Assembly (NCBI GenBank): GCA_024222295.1
Contig: JAAEPF010000023.1
Coordinates: 1-64,000, forward strand
Reading direction: 5' to 3'
Source of the DNA: Actinomycetes bacterium
GTDB taxonomy: Bacteria; Actinomycetota; Acidimicrobiia; Acidimicrobiales; Microtrichaceae
DNA length: 64,000 nucleotides
The position numbers and the translations under genes were made by a program. Below the pieces are notes generated by a model that worked only from the letters and a program-made list of their open reading frames with translations, was not told the DNA's origin and ran no database searches. Positions within the stretch are counted from its first letter, which is position 1, and every line of letters begins with the position of its first letter. This document shows, one piece after another, positions 1-64,000 of the stretch.

Positions 1-55
1 CGTCGCCCCCTCCGACGACTACTGACCCACCCCCAAGATTCCCCCCAACCAACCC

Positions 56-87
56 AAGAGGGGTGGAGCTTCGGCTCCACCCCTCTT
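56..87. terminator. Perfect hairpin with TTCG loop, probable terminator
   Basis: A 14-base arm AAGAGGGGTGGAGC is followed by the loop TTCG and its exact reverse complement. No long T-run follows on the plus strand; the minus-strand side is moderately T-rich. A plus-strand frame reading VAPSDDY then TGA ends at position 25, so this hairpin could end a gene that starts left of the window. It could also serve the minus-strand carotenoid pair, though that ends about 245 bases away. Nothing recognisable lies between 88 and 332. Confidence 0.75.
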
Positions 88-332
88 GCGCGCTCTGGCA
101 CACAGGGGTCCGGAAACGCCGAATGCCCCGAGAGGCCGCTCACGCCACCAGCACCCGGCAGACCCGCTCACCGTGATTGCCTGCGCGTGCCGCGGATCAC
201 GTTCTTCGCACCTCGCGCATCCGCGCAGCGTCCCCGCTCCGAAGCCTCTGACGGCGGCCCGGCGCCGATCTCCAGAATCCATCTCCTGGGTCGGTGTCGG
301 GCCGCCGCGCGCCGGCACCACCCGCCGACTCG

Positions 333-836
333 TCAGCCGGACGGAGGGACATTCCGCCTCCTGGACAGGAGCCGCTCCAGCCGGAGGCGGTTGTAGCGCT
401 GTACGACCACGAAAGGCAGATGGCACAACAGCCCGAAGGCCGTCATGAGGATGCCGAACAGGCAAGGCCGGAACACGAAGAACAACGGACCGGCGAACGC
501 ATTCGACCAGTGCACGTATTCAGCTCGGCGGGTCTCGATGACGAAGCGTTCCAGGGTCTGATCCGAGCGGTCGGGAATGCGGGCCTTGGATATCCCGCCA
601 CGGAAGAATCCCCCGGCCTCGGGAAGAAGGTCCTTCCATCGCCGGACCCGAAACACCCGCTCGTACAACCGGCCCTCGCGCTCGAACCGGCGCGAGCGGG
701 TCACCCAGGTGTCGTGGTCCAGCCTGCGGGTCGGGATGCGGTTGCCCACCCACCCGGTCGCCAGCCCGATGATCAGCCATGCGCCTGCCGCAAGGAGAAC
801 TACGACAGCAGGCGGCAGCCCGTCCAGCTCGATCAC
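333..836 (-). CDS. crtO: Glycosyl-4,4'-diaponeurosporenoate acyltransferase-like membrane protein (CrtO family)
   Basis: In staphyloxanthin biosynthesis the CrtO acyltransferase adds a fatty acyl chain to the sugar of a glycosylated C30 carotenoid at the membrane. This 167-residue protein has the length and motif order of that family: a first membrane segment near residues 8-28, then GRLYERVFRVRRWKDLLPE, an ETRRAEYVHW block, a second hydrophobic stretch, and a C-terminal VVVQRYNRLRL. The start is taken as GTG at 836, 13 bases after the stop of the upstream glycosyltransferase, with GGCAGG as a possible ribosome site; the frame is open further upstream but only inside the upstream gene. The two genes form an obvious pair. 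The acyl and carotenoid substrates are inferred from the family, and no carotenoid synthase or desaturase is in the window. Confidence 0.75.
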   Translation of the reverse strand: MIELDGLPPAVVVLLAAGAWLIIGLATGWVGNRIPTRRLDHDTWVTRSRRFEREGRLYERVFRVRRWKDLLPEAGGFFRGGISKARIPDRSDQTLERFVIETRRAEYVHWSNAFAGPLFFVFRPCLFGILMTAFGLLCHLPFVVVQRYNRLRLERLLSRRRNVPPSG

Positions 837-849
837 GAGGGCCTGCCCG

Positions 850-1959
850 TCAACGCTTGCCGGTCGGAAGCGGGACCTCGCGCCCACGCCAGCGCACCCG
901 CCGGCGGACCAGCGTGAACCAGAGGCTCCGGAAGAAGATCGCGAAGAACGCCAAGAGCTGCAACGGGAACAGGAGATAGGCCAGAGGCCCGAAATTGCCG
1001 AGGTGCGAGAACATGTGGCGAAGCTGGACCGCGAAGGCGCCATAGAGGGCAAGAACGGCGAGGGTGGGTGCCGGCTGCCCCGCGACCCGGACGAACGTGG
1101 CGACCACGCTGCCCATTGCGGTCAGCCAGACCACCGCTCCCGCCAGTCTGAACCCCGGCGTGTGGCTGGCTCCGGTTGCAAGGTTCTTCGTCCAGCCCTC
1201 CACGAGCGACCGCGGCCCGTCCGGGTACATCCGGAACCCCAGGTTCCTGTCCCCCACCAGCACCTTCACCGGCAGCCCCTGCGACTCGTAGGCCCTTGCG
1301 AGGGCCATGTCCTCGACGATCTCCCCGCGGACCGCCTCGTGTCCCCCGGTCGCCTCGTAGTCGGCACGGCTGGTCGCCATCACCGGGCCGAATGCCCCGT
1401 TCGTGGCCCTCTCACCAGTTGCGCCGGCGCCGATCCCCATGAACGAGACGGTGCCCAGCAGGGCAGAGACCCGCTCGTAGGTTCGTTCCACGAAATGGAA
1501 AGGCTCGACCGAGACGAGACCGCCGCGCTCATCCAGTTCGCCGACAACGGCCTCGAGGGCGCCGGGCTCGACGCGTACGTCTGCGTCGACGAACAGAAAC
1601 GTCTCAGAACTCGAAGCCTGCGCTCCGACGTGGCACGCCCACGGCTTGCCGACCCAGCCCTCGGGCGCGGGGCCTGCGGAGAGCACTCGCACGCCGTCGA
1701 AGGACCGAGCCACGGCGAGCGTGTCATCGGTGGAACCATCATCCACGACGATGACCTCGGCCCCAGCAGGCCTCGCAACCTCCAGGGCGGCCAGCAGATT
1801 CGGAAGTGACTGCTCCTCGTTGCGGGCGGGGACTATCACCGAGAACCTGCGGCGTGCCGGCTGGCCCTGCAACGGCCGTGTCACGTGGAGCGTGGTCGGC
1901 CTTCCGAACAGCCACCATCCGAGCAGCCAGCCGGCCAGCATCCATACGATGTTGAGCAC
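850..1959 (-). CDS. crtQ: Family 2 glycosyltransferase, CrtQ-like (carotenoid glycosyltransferase)
   Basis: A GT-A fold glycosyltransferase of about 369 residues. The N-terminus has a membrane anchor (IVWMLAGWLLGWWLFG), then RFSVIVPARNEEQSLPNLL, the donor-binding IVVDDGSTDDT and the metal-binding LFVDADVR (DxD). The acceptor-side motif EIVEDMALARAYESQG follows, and the C-terminal third holds several membrane segments. This arrangement matches 4,4'-diaponeurosporenoate glycosyltransferases and hydroxyneurosporene-type homologues, and the CrtO-like gene directly downstream supports that reading. GTG at 1959 is preferred because it keeps the whole anchor; ATG at 1941 is the alternative. The divergent pirin gene starts about 105 bases away, so the two share a promoter region. 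The exact acceptor could instead be another polyprenoid. Confidence 0.75.
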   Translation of the reverse strand: MLNIVWMLAGWLLGWWLFGRPTTLHVTRPLQGQPARRRFSVIVPARNEEQSLPNLLAALEVARPAGAEVIVVDDGSTDDTLAVARSFDGVRVLSAGPAPEGWVGKPWACHVGAQASSSETFLFVDADVRVEPGALEAVVGELDERGGLVSVEPFHFVERTYERVSALLGTVSFMGIGAGATGERATNGAFGPVMATSRADYEATGGHEAVRGEIVEDMALARAYESQGLPVKVLVGDRNLGFRMYPDGPRSLVEGWTKNLATGASHTPGFRLAGAVVWLTAMGSVVATFVRVAGQPAPTLAVLALYGAFAVQLRHMFSHLGNFGPLAYLLFPLQLLAFFAIFFRSLWFTLVRRRVRWRGREVPLPTGKR

Positions 1960-2064
1960 CGGAGCATGCTTGCACGTCAGGGCAGGCCTGACACGAGCTT
2001 CGGCCAGAGCTGGCTGCCAAACGGTGCAGACAATTTCCCAGCGAAGAGACCTAGCTTCTGGACC

Positions 2065-2946
2065 GTGACCGAAAAGGACAGTGCTCCCGCACCCGAGGTC
2101 TGGTCGGCCAGACGATCCCGGGTCGGCGAGGCCACCGTGTACAGGGCTCTCCCACAGCGGCCGCGCAGAACGGTCGGCGCATGGTGCTTCCTCGACTATC
2201 TCGGCCCCGGCGAGCCGGACGACGGTGGGGAAGGCATCGGACCCCATCCCCACATCGGGCTGCAGACGGTCACGTGGATGCTTTCCGGTGAGATGCTGCA
2301 CCGCGACAGTCTCGGCAGCGAACAGCTCATCAGGCCCGGCGAGCTCAACCTGATGACGGCCGGGCAAGGCATCGTGCACGCAGAGGAGCGAGTGGGCGAC
2401 AGCCCCGTCGAACTCGCCCAGCTCTGGGTCGCCCAGCCCTCGGCGACGCGCGACGGGAGCTCGGCGTTCGAACACCATGGGGACCTGCCTCGAACCGAGA
2501 TCGGCGAATCCGAGGTGACCGTGCTGGTCGGCGAACTGGCCGAACTCGCGTCACCCGCCCGGCGCGACACGGACCATCTCGGGGCGGACATCAAGCTGAG
2601 GGGAAGCGCCTCGGTGCCTTTGCACCACGCACACGAGCACGTCGTCGTGCCGCTGCGCGGGTCGGTCCGCGTTTCGGGAACCATGGTCGAGTCTCCGCAC
2701 CTGGCCTTCCTGCCACCGGGTCGGTCCGGGGTGGAGCTCTCGAGCACGAGCGACGCACGGGTCCTTCTCTTGGGTGGCGAGCCCTTCGACGAAGAGGTGC
2801 TCATGTGGTGGAACTATGTGGCCCGAACCCGCGCGCAGATCTCGGAGGCCCACGCGGAATGGACGGCACGAAGCGCTCGCTTCGTCGTTACCGACTCCGT
2901 CCTGCCCTCGATCGACGTGGGCCCTCCTCCCTGGGAGACGGGCTGA
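2065..2946 (+). CDS. Pirin family protein (bicupin)
   Basis: Pirins are metal-binding bicupins; some bacterial members are quercetinases, others are redox sensors or have no known substrate. The N-terminal cupin carries the expected metal ligands: GPHPHIGLQTVTWML gives two histidines, and AGQGIVHAEE gives the third histidine and the glutamate. The C-terminal cupin, around residues 180-260, has HHAHEHVVVPLRG. Length (293 residues) is normal. GTG at 2065 is chosen because the fold begins a few residues later and the frame upstream runs into the divergent glycosyltransferase. An FAD oxidoreductase starts 24 bases downstream, so co-transcription is likely. The substrate cannot be inferred. Confidence 0.85.
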   Translation: MTEKDSAPAPEVWSARRSRVGEATVYRALPQRPRRTVGAWCFLDYLGPGEPDDGGEGIGPHPHIGLQTVTWMLSGEMLHRDSLGSEQLIRPGELNLMTAGQGIVHAEERVGDSPVELAQLWVAQPSATRDGSSAFEHHGDLPRTEIGESEVTVLVGELAELASPARRDTDHLGADIKLRGSASVPLHHAHEHVVVPLRGSVRVSGTMVESPHLAFLPPGRSGVELSSTSDARVLLLGGEPFDEEVLMWWNYVARTRAQISEAHAEWTARSARFVVTDSVLPSIDVGPPPWETG

Positions 2947-2969
2947 AACCGATCGAGACCCTCCAGGCC

Positions 2970-4106
2970 GTGCTCCGCTCGGGCCCCACATCGCCCAGGC
3001 CCCGGGTGGTCGTCGCGGGAATGGGTGACACCGGTGTCCCCATCGCCGTCCGGTTGGCGCGTCACTGCGATGTGGTAGGGGTCTCGACGAGGCCGGCCCT
3101 CGTCAGTGGCCAGGAGTTGGGCACGCGGCTGGCTGACCCCAGCAGCTGGCGGGCCAACTACCTGGTTCCCTACTCCAGGTTCAGGGGACTCGACTCCGTA
3201 CGGCTCGTGCACGGCAGGATCGCCTCGGTCGACCTCGAGCTCCAGGATGTACGGATCCAGACTGCCTCCGGAGAGACAACCTCCGAGCCCTACGACTGGC
3301 TCGTCATCGCCACAGGCGCCTCCAACGGATTCTGGCGCCACGACCGCATCGAGAACGTCGCCGAGGTCAAGGCGGAACACGACCGGGTGGCCGACCGGGT
3401 CTCATCCGCATCCACCATCGCAGTGGTCGGCGGCGGGCCGAGCGGGGTGAGCGTTGCCGACAACCTTGCCCGTTCAGGCCCGGCCGAGGTGCACCTGTTC
3501 CACTCGGGTGACCTGCCCCTGCCGGGGTATCACCCCCGGGCGCGCGAGTGGATCGCCGGACGGCTGCGCCGCGACGGCGTGAGCATCCACACGAACCACC
3601 GCGCCCGGATTACAGACGGCATCGCACCGGACCGAATCACCTCGGATCCCGTCGCATGGTCGACCGGCCAGGCAGCGTTCGAAGCGGACGCCACGATCTG
3701 GGCGGTGGGAGGTGTTCGACCCCACAGCGAGTTCCTGCCCGCGGAGGTGCTCGACTCCGACGGATTCGTTTCCGTCGACGCCCACCTGCGGGTTCCCGGC
3801 CATCCCAACGTGTTCGCCGTGGGAGACATCGCCGCCTCCGACCCGAACCGCAGCTCGGCCAGGAACTTCGGCTATCGGGTGGTGGTAGCGAACATCCGCC
3901 GGCTCATCGCGGGCCGACAACGCGGCCTGCGGACCTTCCGGGCACCGGAGTACCGGTGGGGATCGGTGCTGGGAGTGCAGGAGGACGGCCTCGTCATTCT
4001 CCAGCCTGATGGCCGGCGGATCCGGATACCCCGCTGGATGGCCCGGGAGGTGCTGTTGAGGTTGTTCGTCCGCGCCTACCTGTACGGAACACTCCGGCGG
4101 TCGTGA
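2970..4106 (+). CDS. FAD-dependent pyridine nucleotide-disulfide oxidoreductase (NDH-2/AIF-like)
   Basis: This flavoprotein has the two-dinucleotide-domain fold used to move electrons from NAD(P)H to a quinone or another acceptor. The first nucleotide motif is degenerate (VVVAGMGDTGVPIA); the second, VVGGGPSGVSVADNLA, is intact near residue 155. YDWLVIATGA and, near the C-terminus, HPNVFAVGDIAA are the conserved FAD-contact motifs. The last 60 residues are basic with an amphipathic helix (LLRLFVRAYLYG), as in membrane-associated AIF/FSP1/NDH-2 relatives. There is no CxxxxC redox disulfide, which argues against a disulfide reductase. The start is uncertain: GTG 2970 is used, and GTG 3006 is possible. 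It probably forms an operon with the pirin gene. Confidence 0.75.
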   Translation: MLRSGPTSPRPRVVVAGMGDTGVPIAVRLARHCDVVGVSTRPALVSGQELGTRLADPSSWRANYLVPYSRFRGLDSVRLVHGRIASVDLELQDVRIQTASGETTSEPYDWLVIATGASNGFWRHDRIENVAEVKAEHDRVADRVSSASTIAVVGGGPSGVSVADNLARSGPAEVHLFHSGDLPLPGYHPRAREWIAGRLRRDGVSIHTNHRARITDGIAPDRITSDPVAWSTGQAAFEADATIWAVGGVRPHSEFLPAEVLDSDGFVSVDAHLRVPGHPNVFAVGDIAASDPNRSSARNFGYRVVVANIRRLIAGRQRGLRTFRAPEYRWGSVLGVQEDGLVILQPDGRRIRIPRWMAREVLLRLFVRAYLYGTLRRS

Positions 4107-4173
4107 GGCGAGGCCTCGGTCCCAGCCTCGACGCGCAAGGCCACGCGAGGCGACCAGCGACACTGTTGCGCAG

Positions 4174-4227
4174 GACACCACGGCCGCACCCGACACCACT
4201 GCCGCGCCGGAGACCACTGCCGCCCGA
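4174..4227 (+). repeat. Three tandem 18-bp Thr/Ala/Pro-type repeats in an intergenic region
   Basis: Three 18-base units beginning GACACCAC or GAGACCAC lie between the FAD oxidoreductase stop and the next gene. Read on the plus strand they give DTTAAP, DTTAAP, ETTAAR, the composition of linkers in secreted actinobacterial lipoproteins. No start codon with a signal peptide precedes them, so they look like a fossil linker or chance low complexity. No gene was found between 4107 and 4313. Confidence 0.45.
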
Positions 4228-4313
4228 ATGCAACAGTTCCGTGGGCTGAGCCGACGTCGCCTGCGACGCCCGAATGAGCGTCATTCCACCGAACGTCGCT
4301 ATTGTCGCCGGCC

Positions 4314-4988
4314 GTGAATCTGTATGAACGAGTCAAGGCAAGGACGCTGCGGCTCAAGCCCTCGATCAAGTCTGCCTACATGCCATATCTGGAGCTGGCC
4401 GGCTCCGCCCACCTCCAGGCGCTCAGCGACACCTATGACATGCAGCTCGTCGAGTCGAGCAAGGATCCGCTCCTCGCGAAGCTCGCACCACCATGGCTGC
4501 AGCGAATCGCCGGGCCAATGCTCGATGCTGGCGACTGGTACGCCATGGCGATCCTGCATGAAGGCGACGTGGTCGGGCGGGTGTGGATGGCGTTGCGCGT
4601 CCCACACGGCCCGGTCAACGGAGTCATGAACGTGCGGCTCGCCAACGACGAGGCATACGGATTCGATCTCTACATCGAACCCGAGCACCGCCGCGGAGAC
4701 ATCAGCAACTTCATGGCCTACCACTGCATCAACGAGCTACAGCTGCGTGGAGTGAAGGTCGGCTACACCCACCTCGATTGCGACAACGCACCGTCGGTCT
4801 TCTGGCACGCCGGAGTGGGGTTCAACACGATCCAGAGCTACAGCTACCTGAAGATCGGTGACCGGATTCACTGGAAGATCCCACTCTCGGACTCGCCCAG
4901 GTGGGGCCCGGTTTCGCGCCGAGGCCGCCATTCGGAGGCGCCCGACGAGCGGGTCGACCCCTTCGGCAACGCCCTTCTGCCCATCTGA
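4314..4988 (+). CDS. GNAT-like N-acyltransferase domain protein
   Basis: A protein of about 224 residues whose centre resembles a GNAT acyltransferase: strand WYAMAILHEGDVVGRVWMA, then YGFDLYIEPEHRRGDISNFM in the place of the acyl-CoA-binding loop, then GVKVGYTHLDCDNAPSVFWH and GVGFNTIQSYSYLKIG, the usual final strand and helix. The R/Q-x-x-G-x-G/A pyrophosphate loop is weak (EHRRGDIS). The start is GTG 4314 rather than TTG 4302, by codon preference; neither has a clear ribosome site. The last 35 residues are polar and probably disordered. The acceptor is unknown. It stands alone between two unrelated genes. Confidence 0.6.
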   Translation: MNLYERVKARTLRLKPSIKSAYMPYLELAGSAHLQALSDTYDMQLVESSKDPLLAKLAPPWLQRIAGPMLDAGDWYAMAILHEGDVVGRVWMALRVPHGPVNGVMNVRLANDEAYGFDLYIEPEHRRGDISNFMAYHCINELQLRGVKVGYTHLDCDNAPSVFWHAGVGFNTIQSYSYLKIGDRIHWKIPLSDSPRWGPVSRRGRHSEAPDERVDPFGNALLPI

Positions 4989-5081
4989 GCCTCGGCCGCG
5001 GCACAACAGGTGCGACCGCCTCGAGAGTGATCTTCAGTGCCTGGTGGACCCAGGTTGACCAAGCGGCCTCGCCAGTCAGGC

Positions 5082-6140
5082 TCAATCCGAGAGATGGCCG
5101 GCCGCCCGCCCTGCATAGGGAGGCAGGTCTAGGTAGCTCGCTATTCCGGGTTGGGCTGCCACCACGGCGGGAACCGCGCTCACGCAGTGCGTGGCGGTGG
5201 CGACGATGCCGGGGTTGCGGACCAGTCCGGCCGCAATCGACTCGGGGTGCCACCCGTGGAGCGTCATCGTTGTGGATGGATCGCCGGTGACCTCGACCTC
5301 GAAACGCTCACCCTCCGGCCCGAAGGACCAGGCGGGCTCCAGGTTCTCCTCGCCCATGAACCAGTTGGTCCGCACCGTTACGACCGGTTGGCCGTCGACG
5401 GTCGCCTCCCAGGTGAAACGCTGGGCGGCCACCCGGCCCGGTTCGATGGGCCCGATCGGTGAATCGATCGGCGCGGTGGCCAGCGACACGTCGTGACTGA
5501 CCCGCAGTTCCGGATCCGCGCGGAAGCCGAGTTCCGCCACGATCATCGCGATCGACTGGCCAAACCCGTCACCCAGCACCGCCGGCATGATGCTGGCCCG
5601 CGCCTCCGCGGGTGTGGCGCCGAACAACATGATGGGGCCAACCACATCCGGTGCGTCATAGGACCGGATGTCACTCCACTCCTCGGCGCGCACATGGGTG
5701 ATCGACTGCGACAGAGCCGACACGACCAGCGGAATGCGTTCGGTGACGCCGCCGGGATGGATGCCCGTGCCGTGCACGGTCGAGTTCCCCTCCCGACACG
5801 CGGCTTCGATGTCGGCTTCGTCGCGTCCTTTGGCAAAGAACCACCCGAGCGGGGTCACGACATTGGCGCCGGACGCGAGAATCGTGGCCACCACCTCCGG
5901 GTCGGCCATCACCGGCGAGTAGATCACGCAGTCAGCGCCGAGCTCCAGCAACTCTGCGACGTCGTTGGTGGCTTGCACGCCCACTGCCGGAACACCGATC
6001 AGCTCACCGACATCGACGCCGACCTTGTCCGGAGAATGGACCCAGCAACCGACCAGCTCGAGCTGCGGATGTGCCAGCACCCCCTGGATCGCCGCTGTTC
6101 CGACACCGCCCGTGGCCCACTGGATCACCTTGATCGACAT
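5082..6140 (-). CDS. NAD(P)-binding oxidoreductase of the dihydrodipicolinate reductase/diaminopentanoate dehydrogenase fold
   Basis: The first 130 residues form a Rossmann domain: IKVIQWATGGVGTAAIQG binds the nucleotide and ADCVIYSPV lies where DapB has its loop after strand 4. The C-terminal part resembles the 2,4-diaminopentanoate dehydrogenase-like DapB superfamily members that are common in mycobacteria and other actinobacteria, often in lipid or amino-acid catabolic settings. True DapB is about 250 residues and carries an SGTT-type lysine-biosynthesis motif, which is absent here, so this 352-residue protein is unlikely to make lysine. ATG 6140 starts directly at the Rossmann strand. A YdeI-like gene lies 18 bases upstream on the same strand. 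Confidence 0.75.
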   Translation of the reverse strand: MSIKVIQWATGGVGTAAIQGVLAHPQLELVGCWVHSPDKVGVDVGELIGVPAVGVQATNDVAELLELGADCVIYSPVMADPEVVATILASGANVVTPLGWFFAKGRDEADIEAACREGNSTVHGTGIHPGGVTERIPLVVSALSQSITHVRAEEWSDIRSYDAPDVVGPIMLFGATPAEARASIMPAVLGDGFGQSIAMIVAELGFRADPELRVSHDVSLATAPIDSPIGPIEPGRVAAQRFTWEATVDGQPVVTVRTNWFMGEENLEPAWSFGPEGERFEVEVTGDPSTTMTLHGWHPESIAAGLVRNPGIVATATHCVSAVPAVVAAQPGIASYLDLPPYAGRAAGHLSD

Positions 6141-6158
6141 CCGCCGAGCGTAGGTCGC

Positions 6159-6539
6159 TCACGGGGGTGTGAGGCCCCGGACGGTCTCCTCGATCCGGCC
6201 GGCACGTGTGGTGGGCCGCTTGGCGCTCTGAATCCGGTACAGGTACTGCTTCTTGTACGACTTGCTCAACGCATCAAAGGCTTGCTGGGCTCCGGGAGCC
6301 GCCTCCAGGGCATCTTGCAGGTCGGTTGGTACCAGGAGCGCCTCGATGTCGTCATGCTGCGACCACGAGCCATCGGACCTGGCCGCGTCGATCGCCGCCC
6401 GACCCCTGTCGTGCATCAGGCCCTCGTCCCGGTGGGTGTTCGACTCCAGCCAGCGACGCCAGTCGGCCCGGGTCCCTGGCACCACTACGTCCTTGTCGTT
6501 GGGCGAGGCGGGTACTGCCAGATCGGCGGTCTTCGTCAT
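6159..6539 (-). CDS. YdeI/OmpD-associated family protein
   Basis: A small soluble protein (126 residues) with the family pattern: an SNTHRDEGLMHDRGR segment, VPTDLQDALEAAPGAQQAFDALS, then the signature SYKKQYLYRIQSAKRPTTRAGRI, which matches the S-x-K-x-x-Y-x-x-W/R-I-x-x-AK-R-x-x-T-R-x-x-R core of YdeI-like proteins. Members have been linked to bacteriocin and peptide protection in Bacillus, but the biochemical activity is not established. ATG 6539 is the only ATG upstream of the fold. It is followed after 18 bases by the DapB-fold oxidoreductase, so they may be co-transcribed. Confidence 0.75.
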   Translation of the reverse strand: MTKTADLAVPASPNDKDVVVPGTRADWRRWLESNTHRDEGLMHDRGRAAIDAARSDGSWSQHDDIEALLVPTDLQDALEAAPGAQQAFDALSKSYKKQYLYRIQSAKRPTTRAGRIEETVRGLTPP

Positions 6540-6631
6540 TGCGTCCGACCTTACGGCGGTCAGGCGACCCGGTTCGGACAGGTCCCAGACCCCCACGCGA
6601 TCGACGATCCCCGCGGTGCTAGACAATCGAC

Positions 6632-7117
6632 ATGGCCACGCCAGAGCTCCATCCGGACTGTGAGCAGCTCGCCGGCCTCCTGGGCACCTGGAGGGGTGGA
6701 GGCGAGGGTGAGTACCCCACCGTCGAGTCGTTCGATTACGTGGAGGAAGTGAAGTTTGCCCACGTGGGCAAGCCCTTCCTGGCCTACGACCAGCGCACCC
6801 GCGCCACCGACGACGGCCGACCCCTGCACGCCGAGACCGGCTACTGGCGACCAGTCGTGCCTGGGCACCTCGAGGTCGTGCTCTCCCACCCGACCGGCGT
6901 CGCCGAGGTGCTCGAGGGTTCGATCGTGACAGGACCAACGATAGTGATCGACCTGCACACCACGTCGGTATCGCTCACGTCCACCGCCAAGTCGGTCTCC
7001 CAACTGCACAGGCGCTTCGAGCTCGATGGCGATGTCCTTCGCTACCGGCTTGCCATGGCAGCGGTGGGCGTGCCCCTAACGCATCACCTGACCGGGGAAC
7101 TCAGACGAGTGGTCTGA
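6632..7117 (+). CDS. Nitrobindin family heme-binding beta-barrel protein (peroxynitrite isomerase type)
   Basis: Nitrobindins are ten-stranded beta-barrels that bind heme b and, in mycobacteria and humans, isomerise peroxynitrite to nitrate. The family signature LLGTWRGGGEGEYPT is at residues 15-29, followed by the strand FDYVEEVKFAHVGKPFLAY. The proximal-heme histidine of the family lies near the C-terminus, where this protein has THHLTGELRRV. Length (161 residues) is typical. ATG 6632 is divergent from the YdeI gene, with a 92-base shared upstream region. It is probably single-gene, since the next gene is convergent. Confidence 0.85.
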   Translation: MATPELHPDCEQLAGLLGTWRGGGEGEYPTVESFDYVEEVKFAHVGKPFLAYDQRTRATDDGRPLHAETGYWRPVVPGHLEVVLSHPTGVAEVLEGSIVTGPTIVIDLHTTSVSLTSTAKSVSQLHRRFELDGDVLRYRLAMAAVGVPLTHHLTGELRRVV

Positions 7118-7152
7118 GCCCCGCGTGTTTGGCCGGGTAGGACGTGGTCAGC

Positions 7153-8124
7153 TCAGGCGCAGACGCCACTGAGGTTGAAACCGATCGGCGTGCGCCCCGA
7201 GTAGGTAGCGTAGGAGCCTTCGGCTTCGAGGTCGGTGAGCGAGTACCCGTCGGGCACCTCGATGAAGATGTTGTCCGTCTGACCGCTGTTGGCGATGAGG
7301 TCGTCGCCCGTGAAGGTGAAGGTGTCGCCGGCGAGTACCAGCGTGACCGAGGTGAACGACGTCTTGTTGTTGTTGGGCACCAACACGAAGTGCCAGAACT
7401 GACCACCCGTTGGGCAGTCGCCGCCCTGTGGTCCGGCCGTGTCATTGTGCAGCGGAACGGTGGGGCCAGGAATTGTTGTCGTCGTGGTCGACGTGGAGGT
7501 TGTGGATGTCGATGTAGACGTGGTGGAGGTGCTCGACGTGGTGGAAGTCGAAGTTGTCGACGTGCTCGAGGTAGACGTCGAGCTCGTGGTCGTCGAGCTC
7601 GGCGGGCAGTCGTTGCCACCCCACCACTGCAGGGCCGTGTCGGTGTTGCCCGGGAACAGCAACGCCGGAGCGTTTGTGGGCTGGATGATCGGCGGCACTT
7701 CACCGGTCACAACCTCGAACTGGACCGGATCACAACCCTTGGTGAAGTGCACGACCGTCGAACCCGGCTCCTGCAGGGTCAGTTGTGTCGACCCTGCGAG
7801 GGTCTGAGGCCAGGCCAATCCATCCCCAGGCATCACATACACGACTGCGGCCGCTTCGATCGGGTGGCAGAGCCGCTCGGCGAGGTGCAGCGCAATCGTG
7901 AACGTGTTCGGATCCTGATGTAGCGAGTAGGTGAGGTTGCGGGTGACGATCGCCTCCGTCGGTGGCACGCACCCACCCCCGCCTCCCCACGACGTGAAGG
8001 CCACTGAGATGTCATCAGTTGACGCCGTGCGTGGAGCCGGCGTCCTGGATGAACAGCTTGCGGCCAGCAGGACCGTCGCCACAAGGACTGCCGCACCAAA
8101 GGTGACGGACCTGTTCGTGATCAC
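7153..8124 (-). CDS. Lipoprotein with a Ser/Thr-rich linker, function unknown
   Basis: A secreted lipoprotein: after GTG 8124 a short basic stretch (ITNR) is followed by a hydrophobic segment and the lipobox LAASC, so lipidation is expected near residue 24. The mature N-terminal domain (about 150 residues, with four cysteines) is joined to a C-terminal domain of about 90 residues by a linker of some 40 residues almost entirely Ser and Thr. Such linkers are typical of cell-surface proteins in this group of bacteria. Neither domain is recognised. A longer frame upstream of GTG 8124 lacks a signal peptide. Extracellular location is well supported; function is not. Confidence 0.7.
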   Translation of the reverse strand: MITNRSVTFGAAVLVATVLLAASCSSRTPAPRTASTDDISVAFTSWGGGGGCVPPTEAIVTRNLTYSLHQDPNTFTIALHLAERLCHPIEAAAVVYVMPGDGLAWPQTLAGSTQLTLQEPGSTVVHFTKGCDPVQFEVVTGEVPPIIQPTNAPALLFPGNTDTALQWWGGNDCPPSSTTTSSTSTSSTSTTSTSTTSSTSTTSTSTSTTSTSTTTTTIPGPTVPLHNDTAGPQGGDCPTGGQFWHFVLVPNNNKTSFTSVTLVLAGDTFTFTGDDLIANSGQTDNIFIEVPDGYSLTDLEAEGSYATYSGRTPIGFNLSGVCA

Positions 8125-8237
8125 GAGTTCCCCTCCGAGCTGCCGGCTCGCCTCCGCCGGTGACTTCCTCGCCTCTCGGTTCACTTCGTGAACCAGCCAG
8201 CACCTCATGTGAGTTCGTGAATGCCCTCAAACAGGTG

Positions 8238-8438
8238 TCATGGCCCGAGCGGCCACCGCTGCTTGTCGAGGTGCACAACCGATCCTGGGCAGGGTCCATG
8301 GCGACTCCCGGCCGCCAGACCCGACTGAGCATCGGGCGCGACCGCCCATCTCCGAAGCCTCATCCACAGGGTCGCTGCGATCGACAAGGCAACCGACAGA
8401 AGCGTGCAAAGGACCGTCAGGACCAGGAACCGCTTCAC
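8238..8438 (-). CDS. Possible small single-pass membrane protein
   Basis: An open frame of 66 codons from GTG 8438 encodes VKRFLVLTVLCTLLSVALS then IAATLWMRLRRW: a basic N-terminus, one good membrane helix and a basic cytoplasmic flank, followed by a short soluble tail. It occupies most of the 410-base gap between the lipoprotein and peroxiredoxin genes. There is no convincing ribosome site and no recognisable family, so it could be chance. Nothing else is seen in 8125-8535. Confidence 0.35.
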   Translation of the reverse strand: MKRFLVLTVLCTLLSVALSIAATLWMRLRRWAVAPDAQSGLAAGSRHGPCPGSVVHLDKQRWPLGP

Positions 8439-8535
8439 GCGCTCGACCCTGCAAGACGGGGACCGGACGAACGGCCACCACCAGGTGGGCACCTGTGCCC
8501 TCGAGCCTCAACCAGCGAAGCGCCGCACCGGCTGG

Positions 8536-9162
8536 TCAGGGAGCGTCGGCGTAGCGCAGGTACGGCCGGAACTCCTCGACGTTGGCGAACTGCTGCCTTG
8601 CGTCCTCGGTGGACATCGTCGGAGCCACCACGACGCGGTCACCGGGCTGCCAGTCGGCGGGGGTGGACACAGGATTCCGGTCCGTCGCCTGAAGCGCGTC
8701 GATGACCCGCAGGATCTCGTCGAAGTTCCGGCCGACCGACTTCGGATAGGTCAACGTCAGGCGCACCTTGTCGGAGGGGTCGACGATGAATACCGATCGG
8801 ACCGTGGACGTGTCGCCTTCGCCTGGATGGATCATCCCGTACAGCTCGGCAACCGTGCGGTCGGGGTCAGCGACGATGGGGAAGTTCAGTGCCGTACCTG
8901 TTACTTCGCCGATATCGGGGGCCCAAGCTTCGTGGTCCTGCACCGAATCAACCGACAGCGCAATCGGCTTCGTGTTGCGCTTGGAGAACTCTCCCGTCAG
9001 GGCAGCGGTGCGGCCGAGCTCGGTCGTGCACACGGGCGTGAAATCAGCGGGGTGGCTGAACAACACGGCCCAGGCGTCCCCTTTCCATTCATGGAACGAA
9101 ATGTCGCCATCGGTGGTGGCTGCGGTGAAGTCGGGGGCCGTCTCGCCCAGTTGGATCGCCAT
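8536..9162 (-). CDS. 1-Cys peroxiredoxin (Prx6 type)
   Basis: This cytoplasmic thiol peroxidase reduces hydrogen peroxide and alkyl hydroperoxides. The 208-residue protein has the peroxidatic motif HPADFTPVCTTELG, giving Cys45 with Thr42, and the Prx6-specific long C-terminal domain with RNPVSTPADWQPGDRVVVAP. No second conserved cysteine is found, consistent with a 1-Cys mechanism. The start is fixed by AAGGAG, seven bases before ATG 9162; upstream sequence in the same frame lacks homology and ribosome signals. It is monocistronic by spacing. The physiological reductant cannot be told. Confidence 0.93.
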   Translation of the reverse strand: MAIQLGETAPDFTAATTDGDISFHEWKGDAWAVLFSHPADFTPVCTTELGRTAALTGEFSKRNTKPIALSVDSVQDHEAWAPDIGEVTGTALNFPIVADPDRTVAELYGMIHPGEGDTSTVRSVFIVDPSDKVRLTLTYPKSVGRNFDEILRVIDALQATDRNPVSTPADWQPGDRVVVAPTMSTEDARQQFANVEEFRPYLRYADAP

Positions 9163-9390
9163 CTGTGAGCTCCTTGGTGCTTCCTGTGAGCCATCGGCGA
9201 CCCACAGGACAGGACAACCCGAAGCGACACGATCCTGTTCCGACCTGGCTTGGCCCGTAGCCAGCCGGGCTGGCAGACCGCGCGGTCGGGCACCAGCAGT
9301 CGGGGCGGTCTGCAGGGCTCGCGTCATTCGTACGAGGACTGTCGGCACGAAGCGCGGACTGGCCGGCGGCGTCTCGTCGTCGTGGCTGGC

Positions 9391-9771
9391 TCAGGCGGAG
9401 TCGGTAGCCGCCCGGTTGGCGAGAACGGTGCCGCGGATGACGAAGAACAGGAGCCAGGCCACCCCGCATGCCGTGACCCCAACCCCCATTCCATTGGACG
9501 GCCGCAGCAGCACTACCGCCCCCGCGAGCATCGTGCCGACCGATCCCGCCAGCAACGAGCCTGCAGCAGCCTGCTGCGCCCGCACCCAGAGGACATTGTC
9601 CGCAAGCGTGGCCTTCGTGCGAATGCCGACGACCCAGTTCCGTGGAAGCCTGCCGTTGCGCGACCGAAGAGCAACGACAAGCAGGATCACTCCTGCTGCG
9701 ATCAGCGAAAGGCCGAGAAGCACCGCTGTGCCAAGGGCCATGGGGTCGCTCGCGCCAGCGCCATCGAACAT
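9391..9771 (-). CDS. SdpI family membrane protein
   Basis: A 126-residue protein with three to four membrane helices (LGTAVLLGLSLIAAGVILLV, then AGSLLAGSVGTMLAGAVVLL and VTACGVAWLLFFVI). The loop NWVVGIRTKATLADNVLWVR is the conserved SdpI signature (N-x-x-G-x-R-T-x-x-T-x-x-x-x-x-W). In Bacillus, SdpI confers immunity to the SdpC toxin, but most family members stand alone, as this one does, and have no known toxin partner. ATG 9771 is the natural start. The 228 bases between it and the peroxiredoxin hold nothing recognisable. Confidence 0.8.
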   Translation of the reverse strand: MFDGAGASDPMALGTAVLLGLSLIAAGVILLVVALRSRNGRLPRNWVVGIRTKATLADNVLWVRAQQAAAGSLLAGSVGTMLAGAVVLLRPSNGMGVGVTACGVAWLLFFVIRGTVLANRAATDSA

Positions 9772-9879
9772 CGTCCGAAGCTAGCGCCACGATCAGGACC
9801 GGCCGACCCGCGCCGCGCGCATGTCGCCGGGTTGTCAGCTGTCCTCGACTGGGGACGTGCATCTGCCCAGCGAAGCACA

Positions 9880-10269
9880 TCAGGTGGTGCTCCTTCGGTC
9901 CAAGAGAAGTGCGAGAGAAGCGAGCACCAACGGCACCACGACGATGACCGCCGGTGGGGAACTGGCCAACGATCCGATTCCCCTCAATACCCCGTCGTCG
10001 AATGCAGTCGTACCGGCAGCTTGCACGAGGGTCCACAGCAACAGCACCCCCAAGACGATCCAGCTCGCGACAAGCAGTCCGCGCCCAGGCCCGCCGCGGT
10101 GCACAGCCGAGTGACGCCAGGTGATCAACCCAACCCAGGCAACCATCGACAGCCCGACAACCGTGTTCACGGAATCGCCCTGAAGATTCGAAACCGCCAC
10201 CAACCCGGCCACAACCAGCACGAGGCCCGAACCGCCGAGAACCCGATCCAGACGCTGATCTGAGGCCAC
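9880..10269 (-). CDS. Hypothetical four-helix membrane protein
   Basis: About 129 residues with four predicted membrane segments (SGLVLVVAGLVAV, VVGLSMVAWVGLIT, LLVASWIVLGVLLLWTLV and AVIVVVPLVLASLALLL) and a short basic tail (DRRSTT). No family is recognised. The start is taken as GTG 10269; a TTG at 10287 is also possible. It lies upstream of the SdpI gene on the same strand with a 108-base gap, so linkage is uncertain. Confidence 0.5.
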   Translation of the reverse strand: MASDQRLDRVLGGSGLVLVVAGLVAVSNLQGDSVNTVVGLSMVAWVGLITWRHSAVHRGGPGRGLLVASWIVLGVLLLWTLVQAAGTTAFDDGVLRGIGSLASSPPAVIVVVPLVLASLALLLDRRSTT

Positions 10270-10477
10270 GGCCGGACTCTTGCACAAGAGCTCTCATGAG
10301 CGCGGGCCGGATTCATCGAGATTGCCCGAGAACACGGGCGAGCCGTACTACTCCAACGTCCACCACTACGGGCCCGACCTCGAGGAACTACCGCCCGCAC
10401 CCGGAGCACCGACGAGCTCGTCGGTTCTCCATGGGGTGGTGGAAGTCCAGCCCGACCACCCGCCCTACGATGCCGAG

Positions 10478-11851
10478 ATGCAGTTGCGTCTCGTCGTTGT
10501 CACCGCGCTCGTGTTGTTCGCCGGATCGTGCTCCAACTCGGATGACACTCAATCGGCAGAACCCAGTTCCGACCCGGTTGCCGAAGCGGTCGACTACTCG
10601 CAACCCGGTGATTACGCGGCAGGAGTTACGACGCTGGAGTTGGAGGATCGATCGGTAGAGGTCTGGTATCCGGCGGACCCTTCGGTCACCGAGGGGATGG
10701 ACACCGAAGTCTTCAACGTGTTGATGACGTTGCCCGACAGCTTCTCGTCATTCGTGCCCGATGGGCTCTCGGGCGACATCGACACGGGCGCCTACCGCGA
10801 TGTTCCCGGAGTCGAAGGCGACCATCCGATAATCATCTACAGCCATGGCTTCGGTGGATACCGGCAGGTGGCGACCTACCTGACATCCCATCTGGCGAGT
10901 CATGGATTCGTCGTGGTGTCGGTGGATCACATCGAGCGTGGTCTGGTCCAACAGGCCCTGGGTGACGCGACGAGCGATCCGCAGCGCGAGATCGACGACC
11001 TCGACGCAGCAATCGCGTTGGTTGCCGAAGGTGACGCGTCGGCCGATTCACCGCTCTCTGGTGTCGTGGACACTTCTGTGATCGGGATCACCGGCCACTC
11101 AGCGGGAGGCGGGACATCCACTCGCTACGCCGAACTGGGCGACCGGGTGCTGGCGTTCTCTACGATCTCGGCTGGTACGCCTGCCCCGATCGAGGGTGAC
11201 GAGATCGGTGTGCGCGGGATCGCCCTGAGTCCGGATGCCCCAGACGAGGTCACCGTCGAGGTTCTTGAGGTGTCTGGCGAAGTGCTAACGGTGTCTGTCG
11301 ACGGGACGGACCCGCAGACGGTGGACGTCGATCGAGAAAAGGGCGCAGAGGTCGAAGCCGGCGGTGGGACTGCGACGCTGTTCTTCTTCCCACCGGACAG
11401 CGATCAGGCAGCGGTTCAACCCGGAACAGTCGTAGTGTCACGCCTCGTGCCCGACAAGCCTTCGCTGGTGATCCTGGGCGACGATGACCAGGTCGTGACG
11501 GCCGAGCGCAGCCGGAGCCAGTACGCAGTGCAGCCGAGCCCCAAGGTCCTCGTTGGCGTTGCCGGTGCTGGGCACAACAGCTTCACGGACTCGTGTGCTC
11601 GGATAATCGAGTTCGGAGGGCTCGGCGAGTTGGAGGACCTGATCGGATCGGCGCAGGTGGCGCGGGCGGAGGACGGATGCACACCGGAGGCTTCCGACCC
11701 CGAGGTCGTGCAGGCCGCGGTCCGCCATGCAACGACGGCCTTCTTCCTGGCTCAGCTCCTCGGAGAGGACGCCACACCGTCGCTGACCCAGGACGCAATC
11801 ACCGAGTACTCGGGAGCCGAGTTGTCAGACCATTCGACCGCTCCGGCATGA
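10478..11851 (+). CDS. Secreted alpha/beta-hydrolase lipoprotein (PAF-acetylhydrolase-like)
   Basis: A 457-residue lipoprotein: MQLRLVVVTALVLFAGSC is a signal peptide ending in the lipobox FAGSC. The hydrolase core has HPIIIYSHGFGGYR (oxyanion region), the nucleophile elbow GITGHSAGGGTS with its serine, an acidic residue candidate in LVILGDDDQVV, and the catalytic histidine in GVAGAGHNSF. This layout is that of platelet-activating-factor acetylhydrolase/cutinase-like esterases. An unusual beta-rich insertion of about 110 residues (EVTVEVLEVSGEVLTVS region) sits between the nucleophile and the acid. ATG 10478 is chosen because the signal peptide begins there. The substrate is unknown; it is extracellular and anchored to the membrane. 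It stands alone on its strand. Confidence 0.8.
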   Translation: MQLRLVVVTALVLFAGSCSNSDDTQSAEPSSDPVAEAVDYSQPGDYAAGVTTLELEDRSVEVWYPADPSVTEGMDTEVFNVLMTLPDSFSSFVPDGLSGDIDTGAYRDVPGVEGDHPIIIYSHGFGGYRQVATYLTSHLASHGFVVVSVDHIERGLVQQALGDATSDPQREIDDLDAAIALVAEGDASADSPLSGVVDTSVIGITGHSAGGGTSTRYAELGDRVLAFSTISAGTPAPIEGDEIGVRGIALSPDAPDEVTVEVLEVSGEVLTVSVDGTDPQTVDVDREKGAEVEAGGGTATLFFFPPDSDQAAVQPGTVVVSRLVPDKPSLVILGDDDQVVTAERSRSQYAVQPSPKVLVGVAGAGHNSFTDSCARIIEFGGLGELEDLIGSAQVARAEDGCTPEASDPEVVQAAVRHATTAFFLAQLLGEDATPSLTQDAITEYSGAELSDHSTAPA

Positions 11852-11867
11852 CGGTTTCTCTTGGGTG

Positions 11868-11905
11868 GAGCCCGAGAGGAGAATCGAACTCCTGACCTGC
11901 TCATT
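11868..11905. repeat. Duplicated 3' half of tRNA-Thr (att-like direct repeat)
   Basis: These 38 bases are identical to 13282-13319, the 3' half of the tRNA-Thr gene from the anticodon loop to one base past the discriminator. One mismatch and four more matching bases follow. The sequence beyond does not continue the tRNA, so this is not a functional tRNA. A 3'-half tRNA copy in the same orientation is the usual mark left by an integrative element that used the tRNA as its attachment site. Confidence 0.8.
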
Positions 11906-12120
11906 GCGAGGTATCCGACACTGAACGGTGTGCGAACCCCGCCAAGCACCAAGGGACGAATGACCCCGGATGAACCGATACGGCCCCAGGCCTTTTTGCG
12001 CTGTGCCGAGTCGGTCTGCGAGGTCCTTGACCAGGTGGAAGGGTCGCCTGCGCTAGCGGATGTCCCCGGGTTTCGCGCCCGATGGCCACGGCGGAATCCT
12101 GGTGCTTCGGCCGGCGCCCG

Positions 12121-12909
12121 CTAGAGACCGAGCAGGTCCATCGTCGTGCGGATATAGCGCTCGCCGGTTTCGGAGACCGGGAAGGTGACGGCACCCCCGG
12201 CCCTGGTCAACTCGACCATCGGCCGGCCGCCGGCGGGTATCGCTACCTCGACCCGGTGGATCTCGTCCTCTCCGACCAGCAGTGGGACCCGTCTGCGGAT
12301 GCGGCGCCTGACGGGCTGCAGGAATCCGCAGGCACCGCAGATCGGAAGCGGGTGTGCGACGCGGCTGCATCGGCCACAGCGACGGATTCCGCAAACCACG
12401 CACGCCTCGGCAGGTTGCTCGCAGCGGTTGCATGTCTCGGTGCCGCAGTAGTTGCACTCGAGAGCGTGCTCGACGAGGTGCATCGACCGGTCGACCCGGA
12501 CTGTGTCGACGGACCGGCCCGTGTCGAACGCAGTGACGTATCCCTTGCAGCGGCCGGCCGGTACCAGGTAGTCGATCTCGACCCGGCCTTCGTCGAGTGC
12601 GAACAGGAAGTTGCGCCCGGCGCCGACAGACCAACGTTCCCTCACGTGCAGGTCCGCACGTGCTGCGGCAGCAGCTGTGGCGGGCTCGGCGCTGCCGGAC
12701 GATGCGTCGCCGAGCAGGATATCGACGGACCGGCTGATTCGGCGGCCACCCACCACACGGGGGCCCTCGACCAGATCCTCCACGCAGCCGCTTGCCAAAC
12801 CGGCGTCGAGGGGGGCCGGCGGAAGCATCAGCGGTACAGCCGCGAAGGACGCCCGTCGTGGAGTGGGCACCGGGTCGGATTTCACGATGTCGACGGTCTC
12901 GAACCGCAT
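12121..12909 (-). CDS. Unknown protein with five CxxC zinc-knuckle pairs
   Basis: I do not recognise this family. The 262-residue protein has a poorly defined N-terminal region with an Ala-rich stretch (near 78-85), a beta-rich middle (FLFALDEGRVEIDYLV), and between residues 152 and 194 five regularly spaced CxxC pairs (152/155, 160/163, 170/173, 178/181, 191/194), enough ligands for two zinc ribbons plus one pair. A very basic RRRIRRR follows at 201-207, then a beta-rich C-terminus. The pattern suggests nucleic-acid or protein binding, but that is inference. ATG 12909 is fixed by GGAGG nine bases upstream. It is the only gene inside the tRNA-Thr repeat-bounded segment, and an AT-rich region with an imperfect palindrome precedes it. 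Transfer is possible. Confidence 0.65.
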   Translation of the reverse strand: MRFETVDIVKSDPVPTPRRASFAAVPLMLPPAPLDAGLASGCVEDLVEGPRVVGGRRISRSVDILLGDASSGSAEPATAAAAARADLHVRERWSVGAGRNFLFALDEGRVEIDYLVPAGRCKGYVTAFDTGRSVDTVRVDRSMHLVEHALECNYCGTETCNRCEQPAEACVVCGIRRCGRCSRVAHPLPICGACGFLQPVRRRIRRRVPLLVGEDEIHRVEVAIPAGGRPMVELTRAGGAVTFPVSETGERYIRTTMDLLGL

Positions 12910-12940
12910 CAGCCACTTCCTCCATGGGGACACATTGTGC

Positions 12941-12956
12941 GGTCAATATGTTTACC
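12941..12956. promoter_or_regulatory. Imperfect palindrome upstream of the five-CxxC gene
   Basis: GGTCAATATGTTTACC is a palindrome with one mismatched pair, 32 bases upstream of the start codon, in a stretch (about 12930-12980) clearly richer in A and T than the neighbourhood. It could be an operator. No convincing -35/-10 pair was fixed. The remaining 13000-13240 shows no gene. Confidence 0.3.
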
Positions 12957-13247
12957 ATGACGTAACGATTTACATCGCCCTCAAGTTTCTGGCCAGGCTG
13001 GCTCGCCTTCACCTGGCTTCGTCGCACCCCTCGACTCTGAGATCCAGAGCTCCTTGCACGAGCAGGCTGTGAAAACGGTGCAGGTGGGCGGGGCAAGCCG
13101 CGAAACGTCGCCCCTCCCACAGCGAACGACCGTGCGGCACCCGAGCTGCGCGACTTGGACAATCAGACTCTTCACGGTTCCGCCTCCGGGCGGCCCCGCC
13201 CTCAGGGCAGTGCCGCCTCGACCTGCGGCTCCCCCTGTGCGAAATCG

Positions 13248-13266
13248 GCCAACTGATTCCGTTGGC
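13248..13266. repeat. Inverted repeat beside the tRNA-Thr 3' end
   Basis: GCCAAC and GTTGGC flank a seven-base spacer, ending 16 bases from the tRNA 3' end, on the islet side. It could be a weak terminator for the tRNA or a recombinase-binding site. It is too short to be decisive. Confidence 0.3.
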
Positions 13267-13282
13267 GTGGTCTGCTGATTCG

Positions 13283-13355
13283 AGCCCGAGAGGAGAATCG
13301 AACTCCTGACCTGCTCATTACGAGTGAGCCGCTCTGCCGACTGAGCTACTCGGGC
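13283..13355 (-). tRNA. tRNA-Thr (anticodon CGT)
   Basis: The minus strand folds as a complete cloverleaf: acceptor GCCCGAG/CTCGGGC, D-arm GCTC/GAGC, anticodon stem GCTCA/TGAGC with loop CTCGTAA (anticodon CGT, reading ACG), T-stem AGGAG/CTCCT with loop TTCGATT, and discriminator T. The terminal CCA is not encoded, unlike the tRNA-Pro in this window. Its 3' half is duplicated at 11868-11905. Confidence 0.95.
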
Positions 13356-13465
13356 GTGCCATGTGGGCGACTGCCGAGCATACAACCGGCCGCCCTGCAT
13401 CCACGAAGGCGATCACTTGCGGTCGCTTTGGCTCCGACCGACGTTGATTCGTACCGTTGGGGGTC

Positions 13466-13945
13466 ATGCAAGCCCCCAAGCCAGTGAAGCGAGCCGTGCA
13501 GAAGGTGGCCTCGTCGGATCGCTTCGCCAGGGTCGCACCCAAGGTGGTGCCCCCGATCGACCGGTTCGTATCGAAAGCGACCAAGGGCCGCATCATGCTG
13601 TCCCAGTGGGTCGTACCTTCGATCGTGCTGACCTCCACCGGGGCCAAGTCAGGCCAGCAGCGGCGCAGCCCACTCGCTGCAGTGTTGCTGCGCGGCGACA
13701 TCTACGTGGTCGCCTCGAACTTCGGTGGCGAACACCATCCAGCCTGGTCCTACAACCTGATCGCCAACCCGGACGCAATGGTGACCATGCGCGCACGCGA
13801 CCGCAAGGTGAAGGCGCATCTGCTCACCCACGAGCAGAAGGCGGAGGTGTGGCCGGAGCTCACAAAGGCGTGGCCTCCCTATGACCGCTACGTGGAACGG
13901 TCCGGACGCGATCTGCGGGTCTTCCGCCTGGCGACCACGTCCTGA
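13466..13945 (+). CDS. Deazaflavin (F420)-dependent nitroreductase family protein
   Basis: This split-barrel protein belongs to the Ddn-like actinobacterial family, which uses reduced coenzyme F420 to reduce quinones, nitro compounds or other acceptors. The 159-residue protein shows the family pattern: VLTSTGAKSGQQRRSPLAAVLLRGD (the phosphate-binding TxGxxSGxxRxxPL motif near residues 53-68), YVVASNFGGEHHPAWSYNLIANP, and a C-terminal YVERSGRDLRVFRL. ATG 13466 is preferred to TTG 13457. It overlaps nothing and is convergent with holB, whose stop lies ten bases downstream. The physiological substrate is unknown. Confidence 0.88.
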   Translation: MQAPKPVKRAVQKVASSDRFARVAPKVVPPIDRFVSKATKGRIMLSQWVVPSIVLTSTGAKSGQQRRSPLAAVLLRGDIYVVASNFGGEHHPAWSYNLIANPDAMVTMRARDRKVKAHLLTHEQKAEVWPELTKAWPPYDRYVERSGRDLRVFRLATTS

Positions 13946-13955
13946 CCAGCCCGGA

Positions 13956-15062
13956 TCAGGCAGCGTCGGGCGGGAGACGCAACAACAGCGCTCTCAATGC
14001 GAGCGACTCGTTCGGGTTGACCTGGAGCGAGTCGGTCAGCGACTGCACGGCCCCCGCGGCGTCAGTGAAACGTTCCGCAGCAACCGCGTCTGCATCACCA
14101 ACGGCATCGCGGTAGTGGCCCACGAGGGTGGCGAGTCCGGCTCGCAGTTCGTCAGTGCGCAGCCGGCGGGCCTCACGCTTGTGACGAGCCTCCATGCGGC
14201 TGCGGTCCCCCTTGCGTGCAACTCCTGACCGTTCGGCCATGTCGTCGAAGGCCTCCATCTCGGCCTGGTGGGTCTCTCCGAGAGGCTCGAGCACGGAGTC
14301 GATGCCCTCCAGCAGCTCGTCCGCCACGTTGCAGGCTGCTGACCCCGAACCGTCGAGGCGCGTCGGAGCCTCAGCCCAGGCCGAGCGACGAGCGACGAGC
14401 TCGGAATCACAGGAGAGCAGTCGGGCACGGCGGAGGCTGCCACCGGCAGACCTCGATGCCTCTGCCGCGAGCTCGGATGTGACCCCTTCGGCTACCAACC
14501 GTTCCTCGATCGCCGAGGCCGGCACAGCCGAGGCGTGCAGTTGGACACAGCGAGATGCGATGGTCACCAGCTCCTCGGGAACGTCCTCCGCAAGCACGAC
14601 GAAGATCGTCGTCGGAGGTGGCTCCTCGATCGTCTTGAGCAGGATCGGTGCAGCATCACGCACGAGGTGGAACTCGTCGAGCACGAACACCTGGAGGTCG
14701 CCCTCCGGCGGGGCCAGGGCGGCGCGGCGAACAACATCGCGCGCCTGGTCCGCGCTGATCGCCGGGCCGTCGCGCTCCACGATGGACATGCACGGGTGGA
14801 CCCCGGTATCGGCCAGGTGAACGATCCGGGACGCCTCGGGCGAACCCGGCTCGGTTCCCGCGGCACCGACGAGCAGCTCCGCCGCAAAGGCCGTGGCCGC
14901 CGCCCGCTTGCCGGATCCCTCGGGGCCGACGATCAGGTAGGCCTGCACCGGCGACACGGCCGCCGCCCGCAGCGCAGAGACGAGGTCCGGCTGGCCGACG
15001 ACATCCGCCCAGAGGTCATCGAGCGTGCGTTCGCTGTCGCGGGCATCCGACCCTGGCTGCAT
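13956..15062 (-). CDS. holB: DNA polymerase III subunit delta' (clamp-loader ATPase-like)
   Basis: Delta' is the stator of the DNA polymerase III clamp loader. The protein (368 residues) has a RuvB-like AAA+ domain with VVGQPDLVSALRAA near the start, the P-loop GPEGSGKRAAATAFA at about residues 46-60, the VFVLDEFHLVRDAAPILLKTIEEPP block (walker B region and SRC-adjacent helix), and TIASRCVQL, the SRC motif. The C-terminal collar domain follows, with a charged segment (residues 240-300). There is no four-Cys zinc module, as in many actinobacterial homologues. ATG 15062 is set where homology begins. tmk lies upstream in the same orientation, a classical neighbour, with a 220-base gap in which no gene is seen. 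Confidence 0.88.
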   Translation of the reverse strand: MQPGSDARDSERTLDDLWADVVGQPDLVSALRAAAVSPVQAYLIVGPEGSGKRAAATAFAAELLVGAAGTEPGSPEASRIVHLADTGVHPCMSIVERDGPAISADQARDVVRRAALAPPEGDLQVFVLDEFHLVRDAAPILLKTIEEPPPTTIFVVLAEDVPEELVTIASRCVQLHASAVPASAIEERLVAEGVTSELAAEASRSAGGSLRRARLLSCDSELVARRSAWAEAPTRLDGSGSAACNVADELLEGIDSVLEPLGETHQAEMEAFDDMAERSGVARKGDRSRMEARHKREARRLRTDELRAGLATLVGHYRDAVGDADAVAAERFTDAAGAVQSLTDSLQVNPNESLALRALLLRLPPDAA

Positions 15063-15282
15063 CCGGCGACAGTAACCGAGGCATCCCGAGCCGCGGACCG
15101 CCCCTCGATGGCTCAGGACGCAGCGCTCGCCAGCAGCTCCCCCTGCGAACCGCTCCAGCACGGCTGTGCGTGGACCACCATCAGCCACGCGCGTGTGGCG
15201 AACACAGGAACTCGCGATCTGTTCCAGATCCCGGTACTCCCTCGGATTCCGCGCTGCCGACCCGCCGCCTGCCGGCCCGGGA

Positions 15283-15903
15283 TCACATTCCCAGTCGGTC
15301 GGCCACCACTGCGTTCACACGGTCCGAAACCGCCTCCACGGAGCCGGAGCCATCGAGGACCACCCAACGTTGTGGGTCCGCTGCTGCCTGGGCATCGAAA
15401 CCCTGTCTGACACGATCGTGGAATCCTCCGCCTGCCGCCTCGATGCGGTCACGCGGCGCGCCGGTTCGCTCCGCTGCCGTCGCGTCGTCGACGGACAGCA
15501 GGACGACCAGGTCGGGTACGAGTCCGGAGACCGCCCAACGCGATATGTGCTCCACCTCATCGGGGTCGAGGCCGCGGCCGTGGCCCTGGTAGGCAACCGA
15601 GGAACCGATGTAGCGATCGCACACCACGTGGCGGCCCGACTCGAGGGTGGGGCGGATGAGGACCTCCGCGTGGTGGGCGCGGTCAGCAGCCATGAGCAGC
15701 GCCTCGGCACGGTCGGCGACCTCACCCGCGGTGCCTTCGAGCAGGATCGACCTCAGCTGTCGGCCGAGTTCGGTACCGCCGGGCTGGTGAGTGAACAGCG
15801 CGCCCAGCCGTGTGGCCAGCAACTCGGCCTGGGTCGACTTGCCACTACCCTCGCCGCCCTCGAACACGATGAAGCGGCCGCGCTCCGATCCACTACCGCT
15901 CAC
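15283..15903 (-). CDS. tmk: Thymidylate kinase
   Basis: Converts dTMP to dTDP for DNA synthesis. The 206-residue protein has the P-loop FEGGEGSGKSTQ at residues 15-25, the DR motif CDRYIGSSVAYQGHGRG, and a LID region containing DRIEAAGGGFHDRVRQGF. The LID carries the DRxE pattern but few of the basic residues of E. coli-type enzymes. The start codon GTG (15903) overlaps the stop of the MFS gene as GTGA, so translation is coupled. An upstream carrier gene and downstream holB place it in a replication-linked run with topA. Confidence 0.95.
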   Translation of the reverse strand: MSGSGSERGRFIVFEGGEGSGKSTQAELLATRLGALFTHQPGGTELGRQLRSILLEGTAGEVADRAEALLMAADRAHHAEVLIRPTLESGRHVVCDRYIGSSVAYQGHGRGLDPDEVEHISRWAVSGLVPDLVVLLSVDDATAAERTGAPRDRIEAAGGGFHDRVRQGFDAQAAADPQRWVVLDGSGSVEAVSDRVNAVVADRLGM

Positions 15904-17465
15904 GAGGCTTCCTCTCCCGATTCGGTCGACCCGGGCGAATCATCTGAGTCGGACTTGCCGAATCGCAGTTCGCCGGTGATGTCGTCCCAGCCTTCGCGAA
16001 GACTGGACCGGATACCCATCTGCATCGAACGGGCTGCAAGCACACCCGCGCCGAAGATGATCGCTGACGCCAGCCAGAGCGTGATCCGAACCCCCGGTAT
16101 CGCGAGGTCGAGACCACCGAGTGACCAGGTCGGCACTTCCGGCTCCGGGTCGCCGGTGGCTGCACGGGCGAAGCCGTTGAAGATGGTCGCCAGCACCGGG
16201 CCGAGCAACAGGGCGAGCATCACACACAGTCGAACCAGCGTCAGCAACGTGGTGAATATGCGGCCCCGCAGGTCGGCTCCGGTGTGCTGCTGCAACAGGG
16301 TGAAGCCCAGCACATAGCTGGCTCCGGCGAACAGCCCGAGGCCCGCGACTCCAAGCGCAGCCAACCAGAAACTCGACATGGACACACCGAAGAACAGCGA
16401 CAGGCCCGACCCCATCACGCAGAACGGGAAGATCGTCTCCTTCGGCAGCCTGTTCTGAATGGCCGACAGCAGCACCACGCCTGATGCCACACCGATTCCC
16501 ATGGCGGTGATGAAGAGCGGGAACTTGTCGGCATCGCCGATCACGAACCGGGCGAAGGTGGGCCCGAGCGGGATCAGCATCGCGCCGCCGACGAGACCCG
16601 TGGCCAGCCCGATGTTGACGGCACGCACCACCGGATTCACGAAGATGAAGTCGAGGCCCTCGCGGATGTCGGCCCACATCTTGCGAAGATGGGACTTCTC
16701 CTTGTCGAGGGCGTCCTCGGCCATCTCCTTCGCGTCCGTCGGCTCCTTCGCTTCCTCCACGGACTTCAGCTTCTTGGGAGCGTTCGACGGCAGGCCCCGG
16801 AACACGAAGCGAGAGAGGATCATCGCCGAGGCAGTGAACGTGAGCGCGTCGAAGTAGAAGGCGAGAGTCTGGGTGTCGCCGAGTGCGCGGTTGAGCCCTA
16901 GGAAGCCGAGCCAGCTCACCTGCACCAGTCGGTCGTTGAGGGTCTTGAGGGCGAACTGGATCGGCCCCGCGATCGGCAACGTCGCATACGCGGCGACCAG
17001 GCCGAGCGAGTTGGCCTGAGCCAGCTTCTCCGACGGGACCACCGCGGGGACCGTGGCCTCCTTGGCCGGTGACCACATCATCGTGAACACCTCGAGCACG
17101 AAGCTGGCGAGTATCAACCCCGGCACCGTGCGTACCAGTGGCAACAGCAGGTAGACACCGGCGCGCACCAGGTCGGCGGCGACCATCAGCTTCTTGCGGT
17201 CGAACCGGTCGACCAGCACGCCGATGAAGGGGGCCAGGAAGAACCCGGGAGCCACGCGTGCGAGCGTGACCAGGGCTATCGCGCCCTCGGGTTGGGAGGA
17301 GATCGACGCCGCCAACGAAGTGATGGCGAAGAACCCGACCCAGTCACCGAGGGCCGATATGACCTGGACGTTGAACAGCGCGAAGAACCGCCGGGTGCCG
17401 AAGACGCGCCCGATCCAGCCGTCTTCCTCCGGGGGGCCGCCCGACAGCGGCTCCTCGGCGGTCAT
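15900..17465 (-). CDS. Major facilitator superfamily transporter
   Basis: A 521-residue protein with about twelve membrane helices and a central cytoplasmic loop of some 60 charged residues (around 225-290, rich in Lys and Glu). The loop between helices 2 and 3 carries the MFS signature VDRFDRKKLMVAADLVRAG. The architecture resembles the MFS_3/enterobactin-exporter-like group, whose members export small molecules, but the substrate cannot be told from sequence. ATG 17465 lies nine bases after the H1-like gene stop, and its stop overlaps tmk. Its steady presence between topA and tmk in related genomes, if confirmed, would suggest simple neighbourhood conservation and not a replication role. 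Confidence 0.85.
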   Translation of the reverse strand: MTAEEPLSGGPPEEDGWIGRVFGTRRFFALFNVQVISALGDWVGFFAITSLAASISSQPEGAIALVTLARVAPGFFLAPFIGVLVDRFDRKKLMVAADLVRAGVYLLLPLVRTVPGLILASFVLEVFTMMWSPAKEATVPAVVPSEKLAQANSLGLVAAYATLPIAGPIQFALKTLNDRLVQVSWLGFLGLNRALGDTQTLAFYFDALTFTASAMILSRFVFRGLPSNAPKKLKSVEEAKEPTDAKEMAEDALDKEKSHLRKMWADIREGLDFIFVNPVVRAVNIGLATGLVGGAMLIPLGPTFARFVIGDADKFPLFITAMGIGVASGVVLLSAIQNRLPKETIFPFCVMGSGLSLFFGVSMSSFWLAALGVAGLGLFAGASYVLGFTLLQQHTGADLRGRIFTTLLTLVRLCVMLALLLGPVLATIFNGFARAATGDPEPEVPTWSLGGLDLAIPGVRITLWLASAIIFGAGVLAARSMQMGIRSSLREGWDDITGELRFGKSDSDDSPGSTESGEEAS

Positions 17466-17474
17466 CGCTCCTGA

Positions 17475-18155
17475 TCAGCTCTTCTTCTTCGCGGGGGCCT
17501 TCTTCTTGGCCGGCGCCTTCTTCTTCGCTGGCGCCTTCTTCTTCGCCGGTGCCTTCTTCTTCGCTGGCGCCTTCTTCTTGGCCGGCGCCTTCTTCTTCGC
17601 TGGCGCCTTCTTCTTGGCCGGCGCCTTCTTCTTCGCGGGAGACTTCTTCTTGGCGGGAGCCTTCTTCTTGGGCTTCGCCTGGGCGGTCACCTTGCGGGCA
17701 CGTGCAGCGGCCTTGTCAGCAGCGTCGCGGGCCTGCGATGCCGCCTTGTCGGCCGCGGATCGGGCCTGAGATGCCGCCTTGTCAGCAGCGTCCTTCGCCT
17801 GGGAGGTGGCCTTGTCAGCAGCGTCCTTCGCCTGAGAAGACGCCTTGTCCGCGGCGTCGCGGGCCTGGGCGGTCGCCTTGTCGGCGGAGTCCTTCAGGCC
17901 GTCGAGGGCCGACTGGATCTGCTCCTCGGCCTTCTTGCGCTGGTCCTCGGCCTTCTTGCGGTGCTCGTCGGCGAGCTTGCCGATGCGGTCGGCCTCGTCG
18001 GCCATCCATTTCTGGAGGTCCTCGATGAGCTGCTGGACATTGCCCAACACGTCACCCATCAAGTCCTCCACGTTCTTGGAGCCGTCGCGGGCCTGATCAG
18101 AGAGCTTGTCGAGCTCCTCACGTGCACGATCAAGGAACTGGGGGGTATCCGGCAT
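17475..18155 (-). CDS. Histone H1-like Lys/Ala/Pro-rich protein with helical repeats
   Basis: A 226-residue protein with three parts. Residues 1-90 are helical and charged (FLDRAREELDKLSDQARD, then a KK/EE-rich segment). The middle contains six or more 11-residue repeats of the type DAADKAxSQAK, an amphipathic helix pattern. The C-terminus is ten tandem hexapeptides APAKKK (one SPAKKK), as in histone H1-like and HBHA-like DNA-binding tails. It probably binds DNA or polyanions in the nucleoid. The start at ATG 18155 is fixed by AAGGAGG seven bases upstream. It lies between topA and the MFS gene. Strikingly, topoisomerase I just upstream ends in the same KAPAKK repeats. Confidence 0.75.
   Translation of the reverse strand: MPDTPQFLDRAREELDKLSDQARDGSKNVEDLMGDVLGNVQQLIEDLQKWMADEADRIGKLADEHRKKAEDQRKKAEEQIQSALDGLKDSADKATAQARDAADKASSQAKDAADKATSQAKDAADKAASQARSAADKAASQARDAADKAAARARKVTAQAKPKKKAPAKKKSPAKKKAPAKKKAPAKKKAPAKKKAPAKKKAPAKKKAPAKKKAPAKKKAPAKKKS
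17481..17660 (-). repeat. Ten tandem 18-bp coding repeats (APAKKK)
   Basis: Ten consecutive 18-base units of the form TTCTTCTTNGCNGGNGCC on the plus strand encode the Lys-rich tail. Third-position variation between units shows the repeat is old or under protein-level selection; copy number is likely to vary between strains by slippage. The related tail of topA lies at about 18364-18495. Confidence 0.9.
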
Positions 18156-18275
18156 GGTCGCCTCCTTGCTGGCTCCGGGCAGGTTGCCCGGAAGCGATAG
18201 CACCATCTCTAGTCCGCGCGGGCCCCTTGAGTCGACAAGATCCGGGCGAAATGGGACGGGCGACGCCCCCCGGTG

Positions 18276-21131
18276 CTACTGCGAGGAGCCGTCGCCGTCG
18301 GAAGATCCGGAGGCAGGTGGCTCACCGGACACCTCGGCGGCCGATGTCTCGTCGTCGCTTTTCTTGGCCGGAGCCTTCTTCTTGGCAGGGCTCTTCTTCT
18401 TCGCGGGCGCCTTCTTCTTGGCCGGAGCCTTCTTCTTTGCCGGAGCCTTCTTCTTCGCCTTCTTGGCCGGAGCCTTCTTCTTCTTGGCAGGTCCCTTGGC
18501 GCGACGCTCGGCGAGCAGTTCCATCGCCCGCTCCAGGGTGATCTCCTCCACCGAGTCGCCCTTGCGCAGGCTCGCGTTGTACTCCCCGTCGGTCACGTAG
18601 GGGCCGAAGCGACCGTCCTTGATGACGAGCGGCTTCTCGGTATCCGGATCGTCGCCGAGTTCGCGCAGCGGCTCCTGGCTCTTCTGGCCGCGGCGGCGTT
18701 TCGGCTCGGCGAATATCTTCAGGCACTCCTCGAGGGTGATCGTGAGGATCTGCTCCTCGCTGTCGATCGAGCGCGAGTCCTTTCCCTTCTTGATGTACGG
18801 CCCATACCGTCCGTTCTGAACGGTGATCACCTCGCTGTCCGAAGGATCAACGCCGACCTCGCGGGGCAGTGCCAGTAGTGGCAGCACGTCTTCGAGCGTG
18901 ACCGTGGCCACGTCCATCGTCTTGAACAGCGACGCTGTGTTCGGCTTGAAGCCGGTCTCGTCGTCGTGCTCGCCTTCCTGCACGTAGGGGCCGAACCGCC
19001 CGGCCTTCAGGTGGACCTCGAGATCGCTGTCCGGATGGACGCCGAGCACGCGGTCATTCGACGGGGCATCCAGTAGCTCAACCGCCCGCTCGGCCGTGAG
19101 TTCATCGGGCGGCAGGTCCTCGGGAATCGACGCTGTCTTGCGGTCATCGCCCTCACCCTTTTCGAGGTACGGGCCATAGCGACCGACCCGGGCGACGATC
19201 GGAACATCATCGGCCGGGTCGTTGACCAGGGGGATTGAGTTGACGGCCCTTGCGTCGATCTCGCCCAGTCGCTCATCGACCAGTTCCTTCAGACCCATGC
19301 CACCACCGCCGGCAGCGCCCTGCGGGATCTCGCCGTCGTCGGTCACCTGGTCGCGCACCCCGAAGTAGAAACGGGTGAGCCATGGCTCCATCTGTTCGGT
19401 GCCACCCGCTATGCCGTCGAGGTCGTCCTCCATGCGGGCAGTGAACGCGAAGTCGACAAGGTTGGGGAAGTGCTCCTCTAGCAGGCTGACAACGGCAAAG
19501 GCCGTGAACGTCGGCACCAGCGCCGAGCCCTTCTTCCACACGTAGCCGCGGTCGAGGATGGTCGAGATGATCGAGGCGTAGGTCGACGGGCGGCCGACGC
19601 CCAGTTCCTCAAGTCGCTTCACGAGACTGGCCTCGGTGAAACGCGCGGGCGGCTGCGTGTCGTGTGCCACCGCGTCGAGTTCCTGCACGGCCATCGAGTC
19701 GCCCTCGGACATGTCGGGCAGGACCTTCTCAGCCCCGTCGTCCTCGTCTTCGTCGACTCCCTGCACGTATGCAGCGAGGAAGCCCTTGAACTGGATCGTG
19801 CGGCCCGAGGCAGCGAACACCGAATCACGGCCATCGGCGAGGGCTGCGCCCAAGCGCACCGAGACAGTCTCACCGCGGGCGTCGACCATCTGGGAGGCGA
19901 CGGTGCGCTGCCAGATCATCTCGTAGAGGCGGAACTCCGAGTTGTTGAGCTCGCCCTTGACCTCTTCGGGGGTGCGGAAGCTGTCACCGGATGGCCGGAT
20001 CGCCTCGTGCGCCTCCTGGGCATTGCGCACCTTGCGGTTGTAGGCACGGGGCGCCTCGGGCAGGTACTCCGCGCCGAAACGCTCGGTGATCTGGCTGCGA
20101 GCGGCGCTGACTGCCGTATCCGACAGGGTCGTGCTGTCGGTTCGCATGTAGGTGATGTAGCCGTTCTGGTAAAGCTGCTGGGCGGTGCTCATGGTCATCG
20201 CCGATGAGAACCGAAGCTTCCGGCCCGCCTCCTGCTGGAGGGTCGAGGTCATGAACGGAGCGGCGGGGCGGCGCGTGTACGGCTTCGCCTCGACCGAGCT
20301 GACCGCGAGGGAGATACCGGTGAGCCCTTCACGCACCGCAGTGGCAGAGGCTTCGTCGAGCAGCACCGCGCCCGCGTCCCGCGCAGACGCCTTGAGGCTG
20401 CCGTCGTCGCCGAAATCCTTGCCGTTGGCGAGGCGTGCGCCGTCGAGCTCGACCAGCGTCGCCGGGAAGGAGGTCTGGTCCTTGGAGGTGTCCTGGTGGC
20501 GCAGCTGCGCGGCCAGGTCCCACCAGGTGGCGGAGTTGAAGGCCATGCGTTCGCGTTCGCGCTGCACAACGACCCGTGTCGCCACCGACTGCACCCGGCC
20601 CGCGGAGAGTCGCGGCATGATCTTCTTCCAGAGCACCGGCGAGACCTCGTACCCGTACAGCCGGTCGAGCAGGCGGCGGGTCTCCTGCGCATCCACCAGA
20701 CGACGGTCGAGCTCGCGGGGATTGTCGATGGCGTGCTGGATGGCCTCGGGAGTGATCTCGTGAAAGACCATCCGCCGCACAGGGACTTTCGGGTTGAGCA
20801 CCTCGAGCAGGTGCCATGCGATGGCTTCGCCCTCGCGGTCCTCATCTGTCGCGAGGTAGAGCTCGTCGGCGTCCTTGAGCAGGGCCTTCAGGTGGCGGAC
20901 GTGGTCCTTCTTCTCGGGGGACACCACGTAGAGGGGCTTGAAGTGGTTCTCGGTGTCGATGCCGAGGCGGGCCCACTTCTCGCCCTTCATGTTCTTGGGC
21001 ACATCCGCGGCATTCCTGGGCAGGTCGCGGATGTGACCGATGGACGACTCGACGTCGTATCCATCGCCGAGAAAGCGCGCGATGGTCTTCGCCTTTGCCG
21101 GGGACTCGACGATCACAAGCGGGTTGGCCAC
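18276..21131 (-). CDS. topA: DNA topoisomerase I with Lys-rich C-terminal tail
   Basis: Type IA topoisomerase, relaxing negative supercoils. The N-terminal TOPRIM domain begins PLVIVESPAKAKTIARFLG and contains the acidic triad DEDREGEAIAWH; the active-site tyrosine is in NGYITYMRTDSTTL, near residue 330. Zinc ribbons are absent; instead there are about four TopoI C-terminal repeats (GRYGPYLEKGEGDDRK, GRFGPYVQEGEHDDE, GRYGPYIKKGKDSR, GRFGPYVTDGEYN), as in actinobacterial enzymes. The last 55 residues are a KAPAKK-rich tail, known in mycobacteria to bind DNA and raise processivity. The start is GTG 21131; a TTG three codons upstream is possible. It heads the run topA, H1-like, MFS, tmk, holB. 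Confidence 0.96.
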   Translation of the reverse strand: MANPLVIVESPAKAKTIARFLGDGYDVESSIGHIRDLPRNAADVPKNMKGEKWARLGIDTENHFKPLYVVSPEKKDHVRHLKALLKDADELYLATDEDREGEAIAWHLLEVLNPKVPVRRMVFHEITPEAIQHAIDNPRELDRRLVDAQETRRLLDRLYGYEVSPVLWKKIMPRLSAGRVQSVATRVVVQRERERMAFNSATWWDLAAQLRHQDTSKDQTSFPATLVELDGARLANGKDFGDDGSLKASARDAGAVLLDEASATAVREGLTGISLAVSSVEAKPYTRRPAAPFMTSTLQQEAGRKLRFSSAMTMSTAQQLYQNGYITYMRTDSTTLSDTAVSAARSQITERFGAEYLPEAPRAYNRKVRNAQEAHEAIRPSGDSFRTPEEVKGELNNSEFRLYEMIWQRTVASQMVDARGETVSVRLGAALADGRDSVFAASGRTIQFKGFLAAYVQGVDEDEDDGAEKVLPDMSEGDSMAVQELDAVAHDTQPPARFTEASLVKRLEELGVGRPSTYASIISTILDRGYVWKKGSALVPTFTAFAVVSLLEEHFPNLVDFAFTARMEDDLDGIAGGTEQMEPWLTRFYFGVRDQVTDDGEIPQGAAGGGGMGLKELVDERLGEIDARAVNSIPLVNDPADDVPIVARVGRYGPYLEKGEGDDRKTASIPEDLPPDELTAERAVELLDAPSNDRVLGVHPDSDLEVHLKAGRFGPYVQEGEHDDETGFKPNTASLFKTMDVATVTLEDVLPLLALPREVGVDPSDSEVITVQNGRYGPYIKKGKDSRSIDSEEQILTITLEECLKIFAEPKRRRGQKSQEPLRELGDDPDTEKPLVIKDGRFGPYVTDGEYNASLRKGDSVEEITLERAMELLAERRAKGPAKKKKAPAKKAKKKAPAKKKAPAKKKAPAKKKSPAKKKAPAKKSDDETSAAEVSGEPPASGSSDGDGSSQ

Positions 21132-21337
21132 GACGCACAACTAAAGCGTGTCGGCACCCGATGTCAAACATCGCGCCTCGCCGGCGCAGCCGGATCAAGC
21201 GGATCGCTGCCTCCTGCGCCAACCCTGCAGACCCTTGCGCGGAGCACGCGGAGCACCCGCGAACCCTCGCCGCGCCGGCACATCCATAGCGGTCGATTTG
21301 CTTGATCCAGAGGCGTTTCCGACCGACTGTGGAACCG

Positions 21338-22399
21338 ATGACCCGGCAGGAGTCCACATCCGAGCCCGTAATCGGCGCCCAGTTGTACGTTCGTGGCGCA
21401 ACGATCTGTGCCTGGTCGGCGATCGTCCTCGCGGTGGCCATCTTCCTGGCCGGCTAATGGGGTGGCAGCGCCCCCGCAACCGGTCGCTTCCGGGAGGACT
21501 GGCTGGCGACGGCACCGTGGTCAGCAGCGCTGTTCGCACTGTTGGCAGCCGGCGCGTTGCTCGGCAGGCGCCACAGCAGGGTCGCCGTCTGGTTGTTCGG
21601 TCTCGTCCTGGTGTTGGTCACCGCGATGGCGGCCCTCCTCACCGCCGGCGTCGACGACTTCTGGAGCCCCTTCGCCACCGAGGTCGAGCAGGCAGGCCTC
21701 CCGCGCAACGGCCTTACCCGCGGCGGCACGCTCGTCGTCGCGATGATCACCCTCGGTGCGCTGCTGCTGCTCGCACGGCGGGCGCCGGGAACGCGCACCG
21801 CCCTGAGTACGACCGCTGCACTCTTCGCTGCGGCGTCGATGCTCAACCGCGCCGGAATCACCGAGGTGTTGGAGCGTGAGCTGGCCGCTGGACGCGATTG
21901 CGGCGTGTTGTTCGTCGACCTCGACAACCTCAAGACGATCAACGACGAACTGTCACACGAGTCAGGCGACAGAGCCCTGCGGGCGGTGGCGCAGGCTATC
22001 GAGTCCCGCCTGCGCGGCCGCGACCGCGTGGGCAGGATCGGTGGCGACGAGTTCATGTGCGTGCTGACCAACCTGCAGGACATGGCCCAGTTCCGCGAGG
22101 TGGCGGGAAGGGTCGCTCAGTCGATAAGGGACAGCCGAATCAGCGGCAAAGGAGGCAGCACCGGGGTCAAGGCGAGCATCGGTGGCGTGATTGCTCCCAG
22201 CCACGGCGACGCGAAAGCCGCCCTTGCCGCCGCTGACGAGTGCATGTAAGCCGTCAAGAACGCGGGCGGCGACGGGATCTTCATCCTCGACAAGCCCGCG
22301 CCGGGCGAGAACCGCCGGTCGGCGGGCGGCGACGACTCGAGCAACGGTCCCCAAGCACACTCCGCGTCCCCTGATTCGTCCGGCCGCACCCGGATGTAG
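21338..22399 (+). pseudogene. Membrane-bound GGDEF diguanylate cyclase gene interrupted by two in-frame TAA codons
   Basis: Read in one frame from ATG 21338 to TAG 22397-22399 (354 codons), the sequence gives a membrane helix (ATICAWSAIVLAVAIFLAG), a TAA at 21455, more membrane helices, and a GGDEF domain. The domain has LFVDLDNLKTINDELSHESG, the active site RIGGDEFMC and an upstream RGRD inhibitory site, but lacks the usual DxLTxLxNR start (ASMLNRAG). It ends at a TAA (22247) exactly where the family has the tyrosine of the xxMYxAK motif; AVKNAGGDGIFIL continues in frame after it. The expressed piece, if any, would start near TTG 21542 and stop at 22249. A degraded gene is the simplest reading; recoding or sequencing error are alternatives. 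Confidence 0.75.
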
Positions 22400-22428
22400 A
22401 GTCGCCGGACCCGACAAGGAGGGTCCGA

Positions 22429-23640
<1,212 letters not shown>

Positions 23641-23782
23641 TCACCCACACCCTTTCAGGGCCCTTCGGAGCGCAAGGGGTCAATACGGCCCCAGCATGGC
23701 TGCGGGCTAGGCTCGGGCCCGGAGTGCCGGGAAGTCTGGTCGGCGCCGTTCGGCACGCCCGGCGGCTGATCTCCGACCCCTC

Positions 23783-26185
23783 ATGATCCCGCTTCTGCTC
23801 GCCCACCTGATCGCCGCCGTGGTCTGCCTCGCCCCCGGGCGTCGCGCAGCCCGCTGGGCGCTGCCTGTGGCTGCGATCGCTCCCGCCGTCACATTCGGTT
23901 GGCTCGTGGCGAAGGCCCCCGCCGTGCTCGATGGCGACACGCCGACCGAGACCGTGAAGTGGGTGCCCGACCTCGCGCTGTCGATCTCGCTTCGCCTCGA
24001 TGGCTTCGGGCTGCTGATGGGGCTGCTCGTGTCGGGCATCGGGGTGCTCGTGCTGCTCTACTCCGTGGCCTACTTCGGGCGCCGCGACGACCTCGGCAAG
24101 CTGGCGGGACTGCTCGTCGGATTCGCCGGCGCCATGCTCGGCATCGTCTGGGCCGACGGCCTGCTCACCCTGTTCGTGTTCTGGGAGCTCACATCGATCA
24201 CGTCGTTCCTACTCATCGGCTTCGATGACGGCAACGTGACCGCGCGCGCTGCGGCGACGCGGGCGTTCCTGGTCACCGGTGCCGGCGGCCTCGCGATGCT
24301 CGCCGGGCTCATCATCCTCGGGCAGGTCTCCGACACCACCACCATCTCCGGTCTGGTCGAGGCGGCGCCCACGGGCACTCTCACCAGCGTCGCACTGGTG
24401 CTCGTGCTCGCCGGGGCGTTCACCAAGTCGGCACAGTTCCCGTTCCACTTCTGGCTGCCCGGAGCCATGGCGGCACCTACGCCTGTGAGCGCCTACCTGC
24501 ATTCCGCCACGATGGTGAAGGCCGGCCTGGTCGTCGTCGCCCGCCTCGCACCGGGCTTCGCCACCGAAGGCCCCTGGCGGCTGCTCGTGGTGGGAGCCGG
24601 GCTTGCGTCGCTGCTCATCGGCGGCGTACGAGCGATGCGCCAGCAGGACACGAAGCTGGCGCTCGCCCACGGCACCGTCAGCCAGCTGGGTTTCCTGATG
24701 GTGCTGCTGGGGCTAGGCACACCGGCCACCACCTACGCCGGCGTGGCGATGCTGCTCGCCCATGCGTTGTTCAAAGCCTCGCTCTTCTTGTCGGTCGGGG
24801 TGGTCGACCACCAGGTGGGAACCCGCGACATGCGACGCCTCAAGGGGCTGCTGCGAGCGCTCCCGATCCTGGCCGCCTCCGTGATCGTGGCGGGTGCGTC
24901 CATGGCTGCCATCCCACCCACCTTCGGATTCGTGGCCAAGGAGAAGGCTCTCGACGCCCTCCTGGATGCCGACATCGGTGCCATAGGTGTGGTCGCCCTG
25001 ATCGGCATCGTCGTGGGGTCGGTTCTGACCGTCGCCTACACGATCCGCATCGTGGTCGGCATGCTCGGCAACGACGCTGCAGGCATCGAGTCGACCACGA
25101 CCGAGAGCGGCGAGGTGCTGCCTTCACAGGCACCGGTCGACCCGTCGTCGGTGCACCGACCCTCACCGGGCTTCATCGGAGCGCCCGCGTTGCTTGCGTT
25201 GGTCTCGCTGGTGTTCGGCTTCATGGCCGGCCCGGTGGGCAACTGGCTGGCCGAGGCAACCGCCTCGCTCGATCCCGAGACGTCCTCCAAGTACCTGAAG
25301 CTGTGGCCCGGCATCAACGTGGCGCTGGGCCTCTCGGCCGGCATCATCGCGCTCGGAGCGGCGACCTGGTGGTTCACACGGGTCCCCACCCGCACCGTCG
25401 ACGCCCGCCGCAGCCCGGCCACGGTCATCTACGACCGCATCTACGACGGCCTGCTGTCGGGCGCCCGCCGCATCACCGCAGCGACCCAGAGCGGGTCACT
25501 CCCCTTCTACCTGGGCGTGGTGCTCAGCACGGTCGCCGCCGCAATGGTCGCCGCCATCATCGCCGGCGCCACCGATGCGATCAGCGACCCGGTGTGGGCC
25601 GACTCGCCGCTCGAAGTGGCGGCCGTGGTACTCACGGGGCTGCTCGCCGTGGCCGTCGTGGCGGCCCGCCAACGATTCACCGCAGCGGTGCTGCTCGGTG
25701 GCAGCGGCTACATGCTCGCCGTTGTCTACCTGCTGCAGGGTGCACCGGATCTGGCCATCACCCAGTTCCTGGTCGAGACACTCACGATCGTGGTGTTCCT
25801 GCTCGTGCTGGCGAGGCTGCCCCGCGAGTTCGCAGCTGCACCAGCATGGGCTCCGAGAACGCTTCGCATCGGCATCGCGGTGACCGTGGGCATCGTGGTG
25901 GCCGTGTTCGCCTTCGGTGCATCTGCGGCCCGCACCGAGCCGTCGGTGGGTCAGGAGTACATCGCCCTGTCCGAGCCGGAGGCGGGTGGCCTCAACGTCG
26001 TCAACGTGATCCTCGTGGACTTCCGCGGTTTCGACACCCTGGGAGAGATAACGGTGCTGGCAGTAGCCGGCGCAGGCGTGGTCAACCTGGTTCGCGCCGC
26101 TAGGCGCCAGCAGCGCCGCAAGCGACTCGAGGACGGCACCGAGCTCGAGGACCGATCGGGTCGACAGGTGGGGGTGTGGCGATGA
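23783..26185 (+). CDS. mnhA: Mrp Na+/H+ antiporter subunit A
   Basis: Largest subunit of the seven-protein Mrp cation/proton antiporter, related to complex I NuoL. The 800-residue protein has about 20 membrane helices. The NuoL-like antiporter region spans residues 1-450, including FWELTSITSFLLIG (glutamate of TM5), FPFHFWLPGAMAAPTPVSAYLHSATMVKAG and LALAHGTVSQLGFLM. The C-terminal 250 residues carry the MbhD/MbhE-like region with GAPDLAITQFLVETLTIVVFLLVLARLP. It lacks a fused MrpB domain, which follows as a separate gene. ATG 23783 is the first start after a 142-base gap. Its stop overlaps mnhB as ATGA. Confidence 0.95.
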   Translation: MIPLLLAHLIAAVVCLAPGRRAARWALPVAAIAPAVTFGWLVAKAPAVLDGDTPTETVKWVPDLALSISLRLDGFGLLMGLLVSGIGVLVLLYSVAYFGRRDDLGKLAGLLVGFAGAMLGIVWADGLLTLFVFWELTSITSFLLIGFDDGNVTARAAATRAFLVTGAGGLAMLAGLIILGQVSDTTTISGLVEAAPTGTLTSVALVLVLAGAFTKSAQFPFHFWLPGAMAAPTPVSAYLHSATMVKAGLVVVARLAPGFATEGPWRLLVVGAGLASLLIGGVRAMRQQDTKLALAHGTVSQLGFLMVLLGLGTPATTYAGVAMLLAHALFKASLFLSVGVVDHQVGTRDMRRLKGLLRALPILAASVIVAGASMAAIPPTFGFVAKEKALDALLDADIGAIGVVALIGIVVGSVLTVAYTIRIVVGMLGNDAAGIESTTTESGEVLPSQAPVDPSSVHRPSPGFIGAPALLALVSLVFGFMAGPVGNWLAEATASLDPETSSKYLKLWPGINVALGLSAGIIALGAATWWFTRVPTRTVDARRSPATVIYDRIYDGLLSGARRITAATQSGSLPFYLGVVLSTVAAAMVAAIIAGATDAISDPVWADSPLEVAAVVLTGLLAVAVVAARQRFTAAVLLGGSGYMLAVVYLLQGAPDLAITQFLVETLTIVVFLLVLARLPREFAAAPAWAPRTLRIGIAVTVGIVVAVFAFGASAARTEPSVGQEYIALSEPEAGGLNVVNVILVDFRGFDTLGEITVLAVAGAGVVNLVRAARRQQRRKRLEDGTELEDRSGRQVGVWR

Positions 26186-26715
26186 GCGCTGACCACTCCG
26201 GGCCGGGACCGCTGAACCGTCGCTCGATGATCCTCACCGAGACGGTCAACGGGATCACTCCGATCCTGCTGTTGTTCTCGATCTTCCTGACCTTCCGCGG
26301 GCACAACGCTCCCGGTGGCGGTTTCGCCGGCGGACTGGTGATGGGTGCCGCGGTGATCCTGCGCTACCTGGCCTCCGGGCCGGCCGGCGTGCGCTCCCTT
26401 CGAATCGACCCGATCGTGCTCATCGGCATCGGCCTGACCCTCTCGGCCGTGGTCGGCCTGGCTCCACTGCTGGTCGGCGAGGGATTCCTCGAGTCGGCCA
26501 TCTGGAAGTTCGAGCTGCCCCTGCTCGGCAAGGTGAAACTGGTGTCGTCCAGCTTCTTCGACATCGGGGTGCACATCCTCGTGCTCGGGGTCGTGATGGC
26601 GATCCTCGTGGCGTTCGTGGAGGCCGATGACGAGGTGGCACGGGTGCAACACGCGCGGCGTGTGTCCAAGCGGGAGGCCGAAGCTGACGCGGCCGAGGCG
26701 GAGGGGACGCCATGA
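26182..26715 (+). CDS. mnhB: Mrp antiporter subunit B
   Basis: A 177-residue membrane protein with the MnhB domain: MILTETVNGITPILLLFSIFLTFRGHNAPGGGFAGGLV matches the family core, in which GHNxPGGGFxGGL is nearly invariant. Four helices are predicted, ending near residue 150, followed by a charged tail (RVSKREAEADAAEAEG). MnhB is required for complex assembly. It starts inside the mnhA stop and ends inside the mnhC start, both as ATGA overlaps. Confidence 0.95.
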   Translation: MSADHSGPGPLNRRSMILTETVNGITPILLLFSIFLTFRGHNAPGGGFAGGLVMGAAVILRYLASGPAGVRSLRIDPIVLIGIGLTLSAVVGLAPLLVGEGFLESAIWKFELPLLGKVKLVSSSFFDIGVHILVLGVVMAILVAFVEADDEVARVQHARRVSKREAEADAAEAEGTP

Positions 26716-27082
26716 GCATCGTGCAGGCTGCCCTCATCGCCGTGCTCGCAGGCACCGGCACCTACCTCGTGATGCACCGCACGCTGACGCGGATCATCCT
26801 GGGCCTCGGCCTGCTCGGCAACGCGATCAACCTGCTGATCCTCACCTCGGGAGACTCCCCGGGCGAGGCACCGATCATCGGACGCGAGGGCGCGTTCACC
26901 GACCCGCTGCCCCAGGCGCTGGTGCTGACCGCCATCGTGATCGGCTTCGGCGTGATCTCGTTCCTTCTGGCCATGGCCTACCGCGCCTGGACGATCGACG
27001 GCAACGACGAGGTCGAGGACGACATCGACGACCGCCGTCTCGCACAGCAGAGCGACACTGGCGGCGACTACGGGGAGCCCAC

Positions 27083-27086
<4 letters not shown>
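26712..27086 (+). CDS. mnhC: Mrp antiporter subunit C (NuoK-like)
   Basis: A 124-residue three-helix protein homologous to NuoK. Family features are YLVMHRTLTRIILGLGLLGNAINLLIL near residues 18-44 and PLPQALVLTAIVIGFGVISFL near 75-95, the second containing the PLPQALVLTAIVI signature. A charged cytoplasmic tail of about 25 residues follows. ATGA overlaps join it to mnhB and mnhD. Confidence 0.95.
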
Positions 27087-28560
<1,474 letters not shown>

Positions 28561-28564
<4 letters not shown>

Positions 28565-29148
28565 GCCGCCTACTGCCACCGGCCTTCGTGCTGTTCGTGT
28601 GGCTCGCGCTGTGGGGTGAGATATCGGTCGCCAACGTGGTGAGCGGGATCCTCGTGGTCACCCTGATCGGGTTGATAATCCGGCCGGTGCCCCGCGAGCA
28701 CACCCTCGCCCCCCTTGCCCTCCTGCGACTGCTGGCGGTGTTCGTGTGGCGCCTGTTCAGCTCCTCGATGATCGTCGTGGCCGCCGTGGTGGCTCCGACA
28801 CCCGCCCGCCTGCGTTCCGGCGTGGTGGCCGTACGGCTACAGCATCGCTCGAACCTGGTCGCCACGATCGTGGCCGACGCGATCAGCCTCACGCCGGGCA
28901 CGCTCACCCTCGACGCGCACGACCCCGACCACGTGGAGCAAGATCCGCCCGGAGCCGAGGAGCACGATGGCGAGGCACCGGCCGACGGTTCGGATCATCC
29001 ACCGCACGGCGACACTCCGGTGCTGTACATACACGTGCTCGGACTCGACAACCCCGACGCCGTTCGAGACGACGTGCGCCGCCTGGAAGAACTGGTTATC
29101 GCAGCGGTGACTCCCAACGAAGCCGTGTCGGGCGGTGACACGCCATGA
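28561..29148 (+). CDS. mnhE: Mrp antiporter subunit E
   Basis: A 195-residue protein with two N-terminal membrane helices (LLPPAFVLFVWLALWGE and ANVVSGILVVTLIGLII) and a cytoplasmic domain. The family region LLAVFVWRLFSSSMIVVAAVV and NLVATIVADAISLTPGTLTLD is present; the latter is the MnhE signature. An acidic, His-rich insertion near residues 120-145 (HDPDHVEQDPPGAEEHDG) is longer than in Bacillus homologues. GTG start and ATGA overlap with mnhF. Confidence 0.93.
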
Positions 29149-29405
29149 TCGTCGTCGTGTGGATCTCAGCAACGATGCTCGTGGCCGCGGGGCTGCTGGC
29201 AACCGTGCACGTGATCAGGTCGCGCAACCTGCCGGATCGCGCGATCGGCATCGACATGCTCGTGGCGCTGATCCTCAACGGACTCGCGGTGGGAGTCGCG
29301 GCATCACAGGACTCGCTCGTGGTGGCCCTGGTGCTCATCATCGGGCTGCTCGCGTTCCTCGGAAGCGTGACCATCGCTCGTTTCATCGAGAGGAGGGGGC
29401 TGTGA
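29145..29405 (+). CDS. mnhF: Mrp antiporter subunit F
   Basis: An 86-residue three-helix protein. The first helix is IVVVWISATMLVAAGLLATV; NLPDRAIGIDMLVALILNGL carries the family signature DRxxxxDxL, and the third helix ends in FIERRG. Length and topology are standard for MnhF. The stop codon overlaps the mnhG start as GTGA. Confidence 0.93.
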   Translation: MIVVVWISATMLVAAGLLATVHVIRSRNLPDRAIGIDMLVALILNGLAVGVAASQDSLVVALVLIIGLLAFLGSVTIARFIERRGL

Positions 29406-29797
29406 ACTCCTTCGTGAACGTGCTGGCGGCTGTACTCATGCTCGCCGGCTCTGCCCTCGCACTGATCGCTGCGGTCGGCCTGTTCCGCATGCCCGACGCG
29501 TATTCCCGGATCCACGTCGCCACGAAGCCCGCCACGCTCGCGGTCGTTTGCACGGTCGGCGCGGCGATGCTGCGCGTTCCCGGCCTGTCCGCCACCACGA
29601 AGCTGCTGCTGGCGGTGGCACTGCAGTTCTGGACCGCACCGGTTGCCAGCCACATGATCGGTCGTGCCGCCTACGCGGCGGGACTGAAACCAGCCAAGCC
29701 CTGGGCCATCGATGACCTGGCCAACGGCGATGGCTTCGCGGAACCCGGCGCCGATGCGGACCCGGAGCCCGAAGCCCCCGCCGGGGACGCCGGCTGA
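29402..29797 (+). CDS. mnhG: Mrp antiporter subunit G
   Basis: A 131-residue protein with three helices and the family signature GLFRMPDAYSRIHVATKPATLAV, followed by LLAVALQFWTAPVASHMIGRAAY. The C-terminal 35 residues are acidic and Ala/Pro-rich (PGADADPEPEAPAGDAG). It closes the operon; the next gene is convergent, seven bases downstream. No hairpin terminator is evident. Confidence 0.93.
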   Translation: MNSFVNVLAAVLMLAGSALALIAAVGLFRMPDAYSRIHVATKPATLAVVCTVGAAMLRVPGLSATTKLLLAVALQFWTAPVASHMIGRAAYAAGLKPAKPWAIDDLANGDGFAEPGADADPEPEAPAGDAG

Positions 29798-29804
29798 CGG
29801 CAGC

Positions 29805-30110
29805 TCAGGCCTCGCGGCTGATCTCGAGGATCCGGTCCAGACCGCATTCGCCGAGCAGGTCGGCCGCGGCCCCTGACGCCGTCACGGTCATGGTCGCCCC
29901 GCGACGCCTGGCCTTGCGGTCAGCGGCCAACAGCACGCCCAGACAAACGGGGTCGAACCAGTCGACCGATCGCAGGTCGACGTGCAAAGGTCCGTCGTGA
30001 ACCGCGTCCAGCGCAGCCATGAGACGCGGCAGCGCGGACAGATCGACATCGCCGACCACTGCGATGGTGGTCGAGTCGCCGGCGGGACGGGTCTGCACGT
30101 CGAACAGCAC
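29805..30110 (-). CDS. STAS-domain protein, degenerate anti-sigma-factor antagonist
   Basis: A 101-residue STAS fold like SpoIIAA/RsbV, which normally frees a sigma factor by binding its anti-sigma kinase. STTIAVVGDVDLSALPRLMAALD and GPLHVDLRSVDWFDPVCLGVLLAADRKAR fit the fold. The residue phosphorylated in true antagonists, the first serine of the DSSGL motif, is replaced: the motif reads DPVCL. Regulation by Ser phosphorylation is therefore unlikely. No anti-sigma kinase lies nearby. GTG 30110 is the start; the helicase gene begins divergently 72 bases away. Confidence 0.75.
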   Translation of the reverse strand: MLFDVQTRPAGDSTTIAVVGDVDLSALPRLMAALDAVHDGPLHVDLRSVDWFDPVCLGVLLAADRKARRRGATMTVTASGAAADLLGECGLDRILEISREA

Positions 30111-30182
30111 GCCGCAAGCCTACGACTCCGAGCCGGCGCGCCCGACGGGGAGCCTGTCACCCACACATCGTACCGTTGTGGG

Positions 30183-32522
30183 ATGACCGAGGTGCTCCGT
30201 ACTCCGCCCGCCACCGGCGCGGCCACCGACCCCGGTGATGCCATTACGGCCTTGGTCGACTCGCTCTCAACCGACTCCCGCTTCGTGCACCGCCACCGCG
30301 ACCCGCCCAGGCCGGCTTCACACGCCGACCCGAAGCTACCGCTACCCGAAGCGCTGGCCGGCGGCCTGCGGTGCTGGTCGCACCAGGCCGCGGCCATCGA
30401 CGCCCTGCGCGATGCCACCTCCATCGTCCTCACCACGCCCACGGGATCAGGCAAGTCGCTGTGCTATCAGGCACCTGCACTCGAGGCCGCCCAGCGCGGT
30501 GAGCACGTGCTGATGGTCTTCCCGACCAAGGCGCTGGCCCACGACCAGCTCCACTCGCTGGCGGCCGCGGCGCCGCGGGGGATCAACGTGGCCGCCTACG
30601 ACGGCGACTGCTCGCCCGAAGAGCGCAACTGGGTGCGATCCAACGCTCACATCGTGCTGACCAACCCCGAGATGCTCCATCTCGGCATCCTCTCCAACCA
30701 CCGACGCTGGGAGGACTTCCTTCGCGGCCTCGATCTGGTCGTCGTCGACGAACTGCATGTGCTTCGCGGCGTGTTCGGAAGCCACACCGCCAACGTATTG
30801 CGCCGCCTGCGACGGCTGGTGGAGGCACACCGTGGTCGCGGACCCACGTTCGCGTTCACCTCCGCCACGATCGGTGAGCCCGGCGTTCTCTCCGAGGCCA
30901 TGTGTGGCCTGCCTACCGCCACGATAGGGCAGTCCGGCGCCCCCACCGGCGAGCGCACCACGGTGCTGTGGAACCCGTTCGACGACAAGGGCGATCGTGA
31001 GGCAGCCGGCAGCTCACTCAACATCGAGACGGCGCGGGTTGCCAGCGAGGTGGCTGCCGGCGGGCTGCGCACCCTCGTGTTCTGCCGGTCGCGCAGGGCA
31101 TCGGAGCTCGTTGCCAACGAGGTACGAGTCCGCCTGGAACAGGCAGGGGTGGAGGGTGCCCATGGTCTCGTGCGTGCCTACCGGGCCGGGTACCTCGCCG
31201 AGGAACGTCGCGAGATCGAGGTCGCACTGGCAGAAGACCGGCTGCGCTGCGTGGTGGCCACCAATGCACTCGAGCTGGGCATCGACGTCGACGGACTGGA
31301 CGCAGTGGTGATGTCCGGCTTTCCCGGCACGATCGCATCGTTTCGCCAGCAGGTCGGACGAGCGGGTCGCGGAGCGCGCAGTTCGCTTGCGGTCTTGGTG
31401 GCGGGCGAGGATCAACTGGACCAGTGGATCATGCGCCACCCGCGCGAGGCCTTCAGGCGGGCACCCGAGCCGGCCGTGATCAACCCCGACAACCCCCATG
31501 TGCTGCATCCCCACCTCGGCTGCGCAGCCGACGAGATGCCGCTCACCCGACGCGACGAGGGCTACTGGCCCGATGTTCTCGACGATGCCGTGCGCTGCCT
31601 CGTGCTCGAGGACCGCCTCCGCGTGGAGGTTCCAACCGAGCGCGAGCCTGGTGCTGGATCGCCGCGTGCGCGCTGGGCGGGGCGCGGCTCGCCCGCGCCC
31701 ACCATCGGGCTCCGTTCGGCGTCGCGGGGCGAGTTCCGCATCCGCCGGCCTGACGGCAGCGTGCTCGGCACCGTCGACTCCAGCCGGGTAGCCGACACGG
31801 TGCACGACGGCGCGGTGTACCTGCACCAAGGTGCTGCGTGGCGAGTGTGCGAGCTCGACATGGCCGACCGCACGGCGCACGTCGAGCCCGACGACGGCAC
31901 CACCTACACACAGACAAGGCGTGACACGAGCATCGAGCTGCTCGACGAGTCGGGCACCGCGGTGATCGAGCAGATGGCAGCACATCTAGGGCGGGTGGAG
32001 GTGACCACAACCGTCACCGGCTACGTGCGCAAGTCCGTCGACCGCCACGAGGTGGTCGACCGGGTGGACCTCGACCTTCCCCCCTCGACCCTCGACACCA
32101 CCGCCGTGTGGTGGACCTTCGGCGCCGAATTGATCGACGGCCTGGGGCTCGATGCCGGCCGTCTGCCCGGCGCACTGCACGCAGCCGAACACGCCGGTAT
32201 CGGCATCCTGCCGTTGTTCGCCATGTGTGACCGCTGGGACGTCGGTGGCGTGTCCACGCCCTGGCTGGCGGAGAGCGACGCTGCCACGATCGTGATACAT
32301 GACGCCCATCCGGGCGGTGCCGGAGTCGCTCCGATGGCCTTCGATGCGGCGCCGCGCCACCTTGCGGCCACGCTCGAGGTGCTCCGCAGCTGTCCCTGTG
32401 AGTCAGGCTGCCCGAGCTGCGTGCAGTCGCCGAAGTGCGGCAACGGCAACGAGCCGCTCGACAGGGAAGCGGCAGGCCTGCTGCTTGCGGCCGCCACCCG
32501 GCGACGGGGTCGGCGTCGCTGA
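30183..32522 (+). CDS. DEAD/DEAH-box helicase with DUF1998-type zinc C-terminus (MrfA/YprA-like)
   Basis: A superfamily-2 helicase of 779 residues. Motif I is TPTGSGKS at residues 85-92, motif II reads VVVDELHVLRG (DELH instead of DEAH), motif III is FTSATI, motif VI is QQVGRAGRGA. The C-terminal third includes the MrfA homology region and a cysteine cluster CPCESGCPSCVQSPKCGNGN, the zinc-binding four-Cys element of DUF1998. In Bacillus MrfA is a 3'-5' helicase for an excision pathway that removes mitomycin C adducts; a similar repair role is likely here. ATG 30183 is fixed by the absence of homology upstream. No MrfB-like exonuclease is adjacent. Confidence 0.9.
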   Translation: MTEVLRTPPATGAATDPGDAITALVDSLSTDSRFVHRHRDPPRPASHADPKLPLPEALAGGLRCWSHQAAAIDALRDATSIVLTTPTGSGKSLCYQAPALEAAQRGEHVLMVFPTKALAHDQLHSLAAAAPRGINVAAYDGDCSPEERNWVRSNAHIVLTNPEMLHLGILSNHRRWEDFLRGLDLVVVDELHVLRGVFGSHTANVLRRLRRLVEAHRGRGPTFAFTSATIGEPGVLSEAMCGLPTATIGQSGAPTGERTTVLWNPFDDKGDREAAGSSLNIETARVASEVAAGGLRTLVFCRSRRASELVANEVRVRLEQAGVEGAHGLVRAYRAGYLAEERREIEVALAEDRLRCVVATNALELGIDVDGLDAVVMSGFPGTIASFRQQVGRAGRGARSSLAVLVAGEDQLDQWIMRHPREAFRRAPEPAVINPDNPHVLHPHLGCAADEMPLTRRDEGYWPDVLDDAVRCLVLEDRLRVEVPTEREPGAGSPRARWAGRGSPAPTIGLRSASRGEFRIRRPDGSVLGTVDSSRVADTVHDGAVYLHQGAAWRVCELDMADRTAHVEPDDGTTYTQTRRDTSIELLDESGTAVIEQMAAHLGRVEVTTTVTGYVRKSVDRHEVVDRVDLDLPPSTLDTTAVWWTFGAELIDGLGLDAGRLPGALHAAEHAGIGILPLFAMCDRWDVGGVSTPWLAESDAATIVIHDAHPGGAGVAPMAFDAAPRHLAATLEVLRSCPCESGCPSCVQSPKCGNGNEPLDREAAGLLLAAATRRRGRRR

Positions 32523-32537
32523 GGGTCTGGCGGCATG

Positions 32538-32915
32538 TCATTCCACCCGTACCACCAGCGTTTCGCGCAGCCGCAACGACCCGACCGCCAATCCGACCAG
32601 GGGAACACGGGTGGGCCGCGCCACAACCGCCACGGTGAGCAGGGAGCCCCGCTGCCTTCCTCCCGACAGTCGCAGACCCTCGATCTCGAGTCCGGAACCG
32701 ACATCGTGCAACGCCTCGCGGGTGGCTGCCTCGGTGGGCTCCACCATAGCTGCGCGGGCCGCGGCCGAGGTCGCCCTCGTGAGGTGGACCTGGTCACGCG
32801 CCAGGACCGCGACCTGCACAACGGCTGCCAGCAGGACGACGACCAACGGCAATACGAGAGCGAACTCCACGGTGGCCTGCGCCCTGACGTCCGGCTGGCG
32901 ACCAGTGTGGCTCAT
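32538..32915 (-). CDS. tadE: TadE-like pseudopilin
   Basis: A 125-residue protein with the pilin-like N-terminus RAQATVEFALVLPLVVVLLAAVVQVAVLARDQ: a glutamate at position +5 of the processed helix and a long hydrophobic segment, as in TadE/TadG pseudopilins that prime the Tad pilus. The rest is periplasmic-type beta structure. ATG 32915 overlaps the stop of the DUF4244-type gene as ATGA. The reading frame is open far upstream into tadC; see that entry. Confidence 0.8.
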   Translation of the reverse strand: MSHTGRQPDVRAQATVEFALVLPLVVVLLAAVVQVAVLARDQVHLTRATSAAARAAMVEPTEAATREALHDVGSGLEIEGLRLSGGRQRGSLLTVAVVARPTRVPLVGLAVGSLRLRETLVVRVE

Positions 32916-33112
32916 CCGGCCTGCTGGAGGATCCGGGAGAACACGGCCTCGAACAGCCTGCCGACCACATCGGTTCCGGTGACCCAGGAGACCACCAGCA
33001 GTGCGAGCGCGGCCGCTCCGAGCAGCACGAGTGCGTACTCCACAGTGCTCTGGGCTCGCTCGTGCGGTGTGCCCGCGGCCATATGGCCGCTGGTTCTGGT
33101 GAGGTTTCTCAT
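32912..33112 (-). CDS. Small Flp-like pilin, DUF4244 type
   Basis: A 66-residue protein with a short basic leader, then HERAQSTVEYALVLLGAAALALLVVSWV: the ERAQSTVEYALVLL core is the actinobacterial Flp/DUF4244 pilin signature with glutamate +5. It is likely to be the major subunit of the pilus and would be cleaved by a prepilin peptidase not found in this window. ATG 33112 is preceded by GGAG and forms ATGA with a stop in one of the upstream frames. The frame continues upstream without homology. Confidence 0.8.
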   Translation of the reverse strand: MRNLTRTSGHMAAGTPHERAQSTVEYALVLLGAAALALLVVSWVTGTDVVGRLFEAVFSRILQQAG

Positions 33113-33776
33113 GGGTCTCCACTTCGCTCTTGTGAGCCGGTCGCCGGCTCGGTAGGGCAAGCTCGAGGAGGTCCTTGCCCGCCATGGCGAGCGGGGCGAT
33201 CGTGACCAGCACGAACGCGGGCAGCACCAGCCCCGCCAGCGGCAACAGCAGCACCACCGGCAACCTGCGGACGCGCTGCTCGCGTTCGCGGCGAAGGCGC
33301 TTGCGCTCCTGAATTGCGAAACGTCGCAGCGGTTGCGCCACGGGTGCTCCCGACGTGGCGCTCAGGGACAACAAGGTCGCCAGCGAATGCCATCCCGGCT
33401 GTTCCCGGGAGCCGAGGTCCTCGAGCACGTCGATCAGGTCGGTGCCGCGTTCGAGGGAGTCAGCACAGGCCCTCATCGCAGCACCGGTGCCCGGCGCCCG
33501 GCCCACGCCGACCACCGCCTCGGCGACGCTGCTTCCGGCCGCTGCGGCGACGGCCAGCAGCTCGGCGCAGAGCGCCGGCTCCTCAGCCGTGTCGGGTCGC
33601 GGGTCACGCGGCCTCACGACTCGGGGACGGGTTGGCAGCGAGACGGGTCGACCCGGCCAGGCCACGGCGGGACCCACTACATCGGGGCGGCCCGGCATCA
33701 CCGCCCGCGACCACCGACGCGGCCACAGCCCCGCGAGCGTGGCCGACGCGGCCAACACCGCTACCAGGGCGGTCAC
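33109..33776 (-). CDS. tadC: TadC-like inner-membrane platform protein, apparently frameshifted at its 3' end
   Basis: T2SSF-domain protein of the Tad pilus platform. From GTG 33776 the frame gives a membrane helix, then CAELLAVAAAAGSSVAEAVVGV, the conserved ATSGAPVAQPLRRFA segment, and closing helices LPVVLLLPLAGLVLPAFVLVTIAPLAMAG (residues about 185-213). The frame then has no stop: it runs through the whole pilin gene and joins tadE in frame, ending at 32538. In another frame a TGA at 33109-33111 overlaps the pilin ATG as ATGA, the junction type used throughout this operon. A one- or two-base shift within the last 25 codons is therefore likely, in the genome or the assembly. The coordinates follow that reading; the literal frame spans 32538-33776. 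Confidence 0.7.
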
Positions 33777-34423
33777 CGGACGGCTCGTGCGGTCAGGACC
33801 GCGCCCGCGCGCAGCGCGGCGAGGTCGAGCGCGACCGCCACGCCGAGGCACCCCCAACCAAGCGGCGTTGCGACCATGGCCGCCGTCGACCCGGGAGCAA
33901 TCATCGTGATCATCGCCAGTCCGACCAGTGGCAGGGCGCAGAGCGCTGCCACCGAGGCGCGCGCCTGGCTGGTCAGTGCCCCGACTTCCTCGGTCAGTTC
34001 GATCCTGTCGACCAGCGCCGCTGCGACCGCATCGAACACCTCGGGCAGCCCCCTGCCATGGTGGCCGGCGAATCGTGCGGCGGCGCACAGCAGCCGTACA
34101 TCCTGTGCAGGGAGAGGCGACTTCGTGGGCGGTACCGAGTCGGCCCGCAGATACCACTGCTCGAGTGCTTCATCCAGGCTGAGGCCGCGGCGCAACTGTG
34201 CACAGACGACCCCGCACTCGTGGCCAACCTCCGCCCTCAGACCACCCGCTGCATCCTCCAGCGCCTCCACCGGCGTCATGCCGAGTCGGGTGGAACGTGC
34301 CAGGTGCACCGCCACGGACACGAGCTCCCGGCGCGGATCAACGCTGCGACCTCGTCGGCGCCTGCGGAGCACGAACCTGGTGCACACCGCCGCGACGGCC
34401 AGCAGGCCCAGCGTTGGCGTCAT
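33773..34423 (-). CDS. tadB: TadB-like inner-membrane platform protein
   Basis: A 216-residue T2SSF-domain protein. The N-terminal helix (TLGLLAVAAVCTRFVL) is followed by a cytoplasmic helical bundle with GMTPVEALEDAAGGLRAEVG and RGLSLDEALEQWYLRA, then two C-terminal membrane segments (VAALCALPLVGLAMITMIA and GWGCLGVAVALDLAAL). With TadC it forms the platform on which TadA works. It is shorter than the 300-residue proteobacterial TadB, as usual in actinobacteria. ATGA overlap with tadA and GTGA overlap with tadC. Confidence 0.82.
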   Translation of the reverse strand: MTPTLGLLAVAAVCTRFVLRRRRRGRSVDPRRELVSVAVHLARSTRLGMTPVEALEDAAGGLRAEVGHECGVVCAQLRRGLSLDEALEQWYLRADSVPPTKSPLPAQDVRLLCAAARFAGHHGRGLPEVFDAVAAALVDRIELTEEVGALTSQARASVAALCALPLVGLAMITMIAPGSTAAMVATPLGWGCLGVAVALDLAALRAGAVLTARAVR

Positions 34424-35505
34424 CGGTCCTGCTCCACCGCCGCGAGACGTTCACCTGCGAAGCGGTGCATCGAGGTGACCGCACGCGAACCGTCGACCCT
34501 GCGCTCCACCCCGACCAGCAGGTCGACAGCGTTGCGGACCTGCGCGCTGGCCGCGTGCAGAGGAACGGAGCCGCCGAGTCCCACGACGACCATCACCTCG
34601 AGTCGTGCAACCGCGTCGACGGCGCTGGACGCGTGCACTGTCGACATCGACCCCCGGTGGCCCGTGGACAGTGCCCAGATCATGTCGGCGGCCTCGGCGC
34701 CGCGTACCTCGCCGACGATGAGGCGGTCGGGCCTCAGGCGCATCGCCGCCCGCACGAGGTCGCCCATGGAGATGCCACCAGCGCCCTCCGCCGATTCCGG
34801 CCTGCCCTCGAGGCGCACGACCGTGGGCCCCACCGGATCCAGCTCCGATGTGTCTTCGATCACCACCACGCGGAGCTCGGCGGGGATCAATCCCGACAGT
34901 GCGTTGACAAGAGTCGTCTTGCCGGCACCCGTTGCTCCGAACACGACGATGTTGTCACCACGGCGGACCGAGTGGCGGAGCTCATCGGCGACCGCCTGGG
35001 TGCAGAAGGCCTCAAGGTCGAGTGTGGCCATGTGGTGGCGGCGCAAGGCCACCAGGGGACCTTGGGGCGCCACCGGGTCGAGTATGACCGCTACCCGTGT
35101 GCCGTCCTCGGTGCGGGCGTCGACTATCGGATGTGCGCGGTCGGCCCTCAGGCCGAGCGGCGTGACCAGTCGCTCGATGGTGCGCAGTATCTGGCCGCCG
35201 TCCAGCTGGATCCCGGTGCGCTCGAGGCACCCCCGACGCTCCACCAGCACTTCGCCGGGCCCATCGATGAATATGTCGGTGACCGACTCGTCGCCGAGCA
35301 GCCGCTCGATCGGCCCCATGCCCAGAAGGTCAGAGGCGAGGTCATTGGCCAACGCCTCGAGCGCTGTCGCGTCCAGCAGCGGGGCCTCGCGAGCCAACAG
35401 CTCCCGCAGGGCCGCCTGCGGATCCCCTCCGCCGCCACCCGAGCGGAACGCCGAGCGCACCCGGTCGCGAAGCCCTGGCGCGTGGTCGGCTGGTTCAGTG
35501 CGCAC
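34420..35505 (-). CDS. tadA: Tad pilus assembly ATPase (CpaF/TadA)
   Basis: Secretion ATPase that powers pilin assembly, 361 residues. An N-terminal domain (LLGMGPIERLLGDESVTDIFIDGPGEVLVERRG) precedes the ATPase core with Walker A IVVFGATGAGKTTLVNALSG, the Asp box VVVIEDTSELD, Walker B RPDRLIVGEVRGAEAADMIWALSTGH and the His-box HRGSMSTVHASSAVDA. The start is not certain: GTG 35505 overlaps the tadZ stop by eleven bases and precedes the first recognisable helix; the upstream frame is part of tadZ. The order tadZ-A-B-C-pilin-E is the usual actinobacterial one. Confidence 0.9.
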   Translation of the reverse strand: MRTEPADHAPGLRDRVRSAFRSGGGGGDPQAALRELLAREAPLLDATALEALANDLASDLLGMGPIERLLGDESVTDIFIDGPGEVLVERRGCLERTGIQLDGGQILRTIERLVTPLGLRADRAHPIVDARTEDGTRVAVILDPVAPQGPLVALRRHHMATLDLEAFCTQAVADELRHSVRRGDNIVVFGATGAGKTTLVNALSGLIPAELRVVVIEDTSELDPVGPTVVRLEGRPESAEGAGGISMGDLVRAAMRLRPDRLIVGEVRGAEAADMIWALSTGHRGSMSTVHASSAVDAVARLEVMVVVGLGGSVPLHAASAQVRNAVDLLVGVERRVDGSRAVTSMHRFAGERLAAVEQDR

Positions 35506-36193
35506 GGCGCAGACCCGTCGCCAGGGTGGGTGGCACGCGGCGTGCAAGGCTGCCGCTGTCGATCGCCCGCCGAACAGCAGGATCGGATTCGACCACCCCG
35601 ACCACCGGCAACCCGAGTATGTCGGCGATGTCGCGACGACCGACCGACCTGCCGGGCTCCCGCACGAAAACGACCCCATCGGCTGTGACCCCGAGGCTCA
35701 TCGCCCGTCGCAACGCCATGTAACAGCCCGTCGTGACGAAAAGGGAGCTCCCGGCTTCCCGTAGGTGCACGGCTGGATGCCTGGTGCGACCATGGCCATC
35801 GAGGCCCGGCTCGCTCACGGCAAGGTCATGGGTGCTGAGTAGAGGGGTCCCGGCGTCCACCACCACGACCTCGCCGAGGGCAGTGCACGCCTGCACCAAG
35901 GCGGCGCCCCTGTCTGCGCCGACCTGGGCGCTGCCCTCACCCTTGGGCACCAGCAACAGATCGCTGGTGACGTCCACGGCGAGTCGGGCCAGCGCTTCGC
36001 CGGGGGCTGCGCTGTCGCACCAGTCGAGGATCCCGGGGCCGGCGGGCTCCGACATTCCGAGTGCCGCGGGCTGGTCGCCGCCGAGATCCACCACCACCGC
36101 ACGGCCGTGGCGCTGTGCCATGAGTCCGCCCAACGCTGCGCTGACCACGGAGACGCCTGCACCGCCCTTGACGGACCAACAGGTGATGAGCAT
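35495..36193 (-). CDS. tadZ: TadZ/CpaE-like MinD-family protein with degenerate P-loop
   Basis: A 232-residue MinD/ParA fold protein that probably places the Tad machinery in the cell. The nucleotide motif reads WSVKGGAGVSVVSAALGGL: the first lysine of the deviant Walker A is kept but the second (KGGxGKT) is Val, so ATP hydrolysis is doubtful, as in several TadZ proteins. VVVDLGGDQPAALG and VVVVDAGTPLL are the following strands. ATG 36193, preceded by GGGGTGAAGG, is favoured over the longer frame from 36256. It heads the Tad operon and is separated from the sigma gene by a strong hairpin. Confidence 0.78.
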   Translation of the reverse strand: MLITCWSVKGGAGVSVVSAALGGLMAQRHGRAVVVDLGGDQPAALGMSEPAGPGILDWCDSAAPGEALARLAVDVTSDLLLVPKGEGSAQVGADRGAALVQACTALGEVVVVDAGTPLLSTHDLAVSEPGLDGHGRTRHPAVHLREAGSSLFVTTGCYMALRRAMSLGVTADGVVFVREPGRSVGRRDIADILGLPVVGVVESDPAVRRAIDSGSLARRVPPTLATGLRRAH

Positions 36194-36326
36194 GCCTTCA
36201 CCCCTTCCTTCACGGCCGCGCTCGAGGGCGGCCAGGATGGGGGAAGCGGGCGTCAACGATGCGCTCGGTGGCGGTCGTCAGCCCCGTGCTCGGTGTGCCG
36301 GAGACAAGCTACGTAGCGAAAACGAA

Positions 36327-36358
36327 GAATGCACCGGGTCGCGCGACCCGGTGCATTC
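36327..36358 (-). terminator. 32-base perfect palindrome, terminator of the sigma factor gene
   Basis: GAATGCACCGGGTCGC is followed immediately by its exact reverse complement. It lies 21 bases past the sigma-factor stop, and on the minus strand is followed by TTCGTTTTCG, a short T-rich run. It separates the sigma gene from the Tad operon. A second small palindrome, GCTACGTAGC, lies at 36308-36317. Confidence 0.85.
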
Positions 36359-36379
36359 GGTTGTGAGGTGTGCCTGGGC

Positions 36380-37318
36380 TCAGACAGCCAGCAGGTCGCG
36401 GGCACCCGTGTCGCTCGACGGGTGACGCAGCTTCGACATCGCCCGGGCCTCGATCTGGCGGATGCGCTCCCGGGTGAGGTTGAAGTGCTCGCCGACCTCT
36501 TCGCGGGTGCGAGCCTCGCCACGGTCCAGTCCGAAGCGAAGTTTCAGGATCTCTCGCTCGCGCTCATCGAGCGGTGACAACAGCCTCGAGATCTCCTCGG
36601 GCAGCAGCTTGGTGGCGGCCACCTCAAAGGGTGACTCGACGCTGCGGTCCTCGACGACGTCACCGAGTTCGGCATCGCCGTCCTCACGGAGCGGCTCCGA
36701 CAGCGACAGCGGCTCGGCGGCGAAGCGCAGGGCCTCGGTCACCTTGTCCTCTGGCATCTCGACCTCGCGGCTCAGCTCGGCGAGGGTCGCCGGGCGGCCG
36801 AGCTTCAGCTCGAGGCGTGCCCGGGCCTTCTGCAAGCGGGCGAGCGTGTCGCCGGCGTGCACTGGCAGGCGGATCGTGCGGCCGGTGTTGGCGATGCCGC
36901 GCGTGATGGCCTGGCGGATCCACCAGGTCGCGTAGGTGGAGAACTTGAAGCCCTTTCGCCAGTCGAACTTCTCGACCGCGTGCATGAGGCCGAGGTTGCC
37001 CTCCTGAATGAGGTCCAGCAGCGGCAGCCCGGAGGCCTGGTACTTCTTGGCGATCGAGACGACGAGTCGCAGGTTCGACTGCACGAAACGACGCTCCGCC
37101 TCTTCGCCCTTGCGCGAGAGCCTGCGGAGCTCGCGGCGGCGGCCCGGAGCGATGCTGCGGCCCTTCTCCTCGATCTCGGCACGAGCCTCCGCACCGGCCT
37201 CGATGGCCTGGGCGAGCTCGACTTCGTCTTCCTTGGTGAGCAGTGCGTACTGCCCGATGTCGGTCAGGTAGAGCCGTACGAGATCTTCCTCGTCCCTCTC
37301 AACTCGGTCCTTGGCCAC
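36380..37318 (-). CDS. RNA polymerase sigma-70 factor (group 1/2, SigB/HrdB-like)
   Basis: A 312-residue sigma factor lacking the long N-terminal region 1.1. Region 1.2 is [26 protein letters not shown]; region 2 has [41 protein letters not shown] then [19 protein letters not shown], the -10 recognition helix; region 3 has [20 protein letters not shown]; region 4.2 has [28 protein letters not shown], the -35 helix. Such factors serve as principal or closely related alternative sigmas in actinobacteria; which one cannot be decided here. GTG 37318 is preceded by AGAGGTG. It is monocistronic, between a promoter-like region and a strong terminator. Confidence 0.92.
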
Positions 37319-37402
37319 CGTTCACCTCTTCTTGGGCACCTGTTCAAGGGTGATTCGTGCGCTGGCACGAGTGCCTGTCAGGCCGGTGCGTGGTCCCGAC
37401 GG

Positions 37403-37430
37403 CATCTATCTACTGTACGGATGAAGTCAA
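37403..37430 (-). promoter_or_regulatory. Possible promoter of the sigma factor gene
   Basis: On the minus strand TTGACT (37430-37425) is followed after 16 bases by TAGATG, about 85 bases upstream of the start codon. The -35 fits well and the -10 poorly. The gap 37319-37672 otherwise holds no gene; it is locally AT-richer around 37400-37500. Confidence 0.3.
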
Positions 37431-37672
37431 GCCTTCCAAGTGAGTAAATCATCACGCCGTGTGGTGGTGTGTCGATACATCTCATGCATGACGAGAAGTG
37501 CGACCGGTGGTACGGCAGTGGGCTCCGATGGCTGACACAGCTGTACAACAGGCGCGAACCGCCGTGAATTCCCGTTTCGTGGCGCTCCGGGCGGGCAACC
37601 GAGCCCAGCTGGTCACACCCCGATGGACCGCCCGATCCACCGCCGGCTTCGCCAGATCTGCTGTGGCGCCTC

Positions 37673-38221
37673 TCAGGAACTGATCAGGTCCGCCAGCGAC
37701 ACCGCCGCAGACGAGCAGATTTCAGCGTTCCTGTCGCCTTGCAGGCACTCCCCCAACAGGCCCAACGCTTCCAGGGTCGCGCGCTGCAGGTCAGCAACAC
37801 AGATCGACAGCCACCTGAGTACTCCTCGGTCTGCTGCGTCAGCGCACAGTGCCAGATGGGCGCGATACCTCTCCGCCAGGGCGGGGCCTAGTGCGATCGA
37901 CCACAACGCGAGACGCTGCTCTGCGTCGGCCACCTCGACAGCCGATGCCAGAACCGGGGCCCAGCGCTTCGATGCGGCATCGGGCCGGGCCCGCACCGAG
38001 CGCGGTAGGCGCCGCTCCCACTGCTCGGCTCGCCAACCATGCTGGGCGGACTCGACCGCGAAGAATGACTGCAGCGCAGCCCCCGTGGAACCTGACGCAG
38101 CGTCAGCATCGGTGGACCACACCCCGGTCAGGCGGAACAGGGCCTCCTCGAGCTCGAGGTGTCCTGTCACGAGCGCAGCCGTGTCTTCGAGGGTCAAGTG
38201 CTTCGGAGGCGGCTGCTGCAC
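37673..38221 (-). CDS. Hypothetical helical protein, possibly ferritin-like
   Basis: A 182-residue, mostly alpha-helical soluble protein of unknown function. HLELEEALFRLTGVW, SFFAVESAQHGWRAEQWERRLP and LWSIALGPALAERYRAHL suggest a helical bundle, and the E-x-x-x-x-x-L and Q-H-x-W-R-A-E-x-W patterns recall ferritin-like proteins, but a full set of carboxylate metal ligands is not clear. It starts with ATG 38221 and is divergent from a MarR regulator 120 bases away, which might control it. Confidence 0.55.
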   Translation of the reverse strand: MQQPPPKHLTLEDTAALVTGHLELEEALFRLTGVWSTDADAASGSTGAALQSFFAVESAQHGWRAEQWERRLPRSVRARPDAASKRWAPVLASAVEVADAEQRLALWSIALGPALAERYRAHLALCADAADRGVLRWLSICVADLQRATLEALGLLGECLQGDRNAEICSSAAVSLADLISS

Positions 38222-38291
38222 GGCCCAAGACTAGGCCGAGGGTTCAGGTCGGCTGCGGTGGGGCATAATGTCGTTGCAGCGCGCGGGAATC

Positions 38292-38312
38292 AACCATCAC
38301 ATGAGTGTGGTT
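38292..38312. promoter_or_regulatory. Imperfect inverted repeat upstream of the MarR gene
   Basis: AACCATCAC and GTGTGGTT flank ATGA, a palindrome with one bulged base, about 30 bases upstream of the MarR start codon and within the divergent gap. This is the usual place for a MarR autoregulatory operator. GCATAAT near 38273-38279 could be a -10 element. Both are inference. Confidence 0.4.
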
Positions 38313-38341
38313 CCACTGTGGTTAAGAGCGGAGGACCGACA

Positions 38342-38821
38342 ATGACTGATCAAACTGGGAATGCCTGGCCGGCACTGCTGGACGCGCAGGGTCGTATCGC
38401 CGACCGACTGGACCGTGACCTGATTGACCAAGCCGACATCACGTTGGCCGAGTTCGAGGTCCTGGACCACCTTGCCGGCAGCGCGGAGCACACGGTTCGA
38501 ATGAACGAGCTGGCGGAACACGTGCGCCTGTCCCCCAGCGGGCTCACGCGCCGCTTCGACACACTCGTGCGCCGCGGGTGGGTTACGAGGGAGCCTTGCG
38601 ACGATGATCGCCGAGGCATCAACGCGCGGCTGACCACTGACGGGCTCGCGAAGCACGCGTTGGCCGTCGGCGTCCACGATGCCGGCGTGTCGACCTACAT
38701 GCTCGACAACCTCGACGAGCACGAGGCCGAGTGCCTCACCCGGGTACTCGGCCGGCTCGGTGAACTGAACACGATCAAGCGGGGAGCGCGGGTCACCGAG
38801 GGCGCGACCGCGTCCGGCTGA
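38342..38821 (+). CDS. MarR family transcriptional regulator
   Basis: A 159-residue winged-helix regulator. The fold is ITLAEFEVLDHLAG, then the recognition region MNELAEHVRLSPSGLTRRFDTLVRRGWV, then the wing EPCDDDRRGINARLTTDGLAKH, containing the DxRG motif. A dimerisation helix closes the protein. A good ribosome site, GGAGG, precedes ATG 38342. It faces the helical hypothetical gene divergently with an inverted repeat between them, so autoregulation and control of that gene are plausible. The ligand is unknown. Confidence 0.88.
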   Translation: MTDQTGNAWPALLDAQGRIADRLDRDLIDQADITLAEFEVLDHLAGSAEHTVRMNELAEHVRLSPSGLTRRFDTLVRRGWVTREPCDDDRRGINARLTTDGLAKHALAVGVHDAGVSTYMLDNLDEHEAECLTRVLGRLGELNTIKRGARVTEGATASG

Positions 38822-38850
38822 GCAGGTAGTACCCGCTGACCCGGCAGTGG

Positions 38851-40602
38851 TCAGCCGCGCGGTCGGTACGCGTTCGTGATCGGCAGCCGCCTGTCGCGGC
38901 CGAAAGCCTTTTCCGATACGCGCAACCCCGGCGGCGACTGCCTCCGCTTGTACTCCGCCAGGTCGACCAGTCGGGCAATCCGTGACACCAGGTCAGGATC
39001 ATGGCCTGCAGCCACCAACTGCTCTGCGGTCATGTCCGCGTCGACGTAGTCCTCGATCAGCGGATCCAGGACCTCGTAGGGCGGCAGGCTCTGGTCATCG
39101 GTCTGGTCGGGGCGCAGCTCCGCAGATGGCGCCTTGTCCAGGATCGACTCCGGGATCCACTCCCCCGCCTCCGTCGAGTTGCGCCAGCGACACAGCTCGT
39201 AGACGCTCAGCTTGGGCAGGTCCTTGATGACCGCCAACCCACCCGCCGAGTCGCCATAGAGAGTGGAGTAGCCCACCGCGGTCTCGCTCTTGTTGCCGGT
39301 GGTGAGCACCAGCCAACCGAACTTGTTGGACAAGGCCATCAACAACACGCCACGGATGCGTGATTGCAGGTTCTCCTCGGCCAGCCCTTCCTCGAGGCCC
39401 GCAAAGGAATCGGACAACATCTCCGTGAACGCTGCATGCGCCGGCTCGATCGCAATGGTGCGGCTCTGCACCCCGAGGTTGGCCGCCAGCGCCTCGGCAT
39501 CGAGCACCGAGTGGTCACTCGAGTGGCGCGAGGGCATCAACACGACGTGGGTTCGCCGGGCACCGACTGCATCCGCAGCGATTGCCGCCACGAGCGCGGA
39601 GTCGACACCGCCGGACAGGCCCACGACAACATCGGTGAACCCGTTCTTGTGCACGTAGTCCCTCGTGCCGAGGCACAGCGCCGACCAGAGCTCCTCAGGC
39701 CCCATTGGCGAGTACGCAACCGCGCCGGCGGCGCCCGATGACACGACCCCTGGGACCTCGACCCCGGCCGGCTCCCCGCCCAGCTCGATCACGGTGCCGG
39801 CGACCCTTCGCGGTGGCGCCACGGGCACATCGGCCAGGACGAAGTCCTCACTGAAGCGCGCTGCGCGGCACACCAGACCGTCTGTGCCCACGACCATGGA
39901 CCCACCGTCGAACACCAGCTCGTCCTGGCCGCCGACCTGGTTGACGTAGGCCACCGGTACACCGCTCTCCGCAACCCGCGCCCCCAGAGTGGCGAACCGG
40001 AGCTCCTGCTTGTCGGCACGAAACGGCGAGGCGTTGATGTTCAGCACCAGACGCGCTCCATGGTCGGCGGCGGCGACCGCCGGGCCACCTTGCACCCACA
40101 CGTCCTCGCAGACGGTGACCGCCACGACGATCCCGCGCACCGAATAGAGCGCCTGGGACGGCGGGCCCGGGTCGAAGTAGCGCCTCTCGTCGAACACGCC
40201 GTAGTTGGGCAGCGCCTGTTTCCGGTAGCTGCCGACGATCCGGCCGCCGTGCAGCACCGCCGCGGCGTTCCATGGACCGTCGAGCGCATCGTGGGGATCT
40301 GCCCCGGGATGTCGGGTGCCCTCCACCCACCCGACCACCGCTGCGCACCGGCCGGTGACGGAGGAGGCGAGCTCCCGGAGCTGGGTCGCGGCATCGGCAA
40401 CGAAGCCGGGCTTCAGCAACAGGTCCTCGGGTGGATAACCCGTGATGGCCAGCTCGGGGAACAGCGCCACGTCGGCCCCCGCGGCCTCGGCGCGCGCGTA
40501 CGCCTCGAGGATGGCGGCAGCGTTGGCCTCCAGCGCACCCACCGCGGTGTTGATCTGGCAGAGTGCCACCCGCAGGGTCGCGGGATCGGGAGCATCGGAC
40601 AC
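38851..40602 (-). CDS. nadE: Glutamine-dependent NAD+ synthetase
   Basis: Makes NAD+ from deamido-NAD+ using glutamine nitrogen. The 583-residue protein joins an N-terminal nitrilase-type glutaminase (catalytic Glu in LFPELAITGYPPEDLL, Lys in SYRKQALPNYGVFDE, Cys in VVAVTVCEDVWVQ) to a synthetase domain with the PP-loop VVGLSGGVDSALVAAIA near residue 320 and GNKSETAVGYSTLYGD. The C-terminal RQSPPGLRVSEKAFGRDRRLPITN is also conserved. It ends at 38851, convergent with the MarR gene. ATG 40602 is the only start near the first strand. Beside two glutamine synthetases, it fits a nitrogen-linked neighbourhood, though synteny alone proves nothing. Confidence 0.95.
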   Translation of the reverse strand: MSDAPDPATLRVALCQINTAVGALEANAAAILEAYARAEAAGADVALFPELAITGYPPEDLLLKPGFVADAATQLRELASSVTGRCAAVVGWVEGTRHPGADPHDALDGPWNAAAVLHGGRIVGSYRKQALPNYGVFDERRYFDPGPPSQALYSVRGIVVAVTVCEDVWVQGGPAVAAADHGARLVLNINASPFRADKQELRFATLGARVAESGVPVAYVNQVGGQDELVFDGGSMVVGTDGLVCRAARFSEDFVLADVPVAPPRRVAGTVIELGGEPAGVEVPGVVSSGAAGAVAYSPMGPEELWSALCLGTRDYVHKNGFTDVVVGLSGGVDSALVAAIAADAVGARRTHVVLMPSRHSSDHSVLDAEALAANLGVQSRTIAIEPAHAAFTEMLSDSFAGLEEGLAEENLQSRIRGVLLMALSNKFGWLVLTTGNKSETAVGYSTLYGDSAGGLAVIKDLPKLSVYELCRWRNSTEAGEWIPESILDKAPSAELRPDQTDDQSLPPYEVLDPLIEDYVDADMTAEQLVAAGHDPDLVSRIARLVDLAEYKRRQSPPGLRVSEKAFGRDRRLPITNAYRPRG

Positions 40603-40622
40603 CGGATCAGCCTACAGACGCG

Positions 40623-40650
40623 CCGGTGGGGGCCCGAAGGCCCCCACCGG
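40623..40650 (-). terminator. Hairpin terminator after the GSII gene
   Basis: CCGGTGGGGGCC, loop CGAA, and GGCCCCCACCGG form a perfect 12-base stem 21 bases past the glutamine synthetase II stop on the minus strand. No T-run follows, common in GC-rich actinobacteria. It separates glnII from nadE. Confidence 0.75.
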
Positions 40651-40671
40651 ATGCATCTCGGTCTGTCTGGA

Positions 40672-41691
40672 TCAGGCCGGGTCGATGACCGAGCAGATCG
40701 TCTCGGTGATGAGCTTCGACACGACGTAGGGGTCGCAGTTGGCGCTGGGGCGACGGTCTTCGATGTAGCCCTTCTTGTCCTGCGCGACCTGCCACGGGAT
40801 CCGGATCGAGGCTCCACGGTCGGACACGCCGTAGCGGAACTCCGAGAAGTGGGCGGTCTCGTGCTGGCCCGTGAGCCGGTCCTCGTTGCCGTGGCCGTAG
40901 CCGTCCAGGTGGCGCTCGAGTGCGTCCTCGGAGCCCATGGCCTCACAGGCGGCGATGATCGCGTCGTAGTCCTCGCGCATGAGGTTGGTCGAGAAGTTGG
41001 TGTGGCAGCCTGCACCGTTCCAGTCGCCCTTGATCGGCTTGGCCGAGATCGAGGCGTTGACGCCGAAGTCCTCGGCGATGCGGTACAGCAGGTAGCGGGC
41101 CATCCACATCTGGTCGCCGACCTCGAGGGTGCCGGACGGCCCGATCTGGTACTCCCACTGGCCGAGCATCACCTCGGCGTTGGTGCCGGAGATGTCGAGC
41201 CCCGCGCTCATGCAAGCGGTCGTGTGGGCCTCGACGATGTCGCGGCCGGCGATCTCCACGGCACCCACACCGCAGTAGTACGGGCCTTGGGGAGCGGGGT
41301 AGTAGTACCCCTCGACGGGCCAACCAAGCGGGCGGCCTTCCTCAAAGAACGTGTACTCCTGCTCCATTCCGAACCATGGGTCGTGCGCCGCGTACTTCTC
41401 GGCGACGGCCGCGCACGCAGCGCGGGTGTTGGTGGGATGGGGCTCCATCGTGCCGGGAAGCAGCACCTCGCAGAGCACCAAAACGTCGTCGCCACCGCGC
41501 AGCGGGTCGTGACACTGGAACACGGGCTGCAGCACACAGTCCGAGTTCTCACCGGGTGCCTGGTTGGTGGACGAGCCGTCGAAGCCCCAGATGCCGGGCT
41601 CCTTGCCGTCTTCGTAGATCCTGGTCTTGGAACGCATGAGCGGCACGGGATCCGTGCCGTCGATCCAGATGTATTCAGCCCTGTAAGCCAC
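40672..41691 (-). CDS. glnII: Glutamine synthetase type II (eukaryote-like GSII)
   Basis: Forms glutamine from glutamate, ammonia and ATP. The 339-residue protein has the GSII hallmarks: YIWIDGTDPVPLMRSKTR, WGFDGSSTNQAPGENSDC, WFGMEQEYTFFEEGRPLGWP, GTNAEVMLGQWEYQIGP, the NxxG loop GDWNGAGCHTNFSTNLMR and RIPWQVAQDKKGYIEDRRPSANCDPY. GSII is an octamer or decamer, not controlled by adenylylation, and in bacteria is known from streptomycetes, Frankia and rhizobia. GTG 41691 is preceded by AAAGGTGA; a GTG three codons upstream is less likely. It is divergent from a type I enzyme 354 bases away and probably controlled by the nearby GlnR-like regulator. Confidence 0.95.
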   Translation of the reverse strand: MAYRAEYIWIDGTDPVPLMRSKTRIYEDGKEPGIWGFDGSSTNQAPGENSDCVLQPVFQCHDPLRGGDDVLVLCEVLLPGTMEPHPTNTRAACAAVAEKYAAHDPWFGMEQEYTFFEEGRPLGWPVEGYYYPAPQGPYYCGVGAVEIAGRDIVEAHTTACMSAGLDISGTNAEVMLGQWEYQIGPSGTLEVGDQMWMARYLLYRIAEDFGVNASISAKPIKGDWNGAGCHTNFSTNLMREDYDAIIAACEAMGSEDALERHLDGYGHGNEDRLTGQHETAHFSEFRYGVSDRGASIRIPWQVAQDKKGYIEDRRPSANCDPYVVSKLITETICSVIDPA

Positions 41692-41834
41692 TGGCTTCAC
41701 CTTTTCTGCTTCGTGGCCCTGCCGTGGCAGGACCGGCCCGATCTTGAGAGGTTTCCACGCCGAGGCACTCGCGTGCACAACGACGTGACCCTCAGAGGTT
41801 GGTCCGCCGCAATTTCTGACCCGTTGCCCAATTG

Positions 41835-41850
41835 TTAACGGCGTGTGAAC
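41835..41850. promoter_or_regulatory. Possible GlnR-type half-site pair in the divergent GS gap
   Basis: TTAAC-GGCGTG-TGAAC keeps the AC-N9-AC spacing of actinobacterial GlnR boxes (gTnAC-n6-GaAAC), with the flanking bases partly mismatched. It lies between the divergent glnII and glnA-like genes and near a GlnR-like gene. The rest of 41692-42045 shows GAGAGGTTTCCACG at 41747 and no coding gene. One weak site is not proof. Confidence 0.35.
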
Positions 41851-42045
41851 TGACCGACTGCCATCCACCGCGCGATTCCCGCTTTCGCCGCCGCCATGGG
41901 CGTCCTGTCGGGCAAGCCGCCTGCTCGAGCATCGAACAGGGGGCGGCCGGCAACCACGGGGCCGGCGATGAGATCCTGGATGGACGGTGCCAAGATGGAT
42001 GCGGCCCGCTCGCCCCGGCGAGCCTGGATCCCCCCGGAGAGTCCG

Positions 42046-43371
42046 ATGCAACAAAGACAGGACTACGTGCTGCGCATGGTCGAGGAACGCCGTGTGCGCC
42101 TCGTGCGTCTCTGGTTCACCGACGTGGTCGGCCAGCTCAAGTCGGTGGCGATCTCACCTGTGGAACTCGAGTCTGCCTTCGAGGAGGGAGTGCAGTTCGA
42201 CGGCTCCGCGATCGACGGGTTCAGCCGCGTGCAGGAGAGCGACGTGCTGGCCCGGCCCGACCCCAACTCGTTCCAGCTGATGGGCGCCGACGACGACGAG
42301 ATCACCGCCAGGATCTTCTGTGACATCGCCAACCTCGACGGCACACCCTTTGAGGGAGACCCGCGACAGGTGCTCCGCCGCAACCTGGCCGCAGCCGCAG
42401 ACGCCGGTTTCGAGTTCATGTGCGCTCCCGAAGTCGAGTTCTTCTACCTAGCCGCGCCGGAGCCCGGTGCGGCTCCCAGTCCGCTCGACCAGGCGAGCTA
42501 CTTCGACCTGACCGTGGTGGACGAGAACAGTCACATCCGCCGCCGCACGATCCAGCGGCTCGAAGCGACGGGAATTCCCGTCGAGTACTCCTTTCACGAG
42601 GACGCTCCGTCCCAGCACGAGATCGACCTGCGCTACAGCGATGCCCTGGCCATGGCCGACAATGTGATGGCCCTGCGCATGATCGTGCGCGAGGTTGCAA
42701 TGGCCTCCGGCGTGCACGCCACCTTCATGCCCAAGCCGATGGAGGGCGTCCAGGGCTCGGGGATGCACACCCACCTGTCACTGTGGTCAGCCGACGCCAA
42801 CGCGTTCCATGACCCCGACGTGCCGGACGGCCTCAGCGAGGTGGCCCGCAGCTTCATAGCCGGAGTGCTCGCCCACGCCCCCGAACTCACCGCCGTCACC
42901 AACCAGCTGGTGAACTCCTACAAGCGCCTGGTCGCCGGGTTCGAGGCGCCGGTCAACATCTCGTGGGCCCACAACGACCGCAGCGCGCTCGTGCGCGTTC
43001 CGGTACCCAAACGCGGCAAGGAAAGGGAGGGCACGCGCGTGGAGTACCGGGCGCTCGACCCGGCCTGCAATCCCTACCTCGCCTTCTCGGTGCTTCTCGC
43101 AGCCGGTCTGAAGGGCATCGCCGAGGGCTACGAGCTCGGGCCCGAATCCACCGCCGTGCTGTCACAGGAAGCCGAGCGGCCGGGCACTCCGGGCCTGCTG
43201 CCCGCCAACCTCGCCGAGGCGCTCGACCAGATGGAGCGCTCCGAGTTGGTCCGCTCCGCTCTCGGCGAACACATCTTCGAGTGGTTCCTGCGCAACAAGC
43301 GCGCCGAATGGAGCGCCTACCGCACGCACGTGTCGACCTTCGAGCTGGACCGCTACCTGCGGGCCTGGTGA
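42046..43371 (+). CDS. glnA: Glutamine synthetase type I without adenylylation site
   Basis: A 441-residue GSI-fold enzyme. LWFTDVVGQLKSVAI and GVQFDGSAIDGFSRVQESD are the N-terminal barrel signatures; CAPEVEFFYLA, HEDAPSQHEIDLRYSDAL, HATFMPKPMEGVQGSGMHTHLSL and NSYKRLVAGFEAPVNISWAHNDRSALVRVP supply metal, glutamate and ATP ligands. The NLYDLPP loop with the adenylylated tyrosine is missing, and the length fits the GSI-alpha type. ATG 42046 is set by GGAGAG seven bases upstream. A GlnR-like regulator follows after one base, so these two form an operon. Glutamine synthesis is likely, but some paralogs act on polyamines or ethanolamine. Confidence 0.9.
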   Translation: MQQRQDYVLRMVEERRVRLVRLWFTDVVGQLKSVAISPVELESAFEEGVQFDGSAIDGFSRVQESDVLARPDPNSFQLMGADDDEITARIFCDIANLDGTPFEGDPRQVLRRNLAAAADAGFEFMCAPEVEFFYLAAPEPGAAPSPLDQASYFDLTVVDENSHIRRRTIQRLEATGIPVEYSFHEDAPSQHEIDLRYSDALAMADNVMALRMIVREVAMASGVHATFMPKPMEGVQGSGMHTHLSLWSADANAFHDPDVPDGLSEVARSFIAGVLAHAPELTAVTNQLVNSYKRLVAGFEAPVNISWAHNDRSALVRVPVPKRGKEREGTRVEYRALDPACNPYLAFSVLLAAGLKGIAEGYELGPESTAVLSQEAERPGTPGLLPANLAEALDQMERSELVRSALGEHIFEWFLRNKRAEWSAYRTHVSTFELDRYLRAW

Positions 43372-43372
43372 C

Positions 43373-44044
43373 ATGCAGCCCGTACTCATCTGGCCCGACC
43401 CTGCACCGCCGGACGTCGTCCGCGTGCTCGACCTCTCCGGCATCGACTGGGAGACCGTGACCGACGATGCCGACACGAGGAAGGGAGTCTGGTCCGCAGC
43501 CATCGTGAACTGTGAGGAACAACCGGCAACGGCGTACGCCATGGCTGCACAGCTGCGCCGCGGCGACCTGTCCGTGGGGCCGGTTCTGCTCCTTGTGCGG
43601 GGCTCACAGCTCGGAGACCTCGAGGATCGCCACGATGCCTTCGACGACTTCTGCGTGGTGCCCGCACACCCGGCCGAGCTCGAGGCGCGTGTGCGCCACC
43701 TGCTCGCCTCCGAAGGCGGCTTCGAGCTGCCCCCCGAGGTGATCACCTACGAGTCACTCGAGCTCAACCTGGAGACCTACCAGGCTTCGATCGACGGTCG
43801 CCCACTGGACCTCACCTACATGGAGTACGAACTGTTGAAGTTCCTCGCGGGCAATCCCGGGCGCGTCTTCACACGCGAAGTGCTGTTGAGCCGTGTATGG
43901 GGCTACGAGTACTACGGGGGTGCGCGCACGGTCGACGTGCATGTACGCCGCCTGCGCGCCAAGTTGGGCGAGCAGCACGCTGCGCTAATCCAGACGGTCC
44001 GCTCGGTGGGCTACAAGTTCGGCGAGTCGCGCTGGGGCAGCTGA
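43373..44044 (+). CDS. glnR: GlnR-like orphan response regulator (OmpR-type DNA binding)
   Basis: A 223-residue regulator with an atypical receiver and a C-terminal winged helix. The receiver (residues 1-110) lacks the phospho-Asp: the usual position reads AAIVNCEE, as in GlnR-type regulators that dimerise without phosphorylation. The DNA-binding domain is typical: LDLTYMEYELLKFLAGNPGRVFTREVLLSRVWGYEYYGGARTVDVHVRRLRAKLG and TVRSVGYKF. GlnR controls nitrogen assimilation in actinobacteria, and its position right after a glutamine synthetase, itself divergent from another, makes that role the most likely. The N-terminus is only weakly GlnR-like, so the symbol is provisional. Confidence 0.7.
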   Translation: MQPVLIWPDPAPPDVVRVLDLSGIDWETVTDDADTRKGVWSAAIVNCEEQPATAYAMAAQLRRGDLSVGPVLLLVRGSQLGDLEDRHDAFDDFCVVPAHPAELEARVRHLLASEGGFELPPEVITYESLELNLETYQASIDGRPLDLTYMEYELLKFLAGNPGRVFTREVLLSRVWGYEYYGGARTVDVHVRRLRAKLGEQHAALIQTVRSVGYKFGESRWGS

Positions 44045-44048
44045 CCTG

Positions 44049-45263
44049 ATGGACTCGGGCCTGGCGGTCGACGCCGCAGTTCTCGTCGGGTCCCTGCTGT
44101 TGGTGATCGGGGCTGCGCTGTCAGGAGCGGCCGACCGCTTTCGCACGCCCGGTCTGCTGCTCTTCCTGGTGCTCGGAATGGTGGTGGGCGACGACGGCCT
44201 GGGGCTGATCAGTTTCGATGACCCCGGACTGGCGCAGACCCTCGGTGTTGTCGCCCTGATCGTCATCCTCTTCGAGGGCGGCCTGTCGACGTCGCTCGAC
44301 GAAGCCCGCCCGGTTGCCGCGCCCGCGCTGCTGTTGGCCACCGTGGGGGTGCTGGTGACGGCCGCTGTGGTGGCCGGCGCCGTGATGGTCTTCGCCGACG
44401 TCGGGACGACCACCGCACTGCTGATCGGAGCGGTGGTCGCCTCGACCGATGCGGCGGCCGTGTTCGCAGTGCTGCGCAAGGCGCCGGTGCCGCGACGGTT
44501 GGCCCTGATGCTGGAGACCGAGTCAGGCGCCAACGATCCGATGGCAGTGCTGCTGACCGTGGGAATCCTGGCCTCGTGGGAAGGCGACCCGACCACCGCT
44601 GACTGGATCGCATTCGGGTTGCGCCAGCTCGTCGGGGGCGTGGTGATCGGCATAGCCGTGGGTTGGCTGGCCGCCGCGGTGCTGCGTCGGCTGAGCACGG
44701 ATGACAACGTCCTCGCCCCTGTGCTCGCACTCGGTGGAGCGGGGCTGGCCTACGGGCTGGGCACGCTGGTGGGAGCCTCCGGCTTCCTGGCGGTCTACCT
44801 CGCGGGCCTGATGGTTGCGACCGCGGCCCCATCGAAGCGTCGCGTCGTGGCCCGATTCCACGAGGCGATGGCGGCCATGGCCCAGATCGGGCTTTTCCTG
44901 ATGCTCGGACTGCTGGTGTTCCCCTCGCAGCTGCCGGGCGTGCTCGGCATCGGCGTGGTGATCGCCGCCGCCCTGATCCTGGTCGCCCGCCCCCTGGCGA
45001 TCGCGCTCTGCCTGCCGTGGTTCGGCCTCGGAGTGCGGTCGAACGTGTTCGTGGCCTGGGCAGGCCTGCGCGGTGCAGTTCCGATCGTGCTGGCCACGTT
45101 CCCGCTGACCGCGGGCTACCCGGAGGGCGACACGGTGTTCAACGCGGTGTTCTTCGTGGTGCTGGCATCGGCCACGGTGCAGGGACTCACGATCGGGCCC
45201 GTAGCGGGCAAGCTCGGCCTGTCGGGTGAGCGAGACGTGCTGTCGAGCGACTCAGACCTGTAG
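44049..45263 (+). CDS. CPA1 cation/proton antiporter
   Basis: A 404-residue membrane protein with 12-13 helices, family CPA1 (NhaP/CvrA-like). ALIVILFEGGLSTSLDEARP is the TM3 motif, and IGAVVASTDAAAVFAVLRK carries the ion-binding TDA motif in place of the ND pair. LETESGANDPMAVLLTVGIL is the ESxxND signature, and VFVAWAGLRGAVPIVLATFPL is the C-terminal WxGLRGAxP motif. It lacks the cytoplasmic TrkA-C domains of CvrA proteins. It probably exchanges Na+ or K+ for H+. ATG 44049 is four bases after the regulator stop. Its last twelve bases overlap the convergent 54-residue membrane protein gene. Confidence 0.9.
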   Translation: MDSGLAVDAAVLVGSLLLVIGAALSGAADRFRTPGLLLFLVLGMVVGDDGLGLISFDDPGLAQTLGVVALIVILFEGGLSTSLDEARPVAAPALLLATVGVLVTAAVVAGAVMVFADVGTTTALLIGAVVASTDAAAVFAVLRKAPVPRRLALMLETESGANDPMAVLLTVGILASWEGDPTTADWIAFGLRQLVGGVVIGIAVGWLAAAVLRRLSTDDNVLAPVLALGGAGLAYGLGTLVGASGFLAVYLAGLMVATAAPSKRRVVARFHEAMAAMAQIGLFLMLGLLVFPSQLPGVLGIGVVIAAALILVARPLAIALCLPWFGLGVRSNVFVAWAGLRGAVPIVLATFPLTAGYPEGDTVFNAVFFVVLASATVQGLTIGPVAGKLGLSGERDVLSSDSDL

Positions 45264-45416
45264 GTCGATCAGTTCACTGCCTTCGTTGCGGTACTCGCCC
45301 TCCATGCGCAGCGAGTGGCCAAGGATCACCGACAACACGCCACCGGAGATGATCACGGCGACCGGGATGACGATGACGAGTGCGATGACGATGAGTAGCG
45401 GACCCATGGCGGCCAT
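45252..45416 (-). CDS. 54-residue single-pass membrane protein
   Basis: A short frame from ATG 45416 to TGA at 45252 encodes MAAMGPLLIVIALVIVIPV, continuing through VAVIISGGVLSVILG, and a polar tail GHSLRMEGEYRNEGSELIDLQ. One long membrane helix, an outward polar tail ending in an EGSELI motif and a second possible start (ATG 45407) give it the look of a real small protein. Its end overlaps the CPA1 antiporter gene convergently by twelve bases. The role is unknown, and no clear ribosome site is visible. 45417-45514 holds nothing else. Confidence 0.55.
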   Translation of the reverse strand: MAAMGPLLIVIALVIVIPVAVIISGGVLSVILGHSLRMEGEYRNEGSELIDLQV

Positions 45417-45514
45417 TCTGCCCGATCAAAGGCCCCGACACCACACATGGGCGCCCAGCGTTCGTCAACGGGACCGCCCCGGCGCTGGCGGAGTCCGACA
45501 GCCGGGCGACGGGG

Positions 45515-45853
45515 TCACCCGGGCACGTGGACCCAGGCCTCCATCTCGATCAGGGCCCCGAAAGGCAACTCCGACACCGCCACCGCGGACCGGGCGGGTC
45601 GGTGGTCACCGAAGAACGCCGCGTAGCGCTCGTTGAGCTCGGCATAGTCGGCCATGTCTGAAAGGAACACCGTGGTCTTGGCGACCTGAGCGGGCTCGAG
45701 GCCGTGTTCGCGCAGAAGAGCGGCGAAGTTGGCCAACATCGCATCCGTCTGCTCACCGAATGAGTCGGCCAGGCCGTCAGCGGTGATGCCGATCTGGCCC
45801 GACACGCACCTCCACTCCCCCGCCTCGTACACCGGACTGTAGGGACTCGCCAC
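45515..45853 (-). CDS. RidA/YjgF family enamine/imine deaminase
   Basis: RidA proteins hydrolyse reactive enamine and imine intermediates such as 2-aminoacrylate. The 112-residue protein has the family pattern YSPVYEAGEWRCVSGQIG, TDAMLANFAALLREHG, VAKTTVFLSDMADYAELNERY and the closing RSAVAVSELPFGALIEMEAWV, where the Arg of the RSAV motif binds the substrate carboxylate and E of IEMEA the imine. GTG 45853 is the start. It lies 36 bases downstream of the xanthine-dehydrogenase-like gene on the same strand, so they may be co-transcribed. Confidence 0.9.
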   Translation of the reverse strand: MASPYSPVYEAGEWRCVSGQIGITADGLADSFGEQTDAMLANFAALLREHGLEPAQVAKTTVFLSDMADYAELNERYAAFFGDHRPARSAVAVSELPFGALIEMEAWVHVPG

Positions 45854-45889
45854 GTCGACCTCCTCGGTGCCGCACTGGTCGCGGCGGGC

Positions 45890-47563
45890 TCAGAGTACAG
45901 CTGCGCGCAGCGGCCAGTCGGCGGTGAATCCGTGGTGCCGCCACAGTGCCGCTGCGGTTGCGGCGAACACGGCATCGCCGACTCCCACGGGCTCTCCGCC
46001 CGAACCGGTGGCCACCACTTCGACCGGAGGCATCGCCGCGGCGCCCAGCACACCGAAAGACCGGATCGTGAGGTCACAGACATCGCCTGCATCGTCGACC
46101 GCCAGGCCTTCGGAGCACACCCAACCCGCGGCCATGTGCACGGCGCCGATCACATATGACCGCAGCACTGCCTCGTCGAGCGGGTCGCCGGCATCCACGG
46201 CCACCAGTATCCGCCCACCATCGCGCTGTACGACCTCCACCCGGGCGGTCGCGCCGGTCGGCATGCCGACGACGACCGCTTCGGATTCGATTCCGCCAAG
46301 CGGGGACTCGGCGCCGGCTGCCACCGATGCGCAGAAGGCCTCGGCCCACCCGGCTGCCCTGAGCGCTGCGCTGGTGGGCGGACCAACCACGTCGACCTGT
46401 TCGACTTCCAGGCCCGGAGCGGCGACCAGGATCGCGTCCGCGATCGAATCCGTTCGGGCCACACGGACGATTCCGCGGCCGTCGCCATTCATCGCCATCG
46501 CCACCGGTGGGCGCTTGGGTCCGTGACGCACCGAGTCCTCGCGTGACCACAACGCCAGCACGGCACGACCGTGCTCGTCGGCGAGGCGGCGGGCGACCGC
46601 AGGGAGCGGACTGTCCGACTTCGCACCGAAGGCACCGCCGTTGGCCAAGGGATCTGCGGGCTCACCACCCGGTTCGCACCAGGAAGCATCGGTTTCCAGG
46701 TAGGCAGGCTCCACCCAGGAGGTGCGCAGGACCGAGTCCCACCGGCCCTGCGGTGCGGCAATGGGAGGGGCTGCTTCGAGCGTGGTGCGCCTGCCCTGAA
46801 CCTTCGCCGCGGCTTCGCGGACCTCGGCCATTGTCTGCCCCACGACCCAGTCGCCATCGGGTCCGGGTACCGCGATCAGGGCATCCCGTGGCGCAGTGTC
46901 GGCTGCGAAGCCACCGCGTCCGAGGACGGCTTCGCCGTTGATTCGCTGGGGGCGGCCCCCTTCGAGAGCGGCGCGCCGAGCGACGGCATCGATGTTGCCG
47001 GCCCCGTTCCGAGCAGCACGAGGCTGGTCATCGCGGCCCTCGGAGCCGGCGCCCGTGGGTGACCCGGCGTTGAGCACCTCGACGGCCGCCTCGGTGATTC
47101 CCTGCCAGCCCGTGCAGCGACACAGGTGTGCGGCCAGCGCCCGCTGCAGCCGGGCCTCCTGTGCCGAGTCGGCGTCTGCGCTACCGGCGGCCCCGGCGTT
47201 CTCCGCAGCCTCGGCCTTGCGGCGGCAGTCCTCGAGTCGCATCACAATCCCCGGAGTGCAGAACCCGCACTGTGAGCCACCGCACTCCAACAGCGCGTCC
47301 GCCCACTGTCGGGTGACCGCGTCCTCGAGCCCCTCGAGTGTGGTGACCTCGCGTCCCGCCACCCTGCGCACCGGAGTCACGCACGCCACGCGGGCCTTGC
47401 CGTCCACCAGGACGGTGCAGCAGCCGCATTGGCCCTGCGGAGCACAACCGTCCTTCGCTGACGTGATTCGTGCCTCACCTCGCAGCACATCCAGCAACGA
47501 GCGGCGCTGCGGTTCATCGGCAGCCGTGAACTCCTCGCCGTTGAGGGTGAAGGTGACGGACAT
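45890..47563 (-). CDS. Fusion of a 2Fe-2S subunit with a shortened xanthine-dehydrogenase-type domain
   Basis: The first 160 residues are a complete CoxS/XdhC-type small subunit: SLLDVLRGEAR, the plant-type cluster CAPQGQCGCC with a fourth Cys in RVACVTPV, and the second cluster CGFCTPG and CRCTGWQG. The remaining 390 residues resemble a xanthine dehydrogenase large subunit but are about half the usual 750. The region holds ANGGAFGAKSD (the molybdopterin loop GGGFGxK) and AVLALWSREDSVRHGPKRPP, while the C-terminal Moco domain with the catalytic glutamate is absent or unrecognisable. ATG 47563 begins at the first strand. No medium FAD subunit is adjacent. Activity is doubtful; an electron-transfer or degenerate enzyme is possible. 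Confidence 0.75.
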   Translation of the reverse strand: MSVTFTLNGEEFTAADEPQRRSLLDVLRGEARITSAKDGCAPQGQCGCCTVLVDGKARVACVTPVRRVAGREVTTLEGLEDAVTRQWADALLECGGSQCGFCTPGIVMRLEDCRRKAEAAENAGAAGSADADSAQEARLQRALAAHLCRCTGWQGITEAAVEVLNAGSPTGAGSEGRDDQPRAARNGAGNIDAVARRAALEGGRPQRINGEAVLGRGGFAADTAPRDALIAVPGPDGDWVVGQTMAEVREAAAKVQGRRTTLEAAPPIAAPQGRWDSVLRTSWVEPAYLETDASWCEPGGEPADPLANGGAFGAKSDSPLPAVARRLADEHGRAVLALWSREDSVRHGPKRPPVAMAMNGDGRGIVRVARTDSIADAILVAAPGLEVEQVDVVGPPTSAALRAAGWAEAFCASVAAGAESPLGGIESEAVVVGMPTGATARVEVVQRDGGRILVAVDAGDPLDEAVLRSYVIGAVHMAAGWVCSEGLAVDDAGDVCDLTIRSFGVLGAAAMPPVEVVATGSGGEPVGVGDAVFAATAAALWRHHGFTADWPLRAAVL

Positions 47564-47659
47564 CGGCGCAGAGTGTGCCACCTTCAGGGGCTGTGGGCAC
47601 TGTCAGCGGGGCGGGCCCCGAGTCGGCCGAAGGGTTCGTGGCCCGGTACCTTCGGTGTC

Positions 47660-48580
47660 GTGACCACCAGCGCCTCAACCGGCCGGCATTCGCACCCGGA
47701 CCGGCTCATCCGCCCGTCGCGGCGCGACCTCCTGGTCGGAGCCACCGGACTGGCTGCGACTGCCGGACTGGCCGCATGCAGTTCCTCGGGCGAAGTCACG
47801 ATCCCCGCTGCCGCCGAGCCCGGCCGGGCCCTGTTGGCCGCGTTCCCGCGATCGGTGCCACACGTGCCGGTCGGAATTCCGACGCGCCTGCCCTACCTCA
47901 TATCCGACGAGGAGGGCGTGCCCTTCTCGGAGCTGACCGGAGACGTCGGCTTCACCATCTCGATGGGCGGGACCGAGGTCGCAAGTGCGACCGTGGCGCC
48001 TCGTTCGGAAGGTATCCCCCGCGCCTACCTCCCGCTCGAGATCGAGTTCCCCGAGGCCGGCGTGTACGACATCGTCGGCACCTACGAGGGCCAGCCACTC
48101 GAGAGCCGGGTCGAGGTGTTCGAGCCAGACGAGGTCGCGGCACCGGTGGTCGGCCAGCAGCTCCCACCCGCTCTCACTCCCACAGTCGACAACCCGGGCC
48201 TGGTGGATCCGATCTGCACGCTGGTGCCCGAGTGTTCGTTTCACGGGGTCAACCTGCAGGATGTGACCACGTCGGGTCAACGAATCGTCTTGCTGGTTGC
48301 CACCCCGGCCTACTGCCAGACCGCGTTCTGTGGGCCCACGCTCGGCAACCTGATCGACCTGGCCTCCGATCGCGAGGACCTGGTGGTGATCCACTCCGAG
48401 GTGTACCAGAAGCCGAAGGTGAACGAGGCCGACCTGCAGAATGCGCCGCTCGCTCCGGTACCCGAGGCCTACAGCCTGGCCATCGAGCCAGTGCTGTACG
48501 TGACCGACGAACAGAACACCATCACCGCACGCGCGGATGCGATCGTGGACCGCAGTGAGATGGCCGAACTGATCGCCTGA
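47660..48580 (+). CDS. Tat-exported lipoprotein with a thioredoxin-like domain
   Basis: The 306-residue protein begins with a twin-arginine signal PSRRDLLVGATGLAATAGLAAC: RR followed by a hydrophobic segment and the lipobox LAAC. Folded export and lipid anchoring are therefore predicted. A beta-sandwich-like domain (about 60-170) is followed by a thioredoxin-like domain with LLVATPAYCQTAFCGPTLG, a CxxxxC pair placed like the SCO1 or peroxiredoxin active site, and AIEPVLYVTDEQNTITAR (cis-Pro region). A copper or thiol-redox role outside the membrane is plausible but not shown. GTG 47660 is divergent from the xanthine-dehydrogenase-like gene, with 96 bases between. Confidence 0.75.
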   Translation: MTTSASTGRHSHPDRLIRPSRRDLLVGATGLAATAGLAACSSSGEVTIPAAAEPGRALLAAFPRSVPHVPVGIPTRLPYLISDEEGVPFSELTGDVGFTISMGGTEVASATVAPRSEGIPRAYLPLEIEFPEAGVYDIVGTYEGQPLESRVEVFEPDEVAAPVVGQQLPPALTPTVDNPGLVDPICTLVPECSFHGVNLQDVTTSGQRIVLLVATPAYCQTAFCGPTLGNLIDLASDREDLVVIHSEVYQKPKVNEADLQNAPLAPVPEAYSLAIEPVLYVTDEQNTITARADAIVDRSEMAELIA

Positions 48581-48592
48581 GAGGCGCGCCGG

Positions 48593-48913
48593 TCAGCTGA
48601 AGGACTGCCCGCACCCGCAGGTGCGTTGTGCGTTGGGGTTGGTGATCGAGAACCCCGACTGGTCGAGGCCGTCGTTGTAGTCAAGCGTCGCCCCCTCGAG
48701 CAGCTGTGCGCTGGACGGATCGACCACGACCTTCACACCTCCGAAGTCGCCGGTCTCGTCGTCGGCCTCGACCGAGGTGTCGAGGAACATGTCGTATGAG
48801 AACCCGGAGCATCCGCCCGGGCGAACCGCCACGCGCAGTGCCAGGCTCTCGTCGCCCTCGGCCTCGATGAGCTGGCCCACCTTGGTGGCCGCTGATTCGG
48901 TCATCGTGATCAT
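48593..48913 (-). CDS. erpA: Iron-sulfur cluster insertion protein, ErpA/IscA type
   Basis: A-type carrier that hands Fe-S clusters to target proteins. The 106-residue protein has the three conserved cysteines: GGCSGFSYDMFLD and the C-terminal QRTCGCGQSFS, plus SFxITNPNA. ATG 48913 is favoured by GAGAGG seven bases upstream; ATG 48904 is also possible. It is near a SufR-like regulator and the Fe-S scaffold ATPase Mrp, so this 2-kb block is devoted to iron-sulfur biogenesis. Confidence 0.9.
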   Translation of the reverse strand: MITMTESAATKVGQLIEAEGDESLALRVAVRPGGCSGFSYDMFLDTSVEADDETGDFGGVKVVVDPSSAQLLEGATLDYNDGLDQSGFSITNPNAQRTCGCGQSFS

Positions 48914-49006
48914 GTGGTACCTCTCGGAACGGCCCGGTGGGCTCTGCCTGCACTGCACCGGTCGGACCGGCGTGTCTGCCAATTGTAACGGCCTGGGCCG
49001 TCAGAA

Positions 49007-49080
49007 CACAGCGCGGCACACGCGCGCAATCACAGCGCGGCACGCGCTCGCACGATCACAGCGCGGCACGTGCCCGCATC
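49007..49080. repeat. Three imperfect direct repeats, iteron-like
   Basis: CACAGCGCGGCAC occurs at 49007, 49031 and 49057, at 24- and 26-base spacing, each followed by a related GCGC/TCGCA tail. They lie between the ErpA-like start and the SufR-like stop. Transcription of the erpA gene begins nearby, so they could be regulator binding sites. They are too few and too close for a CRISPR array. Confidence 0.6.
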
Positions 49081-49097
49081 AACGGGACGGAGAGGCC

Positions 49098-49805
49098 TCA
49101 GGTTGCGGCCAACTCGGCGAGGCACGGCGTGCGGGCGCCGATGTCGTAGAACTCGGTGACGACGGCACCACTGTCGGGCGATGCACCCGACACTTCGTCC
49201 ACGAAGCCCTCCAGCATCCCGCGGTGCAGCGAGCAGACGACCTGGGGTTGGTCTTCTGCAAGGTCGGCGAAGGGACAGTGCCCGAATGCCACTGTCGTAC
49301 AGCCGGCTTCGGTGACAGTCGCCGGATCGAATCCCAACTCCTCGAGCATCTGCACGGTCATGTCGGCACAGGTGCCGAGCGTGCGGGGTGCGTGGGCCAT
49401 GCGCGCGCCGGCGCGCCTACCGGCTTCGAGCACGGACTCGGTGTCCGGTCCGGCGTCGACTGCGACCTGCAGCAGCATCGAGGCAAGCATGGGGTACACG
49501 GGCGGCTCAAGACCCAGGCTGGGCGCATCGCTGGCAAGCCCATAGAGCTTCTGGGGGCGGCCGACGGCCCCGCTCGTGTCGGGGCGAGATTCGAGCAGGC
49601 CGACCTCGCGCATCCGCTCGAGGTGTGGCCGCACCGTATTGAGGTGCAGGTCCAGCGAGTCCGCCACGTCGGAGGTCGACAGCGGCCGGGGTGACCGTGC
49701 GAGCTCCAGGTAGATCGCGTAGCGCGTGTTGTCGCCGAGCGTCTTGAGCACGTCGAGGCGCGTCGAACCCGACTCCCCGGGTGGTTCCTGCCGTCGCTGG
49801 GTCAC
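49098..49805 (-). CDS. SufR-like iron-sulfur transcriptional regulator (ArsR/DeoR-type HTH)
   Basis: A 235-residue regulator. The winged helix covers residues 15-80 (VLKTLGDNTRYAIYLELA, then STSDVADSLDLHLNTVRPHLERMREVGLL). The C-terminal sensor has cysteines in EAGCTTVAFGHCPFADLAED and QVVCSLHRGMLEGF, with another in TPCLAELA near the end; the HCPF-x-xxA and C-x-LHxG pattern is that of SufR and its relatives, which bind a 4Fe-4S cluster. In actinobacteria SufR represses the suf operon. GTG/ATG choice: ATG 49805 is used. It faces mrp divergently (56-base gap) and may control it and erpA. Confidence 0.82.
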   Translation of the reverse strand: MTQRRQEPPGESGSTRLDVLKTLGDNTRYAIYLELARSPRPLSTSDVADSLDLHLNTVRPHLERMREVGLLESRPDTSGAVGRPQKLYGLASDAPSLGLEPPVYPMLASMLLQVAVDAGPDTESVLEAGRRAGARMAHAPRTLGTCADMTVQMLEELGFDPATVTEAGCTTVAFGHCPFADLAEDQPQVVCSLHRGMLEGFVDEVSGASPDSGAVVTEFYDIGARTPCLAELAAT

Positions 49806-49861
49806 GCCCCAAGCATAGCGCCGAAGTAATTTAGCCGGTGTTGGCCGTTAGAATGAGGTCC

Positions 49862-51061
49862 ATGCCATCCGGCCCCCCACCAACCCCGCAACAGATCATG
49901 GACACCCTGCGGGCGGTGATCGACCCGGAGCTGGGCTCCGACATCGTCACTCTCGGAATGGCCCGCGAAGCGACGGTCGACCCCGAGGGCAACGTGTCGG
50001 TCCGAATCCTTCTCACCACCAGCGGGTGCCCGTTGCGCGCCGAGATCCAGCGCGAGGTCAAGGGCCGCGTCGGCGCCATGGACGGGGTCGACACGGTCGG
50101 CATCCAGTGGGGTGAGCTCGACGCCGCCCAGAAGGCCGAAACCATGGACCGCGCCCGCCGGGCAATGGCCGAGCGACCTGAGACCACTGCCGTTCCCTCC
50201 ACGGCCAAGGTGCTGCTGGTCGCCTCCGGCAAGGGGGGCGTGGGCAAGTCTTCGGTGACCGTCAACCTCGCCGCGGCACTGGCCGCCCAGGGCTACGCCG
50301 TGGGCGTGCTCGACGCCGACATCTGGGGCTTCTCGGTGCCCCGGATGCTGGGTGTCGACGAGCAGCTCTCCGCCGACGACGACGGCCGGATCACCCCGCA
50401 GCGGATCGACGTGGGCAAGGGGCACATCGACGTGGTGTCGATGGGCCTGCTCGTGGAGCAGGAGGGATCCGCCCTCATGTGGCGTGGCCTCATCCTCAAC
50501 CGCGCGGTGCGCCACTTCCTCGAAGACGTCGCCTGGGACGGGATCGACTACCTGCTCGTGGACATGCCCCCCGGCACCGGAGACGTGCAGATGGGGCTCG
50601 CCAAGATGCTCCCGCGCGCAGAGATGCTGGTGGTCACGACTCCTTCGATCAACGCCCAGAAGGTGGCAGTGCGGGTGGTGGACATGGGACGCAAGAACCA
50701 CCTCCACATGGCAGGCGTCGTGGAGAACATGTCCGTCTACGTCGACGACGACGGACGGGAGCACCATATCTTCGGTAGCGGCGGTGCCGAGCAACTCGCA
50801 GTGGATGCCGGAGTGCCGCTGATCGGCCGGCTCCCCATTGAGCCCGAGGTCTCCTCCGGCGGTGACGCGGGCCGGCCGGCGGCACTGGGTGACACGCCGG
50901 CCGCGGCGGCGTTCGGTGACCTGGCACAGACAGTTCTCGAGATCTGCCCTCCCACCGACCTCACTGGCTGCACGGCCAGGATGCTCGAGTCCGTGCAGGC
51001 CTCGCTTGACGCCGCCGACGCGAACAATCAGGACAGCGGCATCCCGGTTTCGCCGTCGTAG
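49862..51061 (+). CDS. mrp: Mrp/ApbC family Fe-S carrier ATPase
   Basis: P-loop ATPase that carries Fe-S clusters. The 399-residue protein has an N-terminal MIP18/DUF59 domain (VIDPELGSDIVTLGMAREA, TSGCPLRAEIQREV) and a MinD-like domain with the deviant Walker A VASGKGGVGKSSVTVNLA near residue 120, followed by DIWGFSVPRML and LLVDMPPGTGDVQM. The CPHC cluster-binding pair usual after ENMS is missing: the sequence reads ENMSVYVDDDGREHHIFG, as in some actinobacterial forms. ATG 49862 is preceded by GAGG. Its 3' end overlaps the NUDIX gene convergently by 34 bases. Confidence 0.92.
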   Translation: MPSGPPPTPQQIMDTLRAVIDPELGSDIVTLGMAREATVDPEGNVSVRILLTTSGCPLRAEIQREVKGRVGAMDGVDTVGIQWGELDAAQKAETMDRARRAMAERPETTAVPSTAKVLLVASGKGGVGKSSVTVNLAAALAAQGYAVGVLDADIWGFSVPRMLGVDEQLSADDDGRITPQRIDVGKGHIDVVSMGLLVEQEGSALMWRGLILNRAVRHFLEDVAWDGIDYLLVDMPPGTGDVQMGLAKMLPRAEMLVVTTPSINAQKVAVRVVDMGRKNHLHMAGVVENMSVYVDDDGREHHIFGSGGAEQLAVDAGVPLIGRLPIEPEVSSGGDAGRPAALGDTPAAAAFGDLAQTVLEICPPTDLTGCTARMLESVQASLDAADANNQDSGIPVSPS

Positions 51062-51852
51062 ACGCCGCCGTTTCGTTCGGGGTCCGAGTCCAGCACCGCC
51101 AGTCGCCGCCCGTCAGGCGATTCCGACATGTCGGGCAGCAGTGGCTCCGCGGGGTCTCCGAACTCGAGTCCTGCGACCGCCGTGGACGCGTCGCGATGGT
51201 CGGCCAGCACGGCGAGCGTGCGGACCGTGGGCATGATCATGGTCATCTCGCCGGCTGCCATGCGATCGAGTGCCTCAGCGGGCCTGATCCACACGTGTGA
51301 AACGATCTCGGCGCCATCGTGCTCCACAACCGCCCCCTCGGGCAGGGCCGTCACGAAGAACCTCGTGTCGAACCGGCGCGGTGACCACACCGGCGTCACC
51401 CATCTGGCGAAGGACCGGATACCTGATGCGTCGATGGTGGCACCGGCGGACTCCAGCAACTGGTCCATGCCCAGGGTTCCCCCGTGCACTTCCTTGCGCC
51501 AGGCGCTCAGGTCCGCTGGTCGCTGCTGCGCCGCGAGGCTCGTGGCCGGCGCCACTCCCGACTCCTCGAGGCACTCGCGCACGGCCGCGACCCAGAACGC
51601 GAGCCCGCCGTCGTCGACTCCGGTGAGCCGTGAGGCAGTTCGGTCATCGAGCCCGGCCACGCTGTGAACGGCACGCCTGTCAGCGGGGTCGACCGCACCG
51701 CCGGGGAACACATGGGCGCCGGGTACGAATCCCGCTCCGTCATGGCGTCTCAGCAGCAGAGCCTCGAGACCGCGCCTGCCATCGCGGAGCACCGCGACCG
51801 TGGCAGCGTCCTGCGCGGCGACGACTGCTTCCGGTGCCGGATCGTCAGTCAT
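51028..51852 (-). CDS. NUDIX hydrolase, NUDT19/CoA-type
   Basis: A 274-residue NUDIX protein. AATVAVLRDGRRGLEALLLRRHDG opens the fold; GAHVFPGGAVDPAD begins the Nudix box, and after an insertion of about 35 residues the catalytic helix AVRECLEESGVAPA completes it (RExxEExG). The long insertion between the glycine loop and the helix is the mark of the NUDT19/RP2p branch, which acts on CoA or acyl-CoA. The residues after 150 form an extra domain. ATG 51852 is well placed. fxsA is 20 bases upstream, and the 3' end overlaps mrp. Confidence 0.8.
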   Translation of the reverse strand: MTDDPAPEAVVAAQDAATVAVLRDGRRGLEALLLRRHDGAGFVPGAHVFPGGAVDPADRRAVHSVAGLDDRTASRLTGVDDGGLAFWVAAVRECLEESGVAPATSLAAQQRPADLSAWRKEVHGGTLGMDQLLESAGATIDASGIRSFARWVTPVWSPRRFDTRFFVTALPEGAVVEHDGAEIVSHVWIRPAEALDRMAAGEMTMIMPTVRTLAVLADHRDASTAVAGLEFGDPAEPLLPDMSESPDGRRLAVLDSDPERNGGVYDGETGMPLS

Positions 51853-51871
51853 CGGCGGCGGCTCGTGAGGA

Positions 51872-52495
51872 TCAGTCGCCGGAATCGAGTTCCCCGGCTG
51901 TGTCTTCGGGGGACAGCGGTTCGACACGGATGACCTTTGCACTGCCCGGTTGGCTCCCGGAAGTGCGGGCACCGGACTCATCTTCGAACAGATCGGTGTC
52001 GATGATGACTGTGCGCATGCCCGAGAACCCGTTGCCGGCCGGGAAGTCAGGGCCACCCGGGAAGCCAGGGCCACCCGGGAAGTCGGTGCCACCTGCGTAG
52101 GCCGAGCCCGCGCGCGTGCTCGAGACCGCGGTCGCTGCGCGGCGAGCCATCGCCCTCAGCGCCAACGGTGCCAGGAGCTTCCGCACCGGCGGGAGCATGA
52201 GCATCAAACCGACGAAGTCGGTGACGAAACCGGGGGTGAGCAGGAGCGCTCCCCCGCCGATGATCATGGCCCCGTCGATCAGCTCGCGCGTGGGCGGCCT
52301 ACCTGCCACGAGCTCGTCGTTGGCCCGCCGCCACACCGCCAGACCCTGGCGCCTCATCAGCCAGGCGCCGGCCACCGAGAACGCCAGCAGCGCAACAAGA
52401 GTGGTGCCCAGCCCGAAGGCGTCGGCGGCTGCCACCACGACGGCCAGCTCCACGAGGGGCAACACCACGAACAACAGGATGAGTATGAGGGCCAC
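51872..52495 (-). CDS. fxsA: FxsA family membrane protein
   Basis: A 207-residue protein with three to four N-terminal membrane helices (ILILLFVVLPLVELAVVVAA, TTLVALLAFSVAGAWLMRRQG, AMIIGGGALLLTPGFVTDFVGLMLML). LTPGFVTDFVGLMLMLPPVR is the family signature. The C-terminal half is a hydrophilic tail with PGGPGFPGGPDFPAG repeats. FxsA affects phage F exclusion in E. coli when overproduced; its normal role is unknown. GTG 52495 is the start. It is 20 bases from the NUDIX gene and probably co-transcribed with it. Confidence 0.82.
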   Translation of the reverse strand: MALILILLFVVLPLVELAVVVAAADAFGLGTTLVALLAFSVAGAWLMRRQGLAVWRRANDELVAGRPPTRELIDGAMIIGGGALLLTPGFVTDFVGLMLMLPPVRKLLAPLALRAMARRAATAVSSTRAGSAYAGGTDFPGGPGFPGGPDFPAGNGFSGMRTVIIDTDLFEDESGARTSGSQPGSAKVIRVEPLSPEDTAGELDSGD

Positions 52496-52618
52496 GCTTC
52501 CAGCGTAGGAGCCACAAGCAAGGCGGTCATCGCAGAACGTCGCTCGGTTGTGGCGACACTCAGTCTCGCCGGCGATACCCGGTTCCGCGGTCGGCGCGGT
52601 GGGTGAGAGCGGCTGCCG

Positions 52619-52876
52619 TCAGTCGGTTTCGAGCATGCCGCGCCGCTCGGCCTCGTTGAGGCCGCCCCAGATTCCGTGGGGCTCCTTGATGTGAAGCGAG
52701 TACTCGAGGCACTCTTCGCGCACATCACAGGTCACGCAGATCCGCTTCGCCCGGCGCTCACGCTCCAGGCGGTCGGCCTTGCGCTCGAACTGGGGTGGCG
52801 GAAAGAACACTTCCGCCTGAGGTCCGCGACAAGCGGCCTTCACCTGCCACATGTCCAATGTCGGCTGTGCGCTCAA
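52619..52876 (-). CDS. WhiB family iron-sulfur transcription factor
   Basis: An 85-residue WhiB protein that binds a 4Fe-4S cluster and the principal sigma factor. The four cysteines are at 16, 47, 50 and 56 (C-x30-C-x2-C-x5-C), and the turn GIWGG with a following basic segment (ERRGM) completes the family pattern. The start may be TTG 52876, with a GGGGGG run upstream, or ATG 52852. In mycobacteria, whiB4 lies beside the Rv3679-Rv3680 ATPases; here an NfeD gene lies between, so this may be the WhiB4 equivalent. The 52877-53022 gap is AT-richer and probably promoter. Confidence 0.88.
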   Translation of the reverse strand: MSAQPTLDMWQVKAACRGPQAEVFFPPPQFERKADRLERERRAKRICVTCDVREECLEYSLHIKEPHGIWGGLNEAERRGMLETD

Positions 52877-53022
52877 CTGGGCCCCCCATTGTCAGAGCGT
52901 CAACATTTCGCACCATAGCCATGGCCTTCGCCGGCCAACAAGGTGCAATTTGCAAGCATCGTGCTCGCTATCGCGAGCGCAGGCGTGAACCTGAACGCCT
53001 ACGTCCCGTCACGGGGGCGCCG

Positions 53023-54366
53023 TCAGTCGTCGTCCGACTGCCGCTTCTCGCGCATCTCGCGGTAGTCCATGGCACCGCCCTGCTCGGGCTCCACCTCGAG
53101 CAGCAAGCCGTCGATCTCGACGACCCGCACAACGTCCCCCTCGTCGATGGGCGTCGCCCGGTTGGTACGGGCCCGCCACAGTGCACCCGAGATCCGCACC
53201 GTTCCGTCGGGGTCCACGTCGGTGACCGCCGTTCCCTCCTCGCCGACCATCCAGTCACGTCCGATCGTGGGTGTGCCGAATCGGGTACGGACCATGGCCG
53301 GCATGCCCGAGTACATGGTGATCGCGATACCGATGATGCCGGTACCCAGCGCGATCCAGGTAGGTCTGAACTCGGTGAACAGGAACACCGATCCGACGGT
53401 GAACATCACCATGCCGATCGCGGTCCATGCGCGCGGCACCCCGCTCTGGATGTCGACGGCGAAAGCGACCGCCGAGAGCACGAGCAGCACGAGCGCCCAC
53501 ATGTTGTGTGGAAGCGCAGCAGTGCCATAGCCGCCGAGCACCACGCAGCCCGCTCCCACAACGCCCGCGATTCCGATGCCCGCGGTGTAGAACTCGAACA
53601 GCAATAGCCCCAGCGCTGCAGCCAGCAGCAGGTACGCCACCGAAGGGCTGGCGACCGTGTGCATCAACTGGGTGCCCAGGGGCAGCTTGGAGAACCGCAC
53701 CAACGCCACGGGAGTCCGGCCCTCGGAGCCCTCCTCATCGGACACCTCGCTCTCCACGCCGTCGATGTTCACGATGTGCTCACGCACGATGGGTGAGAAA
53801 CGGTCGACGACGCCCGCTTCAGCGGCTTCCTCACCGCTCAGGGCGGTGTCCAGCACCACAGCGGACTCCGCCGCGAACAGCTCGCCGAAGTCCTGCACCG
53901 CAAGGCGCTGTTGGCCCACTTCACCGACCTTCGCTCCCGGCGCCACCGAGGAGAAGTCGGCCACGGCCACCAGTTCCGCTGCCCCGCCCAGCGCCACCGC
54001 ACCCGAGGGACCCACCCATACAGTCACCGGCACGCGGGCCGAAACCATCGCCTCCGCGACCTCGGCCAGGCGCTGGTCGGAGACGGCCGACCCCTCGCTG
54101 TCGATCTGCAGCACCACCGCCTCGACATCCCCGGCCTCGTCGGCAGCCCGTAGCGTGTCGATGATGTTGCTCGCCTCGATCTCGTCGATCAGCCCGTCGA
54201 CCGCCACCACGTCGATGCACCCATCCGCCGCGCAGCTGCCCTGCGCCAGCGCAGGGGGCGACCACAACACGACGATCAGCCCAGCGAGCAACGCCGTGGC
54301 AACGGCACATCGCCTCATCGATCGGATGGCAGACTTGCCCACGGTGAGGGCCTCCAGATTGGACAT
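53023..54366 (-). CDS. nfeD: NfeD-type membrane protein with degenerate protease domain
   Basis: Long NfeD (447 residues): a signal peptide (VATALLAGLIVVLWSPPALA), a ClpP/SppA-like periplasmic domain (DVVAVDGLIDEIEASNIIDTL), then four or more membrane helices around 235-350 and a C-terminal OB-fold (GTAVTDVDPDGTVRISGALWRARTN). Serine proteases of this family have a nucleophile in a GARAASAG-type turn; here the segment reads GPSGAVALGGAAELVA, with Gly in the place of the serine, so proteolysis is doubtful. NfeD proteins usually pair with a flotillin/SPFH gene, which is not seen. ATG 54366 is the first start; M17 is possible. It is divergent from the ATPase pair. Confidence 0.85.
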   Translation of the reverse strand: MSNLEALTVGKSAIRSMRRCAVATALLAGLIVVLWSPPALAQGSCAADGCIDVVAVDGLIDEIEASNIIDTLRAADEAGDVEAVVLQIDSEGSAVSDQRLAEVAEAMVSARVPVTVWVGPSGAVALGGAAELVAVADFSSVAPGAKVGEVGQQRLAVQDFGELFAAESAVVLDTALSGEEAAEAGVVDRFSPIVREHIVNIDGVESEVSDEEGSEGRTPVALVRFSKLPLGTQLMHTVASPSVAYLLLAAALGLLLFEFYTAGIGIAGVVGAGCVVLGGYGTAALPHNMWALVLLVLSAVAFAVDIQSGVPRAWTAIGMVMFTVGSVFLFTEFRPTWIALGTGIIGIAITMYSGMPAMVRTRFGTPTIGRDWMVGEEGTAVTDVDPDGTVRISGALWRARTNRATPIDEGDVVRVVEIDGLLLEVEPEQGGAMDYREMREKRQSDDD

Positions 54367-54471
54367 TCACGAACGCGCCACCGCCCGTTCGGGTGGCAGC
54401 GGGATCAGCCCAGTCGCCCGCGCGTTGTGTCGCGACACCGAGGGGTGGCGCAGCCGGGCGTGGGGAGTGGG

Positions 54472-55440
54472 ATGAACCCAGCCGAATTCTTCGGTGAATC
54501 CGGCGTCACAATCGTCGCCGGGAAGGGCGGTGTGGGCAAAACCACGGTGACGGCAGCCCTCGCGGTGGCCGCTTCGATGGCGGGACTCCGCACCCTCGTG
54601 ATCGAGGTCGAGGGCAAGGAGGCCATGGCCTCCATGTTCGAAACGGGTGGGCTGACCTACTCCGAGCTCGAACTCGTGCGTGCCGCCGAAGCCCACGCCG
54701 GGGTGCACGCGCGCACGCTCACCCCCGACGACGCGCTGCTTGACTACCTGGCCGGCCGGGGCTTCCAGCGGATCTCCAACCGCCTGGTTTCGACCGGGCT
54801 GCTCGACATCATCGCCACCGCCGTGCCCGGCATCCGCGACATCCTCGTGCTGGGCAAGGTGAAGCAGCTGCAGCGCGACGGCGGCCACGACCTGATCCTG
54901 CTCGATGCGCCGGCGGCCGGCCATGCGATCACCTTCCTGCGCTCGGCTCGCGGCCTCGCCGACGCGGTGCGCAGCGGGCCCATCAACACCCAGGCCAACG
55001 ACGTGCTCGAGTTGCTCAACGACCCCGCTCGCTGCCGGGTGGTGCTTGTGACGCTGCCCGAGGAGACGCCGGTCAACGAACTGATAGAGACCGCCTACAG
55101 CCTCGAAGAGGACGTCGGCGTCGCACTGGGCCCGGTCGTCGTCAACGGTGTGTACCCCGAGCTCGCAGGGCTGGGTACCGATCCCGAAGAGGCTGCGGCC
55201 GACGCCGGCACCCACCTGGTCGACGGCGAAGCCGAGCTGCTGTGCGCGGCGGCCGAGTTCCGCACGAGACGCCGGTCCATCCAGGACCGCCAACTGGAAC
55301 GCATGGCCGAACAGCTCCCACTCGCACAGCTGCAACTCCCCTACCTGTTCACCTCCGAGCTCGACCGCGACGGACTCGAGGTGCTCGCCCAGGCCCTGTT
55401 CGACGGCATAGTCGAGCTGCCCGAGGACGGTGGGGCATGA
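54472..55440 (+). CDS. ArsA/Get3-like ATPase, first of a pair
   Basis: A 322-residue P-loop ATPase of the ArsA/Get3 type. VTIVAGKGGVGKTTVTAAL is the intact deviant Walker A (KGGVGKT) at residues 11-29; VIEVEGKEA and LILLDAPAAGHAITFLRSA are switch regions. The arsenite-binding cysteines of ArsA are absent, so arsenic transport is unlikely. It matches the Rv3679 type of mycobacteria, which pairs with Rv3680 and has been linked to glycerol-related and redox stress. ATG 54472 is preceded by GGGGAG. Its stop overlaps the second ATPase as ATGA. Confidence 0.88.
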   Translation: MNPAEFFGESGVTIVAGKGGVGKTTVTAALAVAASMAGLRTLVIEVEGKEAMASMFETGGLTYSELELVRAAEAHAGVHARTLTPDDALLDYLAGRGFQRISNRLVSTGLLDIIATAVPGIRDILVLGKVKQLQRDGGHDLILLDAPAAGHAITFLRSARGLADAVRSGPINTQANDVLELLNDPARCRVVLVTLPEETPVNELIETAYSLEEDVGVALGPVVVNGVYPELAGLGTDPEEAAADAGTHLVDGEAELLCAAAEFRTRRRSIQDRQLERMAEQLPLAQLQLPYLFTSELDRDGLEVLAQALFDGIVELPEDGGA

Positions 55441-56567
55441 GCGACCTGGCCTCCATCGTCGAGGGGTCGAGAGTGGTCGTGTGCTGTGGCTCCGGCGGAG
55501 TCGGAAAGACCACGACAGCGGCCGTTCTGGCGCTCGAAGCCGCCCGGCAGGGTCGGCGGTCGGTGGTGGTCACCATCGACCCGGCGCGCCGGCTGGCAGA
55601 CGCCCTCGGCCTCGAAGGGCTCACCAACACGCCTTCGCGCATCGACGCCGACATGCCCGGTGAGATGCATGCCCTGATGCTCGACACCAAGAGCACCTTC
55701 GATGGGCTCGTGCGGCGCCATTCGGCCACCGCCGAACAGGCCGAGGGCATCCTCGAGAACCGCTTCTACCAGAACATCTCGTCGGCCCTGTCGGGCACAC
55801 AGGAGTACATGGCCTCCGAGAAGCTGTACGAGCTGGCAGAGGAGGGCGACTGGGACCTGGTGGTCGTGGACACACCCCCCACCCGCAACGCCCTCGACTT
55901 CCTGGATGCCCCACAGCGGCTCGCACACTTCCTCGACCACCGGCTCTACAAGGTGCTGATGACACCCACCCGCGGGATAGTGCGAGCGGTCAACGTCGCC
56001 GCGCAGGCCGTCGTGCGGAGCATGTCCAAAGTGGTGGGCGGCGACGTCGTGGCGGACGCGATCGCGTTCTTCCGGGCGTTCGAGGGAATGGAACAGGGCT
56101 TCAAGGAACGCGCCGCAGCTGTTGACCGCCTGCTCGCAGCGCCGGAGACCGCTTTCATCCTCGTGGCCTCACCCAAGGCCGACACCGTGGCGGAGGCCAG
56201 CTATTTCGCCGAGCAACTCGCCGAGCACGGCATCGACGTGCGCGGGCTCGTGGTCAACCGCATGCAACCCGCATTCGGCACCGACGACGAGGGGCTCGCG
56301 CTGGGTCCGGATGCCGCACGTGAGCGCGCCAACACACTCGCCGGCACAGACCTTGGTGACCTGTACACCGCCCTGGCAGACGCCCGGCAACTGGCCCGCG
56401 GCGAGGAAGACCACCTCGTGGGACTGACCGAGAGGGTGAGCCCGGCTCCGGTGGTGAGGGTGCCGGTGCAGCCCTTCGAGGTGAACGACCTCGACGGACT
56501 GCACGTGCTCGGCGGATTCATGCTCGGTGGTGCCGTCGATGATCCCGCGGAGGCCAACGGGGACTGA
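55437..56567 (+). CDS. ArsA/Get3-like ATPase, second of a pair
   Basis: A 376-residue partner of the preceding ATPase. VVVCCGSGGVGKTTTAAVLALEAA carries the P-loop, but the signature lysine of KGGVGKT is Ser (SGGVGKT), so it may act as the less active half of a heterodimer. TIDPARRLADALGLEGL and LVVVDTPPTRNALDFLDAP are the switch I and II regions. A helical insertion (about 180-240) contains FFRAFEGMEQGFKERA. It starts at ATG 55437 inside the stop of its neighbour and resembles the Rv3680 type. A receiver-only gene follows after 48 bases. Confidence 0.88.
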   Translation: MSDLASIVEGSRVVVCCGSGGVGKTTTAAVLALEAARQGRRSVVVTIDPARRLADALGLEGLTNTPSRIDADMPGEMHALMLDTKSTFDGLVRRHSATAEQAEGILENRFYQNISSALSGTQEYMASEKLYELAEEGDWDLVVVDTPPTRNALDFLDAPQRLAHFLDHRLYKVLMTPTRGIVRAVNVAAQAVVRSMSKVVGGDVVADAIAFFRAFEGMEQGFKERAAAVDRLLAAPETAFILVASPKADTVAEASYFAEQLAEHGIDVRGLVVNRMQPAFGTDDEGLALGPDAARERANTLAGTDLGDLYTALADARQLARGEEDHLVGLTERVSPAPVVRVPVQPFEVNDLDGLHVLGGFMLGGAVDDPAEANGD

Positions 56568-56615
56568 ACTCCCGGCTTTGTCCGCCAGGGTCACCACAGC
56601 GGTAGCGTCGTCGGT

Positions 56616-57008
56616 GTGAGTGACCGATTCGAACGCACGATCCTGCTGGCCACCGACGACGATGCCACCTTCGCCGAGGTGGAATCGGCACTCGTGGACG
56701 AAGCCACCTCGCTGTCGAGAGTGCGCGCCGGATCCGACGTGCGTGACGCCGTTGCCGCGCTGGATCCCGACCTGGTCATCTGTGACCTCCAGATCGGCAA
56801 CATGGGTGGCGTGGCGACAGCTCTGGACCTGCGGCTCGAGGAAGGCGCAGGCCGCCTGGAGCCGCGGCCGATCCTGTTGCTGTTGGATCGTGCAGACGAT
56901 GAGTTCATCGCTCGCCGCTCCGGTGCCGATGCCTGGGTGGTGAAGCCGCTCGATTCGCTCACCGTCAGGCGCAGCACCGACGCACTCATGGCGCCCGCCG
57001 AAGGCTGA
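56616..57008 (+). CDS. Stand-alone response regulator receiver protein
   Basis: A 130-residue single-domain receiver. Acidic residues DD at 14-15, the phospho-Asp D57 in DLVICDLQIGNMGG and the lysine K110 in WVVKPLD are in place; the usual Ser/Thr switch residue is Asp (LLLLD). It has no output domain and no histidine kinase neighbour, so it may act through protein contact. GTG 56616 starts 48 bases after the ATPase pair, and the same spacing suggests it may be in that operon. Confidence 0.75.
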   Translation: MSDRFERTILLATDDDATFAEVESALVDEATSLSRVRAGSDVRDAVAALDPDLVICDLQIGNMGGVATALDLRLEEGAGRLEPRPILLLLDRADDEFIARRSGADAWVVKPLDSLTVRRSTDALMAPAEG

Positions 57009-57065
57009 CACACGGAATCAGGCTTTCACCTGCGCCCGGTGGCGTGGGTACGATGTTGGCCCCAA

Positions 57066-57142
57066 CGGGTGGTGGCGCAGCTTGGCAGCGCGCCTCGTTC
57101 GGGACGAGGAGGCCGGGAGTTCAAATCTCCCCCACCCGACCA
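57066..57142 (+). tRNA. tRNA-Pro (anticodon CGG)
   Basis: Complete cloverleaf on the plus strand: acceptor CGGGTGG/CCACCCG, D-arm GCGC/GCGC, anticodon stem CCTCG/CGAGG with loop TTCGGGA (anticodon CGG, reading CCG), T-arm GGGAG/CTCCC with loop TTCAAAT, discriminator A and an encoded CCA. No 3'-half duplication was seen in the window. Confidence 0.95.
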
Positions 57143-57266
57143 TCTGGCACGCGGTGCCCGGTCCATCCGGGCGCCGCGTGCGCTGTTCTCGACCGGGTTC
57201 GCGGACTATCGAGTGAAATCCGTCGCGAAAGTCAAGGACGTCACGGGACCGTCCGATGCTAGGTAC

Positions 57267-57746
57267 GTGACAAGGGCAGACACACTGCGGGGCCGAGTAG
57301 GCCACTGGCGAAAGAGCCGGCTGCTCGCGCTGGTCGCATTCGCGGTTGCAGCAGCCTTCCTGGGGGCCTGCGAGTCCACCAAGGCCGAGCTGGACGCCGT
57401 TCGAAACGAGGTCAACGCCTCACGGGCCGCCGCTGGACTCCCCCCGGTGGCCGAGAACATCGTGCTGGACATCAAGGCCGACAACTGGGCCCAGCAGATG
57501 CGCAACCAGTGCCGGATCTGGCACTCCCGCCTCGCCGACGGGGCTCCGCCACAATGGAGGAAGCTGGGAGAGAACGTCGGCATGGGCGGCAACATCTCCC
57601 AGATCCACAACGCCTACATGAACTCGCCGGGACACAGGGCCAATGTGCTCGACCCGGCGTTCACCGAGATGGGTACCGCAGCCGTATGGGGTGAGTGCAA
57701 TGGCTACCGCACCCTGTTCACGGTGCACGTCTTCATGGCGACCTGA
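57267..57746 (+). CDS. CAP/SCP-domain lipoprotein
   Basis: A 159-residue secreted protein: after GTG 57267 and a basic stretch (GHWRKSRLL) comes a hydrophobic segment and the lipobox FLGAC. The mature part is a compact CAP domain: AVRNEVNASRAAAGLPPV, HSRLADG, WRKLGENVGMGGNI, MNSPGHRANVLDPAFTEMG, with the two histidines of the CAP site, and the closing FTVHVFMAT. Bacterial CAP (SCP/PR1) proteins are mostly of unknown activity, some bind sterols or lipids. Upstream is the tRNA-Pro; the 124 bases between carry no gene. Confidence 0.8.
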   Translation: MTRADTLRGRVGHWRKSRLLALVAFAVAAAFLGACESTKAELDAVRNEVNASRAAAGLPPVAENIVLDIKADNWAQQMRNQCRIWHSRLADGAPPQWRKLGENVGMGGNISQIHNAYMNSPGHRANVLDPAFTEMGTAAVWGECNGYRTLFTVHVFMAT

Positions 57747-57800
57747 CTTCCGGGCGCGCCAACCGCGCCGGGGCTCCTCGCGCGTCCGGGCACCGCTACG

Positions 57801-58064
57801 GTGCGGCGCGTGGACATCACCGAGTTCCAGGAACTGATGGAAACCCTCTACGGAGAGGGCGACCGCGAACGCGGCATACCCGCCACCGTCGCATGGCTGT
57901 GCGAGGAGATGGGCGAGCTGGCCCAGGCCGTGCGCAAGGGCACCCCTGACCAGCAGCTCCACGAGGTCGGTGACGTGTTCGCCTGGCTCGCTTCGCTGGC
58001 CAACCAGCTCGACCTGTCACTGACCGACGCCGCGCAGCGCTACGTGGACGACCCGCCGAGCTGA
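57801..58064 (+). CDS. MazG-like nucleotide pyrophosphohydrolase
   Basis: An 87-residue single MazG domain, which hydrolyses nucleoside triphosphates to monophosphates and PPi. The metal-binding pattern is WLCEEMGELAQAV (ExxE) and LHEVGDVFAWLASLA (ExxD), typical of short all-alpha NTP pyrophosphatases. GTG 57801 or GTG 57810 may be the start. It is downstream of the CAP lipoprotein in the same direction, 55 bases away, and convergent with asd. Confidence 0.8.
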   Translation: MRRVDITEFQELMETLYGEGDRERGIPATVAWLCEEMGELAQAVRKGTPDQQLHEVGDVFAWLASLANQLDLSLTDAAQRYVDDPPS

Positions 58065-58086
58065 CCCACCGCCACCCCGCGCCGGC

Positions 58087-60391
<2,305 letters not shown>

Positions 60392-60485
60392 GGTCCCAAG
60401 CTACAAGTGAGTCGCCCGGACACCCGAACCGGTTCGGTCGCCACGACTCTGCCGGCACCTGGCTGGGTCGGTATCCTGCGCGGCC

Positions 60486-61232
60486 ATGGGATCAAAGGTG
60501 CCGAGTCCTCTCCGCAGCCGACCGTTGCGCATCCGGGTGGCCATTGCCTTCATGACGGCCCCGGTGCTGCTCACCGCCGCGTGCGGTGACAGTTCGGACT
60601 CCACCGCGGATGCGGGCGACGCGGCGAACTCACCGGCGGAGACACCGTCTTCATCCTCGAAGACACCCTGCCCGCCGGTGGAGGGCTCAGGTGAGCGGCA
60701 AGAGGTGTTCGACGGACCGCCGGAGTTCTGCATCGACCCGCAGACCACGGCGTACACGGCCACGTTCGTCACCTCCGAGGGGAATTTCACCGCCGAGCTC
60801 GACGCAGTCGCGGCGCCGGAAACGGTCAACAACTTCGTCGTGCTGTCGCGCTACCACTACTACGACGGAACACCGATTCACCGTGTCGTGCCGGGCTTCG
60901 TCATCCAGGGTGGTGACGGCGACGGCGCTCCGTACGGCAGCAACGACCTCGGCTACGCGATCGACGACGAACTCCCGGAGTCGTCTGCTGCCTACACCGA
61001 CTACTCGCTCGCGATGGCCAACGCCGGGCCCGACACCAACGGCAGCCAGTTCTTCGTCGTGCTGCCCGGTGGTGGCGGTGGCTTGCAGCCGCTCTACAGC
61101 TGGTTCGGGCAAGTGACCGAGGGCCAGTCGGTCGTGGACACAATCGCCGCGCTGGGCCAACCCGCCACAGACGGTCCGCCCACGAGCGATGTCACTGTGG
61201 AGACGGTGGAGATCACCGAGGCGCCACTCTGA
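60486..61232 (+). CDS. Cyclophilin-type peptidyl-prolyl isomerase lipoprotein
   Basis: A 248-residue lipoprotein: IRVAIAFMTAPVLLTAACG ends in the lipobox LTAAC. After an acidic Ser/Pro-rich linker, the cyclophilin domain begins near residue 90: NNFVVLSRYHYYDGTPIHRVVPGFVIQGGD contains the catalytic Arg in IHRVVPGF, and MANAGPDTNGSQFFVVL and YSWFGQVTEGQSVVD the substrate pocket. It should assist protein folding outside the membrane. ATG 60486 starts 94 bases from lysC, divergently. Its stop abuts the convergent S51 gene. Confidence 0.92.
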   Translation: MGSKVPSPLRSRPLRIRVAIAFMTAPVLLTAACGDSSDSTADAGDAANSPAETPSSSSKTPCPPVEGSGERQEVFDGPPEFCIDPQTTAYTATFVTSEGNFTAELDAVAAPETVNNFVVLSRYHYYDGTPIHRVVPGFVIQGGDGDGAPYGSNDLGYAIDDELPESSAAYTDYSLAMANAGPDTNGSQFFVVLPGGGGGLQPLYSWFGQVTEGQSVVDTIAALGQPATDGPPTSDVTVETVEITEAPL

Positions 61233-61243
61233 GCCCGCTCAGA
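61228..61243. terminator. Small bidirectional hairpin between convergent genes
   Basis: TCTGAGC, CC, GCTCAGA makes a seven-base stem spanning the two stop codons at 61230-61241. It is short but symmetrical, as expected for a shared terminator. There is no T-run. Confidence 0.35.
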
Positions 61244-61922
61244 ACCCCGCATCGGGATTGAGTGCTCTCGGCAGGGCAGACAGCTCCGCAGCCCGCCCAC
61301 CAGTGAAGACATGAACACCGCCGCTGCCGGTGACACCCCACGTGCCGTCGGGTGCCCGAACCAGGGCCGTGGCCTCATCGATGCCGGCCACCACCAGATC
61401 GGGTGCGGCGAGGCTGATCGTGCGTTGGCGCTTGTCGGCAGACCACTTGTCGAAACGGGAGATGACGGTCATGGACGGTATGAGACCGAGCCCGACCGTG
61501 AAGGCGCCGCCGCGGTTGTCGACCATGTGGCTGCACAGCACCGAACAACTCTCCGCCGCGACGGCCACCGTCGCTCCGCCCTCCCAGGCCGAAACCAGCG
61601 CGGAGAGAAGAGGGGTTTCCTTGAGCACCGATCGCAGGTGCATCGGCGACCCGCCTGGGACGTACAGGGCCTTGGTCGACGAGGCTGTCTCCACCAGCGC
61701 GGAATCGAAGGCATCGGCTCGCGTCATGGCAGCCAACACACGCATCTGCACATCGAGCTCGCCCAGGTGTGCACCAGCGGCGGCGATCATGGAATCCGGG
61801 TCCTCGTAGGCCATGGCCGTGGGCAGCAGGTCGACCGTCGTGCCCGGGTCGAACAACTGATGGTGGTGGCCGTTCTCGGGGCCGAATTCGGCACCGCCTA
61901 TCAGTGCAAGGGTTCCGCTCAC
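61239..61922 (-). CDS. Peptidase S51/cyanophycinase-like protein
   Basis: A 227-residue protein of the class I glutamine-amidotransferase fold, S51 branch. GTLALIGGAEFG begins the fold, LYVPGGSPMHL is the strand-loop before the nucleophile elbow, and AAESCSVLC replaces the usual G-x-S-A-G at the catalytic position. DKWSADKRQRTISLAAPDLVVAGIDEATALV is a family-like C-terminal block. Cyanophycinases hydrolyse Asp-Arg polymers and relatives are dipeptidases; the altered elbow makes activity uncertain. GTG 61922 is preferred because the strand begins there. Confidence 0.7.
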   Translation of the reverse strand: MSGTLALIGGAEFGPENGHHHQLFDPGTTVDLLPTAMAYEDPDSMIAAAGAHLGELDVQMRVLAAMTRADAFDSALVETASSTKALYVPGGSPMHLRSVLKETPLLSALVSAWEGGATVAVAAESCSVLCSHMVDNRGGAFTVGLGLIPSMTVISRFDKWSADKRQRTISLAAPDLVVAGIDEATALVRAPDGTWGVTGSGGVHVFTGGRAAELSALPRALNPDAGF

Positions 61923-62038
61923 GCCCCCATCCTGCCCTCTCGGGGCCATTGACAACGACAGCGGCTGCAGCAGGCCCGGCTGAACCTGGTTCGGTTCGCC
62001 TTGCATCCGTGAGGCTACCCGTCGGTAACATACGCACC

Positions 62039-62893
62039 ATGACGATAGAACGTGTGGGAATTCTCGGTTCAGGGATCATGGGGTCAGGCATCGCAGAGGT
62101 GGCGGCGAAGGCCGGCATCGACGTAGTCCTGCGGTCCCGAAAGCAGGAAACGGCTGACGCGATGCGCGCCGGGCTGGAGAAGTCGCTGACCAAGCAGGTC
62201 GACCGCGGCAAGCTCGACAAGGTCGACGCAGACGCCGTGCTCGATCGGGTGTCGGCAACCGACCACCTCGGCGACCTGGTCGACTGCGACCTCGTAATCG
62301 AGTCGGTCGTGGAGGACCTCGATGTGAAGCTGCCGCTGTTCGCGGAACTCGACAGCATCTGCAAGCCCGACGCCGTGCTTGCCACCAACACCTCCACGCT
62401 CCCCGTGGTTGACATGGCCATGGCGACGCACCGCCCCGACAAGGTGTGCGGCGTGCACTTCTTCAACCCTGCTCCAGCCATGTCGCTGGTCGAGGTCGTG
62501 GAGCCGATCACGGCCTCGGAGGAGACGATAGCCAGGGCTGTGCGCTTCGCGGAGGCCTGCGGCAAGAACCCCGTGACCGTCAAGGACCGGGCGGGATTCA
62601 TCGTCAACGCGCTCCTGTTCCCGTACCTGAACAACGCCGTACGCATGCTCGAGAACGGCACCGCGACGGCTGAGGACATCGACGAGGCCATGAAGGGCGG
62701 CTGCAACTTCCCCATGGGACCTCTGGCGCTGCTGGACCTGGTCGGCCTCGACACATCGCTGTCCATCCTCGATGCGCTCTACGAGGAGTTCCGCGACCCC
62801 AACTACTCCGCGGTTCCGGCCCTGAGGCGCATGGTCTCCGCGGGTCGCCTGGGCCGCAAGACCGGTTCGGGCTTCCACGACTACTCGCGCTGA
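62039..62893 (+). CDS. 3-hydroxyacyl-CoA (3-hydroxybutyryl-CoA) dehydrogenase
   Basis: A 284-residue NAD-dependent enzyme for fatty-acid or butyrate-type metabolism. The NAD loop GILGSGIMGSGIAEVAAKAG is at residues 7-26, the acidic D/E pair in CDLVIESVVEDL, the catalytic serine-histidine region in ATNTSTLPVVD and GVHFFNPAPAMSLVEVV, and the C-terminal dimer domain with GFIVNALLFPYLNNAVRMLE and FPMGPLALLDLVGLD. ATG 62039 has the fold starting at once. It is monocistronic by spacing. Whether it serves beta-oxidation or another pathway cannot be told. Confidence 0.93.
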   Translation: MTIERVGILGSGIMGSGIAEVAAKAGIDVVLRSRKQETADAMRAGLEKSLTKQVDRGKLDKVDADAVLDRVSATDHLGDLVDCDLVIESVVEDLDVKLPLFAELDSICKPDAVLATNTSTLPVVDMAMATHRPDKVCGVHFFNPAPAMSLVEVVEPITASEETIARAVRFAEACGKNPVTVKDRAGFIVNALLFPYLNNAVRMLENGTATAEDIDEAMKGGCNFPMGPLALLDLVGLDTSLSILDALYEEFRDPNYSAVPALRRMVSAGRLGRKTGSGFHDYSR

Positions 62894-62988
62894 GCCGGCC
62901 GGCACGGTCCACGCTCCGGCGCCCCTGACCCGAACAACTGAGGCCCTTCGCCTGACAGCGCCTGCGCGCTGGGGCATGCTCGGCACCC

Positions 62989-63642
62989 GTGGGTTCACAG
63001 CTACCGCCCAGCCGCTGGTCCTTTCCGTCTCCCGAGGACGCCGAGCCGGACGGCCCTGTCGCGCTCGGAGGTGATCTGGAGCCGTCCACCCTCGTGGAGG
63101 CTTACTCGCGTGGTCTGTTCCCGATGCCACTCGGCAGGCGTGGCGAGTTGGGGTGGTTCTCGCCCGACCCGCGCGGGATTCTGCCGGTCGACGGGATGCA
63201 CGTGTCACGGACCCTTCGTCGCTCGGCAAGGCGGCTGGACACAACCGTGGACACCGCGTTCACCGATGTGATGCAGGCCTGTGGTGACCCGTCGAGGCCA
63301 CACGGGTGGATAACCACGCAGTTCGTGGATGCGTACACGCGCCTGTTCGACCTCGGTTGGGCCCACAGTGTCGAGGTGTGGTCAGAAGGCGAGCTGGTCG
63401 GTGGCGTGTACGGGGTGGCCATAGGCGACTTCTTCGCCGGCGAGTCGATGTTCCACACCGCCACCGACGCGTCGAAGGTGGCCCTGTGGAGCCTGGTCAA
63501 CCTGTTGGCCGGTTGTGGGCGGCCCCTTCTCGATGTGCAGTGGCTGACCCCGCACCTCGAGAGCCTCGGCGCGGTGGAGATTCCTCGCTCGGAGTACCTG
63601 CAGCGACTTCGGGAAGCGGCGGGCGGGTCCGGCTGCTGGTAG
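62989..63642 (+). CDS. aat: Leucyl/phenylalanyl-tRNA-protein transferase
   Basis: Adds Leu or Phe from aminoacyl-tRNA to N-terminal Lys or Arg, marking proteins for ClpS/ClpAP. The 217-residue protein has VALGGDLEPSTLVEAYSRGLFPMP, then LGWFSPDPRGILPVDGMHVSRTLRR, HSVEVWSEGELVGGVYGVAIGDFFAGESMFH (the GGxYGxxxGxxFxGESMF motif) and LLDVQWLTPHLESLGAVEIPRSEYL. GTG 62989 is the start, with no better start upstream. It has no linked clp genes here. Confidence 0.93.
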   Translation: MGSQLPPSRWSFPSPEDAEPDGPVALGGDLEPSTLVEAYSRGLFPMPLGRRGELGWFSPDPRGILPVDGMHVSRTLRRSARRLDTTVDTAFTDVMQACGDPSRPHGWITTQFVDAYTRLFDLGWAHSVEVWSEGELVGGVYGVAIGDFFAGESMFHTATDASKVALWSLVNLLAGCGRPLLDVQWLTPHLESLGAVEIPRSEYLQRLREAAGGSGCW

Positions 63643-63757
63643 CGGCCCGGACCCTGCGCACCGCGACCAGGCAGTCGGATCAGACCCTCGGCCGTCGACA
63701 TGGCAGGCTTGTGCGTGACCGACCACCCATTGGTCGCCGCAGAGAGGGGACTGGCCC

Positions 63758-64000
63758 ATGAGCTTTCATCACGTGGCGCTCGCCACCAACGACCTGGCAT
63801 CCACCCACGAGTTCTACACATCCGCGATGGGTTTCACGCTCGCGAAGATCGTGGTGAATCCGACCCCGGAGGGTGGCTGGGCCAAGCACGCGTTCTACGA
63901 CACCGACGATGGCTTCGGCGCCGAAGGCGGCCTCATCGCGTTCTGGGAACTGCATGGCGACTACCCGGAGGTACACGGGGCCATGTCGGCTGCGGTGGGG
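63758..64000 (+). CDS. VOC (glyoxalase/dioxygenase fold) protein, cut by the window edge
   Basis: The first 81 residues of a vicinal oxygen chelate protein from ATG 63758. FHHVALATNDLASTHEFYTSAMGF is the standard first beta-alpha module with a metal-binding His, and AKHAFYDTDDGF and IAFWELHG continue the fold with a candidate glutamate. The frame is open to the last base, so the gene runs past 64000. The substrate is unknown. A ribosome site GAGAGGGG is 8-15 bases upstream. Confidence 0.75.
   Translation, partial: MSFHHVALATNDLASTHEFYTSAMGFTLAKIVVNPTPEGGWAKHAFYDTDDGFGAEGGLIAFWELHGDYPEVHGAMSAAVG

Follow-up and report, generated by a model that had tools for sequence, protein, structure and literature searches.

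A probable non-autonomous unit integrated at tRNA-Thr(CGT), one of a set of small units with a common attachment module

The window, i.e. the whole stretch of 64,000 nucleotides that was analyzed, harbors a complete tRNA-Thr gene, a single gene lying downstream of it, and a second copy of the tRNA 3' half. These features, all on the minus strand, are listed below in the direction in which the tRNA gene is read.

13282-13355, minus strand: complete tRNA-Thr (anticodon CGT) called by ARAGORN, 100% identical to the tRNA of genome G016; the putative target of integration, with its 3' half supplied by the inserted element
13282-13319, minus strand: left copy of the 38-bp attachment core (tRNA 3' half), from the direct repeat
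13235-13240, minus strand: possible left-arm vestige GCACAG, at +42 to +47 after the tRNA end; weak, 6 bases only
12919-12923, minus strand: GGAGG Shine-Dalgarno of the cargo gene, from the sequence
12121-12909, minus strand: single cargo gene, 262 aa with five CxxC motifs, in the same direction as the tRNA gene, with no relatives detected
11921-11933, minus strand: inner right arm GCACACCGTTCAG, at a conserved distance from the core (arm-plus-core search and alignment)
11868-11905, minus strand: right core copy, i.e. the displaced tRNA 3' half, from the direct repeat

Elsewhere in the window, at 57066-57156, ARAGORN calls a tRNA-Pro(cgg) on the plus strand and a tRNA-Gln(ttg) on the minus strand over nearly the same bases, and one of these two calls is probably false.

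The initial annotation had reported 38 identical bases in the same orientation as the tRNA-Thr 3' half, with an identity limit in the anticodon loop, and had read them as the trace of integration at a tRNA gene. Sequence and repeat comparison confirmed that the 38 bp at 11868-11905 match those at 13282-13319 base for base, in direct orientation and 1414 bp apart. They correspond to the last 38 bases (3' half) of tRNA-Thr(CGT), and identity ends directly beside the anticodon triplet 13320-13322. The stretch enclosed by the two cores, 11906-13281, is 1376 bp long. Searching for the core elsewhere in its own 3.76-Mb genome, as had been proposed, showed that tRNA-Thr(CGT) is otherwise matched only at ∼80% identity. 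With next-best matches no closer than this, at other tRNA-Thr genes, the 38-bp repeat is specific.

The islet (11906-13281) holds one convincing gene, as previously annotated. We prefer the 262-aa reading from ATG because it is preceded by GGAGG, 9 nt before the start codon, and its GC content by codon position (0.71/0.54/0.80) is similar to that of neighbor genes; a 270-aa reading from GTG is less likely. The AT-rich control region described initially was only partly recovered, since the bias of the islet is mild overall (62.6% GC versus 67.6% for the window), although there is a short AT-rich stretch at ∼12935-12975. No integrase is present inside the islet, for which tblastn with four integrases gave no credible match, in agreement with the earlier reading. 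The cargo protein has no relatives in genome contigs, viral contigs, plasmids, or phages; in 99 related genomes the only marginal match is in G044 (76 residues, E 4e-4). Among solved structures it matches only Midline-1 zinc fingers (E 0.47-0.6), and it has no Pfam match over cut-off, with only IBR below it. An AlphaFold model of the protein alone was unusable (pLDDT 32). A cross-brace or zinc-ribbon-like fold is suggested by the ten cysteines in five CxxC motifs and by the weak similarities to IBR and B-box. The previous hint at a role in host interaction or defense gained nothing from these searches, including PADLOC, where no defense model was matched. Toxin-antitoxin pairs, including AbiEi/AbiEii, are frequent in the sibling units described below. 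As a guess, the cargo protein might be a zinc-binding regulator or one part of a two-part system.

The genes tmk and holB and tRNA-Thr(CGT) are found together in the window's family and beyond, and the region after the tRNA is variable. In some genomes, e.g. G001, G004, G008, G009, G011, G014, G016, and G020, there is no second tRNA half within the fetched stretch (up to ∼20 kb), and in others one or more displaced tRNA-Thr halves follow the tRNA. Wherever the tRNA is on the contig, core copies of at least 30 bases always lie downstream and in the same orientation. G016, in which the tRNA is 100% identical to the window's and is accompanied by the same quinone-reductase neighbor, has no repeat and therefore represents an empty site. 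Comparison of the locus in relatives, which the initial annotation had called for, thus yielded tRNA-Thr without repeat (empty site), with other cargo, or with an integrase. The same gene order in distant relatives, which would have spoken for an old local duplication, was not found.

The inner right arm GCACACCGTTCAG adjoins the window's displaced tRNA half, which it precedes, and is not tRNA sequence. Arm plus core was found at 13 sites, all exactly 40 bp, in 10 of the 397 genomes of the order, spanning at least seven families, and a reversed-pattern control gave no sites. In a 395-genome sample of the class, the search returned only three already known sites and none outside the order. That the same arm-plus-core site occurs at tRNA-Thr in other families upholds the integration trace recognized at first. 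Neither the tRNA-Thr core nor the window-type arm plus core had a match in viral contigs. The 13-base arm used alone was too short to be informative, with ∼60 matches in 99 genomes versus ∼40 in the control; just one of 20 inspected matches lies directly at a tRNA, the one beside an integrase. When aligned, window-type sites display, in order, an outer arm GCACAGCGCTC, often a GACCTGC...GCAGGTC hairpin, an inner arm GCACASCGYTCAG, and the core. At the right end of the window the inner arm alone is intact, and the outer right arm is unrecognizable in the alignment. Intact relatives have a left arm GCACARCGYTC at +30 to +72 after the tRNA end, which in the window is at best vestigial. Because the outer right arm has decayed and the left arm is at best vestigial, the window copy is probably immobile, i.e. 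fixed now. We found no description of this attachment (att) module in the portions of the literature available to us. At one locus (L051, G048:C128), ARAGORN calls the right-end arm plus core of an integrase-bearing unit a second tRNA-Thr; an att site of this kind can be taken for a tRNA gene in annotation.

A candidate recombinase is a 312-aa tyrosine integrase encoded directly after tRNA-Thr(CGT) in G041, which has a relative in G048. This ∼310-aa family, which matches PF00589 and PF13495 (phage integrase), has 23 matches in 21 of the 397 genomes of the order at E ≤ 1e-55. A tRNA was called just upstream of 12 of these 23 loci (Thr-CGT five, Val two, Met two, Arg one, Ala one). The arm is tied to the ∼310-aa integrase because in nine of these 12 loci GCACARCGYTC (≤1 mismatch) lies 30-66 bp after the tRNA end. 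A helper integrase, which the initial annotation had envisaged, is thus supported, since some genomes have at tRNA-Thr a matching integrase accompanied by the same arm; the action of the helper in trans is a step that we infer. In our search of the order genomes, the family was absent from the window's genome, and it was not found in G000 or G002, both of which hold integrase-free units. Three PF00589 matches exist in the window's genome, all on contigs other than the window's, and they look like XerC, XerD, and an IS91-type recombinase. G048 carries a 7.8-kb unit of the window site type with the integrase inside, and G097 a 24.5-kb island at the same tRNA with the integrase reduced to a 41-aa stub. 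In G174 and G325, an integrase and an integrase-free unit are both present on separate contigs, which may belong to one island; no integrase directly adjoining an integrase-free unit was seen, including in these two genomes. The tRNA-Thr(TGT) islands L050 and L053 also carry integrases and are a different case from the tRNA-Thr(CGT) units.

Eight complete units, i.e. with both ends on one contig, contain no integrase by tblastn and range from 0.75 to 4.6 kb. These are the window unit (1414 bp core to core; one gene, 262 aa), the G002 unit (∼1.0 kb; PIN plus RHH-like), three tandem units in G322 (∼0.93, 0.95, and 0.75 kb; MNT/HepT, NYN, and RHH with a Fic-like fragment, respectively), and the units in G125 (∼1.1 kb; NYN), G274 (∼1.1 kb; GNAT, RHH), and G124 (∼4.6 kb). 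In G322, units 1 and 2 share their right-end modules at 99% identity over 124 bp, and units 2 and 3 at 89% identity over 130 bp. Despite this common ∼125-bp att module, the cargo of the three units is unrelated. The NYN proteins of G322 and G125 share 78% identity (versus 59% for topA and 48% for holB in the same genomes), and the RHH proteins of G322 and G274 share 64% (versus 56 and 46%, respectively). For these two cargo genes, which are the only ones compared, identity above that of core genes suggests, but does not prove, transfer of units, as slower evolution of the cargo could have the same effect. Cargo of other arrays includes DUF433/DUF5615, AbiEi/AbiEii, RES/Xre, and MNT/HepT pairs, and further LtrA, TetR, MFS, sulfatase, and glycosidases.

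A different arm type is found in genus g11 (G010, G026, G028, and G030), with up to four cores per contig at tRNA-Thr(CGT) (arrays L036-L038 and L042-L046, on G030:C38, C92, and C108; G026:C89; G010:C70 and C71; G028:C15 and C214). A conserved block of ∼90-100 bp that is not tRNA sequence and contains a near-invariant GTGCTCGA....GTGCGC stands before each displaced half, and some left ends have an inverted copy of the block ∼105-125 bp after the core. Across 33 family genomes, a sequence model of the block matched 15 times, always in these four genomes; 14 of the matches are right-end blocks of displaced halves and the fifteenth is a weak left-end match. The arm pattern (≤1 mismatch) matches mostly array sites in the 33 family genomes, and has no matches in the reversed control. 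In viral contigs it has 11 matches, which is about chance level by estimate, with integrase-like matches on three of these contigs. The g11 array loci contain no integrase-like ORF, and an integrase with the g11 arm was not found: 17 inspected integrase loci, with 3 mismatches allowed, showed only two poor, chance-like matches nearby. At a further locus, L039 (G003:C7, 950-11283), the four displaced halves have an arm type of their own, and the tRNA is on another contig; the units there hold AbiEi/AbiEii and a DUF433/DUF5615-like pair. At L107 (G010:C128, ∼4222-5850), a relative of the L038 cassette cargo (FG-GAP-like protein) lies with a left-end arm away from tRNA-Thr, and the right arm is broken off.

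Taken together, we consider that 11906-13281 is probably a non-autonomous unit integrated at tRNA-Thr(CGT), recombined by a trans-acting ∼310-aa tyrosine integrase and now fixed. The repeat, the missing integrase, the arm common to several families, the integrase with the same arm, and the tandem units with unrelated cargo are direct observations; action of the integrase on integrase-free units in trans, and excision, are what we infer from sequence comparison. Lacking an integrase of its own, the unit would comprise one gene together with an attachment site made up of the tRNA 3' half and the arms, and site-specific recombination immediately next to the anticodon would have brought it into tRNA-Thr(CGT). 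The incoming half would have restored the tRNA, with the old half displaced to 11868-11905. It would belong to a set of units in the order, occurring singly or in short tandem arrays, whose common att module would most likely be recombined by the ∼310-aa integrase provided in trans by other elements at tRNA genes. The units might move as circles, and decay of the outer right arm and left arm may have fixed the window copy.

Alternatively, the islet could be the remnant of a larger autonomous island that later lost its own integrase and most of its genes by deletion, an explanation that we hold to be possible, if doubtful. Indeed, the 41-aa stub in the G097 island shows that such deletion happens, the integrase-bearing unit in G048 has the same site type, and the window copy, with an unrecognizable outer right arm and an at best vestigial left arm, could when considered by itself have arisen by deletion. 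However, the siblings that measure 0.75-1.1 kb show clean arms and a single operon with no trace of an integrase, three of them being in tandem; independent deletions with the same endpoints in unrelated genomes are unlikely, and tblastn detected no integrase remnant in the window. It is very improbable that the units are cassettes of an integron-like system (IntI, attC) whose sites lie beside a tRNA by coincidence. Although they are small one-operon units in tandem, rich in toxin-antitoxin pairs, each with a ∼125-bp site and a hairpin near the core, their common core is a tRNA 3' half, they target a tRNA gene, and the recombinase with the corresponding arm is found at tRNA genes and matches the phage-integrase families PF00589 and PF13495. 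Finally, an old duplication of part of the tRNA without recombination has next to no likelihood, since, although duplicated 3' halves without cargo exist (in G034, at L124, C1, reverse strand, 1112-1284, the tRNA is immediately followed by two truncated tRNA-Thr copies spaced 65 bp apart, a local tandem duplication of the 3' half), such an event would not create an arm conserved at a fixed distance from the right copy across families and beside an integrase; the 38-bp repeat is an integration trace, not a local duplication.

A probable non-autonomous unit moved in trans invites comparison with integrons. Integron cassettes, including integrase-less clusters, are small one-operon units with a common site each, organized in tandem arrays with many toxin-antitoxin pairs, and their recombinase is elsewhere. 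Integron cassettes have an attC core and an attI target, whereas here the core is a tRNA half, the target is a tRNA gene, and arrays are short (≤4 cores per contig). We tentatively raise the possibility of a tRNA-anchored cassette system parallel to integrons, in which a trans-acting ∼310-aa tyrosine integrase would capture minimal one-operon, toxin-antitoxin-rich cassettes carrying a ∼125-bp module in tandem arrays at tRNA-Thr(CGT), across one order of largely uncultured bacteria and with at least one further arm type (g11). Should the units indeed move in trans, single genes would be captured at a tRNA gene with no integron involved.

The window islet is flanked by att sites and is without recombination or transfer genes, as cis-mobilizable elements (CIMEs) are; with regard to the origin of CIMEs from an ICE or IME by deletion, its arm type is common to integrase-bearing islands and the window has no integrase remnant. 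The known systems nearest to the units described here are the tandem islands downstream of ssrA in Dehalococcoides and the Methylopumilus islands discussed below. The former, as presented in the available part of PMC3146451, are CIMEs, 15 units of which have no integration module and are proposed to be mobilized with adjacent islands by accretion. Like them, the units described here are in tandem, bounded by RNA-gene 3'-end repeats, with a conserved motif just upstream of each. The integrase there, going by the same text (PMC3146451), is a serine recombinase at tmRNA that is present in about one in two units, whereas the candidate here is a tyrosine recombinase with an anticodon-side core in tRNA-Thr. 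In addition, most window-type units consist of a single operon, and units without an integrase predominate among the loci read. Recurring tRNA 3'-end repeats around variable cargo are also a feature of the additive flexible genomic islands with tRNA-Lys ends in the freshwater bacteria Methylopumilus, which contain 1 to 63 cargo genes and a 20-bp repeat; the part of PMC10872708 consulted describes neither att arms nor a cognate integrase. Tycheposons, defined in that same part by their own tyrosine recombinase and a size of 4-200 kb (PMC10872708), differ from the window islet, which is 1.4 kb and has no recombinase. As in the tRNA-targeted islands defined in Islander (PMC4383910, as far as consulted), the islet has a complete tRNA, a displaced downstream 3' fragment in the same orientation, and an anticodon-centered crossover. 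However, it contains no integrase gene (tblastn with four integrases, no credible match) and, with 1376 bp between cores, is shorter than 2 kb. The Islander catalog, according to the same text, rejects candidates without integrase or below 2 kb (PMC4383910). Its design thus excludes window-type units, and this may be why they have received scant notice. More generally, they are missed by standard island finders because an integrase and at least 2 kb are demanded, and the att module is a direct handle for finding such cassettes and for testing which integrase moves them.

Follow-up and report, generated by a model that had tools for sequence, protein, structure and literature searches.

The closest described counterparts of the locus reported here are the BagA/BagB ATPase pair of Mtb (Rv3679-Rv3680), encoded with whiB4, and SCO3578 of Streptomyces, encoded with wblA. 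These systems and our locus have in common a BagA-like ATPase followed by a BagB-like ATPase without the signature Lys, and a WhiB encoded nearby. In Get3 the signature lysine is supplied in trans. The portions of PMC2778870 that we drew on contain no trans role for this lysine. Mtb bagAB has been tied to glycerol and nitric-oxide toxicity (excerpts of PMC10597346, citing Whitaker 2020).

Two further proteins resemble single members of the locus. The stomatin-operon-partner protease NfeD1b/PH1510 combines a ClpP-like N-terminal fold with a membrane domain and a C-terminal OB-like domain, and NfeD has been treated together with ClpP and SPFH (PMC2636767, in part). Rv3143/MSMEG_2064 is a single receiver domain, and Rv3143 binds NuoD, for which an actinobacterial insertion is also described (PMC9274095, in part). 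Within the literature excerpts retrieved, NfeD and WhiB occurred together only in a Rhodococcus genome report, and NfeD was absent among the matches listed for ArsA, Get3 and anion-transporting ATPases.

Five genes of the locus

The window, a 64,000-nucleotide stretch of DNA, encodes at 52619-57008 a WhiB, an NfeD, a BagA/BagB-like ATPase pair and a lone receiver. By Pfam score all five genes, including the receiver-only protein, lie where the earlier note had placed them. Downstream of the cluster ARAGORN finds a tRNA-Pro (CGG) as a landmark (57066..57142, plus strand). Unlike the Mtb and Streptomyces systems, the locus adds NfeD and the receiver, and its WhiB belongs to a different type and lies at the opposite end of the ATPase pair. 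A sigma-70 promoter scan of the locus returned no sites, and a terminator scan returned one terminator-like site scoring below the shuffle mean.

The WhiB-family (Wbl) protein (85 aa; 52619..52876, minus strand) scores 82.6 bits against PF02467 (cut-off 23.6) and has four Cys and a GIWGG motif, matching G[IV]WGG. It is of the long-insert type, with a Cys 1-Cys 2 spacing of 30 residues. This spacing is found in 43 of 45 NfeD-side WhiBs of the class, with 32 residues in the other two, and in all 11 from outside the class. In 13 downstream WhiBs, those aligning well enough with seven weaker ones left out, the spacing is 20-22, and four out-of-class loci hold both types. Position on the NfeD side and spacing rule out WhiB4/WblA identity, the WhiB4/WblA type being set apart here through the downstream WhiBs rather than through a named WhiB4 sequence. 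The mycobacterial likeness proposed earlier holds for the Rv3679-Rv3680 ATPase pair but not for whiB4.

The NfeD1b-type membrane protein (447 aa; 53023..54366, minus strand) scores above cut-off for both PF01957 (61.4 bits) and PF24961 (54.5 bits). It is laid out as an N-terminal helix, a ClpP-like domain, a membrane domain and a C-terminal OB-like NfeD domain. Its AlphaFold model (pLDDT 87) is closest in fold to the PH1510-N protease (3viv), and the C-terminal domain to PH1510-C (3wwv). PH1510 has a Ser/Lys dyad and the locus NfeD lacks both residues. By alignment and bases, a Gly (codon 53986..53988, minus strand; residue 127 by count) replaces PH1510 Ser97 and a gap falls at the Lys position, so the protein does not qualify as an NfeD1b Ser-Lys protease. 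The missing catalytic serine had been pointed out before and extends beyond the window: among 129 class loci Lys is found in none and Ser in just two, with Gly at the Ser position in 121. The loss of the catalytic dyad is class-wide. Both residues are retained in seven of 20 Bag-linked NfeDs from outside the class. No SPFH gene is among the named neighbours of the locus. Also unlike NfeD1b/PH1510, the only Band_7 (SPFH) match in the same genome adjoins a different, short NfeD.

The BagA-like ATPase (322 aa; 54472..55440, plus strand; PF02374, 72.2 bits) has an open reading frame from 54427 with ATG 54472 as the probable start. It adjoins the BagB-like ATPase (376 aa; 55437..56567, plus strand; PF02374, 110.4 bits). 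Their best solved relatives are 6bs3_A (Rv3679; E 9e-30) and 6bs3_B (E 6.2e-88), respectively, the latter named 'Anion transporter' and taken by us to be Rv3680. Unlike Mtb BagA/BagB, the pair stays below the NCBIfam equivalog cut-offs, BagA with 152.8 against 400 bits for NF053622 and BagB with 386.2 against 521 bits for NF053621. Nor do the two reach the Get3/TRC40 subfamily TIGR00345 (67.5 and 93.9 against 135).

The BagA-like P-loop, GKGGVGKT, retains the signature Lys. In the BagB-like P-loop, GSGGVGKT, Ser replaces it, as the earlier note had read, and the switch-I DPA is retained. The Mtb chains show the same pattern of an adjacent pair with and without this Lys, and the Mtb BagB chain reads CGAGGVGKT. 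Loss of the signature Lys is thus a trait of the BagB family and not a peculiarity of this locus: the residue is present in all 145 BagA P-loops read and missing from 154 of 156 BagB P-loops. The DPA motif is likewise found in 154/156 BagB and in none of the 145 BagA. Since BagA keeps the signature Lys and BagB does not, one of the two ATPase sites alone could presumably receive it in trans. At the switch-I Asp position the BagA-like ATPase of the window has Glu. Across the BagA P-loops, read at a fixed offset, this site holds Glu in 99/145 and Asp in 35/145, and BagA does not uniformly lack the Asp. In excerpts of PMC10248533, the Asp is the water-coordinating residue of Get3, and a Get3d with Glu at this position still works with a lower Vmax. 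Given these counts and the functional Get3d, the site in BagA may have kept a weak activity instead of having lost it altogether.

The single-domain receiver (130 aa; 56616..57008, plus strand) scores 33.5 bits against PF00072 (cut-off 30.2), has an LLLLDR motif and gives an AlphaFold model with a pLDDT of 96. Over 72 loci the phospho-Asp is present in all and the Lys in 71. The first acidic position is never D/E and the beta4 position never T/S, and none of the 72 is therefore a canonical CheY-type receiver.

Conservation of the neighborhood in Acidimicrobiia

The receiver is present in 109 of the 148 Acidimicrobiia genomes searched. Of these 109, 92 also have an NfeD match, in 89 cases no more than 6 kb from the receiver. 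The gene-neighborhood comparison called for earlier thus shows nfeD and the receiver conserved with the ATPases in relatives. Among the matches listed, BagB adjoins the receiver in 64/109 genomes, and in 33/109 NfeD is beside the receiver with no BagB nearby. In 32 of those 33 the NfeD-receiver distance is 35-269 bp, and in the other it is 2506 bp. The earlier view of the neighborhood was too narrow in this respect, the ATPases being its optional part.

Order and gaps were taken from 74 hand-chosen class loci. WhiB and NfeD on one strand, followed by BagA, BagB and the receiver on the other, is the order in 38 of them. Median gaps between matched parts of successive genes from WhiB to the receiver are 138, 147, 33 and 71 bp (n = 46, 47, 54 and 52). 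The flanks vary, with a median of 3219 bp from NUDIX to WhiB (n = 38) and of 1480 bp from the receiver to Asd (n = 33). Because the core order and its tight gaps recur while the flanks vary, the gene order is beyond chance.

A second set comprised the best 80 of 578 named loci and overlaps the 74; 46 of its loci are at least 13.3 kb long. All five genes are encoded in 22 of the 46, and 21 have WhiB, NfeD and the receiver without Bag. Where members are missing the remainder closes up, with WhiB and the receiver 131-180 bp apart in 6/6 cases and NfeD and the receiver at most 700 bp apart in 11/12. Losses are also independent. WhiB alone is missing in eight loci (one ending in NfeD at a contig edge) and NfeD alone in five, and one genome has its receiver separate from its WhiB-NfeD-BagAB locus. 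The steadier core is WhiB-NfeD-receiver, and BagAB is optional and often inserted.

Discussion

We infer that the members of this locus are functionally coupled. As we read it, with a confidence just short of even, the conserved locus joins a pseudoprotease NfeD, an adaptor receiver, a one-site BagAB and stress control by WhiB. NfeD would be a membrane-anchored pseudoprotease that binds instead of cutting, with its OB-like domain as the docking face. The receiver would not be the usual phospho-switch; it would bind other proteins as an adaptor at a membrane complex, either NfeD or, as for MSMEG_2064, a respiratory complex. In the BagA-BagB heterodimer only the P-loop site of BagB would receive the signature Lys in trans, from BagA, leaving one main ATPase site. 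The pair would shield hydrophobic membrane clients and free them at the membrane, and WhiB would tune expression to redox or nitric-oxide stress.

The cluster could instead be a rarely rearranged region of the chromosome in which BagA and BagB alone work together. Its surroundings repeatedly include Mrp, NUDIX, Asd and AK, making the wider region partly syntenic as well, and the tRNA-Pro (CGG) was found downstream in 20/20 chosen loci inside and outside the class. However, the core stays tight although the flanks grow by several kb, the survivors re-close once BagAB or NfeD is lost, and NfeD-BagAB neighborhoods exist outside the class too. We consider such passive synteny unlikely. The out-of-class loci bear on another possibility, that NfeD and BagAB are an ancient working pair of membrane receptor and targeting ATPase, with WhiB and the receiver as later regulators and the loss of BagAB leaving a remnant. 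NfeD lies upstream of BagA in 20 of the 40 out-of-class loci examined, some with both catalytic residues as given above, and a receiver of the locus type is absent from all 40. Against this, NfeD and the receiver without BagB are more frequent than expected of a remnant, in both the genome matches and the full-length named loci, and we find this history improbable.

The receiver may also be an accessory subunit of complex I of the Rv3143/MSMEG_2064 kind, encoded here by happenstance and not working with NfeD/BagAB. Its top PDB fold matches are 8e9g_O, presumably MSMEG_2064, and 8e9i_O, both from mycobacterial complex I. Like 8e9g_O, it lacks the first acidic residue, is two residues shorter than MtrA after beta4 and carries an R..D.[FW][IL]A stretch. 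Nothing else in its own genome matches the Rv3143 model NF050825 at E 0.01, and the binding of Rv3143 to NuoD fits such a role. Yet its score of 28.7-29.7 is far from the cut-off of 200, and matches below the cut-off also occur in 6/14 control genomes. 8e9g_O came ninth in a profile search and far down in a single-sequence search, where MtrA was first. MSMEG_2064 retains the Thr and has His-Pro where the window receiver has Lys-Pro. In a tree of 37 sequences, with the root placed by hand, the receivers of the class, those of the MSMEG_2064 kind and the canonical ones form three groups whose closest pair the tree does not single out, which falls short of proof of kinship with MSMEG_2064. NuoD is matched in 148/148 class genomes, including those without a receiver match, and its presence is uninformative about what the receiver does. 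The NuoD of the same genome (C23:389521) is not beside the receiver, and among 20 proteins scanned near out-of-class receiver relatives, covering part of those loci, none is a nuo gene product. A complex I subunit encoded here by happenstance is distinctly unlikely. In sequence the receiver shares the two-residue deletion and the motif with MSMEG_2064, short of established orthology, suggesting that the mycobacterial complex I receiver type may have relatives outside nuo operons.

The locus, which recurs in many genomes of this class of environmental actinobacteria, is a membrane-linked gene set of familiar parts that lends itself to testing. The roles of bacterial Get3-like ATPases are largely open, and the locus points to NfeD as a possible membrane partner for them, to the receiver as an adaptor and to WhiB as a regulator. 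It also offers a protease domain whose genomic linkage persists with its catalytic residues lost across the class. The neighborhood, together with natural genomes that do or do not carry BagAB at this position, allows direct tests. A more specific form of the coupling, which we regard as a long shot, is that the NfeD pseudoprotease and pseudo-receiver would form a lasting membrane adaptor pair. This pair would couple a one-site Get3-like heterodimer to the assembly or repair of respiratory or envelope complexes under redox control by WhiB, an arrangement without known eukaryotic counterpart.

A shared neighborhood is not proof of an interaction. The ordinary pair Asd-AK is also tight in the chosen class loci, with a median gap of 27 bp (n = 30), which speaks against reading coupling from spacing.

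Conservation of the locus in Acidimicrobiia

Domain searches and the ORFs of the window place WhiB and NfeD (minus strand) and BagA, BagB and a lone receiver (plus strand) at 52619-57008, exactly where the earlier note had put them. The source assembly is 3.76 Mb in 115 contigs. BagB starts at ATG 55437 and overlaps the BagA 3' end; BagA most likely starts at 54472, not 54427.

BagB matches are present in 115 of 148 Acidimicrobiia genomes and include a second, in places a third, paralogous locus. Regions around matches were scanned by tblastn and with HMMs seeded from loci of the class. All five genes, arranged WhiB< NfeD< BagA> BagB> REC> (REC, the receiver), were encoded together in 38 of 74 loci, a hand-chosen set with biased proportions. 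Only WhiB was missing from eight and only NfeD from five. Seven had WhiB< NfeD< REC>, six WhiB< REC>, five NfeD< REC> and five other subsets; as contigs end close by in some loci, these absences are upper bounds.

Among the 148 genomes, which were not hand-chosen, the receiver was found in 109 (E 1e-8) and NfeD in 96 (E 1e-10), four of them without a receiver match. Genomes without a receiver match include the f14 group, with genomes of about 1 Mb. With BagB counted among the matches listed, which miss weak ones, the 109 receivers divide into 56 with NfeD (within 6 kb) as well as BagB (within 3 kb), 33 with NfeD only, eight with BagB only and 12 with neither. The receiver-NfeD gap is 35-269 bp in 32 of the 33 genomes with NfeD only, leaving no room for BagA and BagB. 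Genome G080 is the exception (2506 bp); in G009, of the same family, a diverged Get3-like protein occupies that place (locus L159).

A similar picture emerged from named loci, the best 80 of 578, which share at least two contigs with the chosen set, judging by length. All five genes are present in 22 of the 46 named loci of at least 13.3 kb and 21 lack the Bag pair, including Candidatus Microthrix MAGs and MedAcidi-G3. Among these best 80, the closest relative of the window's receiver is from a Microthrixaceae MAG (70% identity). Most of the 80 labels are of Acidimicrobiia type and the rest partly read only actinobacteria, with a few odd ones (Bifidobacterium breve, Acidobacteria, Thermoanaerobacterales). 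These labels support the class that the earlier note had guessed. The reading that most simply covers these data is a putative membrane-associated set of genes in which WhiB, NfeD and the receiver are the core and the Get3-like pair is optional.

The neighborhood beyond the class

Outside the class, we also examined 40 regions around BagB matches from a phylum search of 216 genomes. NfeD lies 5' of BagA in 20 of the 40, in a few at more than 0.8 kb, with some contigs too short to judge its presence. Upstream, 11 regions encode a long-insert WhiB; 3' of BagB, 20 encode a second WhiB. The two types occur together in four loci (L112-L114, L131). Ten (L115-L118, L127, L129, L132-L134, L138) encode BagA-BagB-WhiB without NfeD and resemble the wblA-sco3578 arrangement, whose conservation across Frankia, Thermobifida and M. 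tuberculosis has been described (PMC3765725). A tRNA-Pro (CGG) in 20 of 20 hand-chosen loci, from within and outside the class, supports their positional correspondence. A receiver of the window's type was found in none of the 40 regions. Thus, as far as sampled, the NfeD-BagAB neighborhood extends beyond Acidimicrobiia while the receiver adjoins it only in that class. The grouping described in the earlier note recurs in relatives, with NfeD 5' of BagA in 20 of the 40 regions outside the class and all five genes together in 38 of the 74 hand-chosen loci within it.

Motifs of BagA and BagB

In P-loop counts that omit nine proteins without a readable P-loop and that for the class take in overlapping named loci, BagA retains the signature lysine in 96/96 class, 37/37 out-of-class and 12/12 second-locus proteins, none with a switch-I DPA motif. 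In BagB the residue at the signature position is S, T, A or P in 101/103 class, 39/39 out-of-class, 12/12 second-locus and 2/2 third-locus P-loops, with identical counts for DPA. Within the class, the two that deviate are L224, where a single frame scores for BagA and BagB alike, and L159. The diverged Get3-like protein at the BagB place of L159 (8362-10377), from one genome, has the signature lysine. At the position given by a fixed switch-I Asp offset, Glu is present in 99 of 145 BagA proteins (73 class, 26 out-of-class, none second-locus), Asp in 35 and another residue in 11. Together these counts leave the lysine as the firm asymmetry of the pair, and the motifs firmly indicate that BagA can supply it and BagB cannot. 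In Get3-type dimers the signature lysine contacts the site in trans, suggesting by analogy that a BagA-BagB heterodimer would have one lysine-supplied site. The ATPase site on the BagA side may keep weak activity rather than none.

NfeD and the receiver

The AlphaFold model of NfeD (pLDDT 87) has the PH1510-N protease as its top structural match (3viv, E 9e-12), and PH1510-C (3wwv) is among the matches of the C-terminal domain. The position of the PH1510 catalytic Ser97 is Gly in 121 of 129 class loci and Ser in two (57 of 63 and two without named loci). No residue aligns with the catalytic Lys in any (0/129; 0/63 without named loci), a count whose weak point is the alignment of a gapped region. 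Outside the class, 8 of 20 NfeDs have the Ser and 7 of 20 both residues. The only Band_7 (SPFH) match in the window's own genome (G000:C2:296523-297420) lies beside a short NfeD, as is usual for NfeD and SPFH genes, and is separate from the WhiB-NfeD-receiver locus.

Class receivers retain the phospho-Asp (72/72) and Lys (71/72). The first acidic position is A, T, S or C in all 72, the second D in 64 and E in six; the beta4 position is L, V or G, followed by D-R, in all 72. Receivers of mycobacterial complex I (8e9g_O, 8e9i_O) led the fold search, other receivers having about ten-fold worse E-values. In the profile search 8e9g_O, which we take as MSMEG_2064 (of the Rv3143 kind), ranked ninth; in the single-sequence search MtrA was first and 8e9g_O far lower than ninth. 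The best out-of-class matches of the receiver profile include orphan receivers, some adjoining WhiB, and for one of the orphans (L174) the best solved relative is 8e9g_O (5e-17). A tree of 37 sequences separates class, out-of-class and canonical receivers into three groups without pairing any two of them as the closest. MSMEG_2064 falls among the out-of-class receivers (99, 92, 95, 93), and the canonical group, at 99, holds five domains from four proteins. By sequence, a common deletion and motif make it likely that the class receiver is akin to Rv3143, though not necessarily its ortholog. Receiver relatives in out-of-class L169, L170, L173, L175 and L177 lie immediately 5' of a same-strand WhiB; in four of these loci an ErpA-like match lies a few kb upstream.

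Further Bag loci and flanking genes

The window's genome encodes a second BagA-BagB pair (G000:C2, L037:6890-13121). DUF3107 precedes this pair, a PdtaS-type histidine kinase follows it, and the accompanying WhiB has a 27-residue spacing. Comparable sets occur in L041, L045, L094, L096 and L099-L101. Another pair, from two genomes of one family (L044, L095), had no adjoining WhiB, NfeD or receiver match. About 1.6-4 kb from the window's WhiB (48593-51061) are two genes identified by eye as ErpA-like and Mrp-like, separated by a regulator-like ORF; a Mrp and regulator pair was matched near the second Bag locus too. On the other flank, the CAP-domain ORF as listed (57039-57746) begins 5' of a tRNA-Pro (57066-57142), which makes a true start further downstream probable. 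An antisense tRNA-Gln call is probably an overlap artefact.
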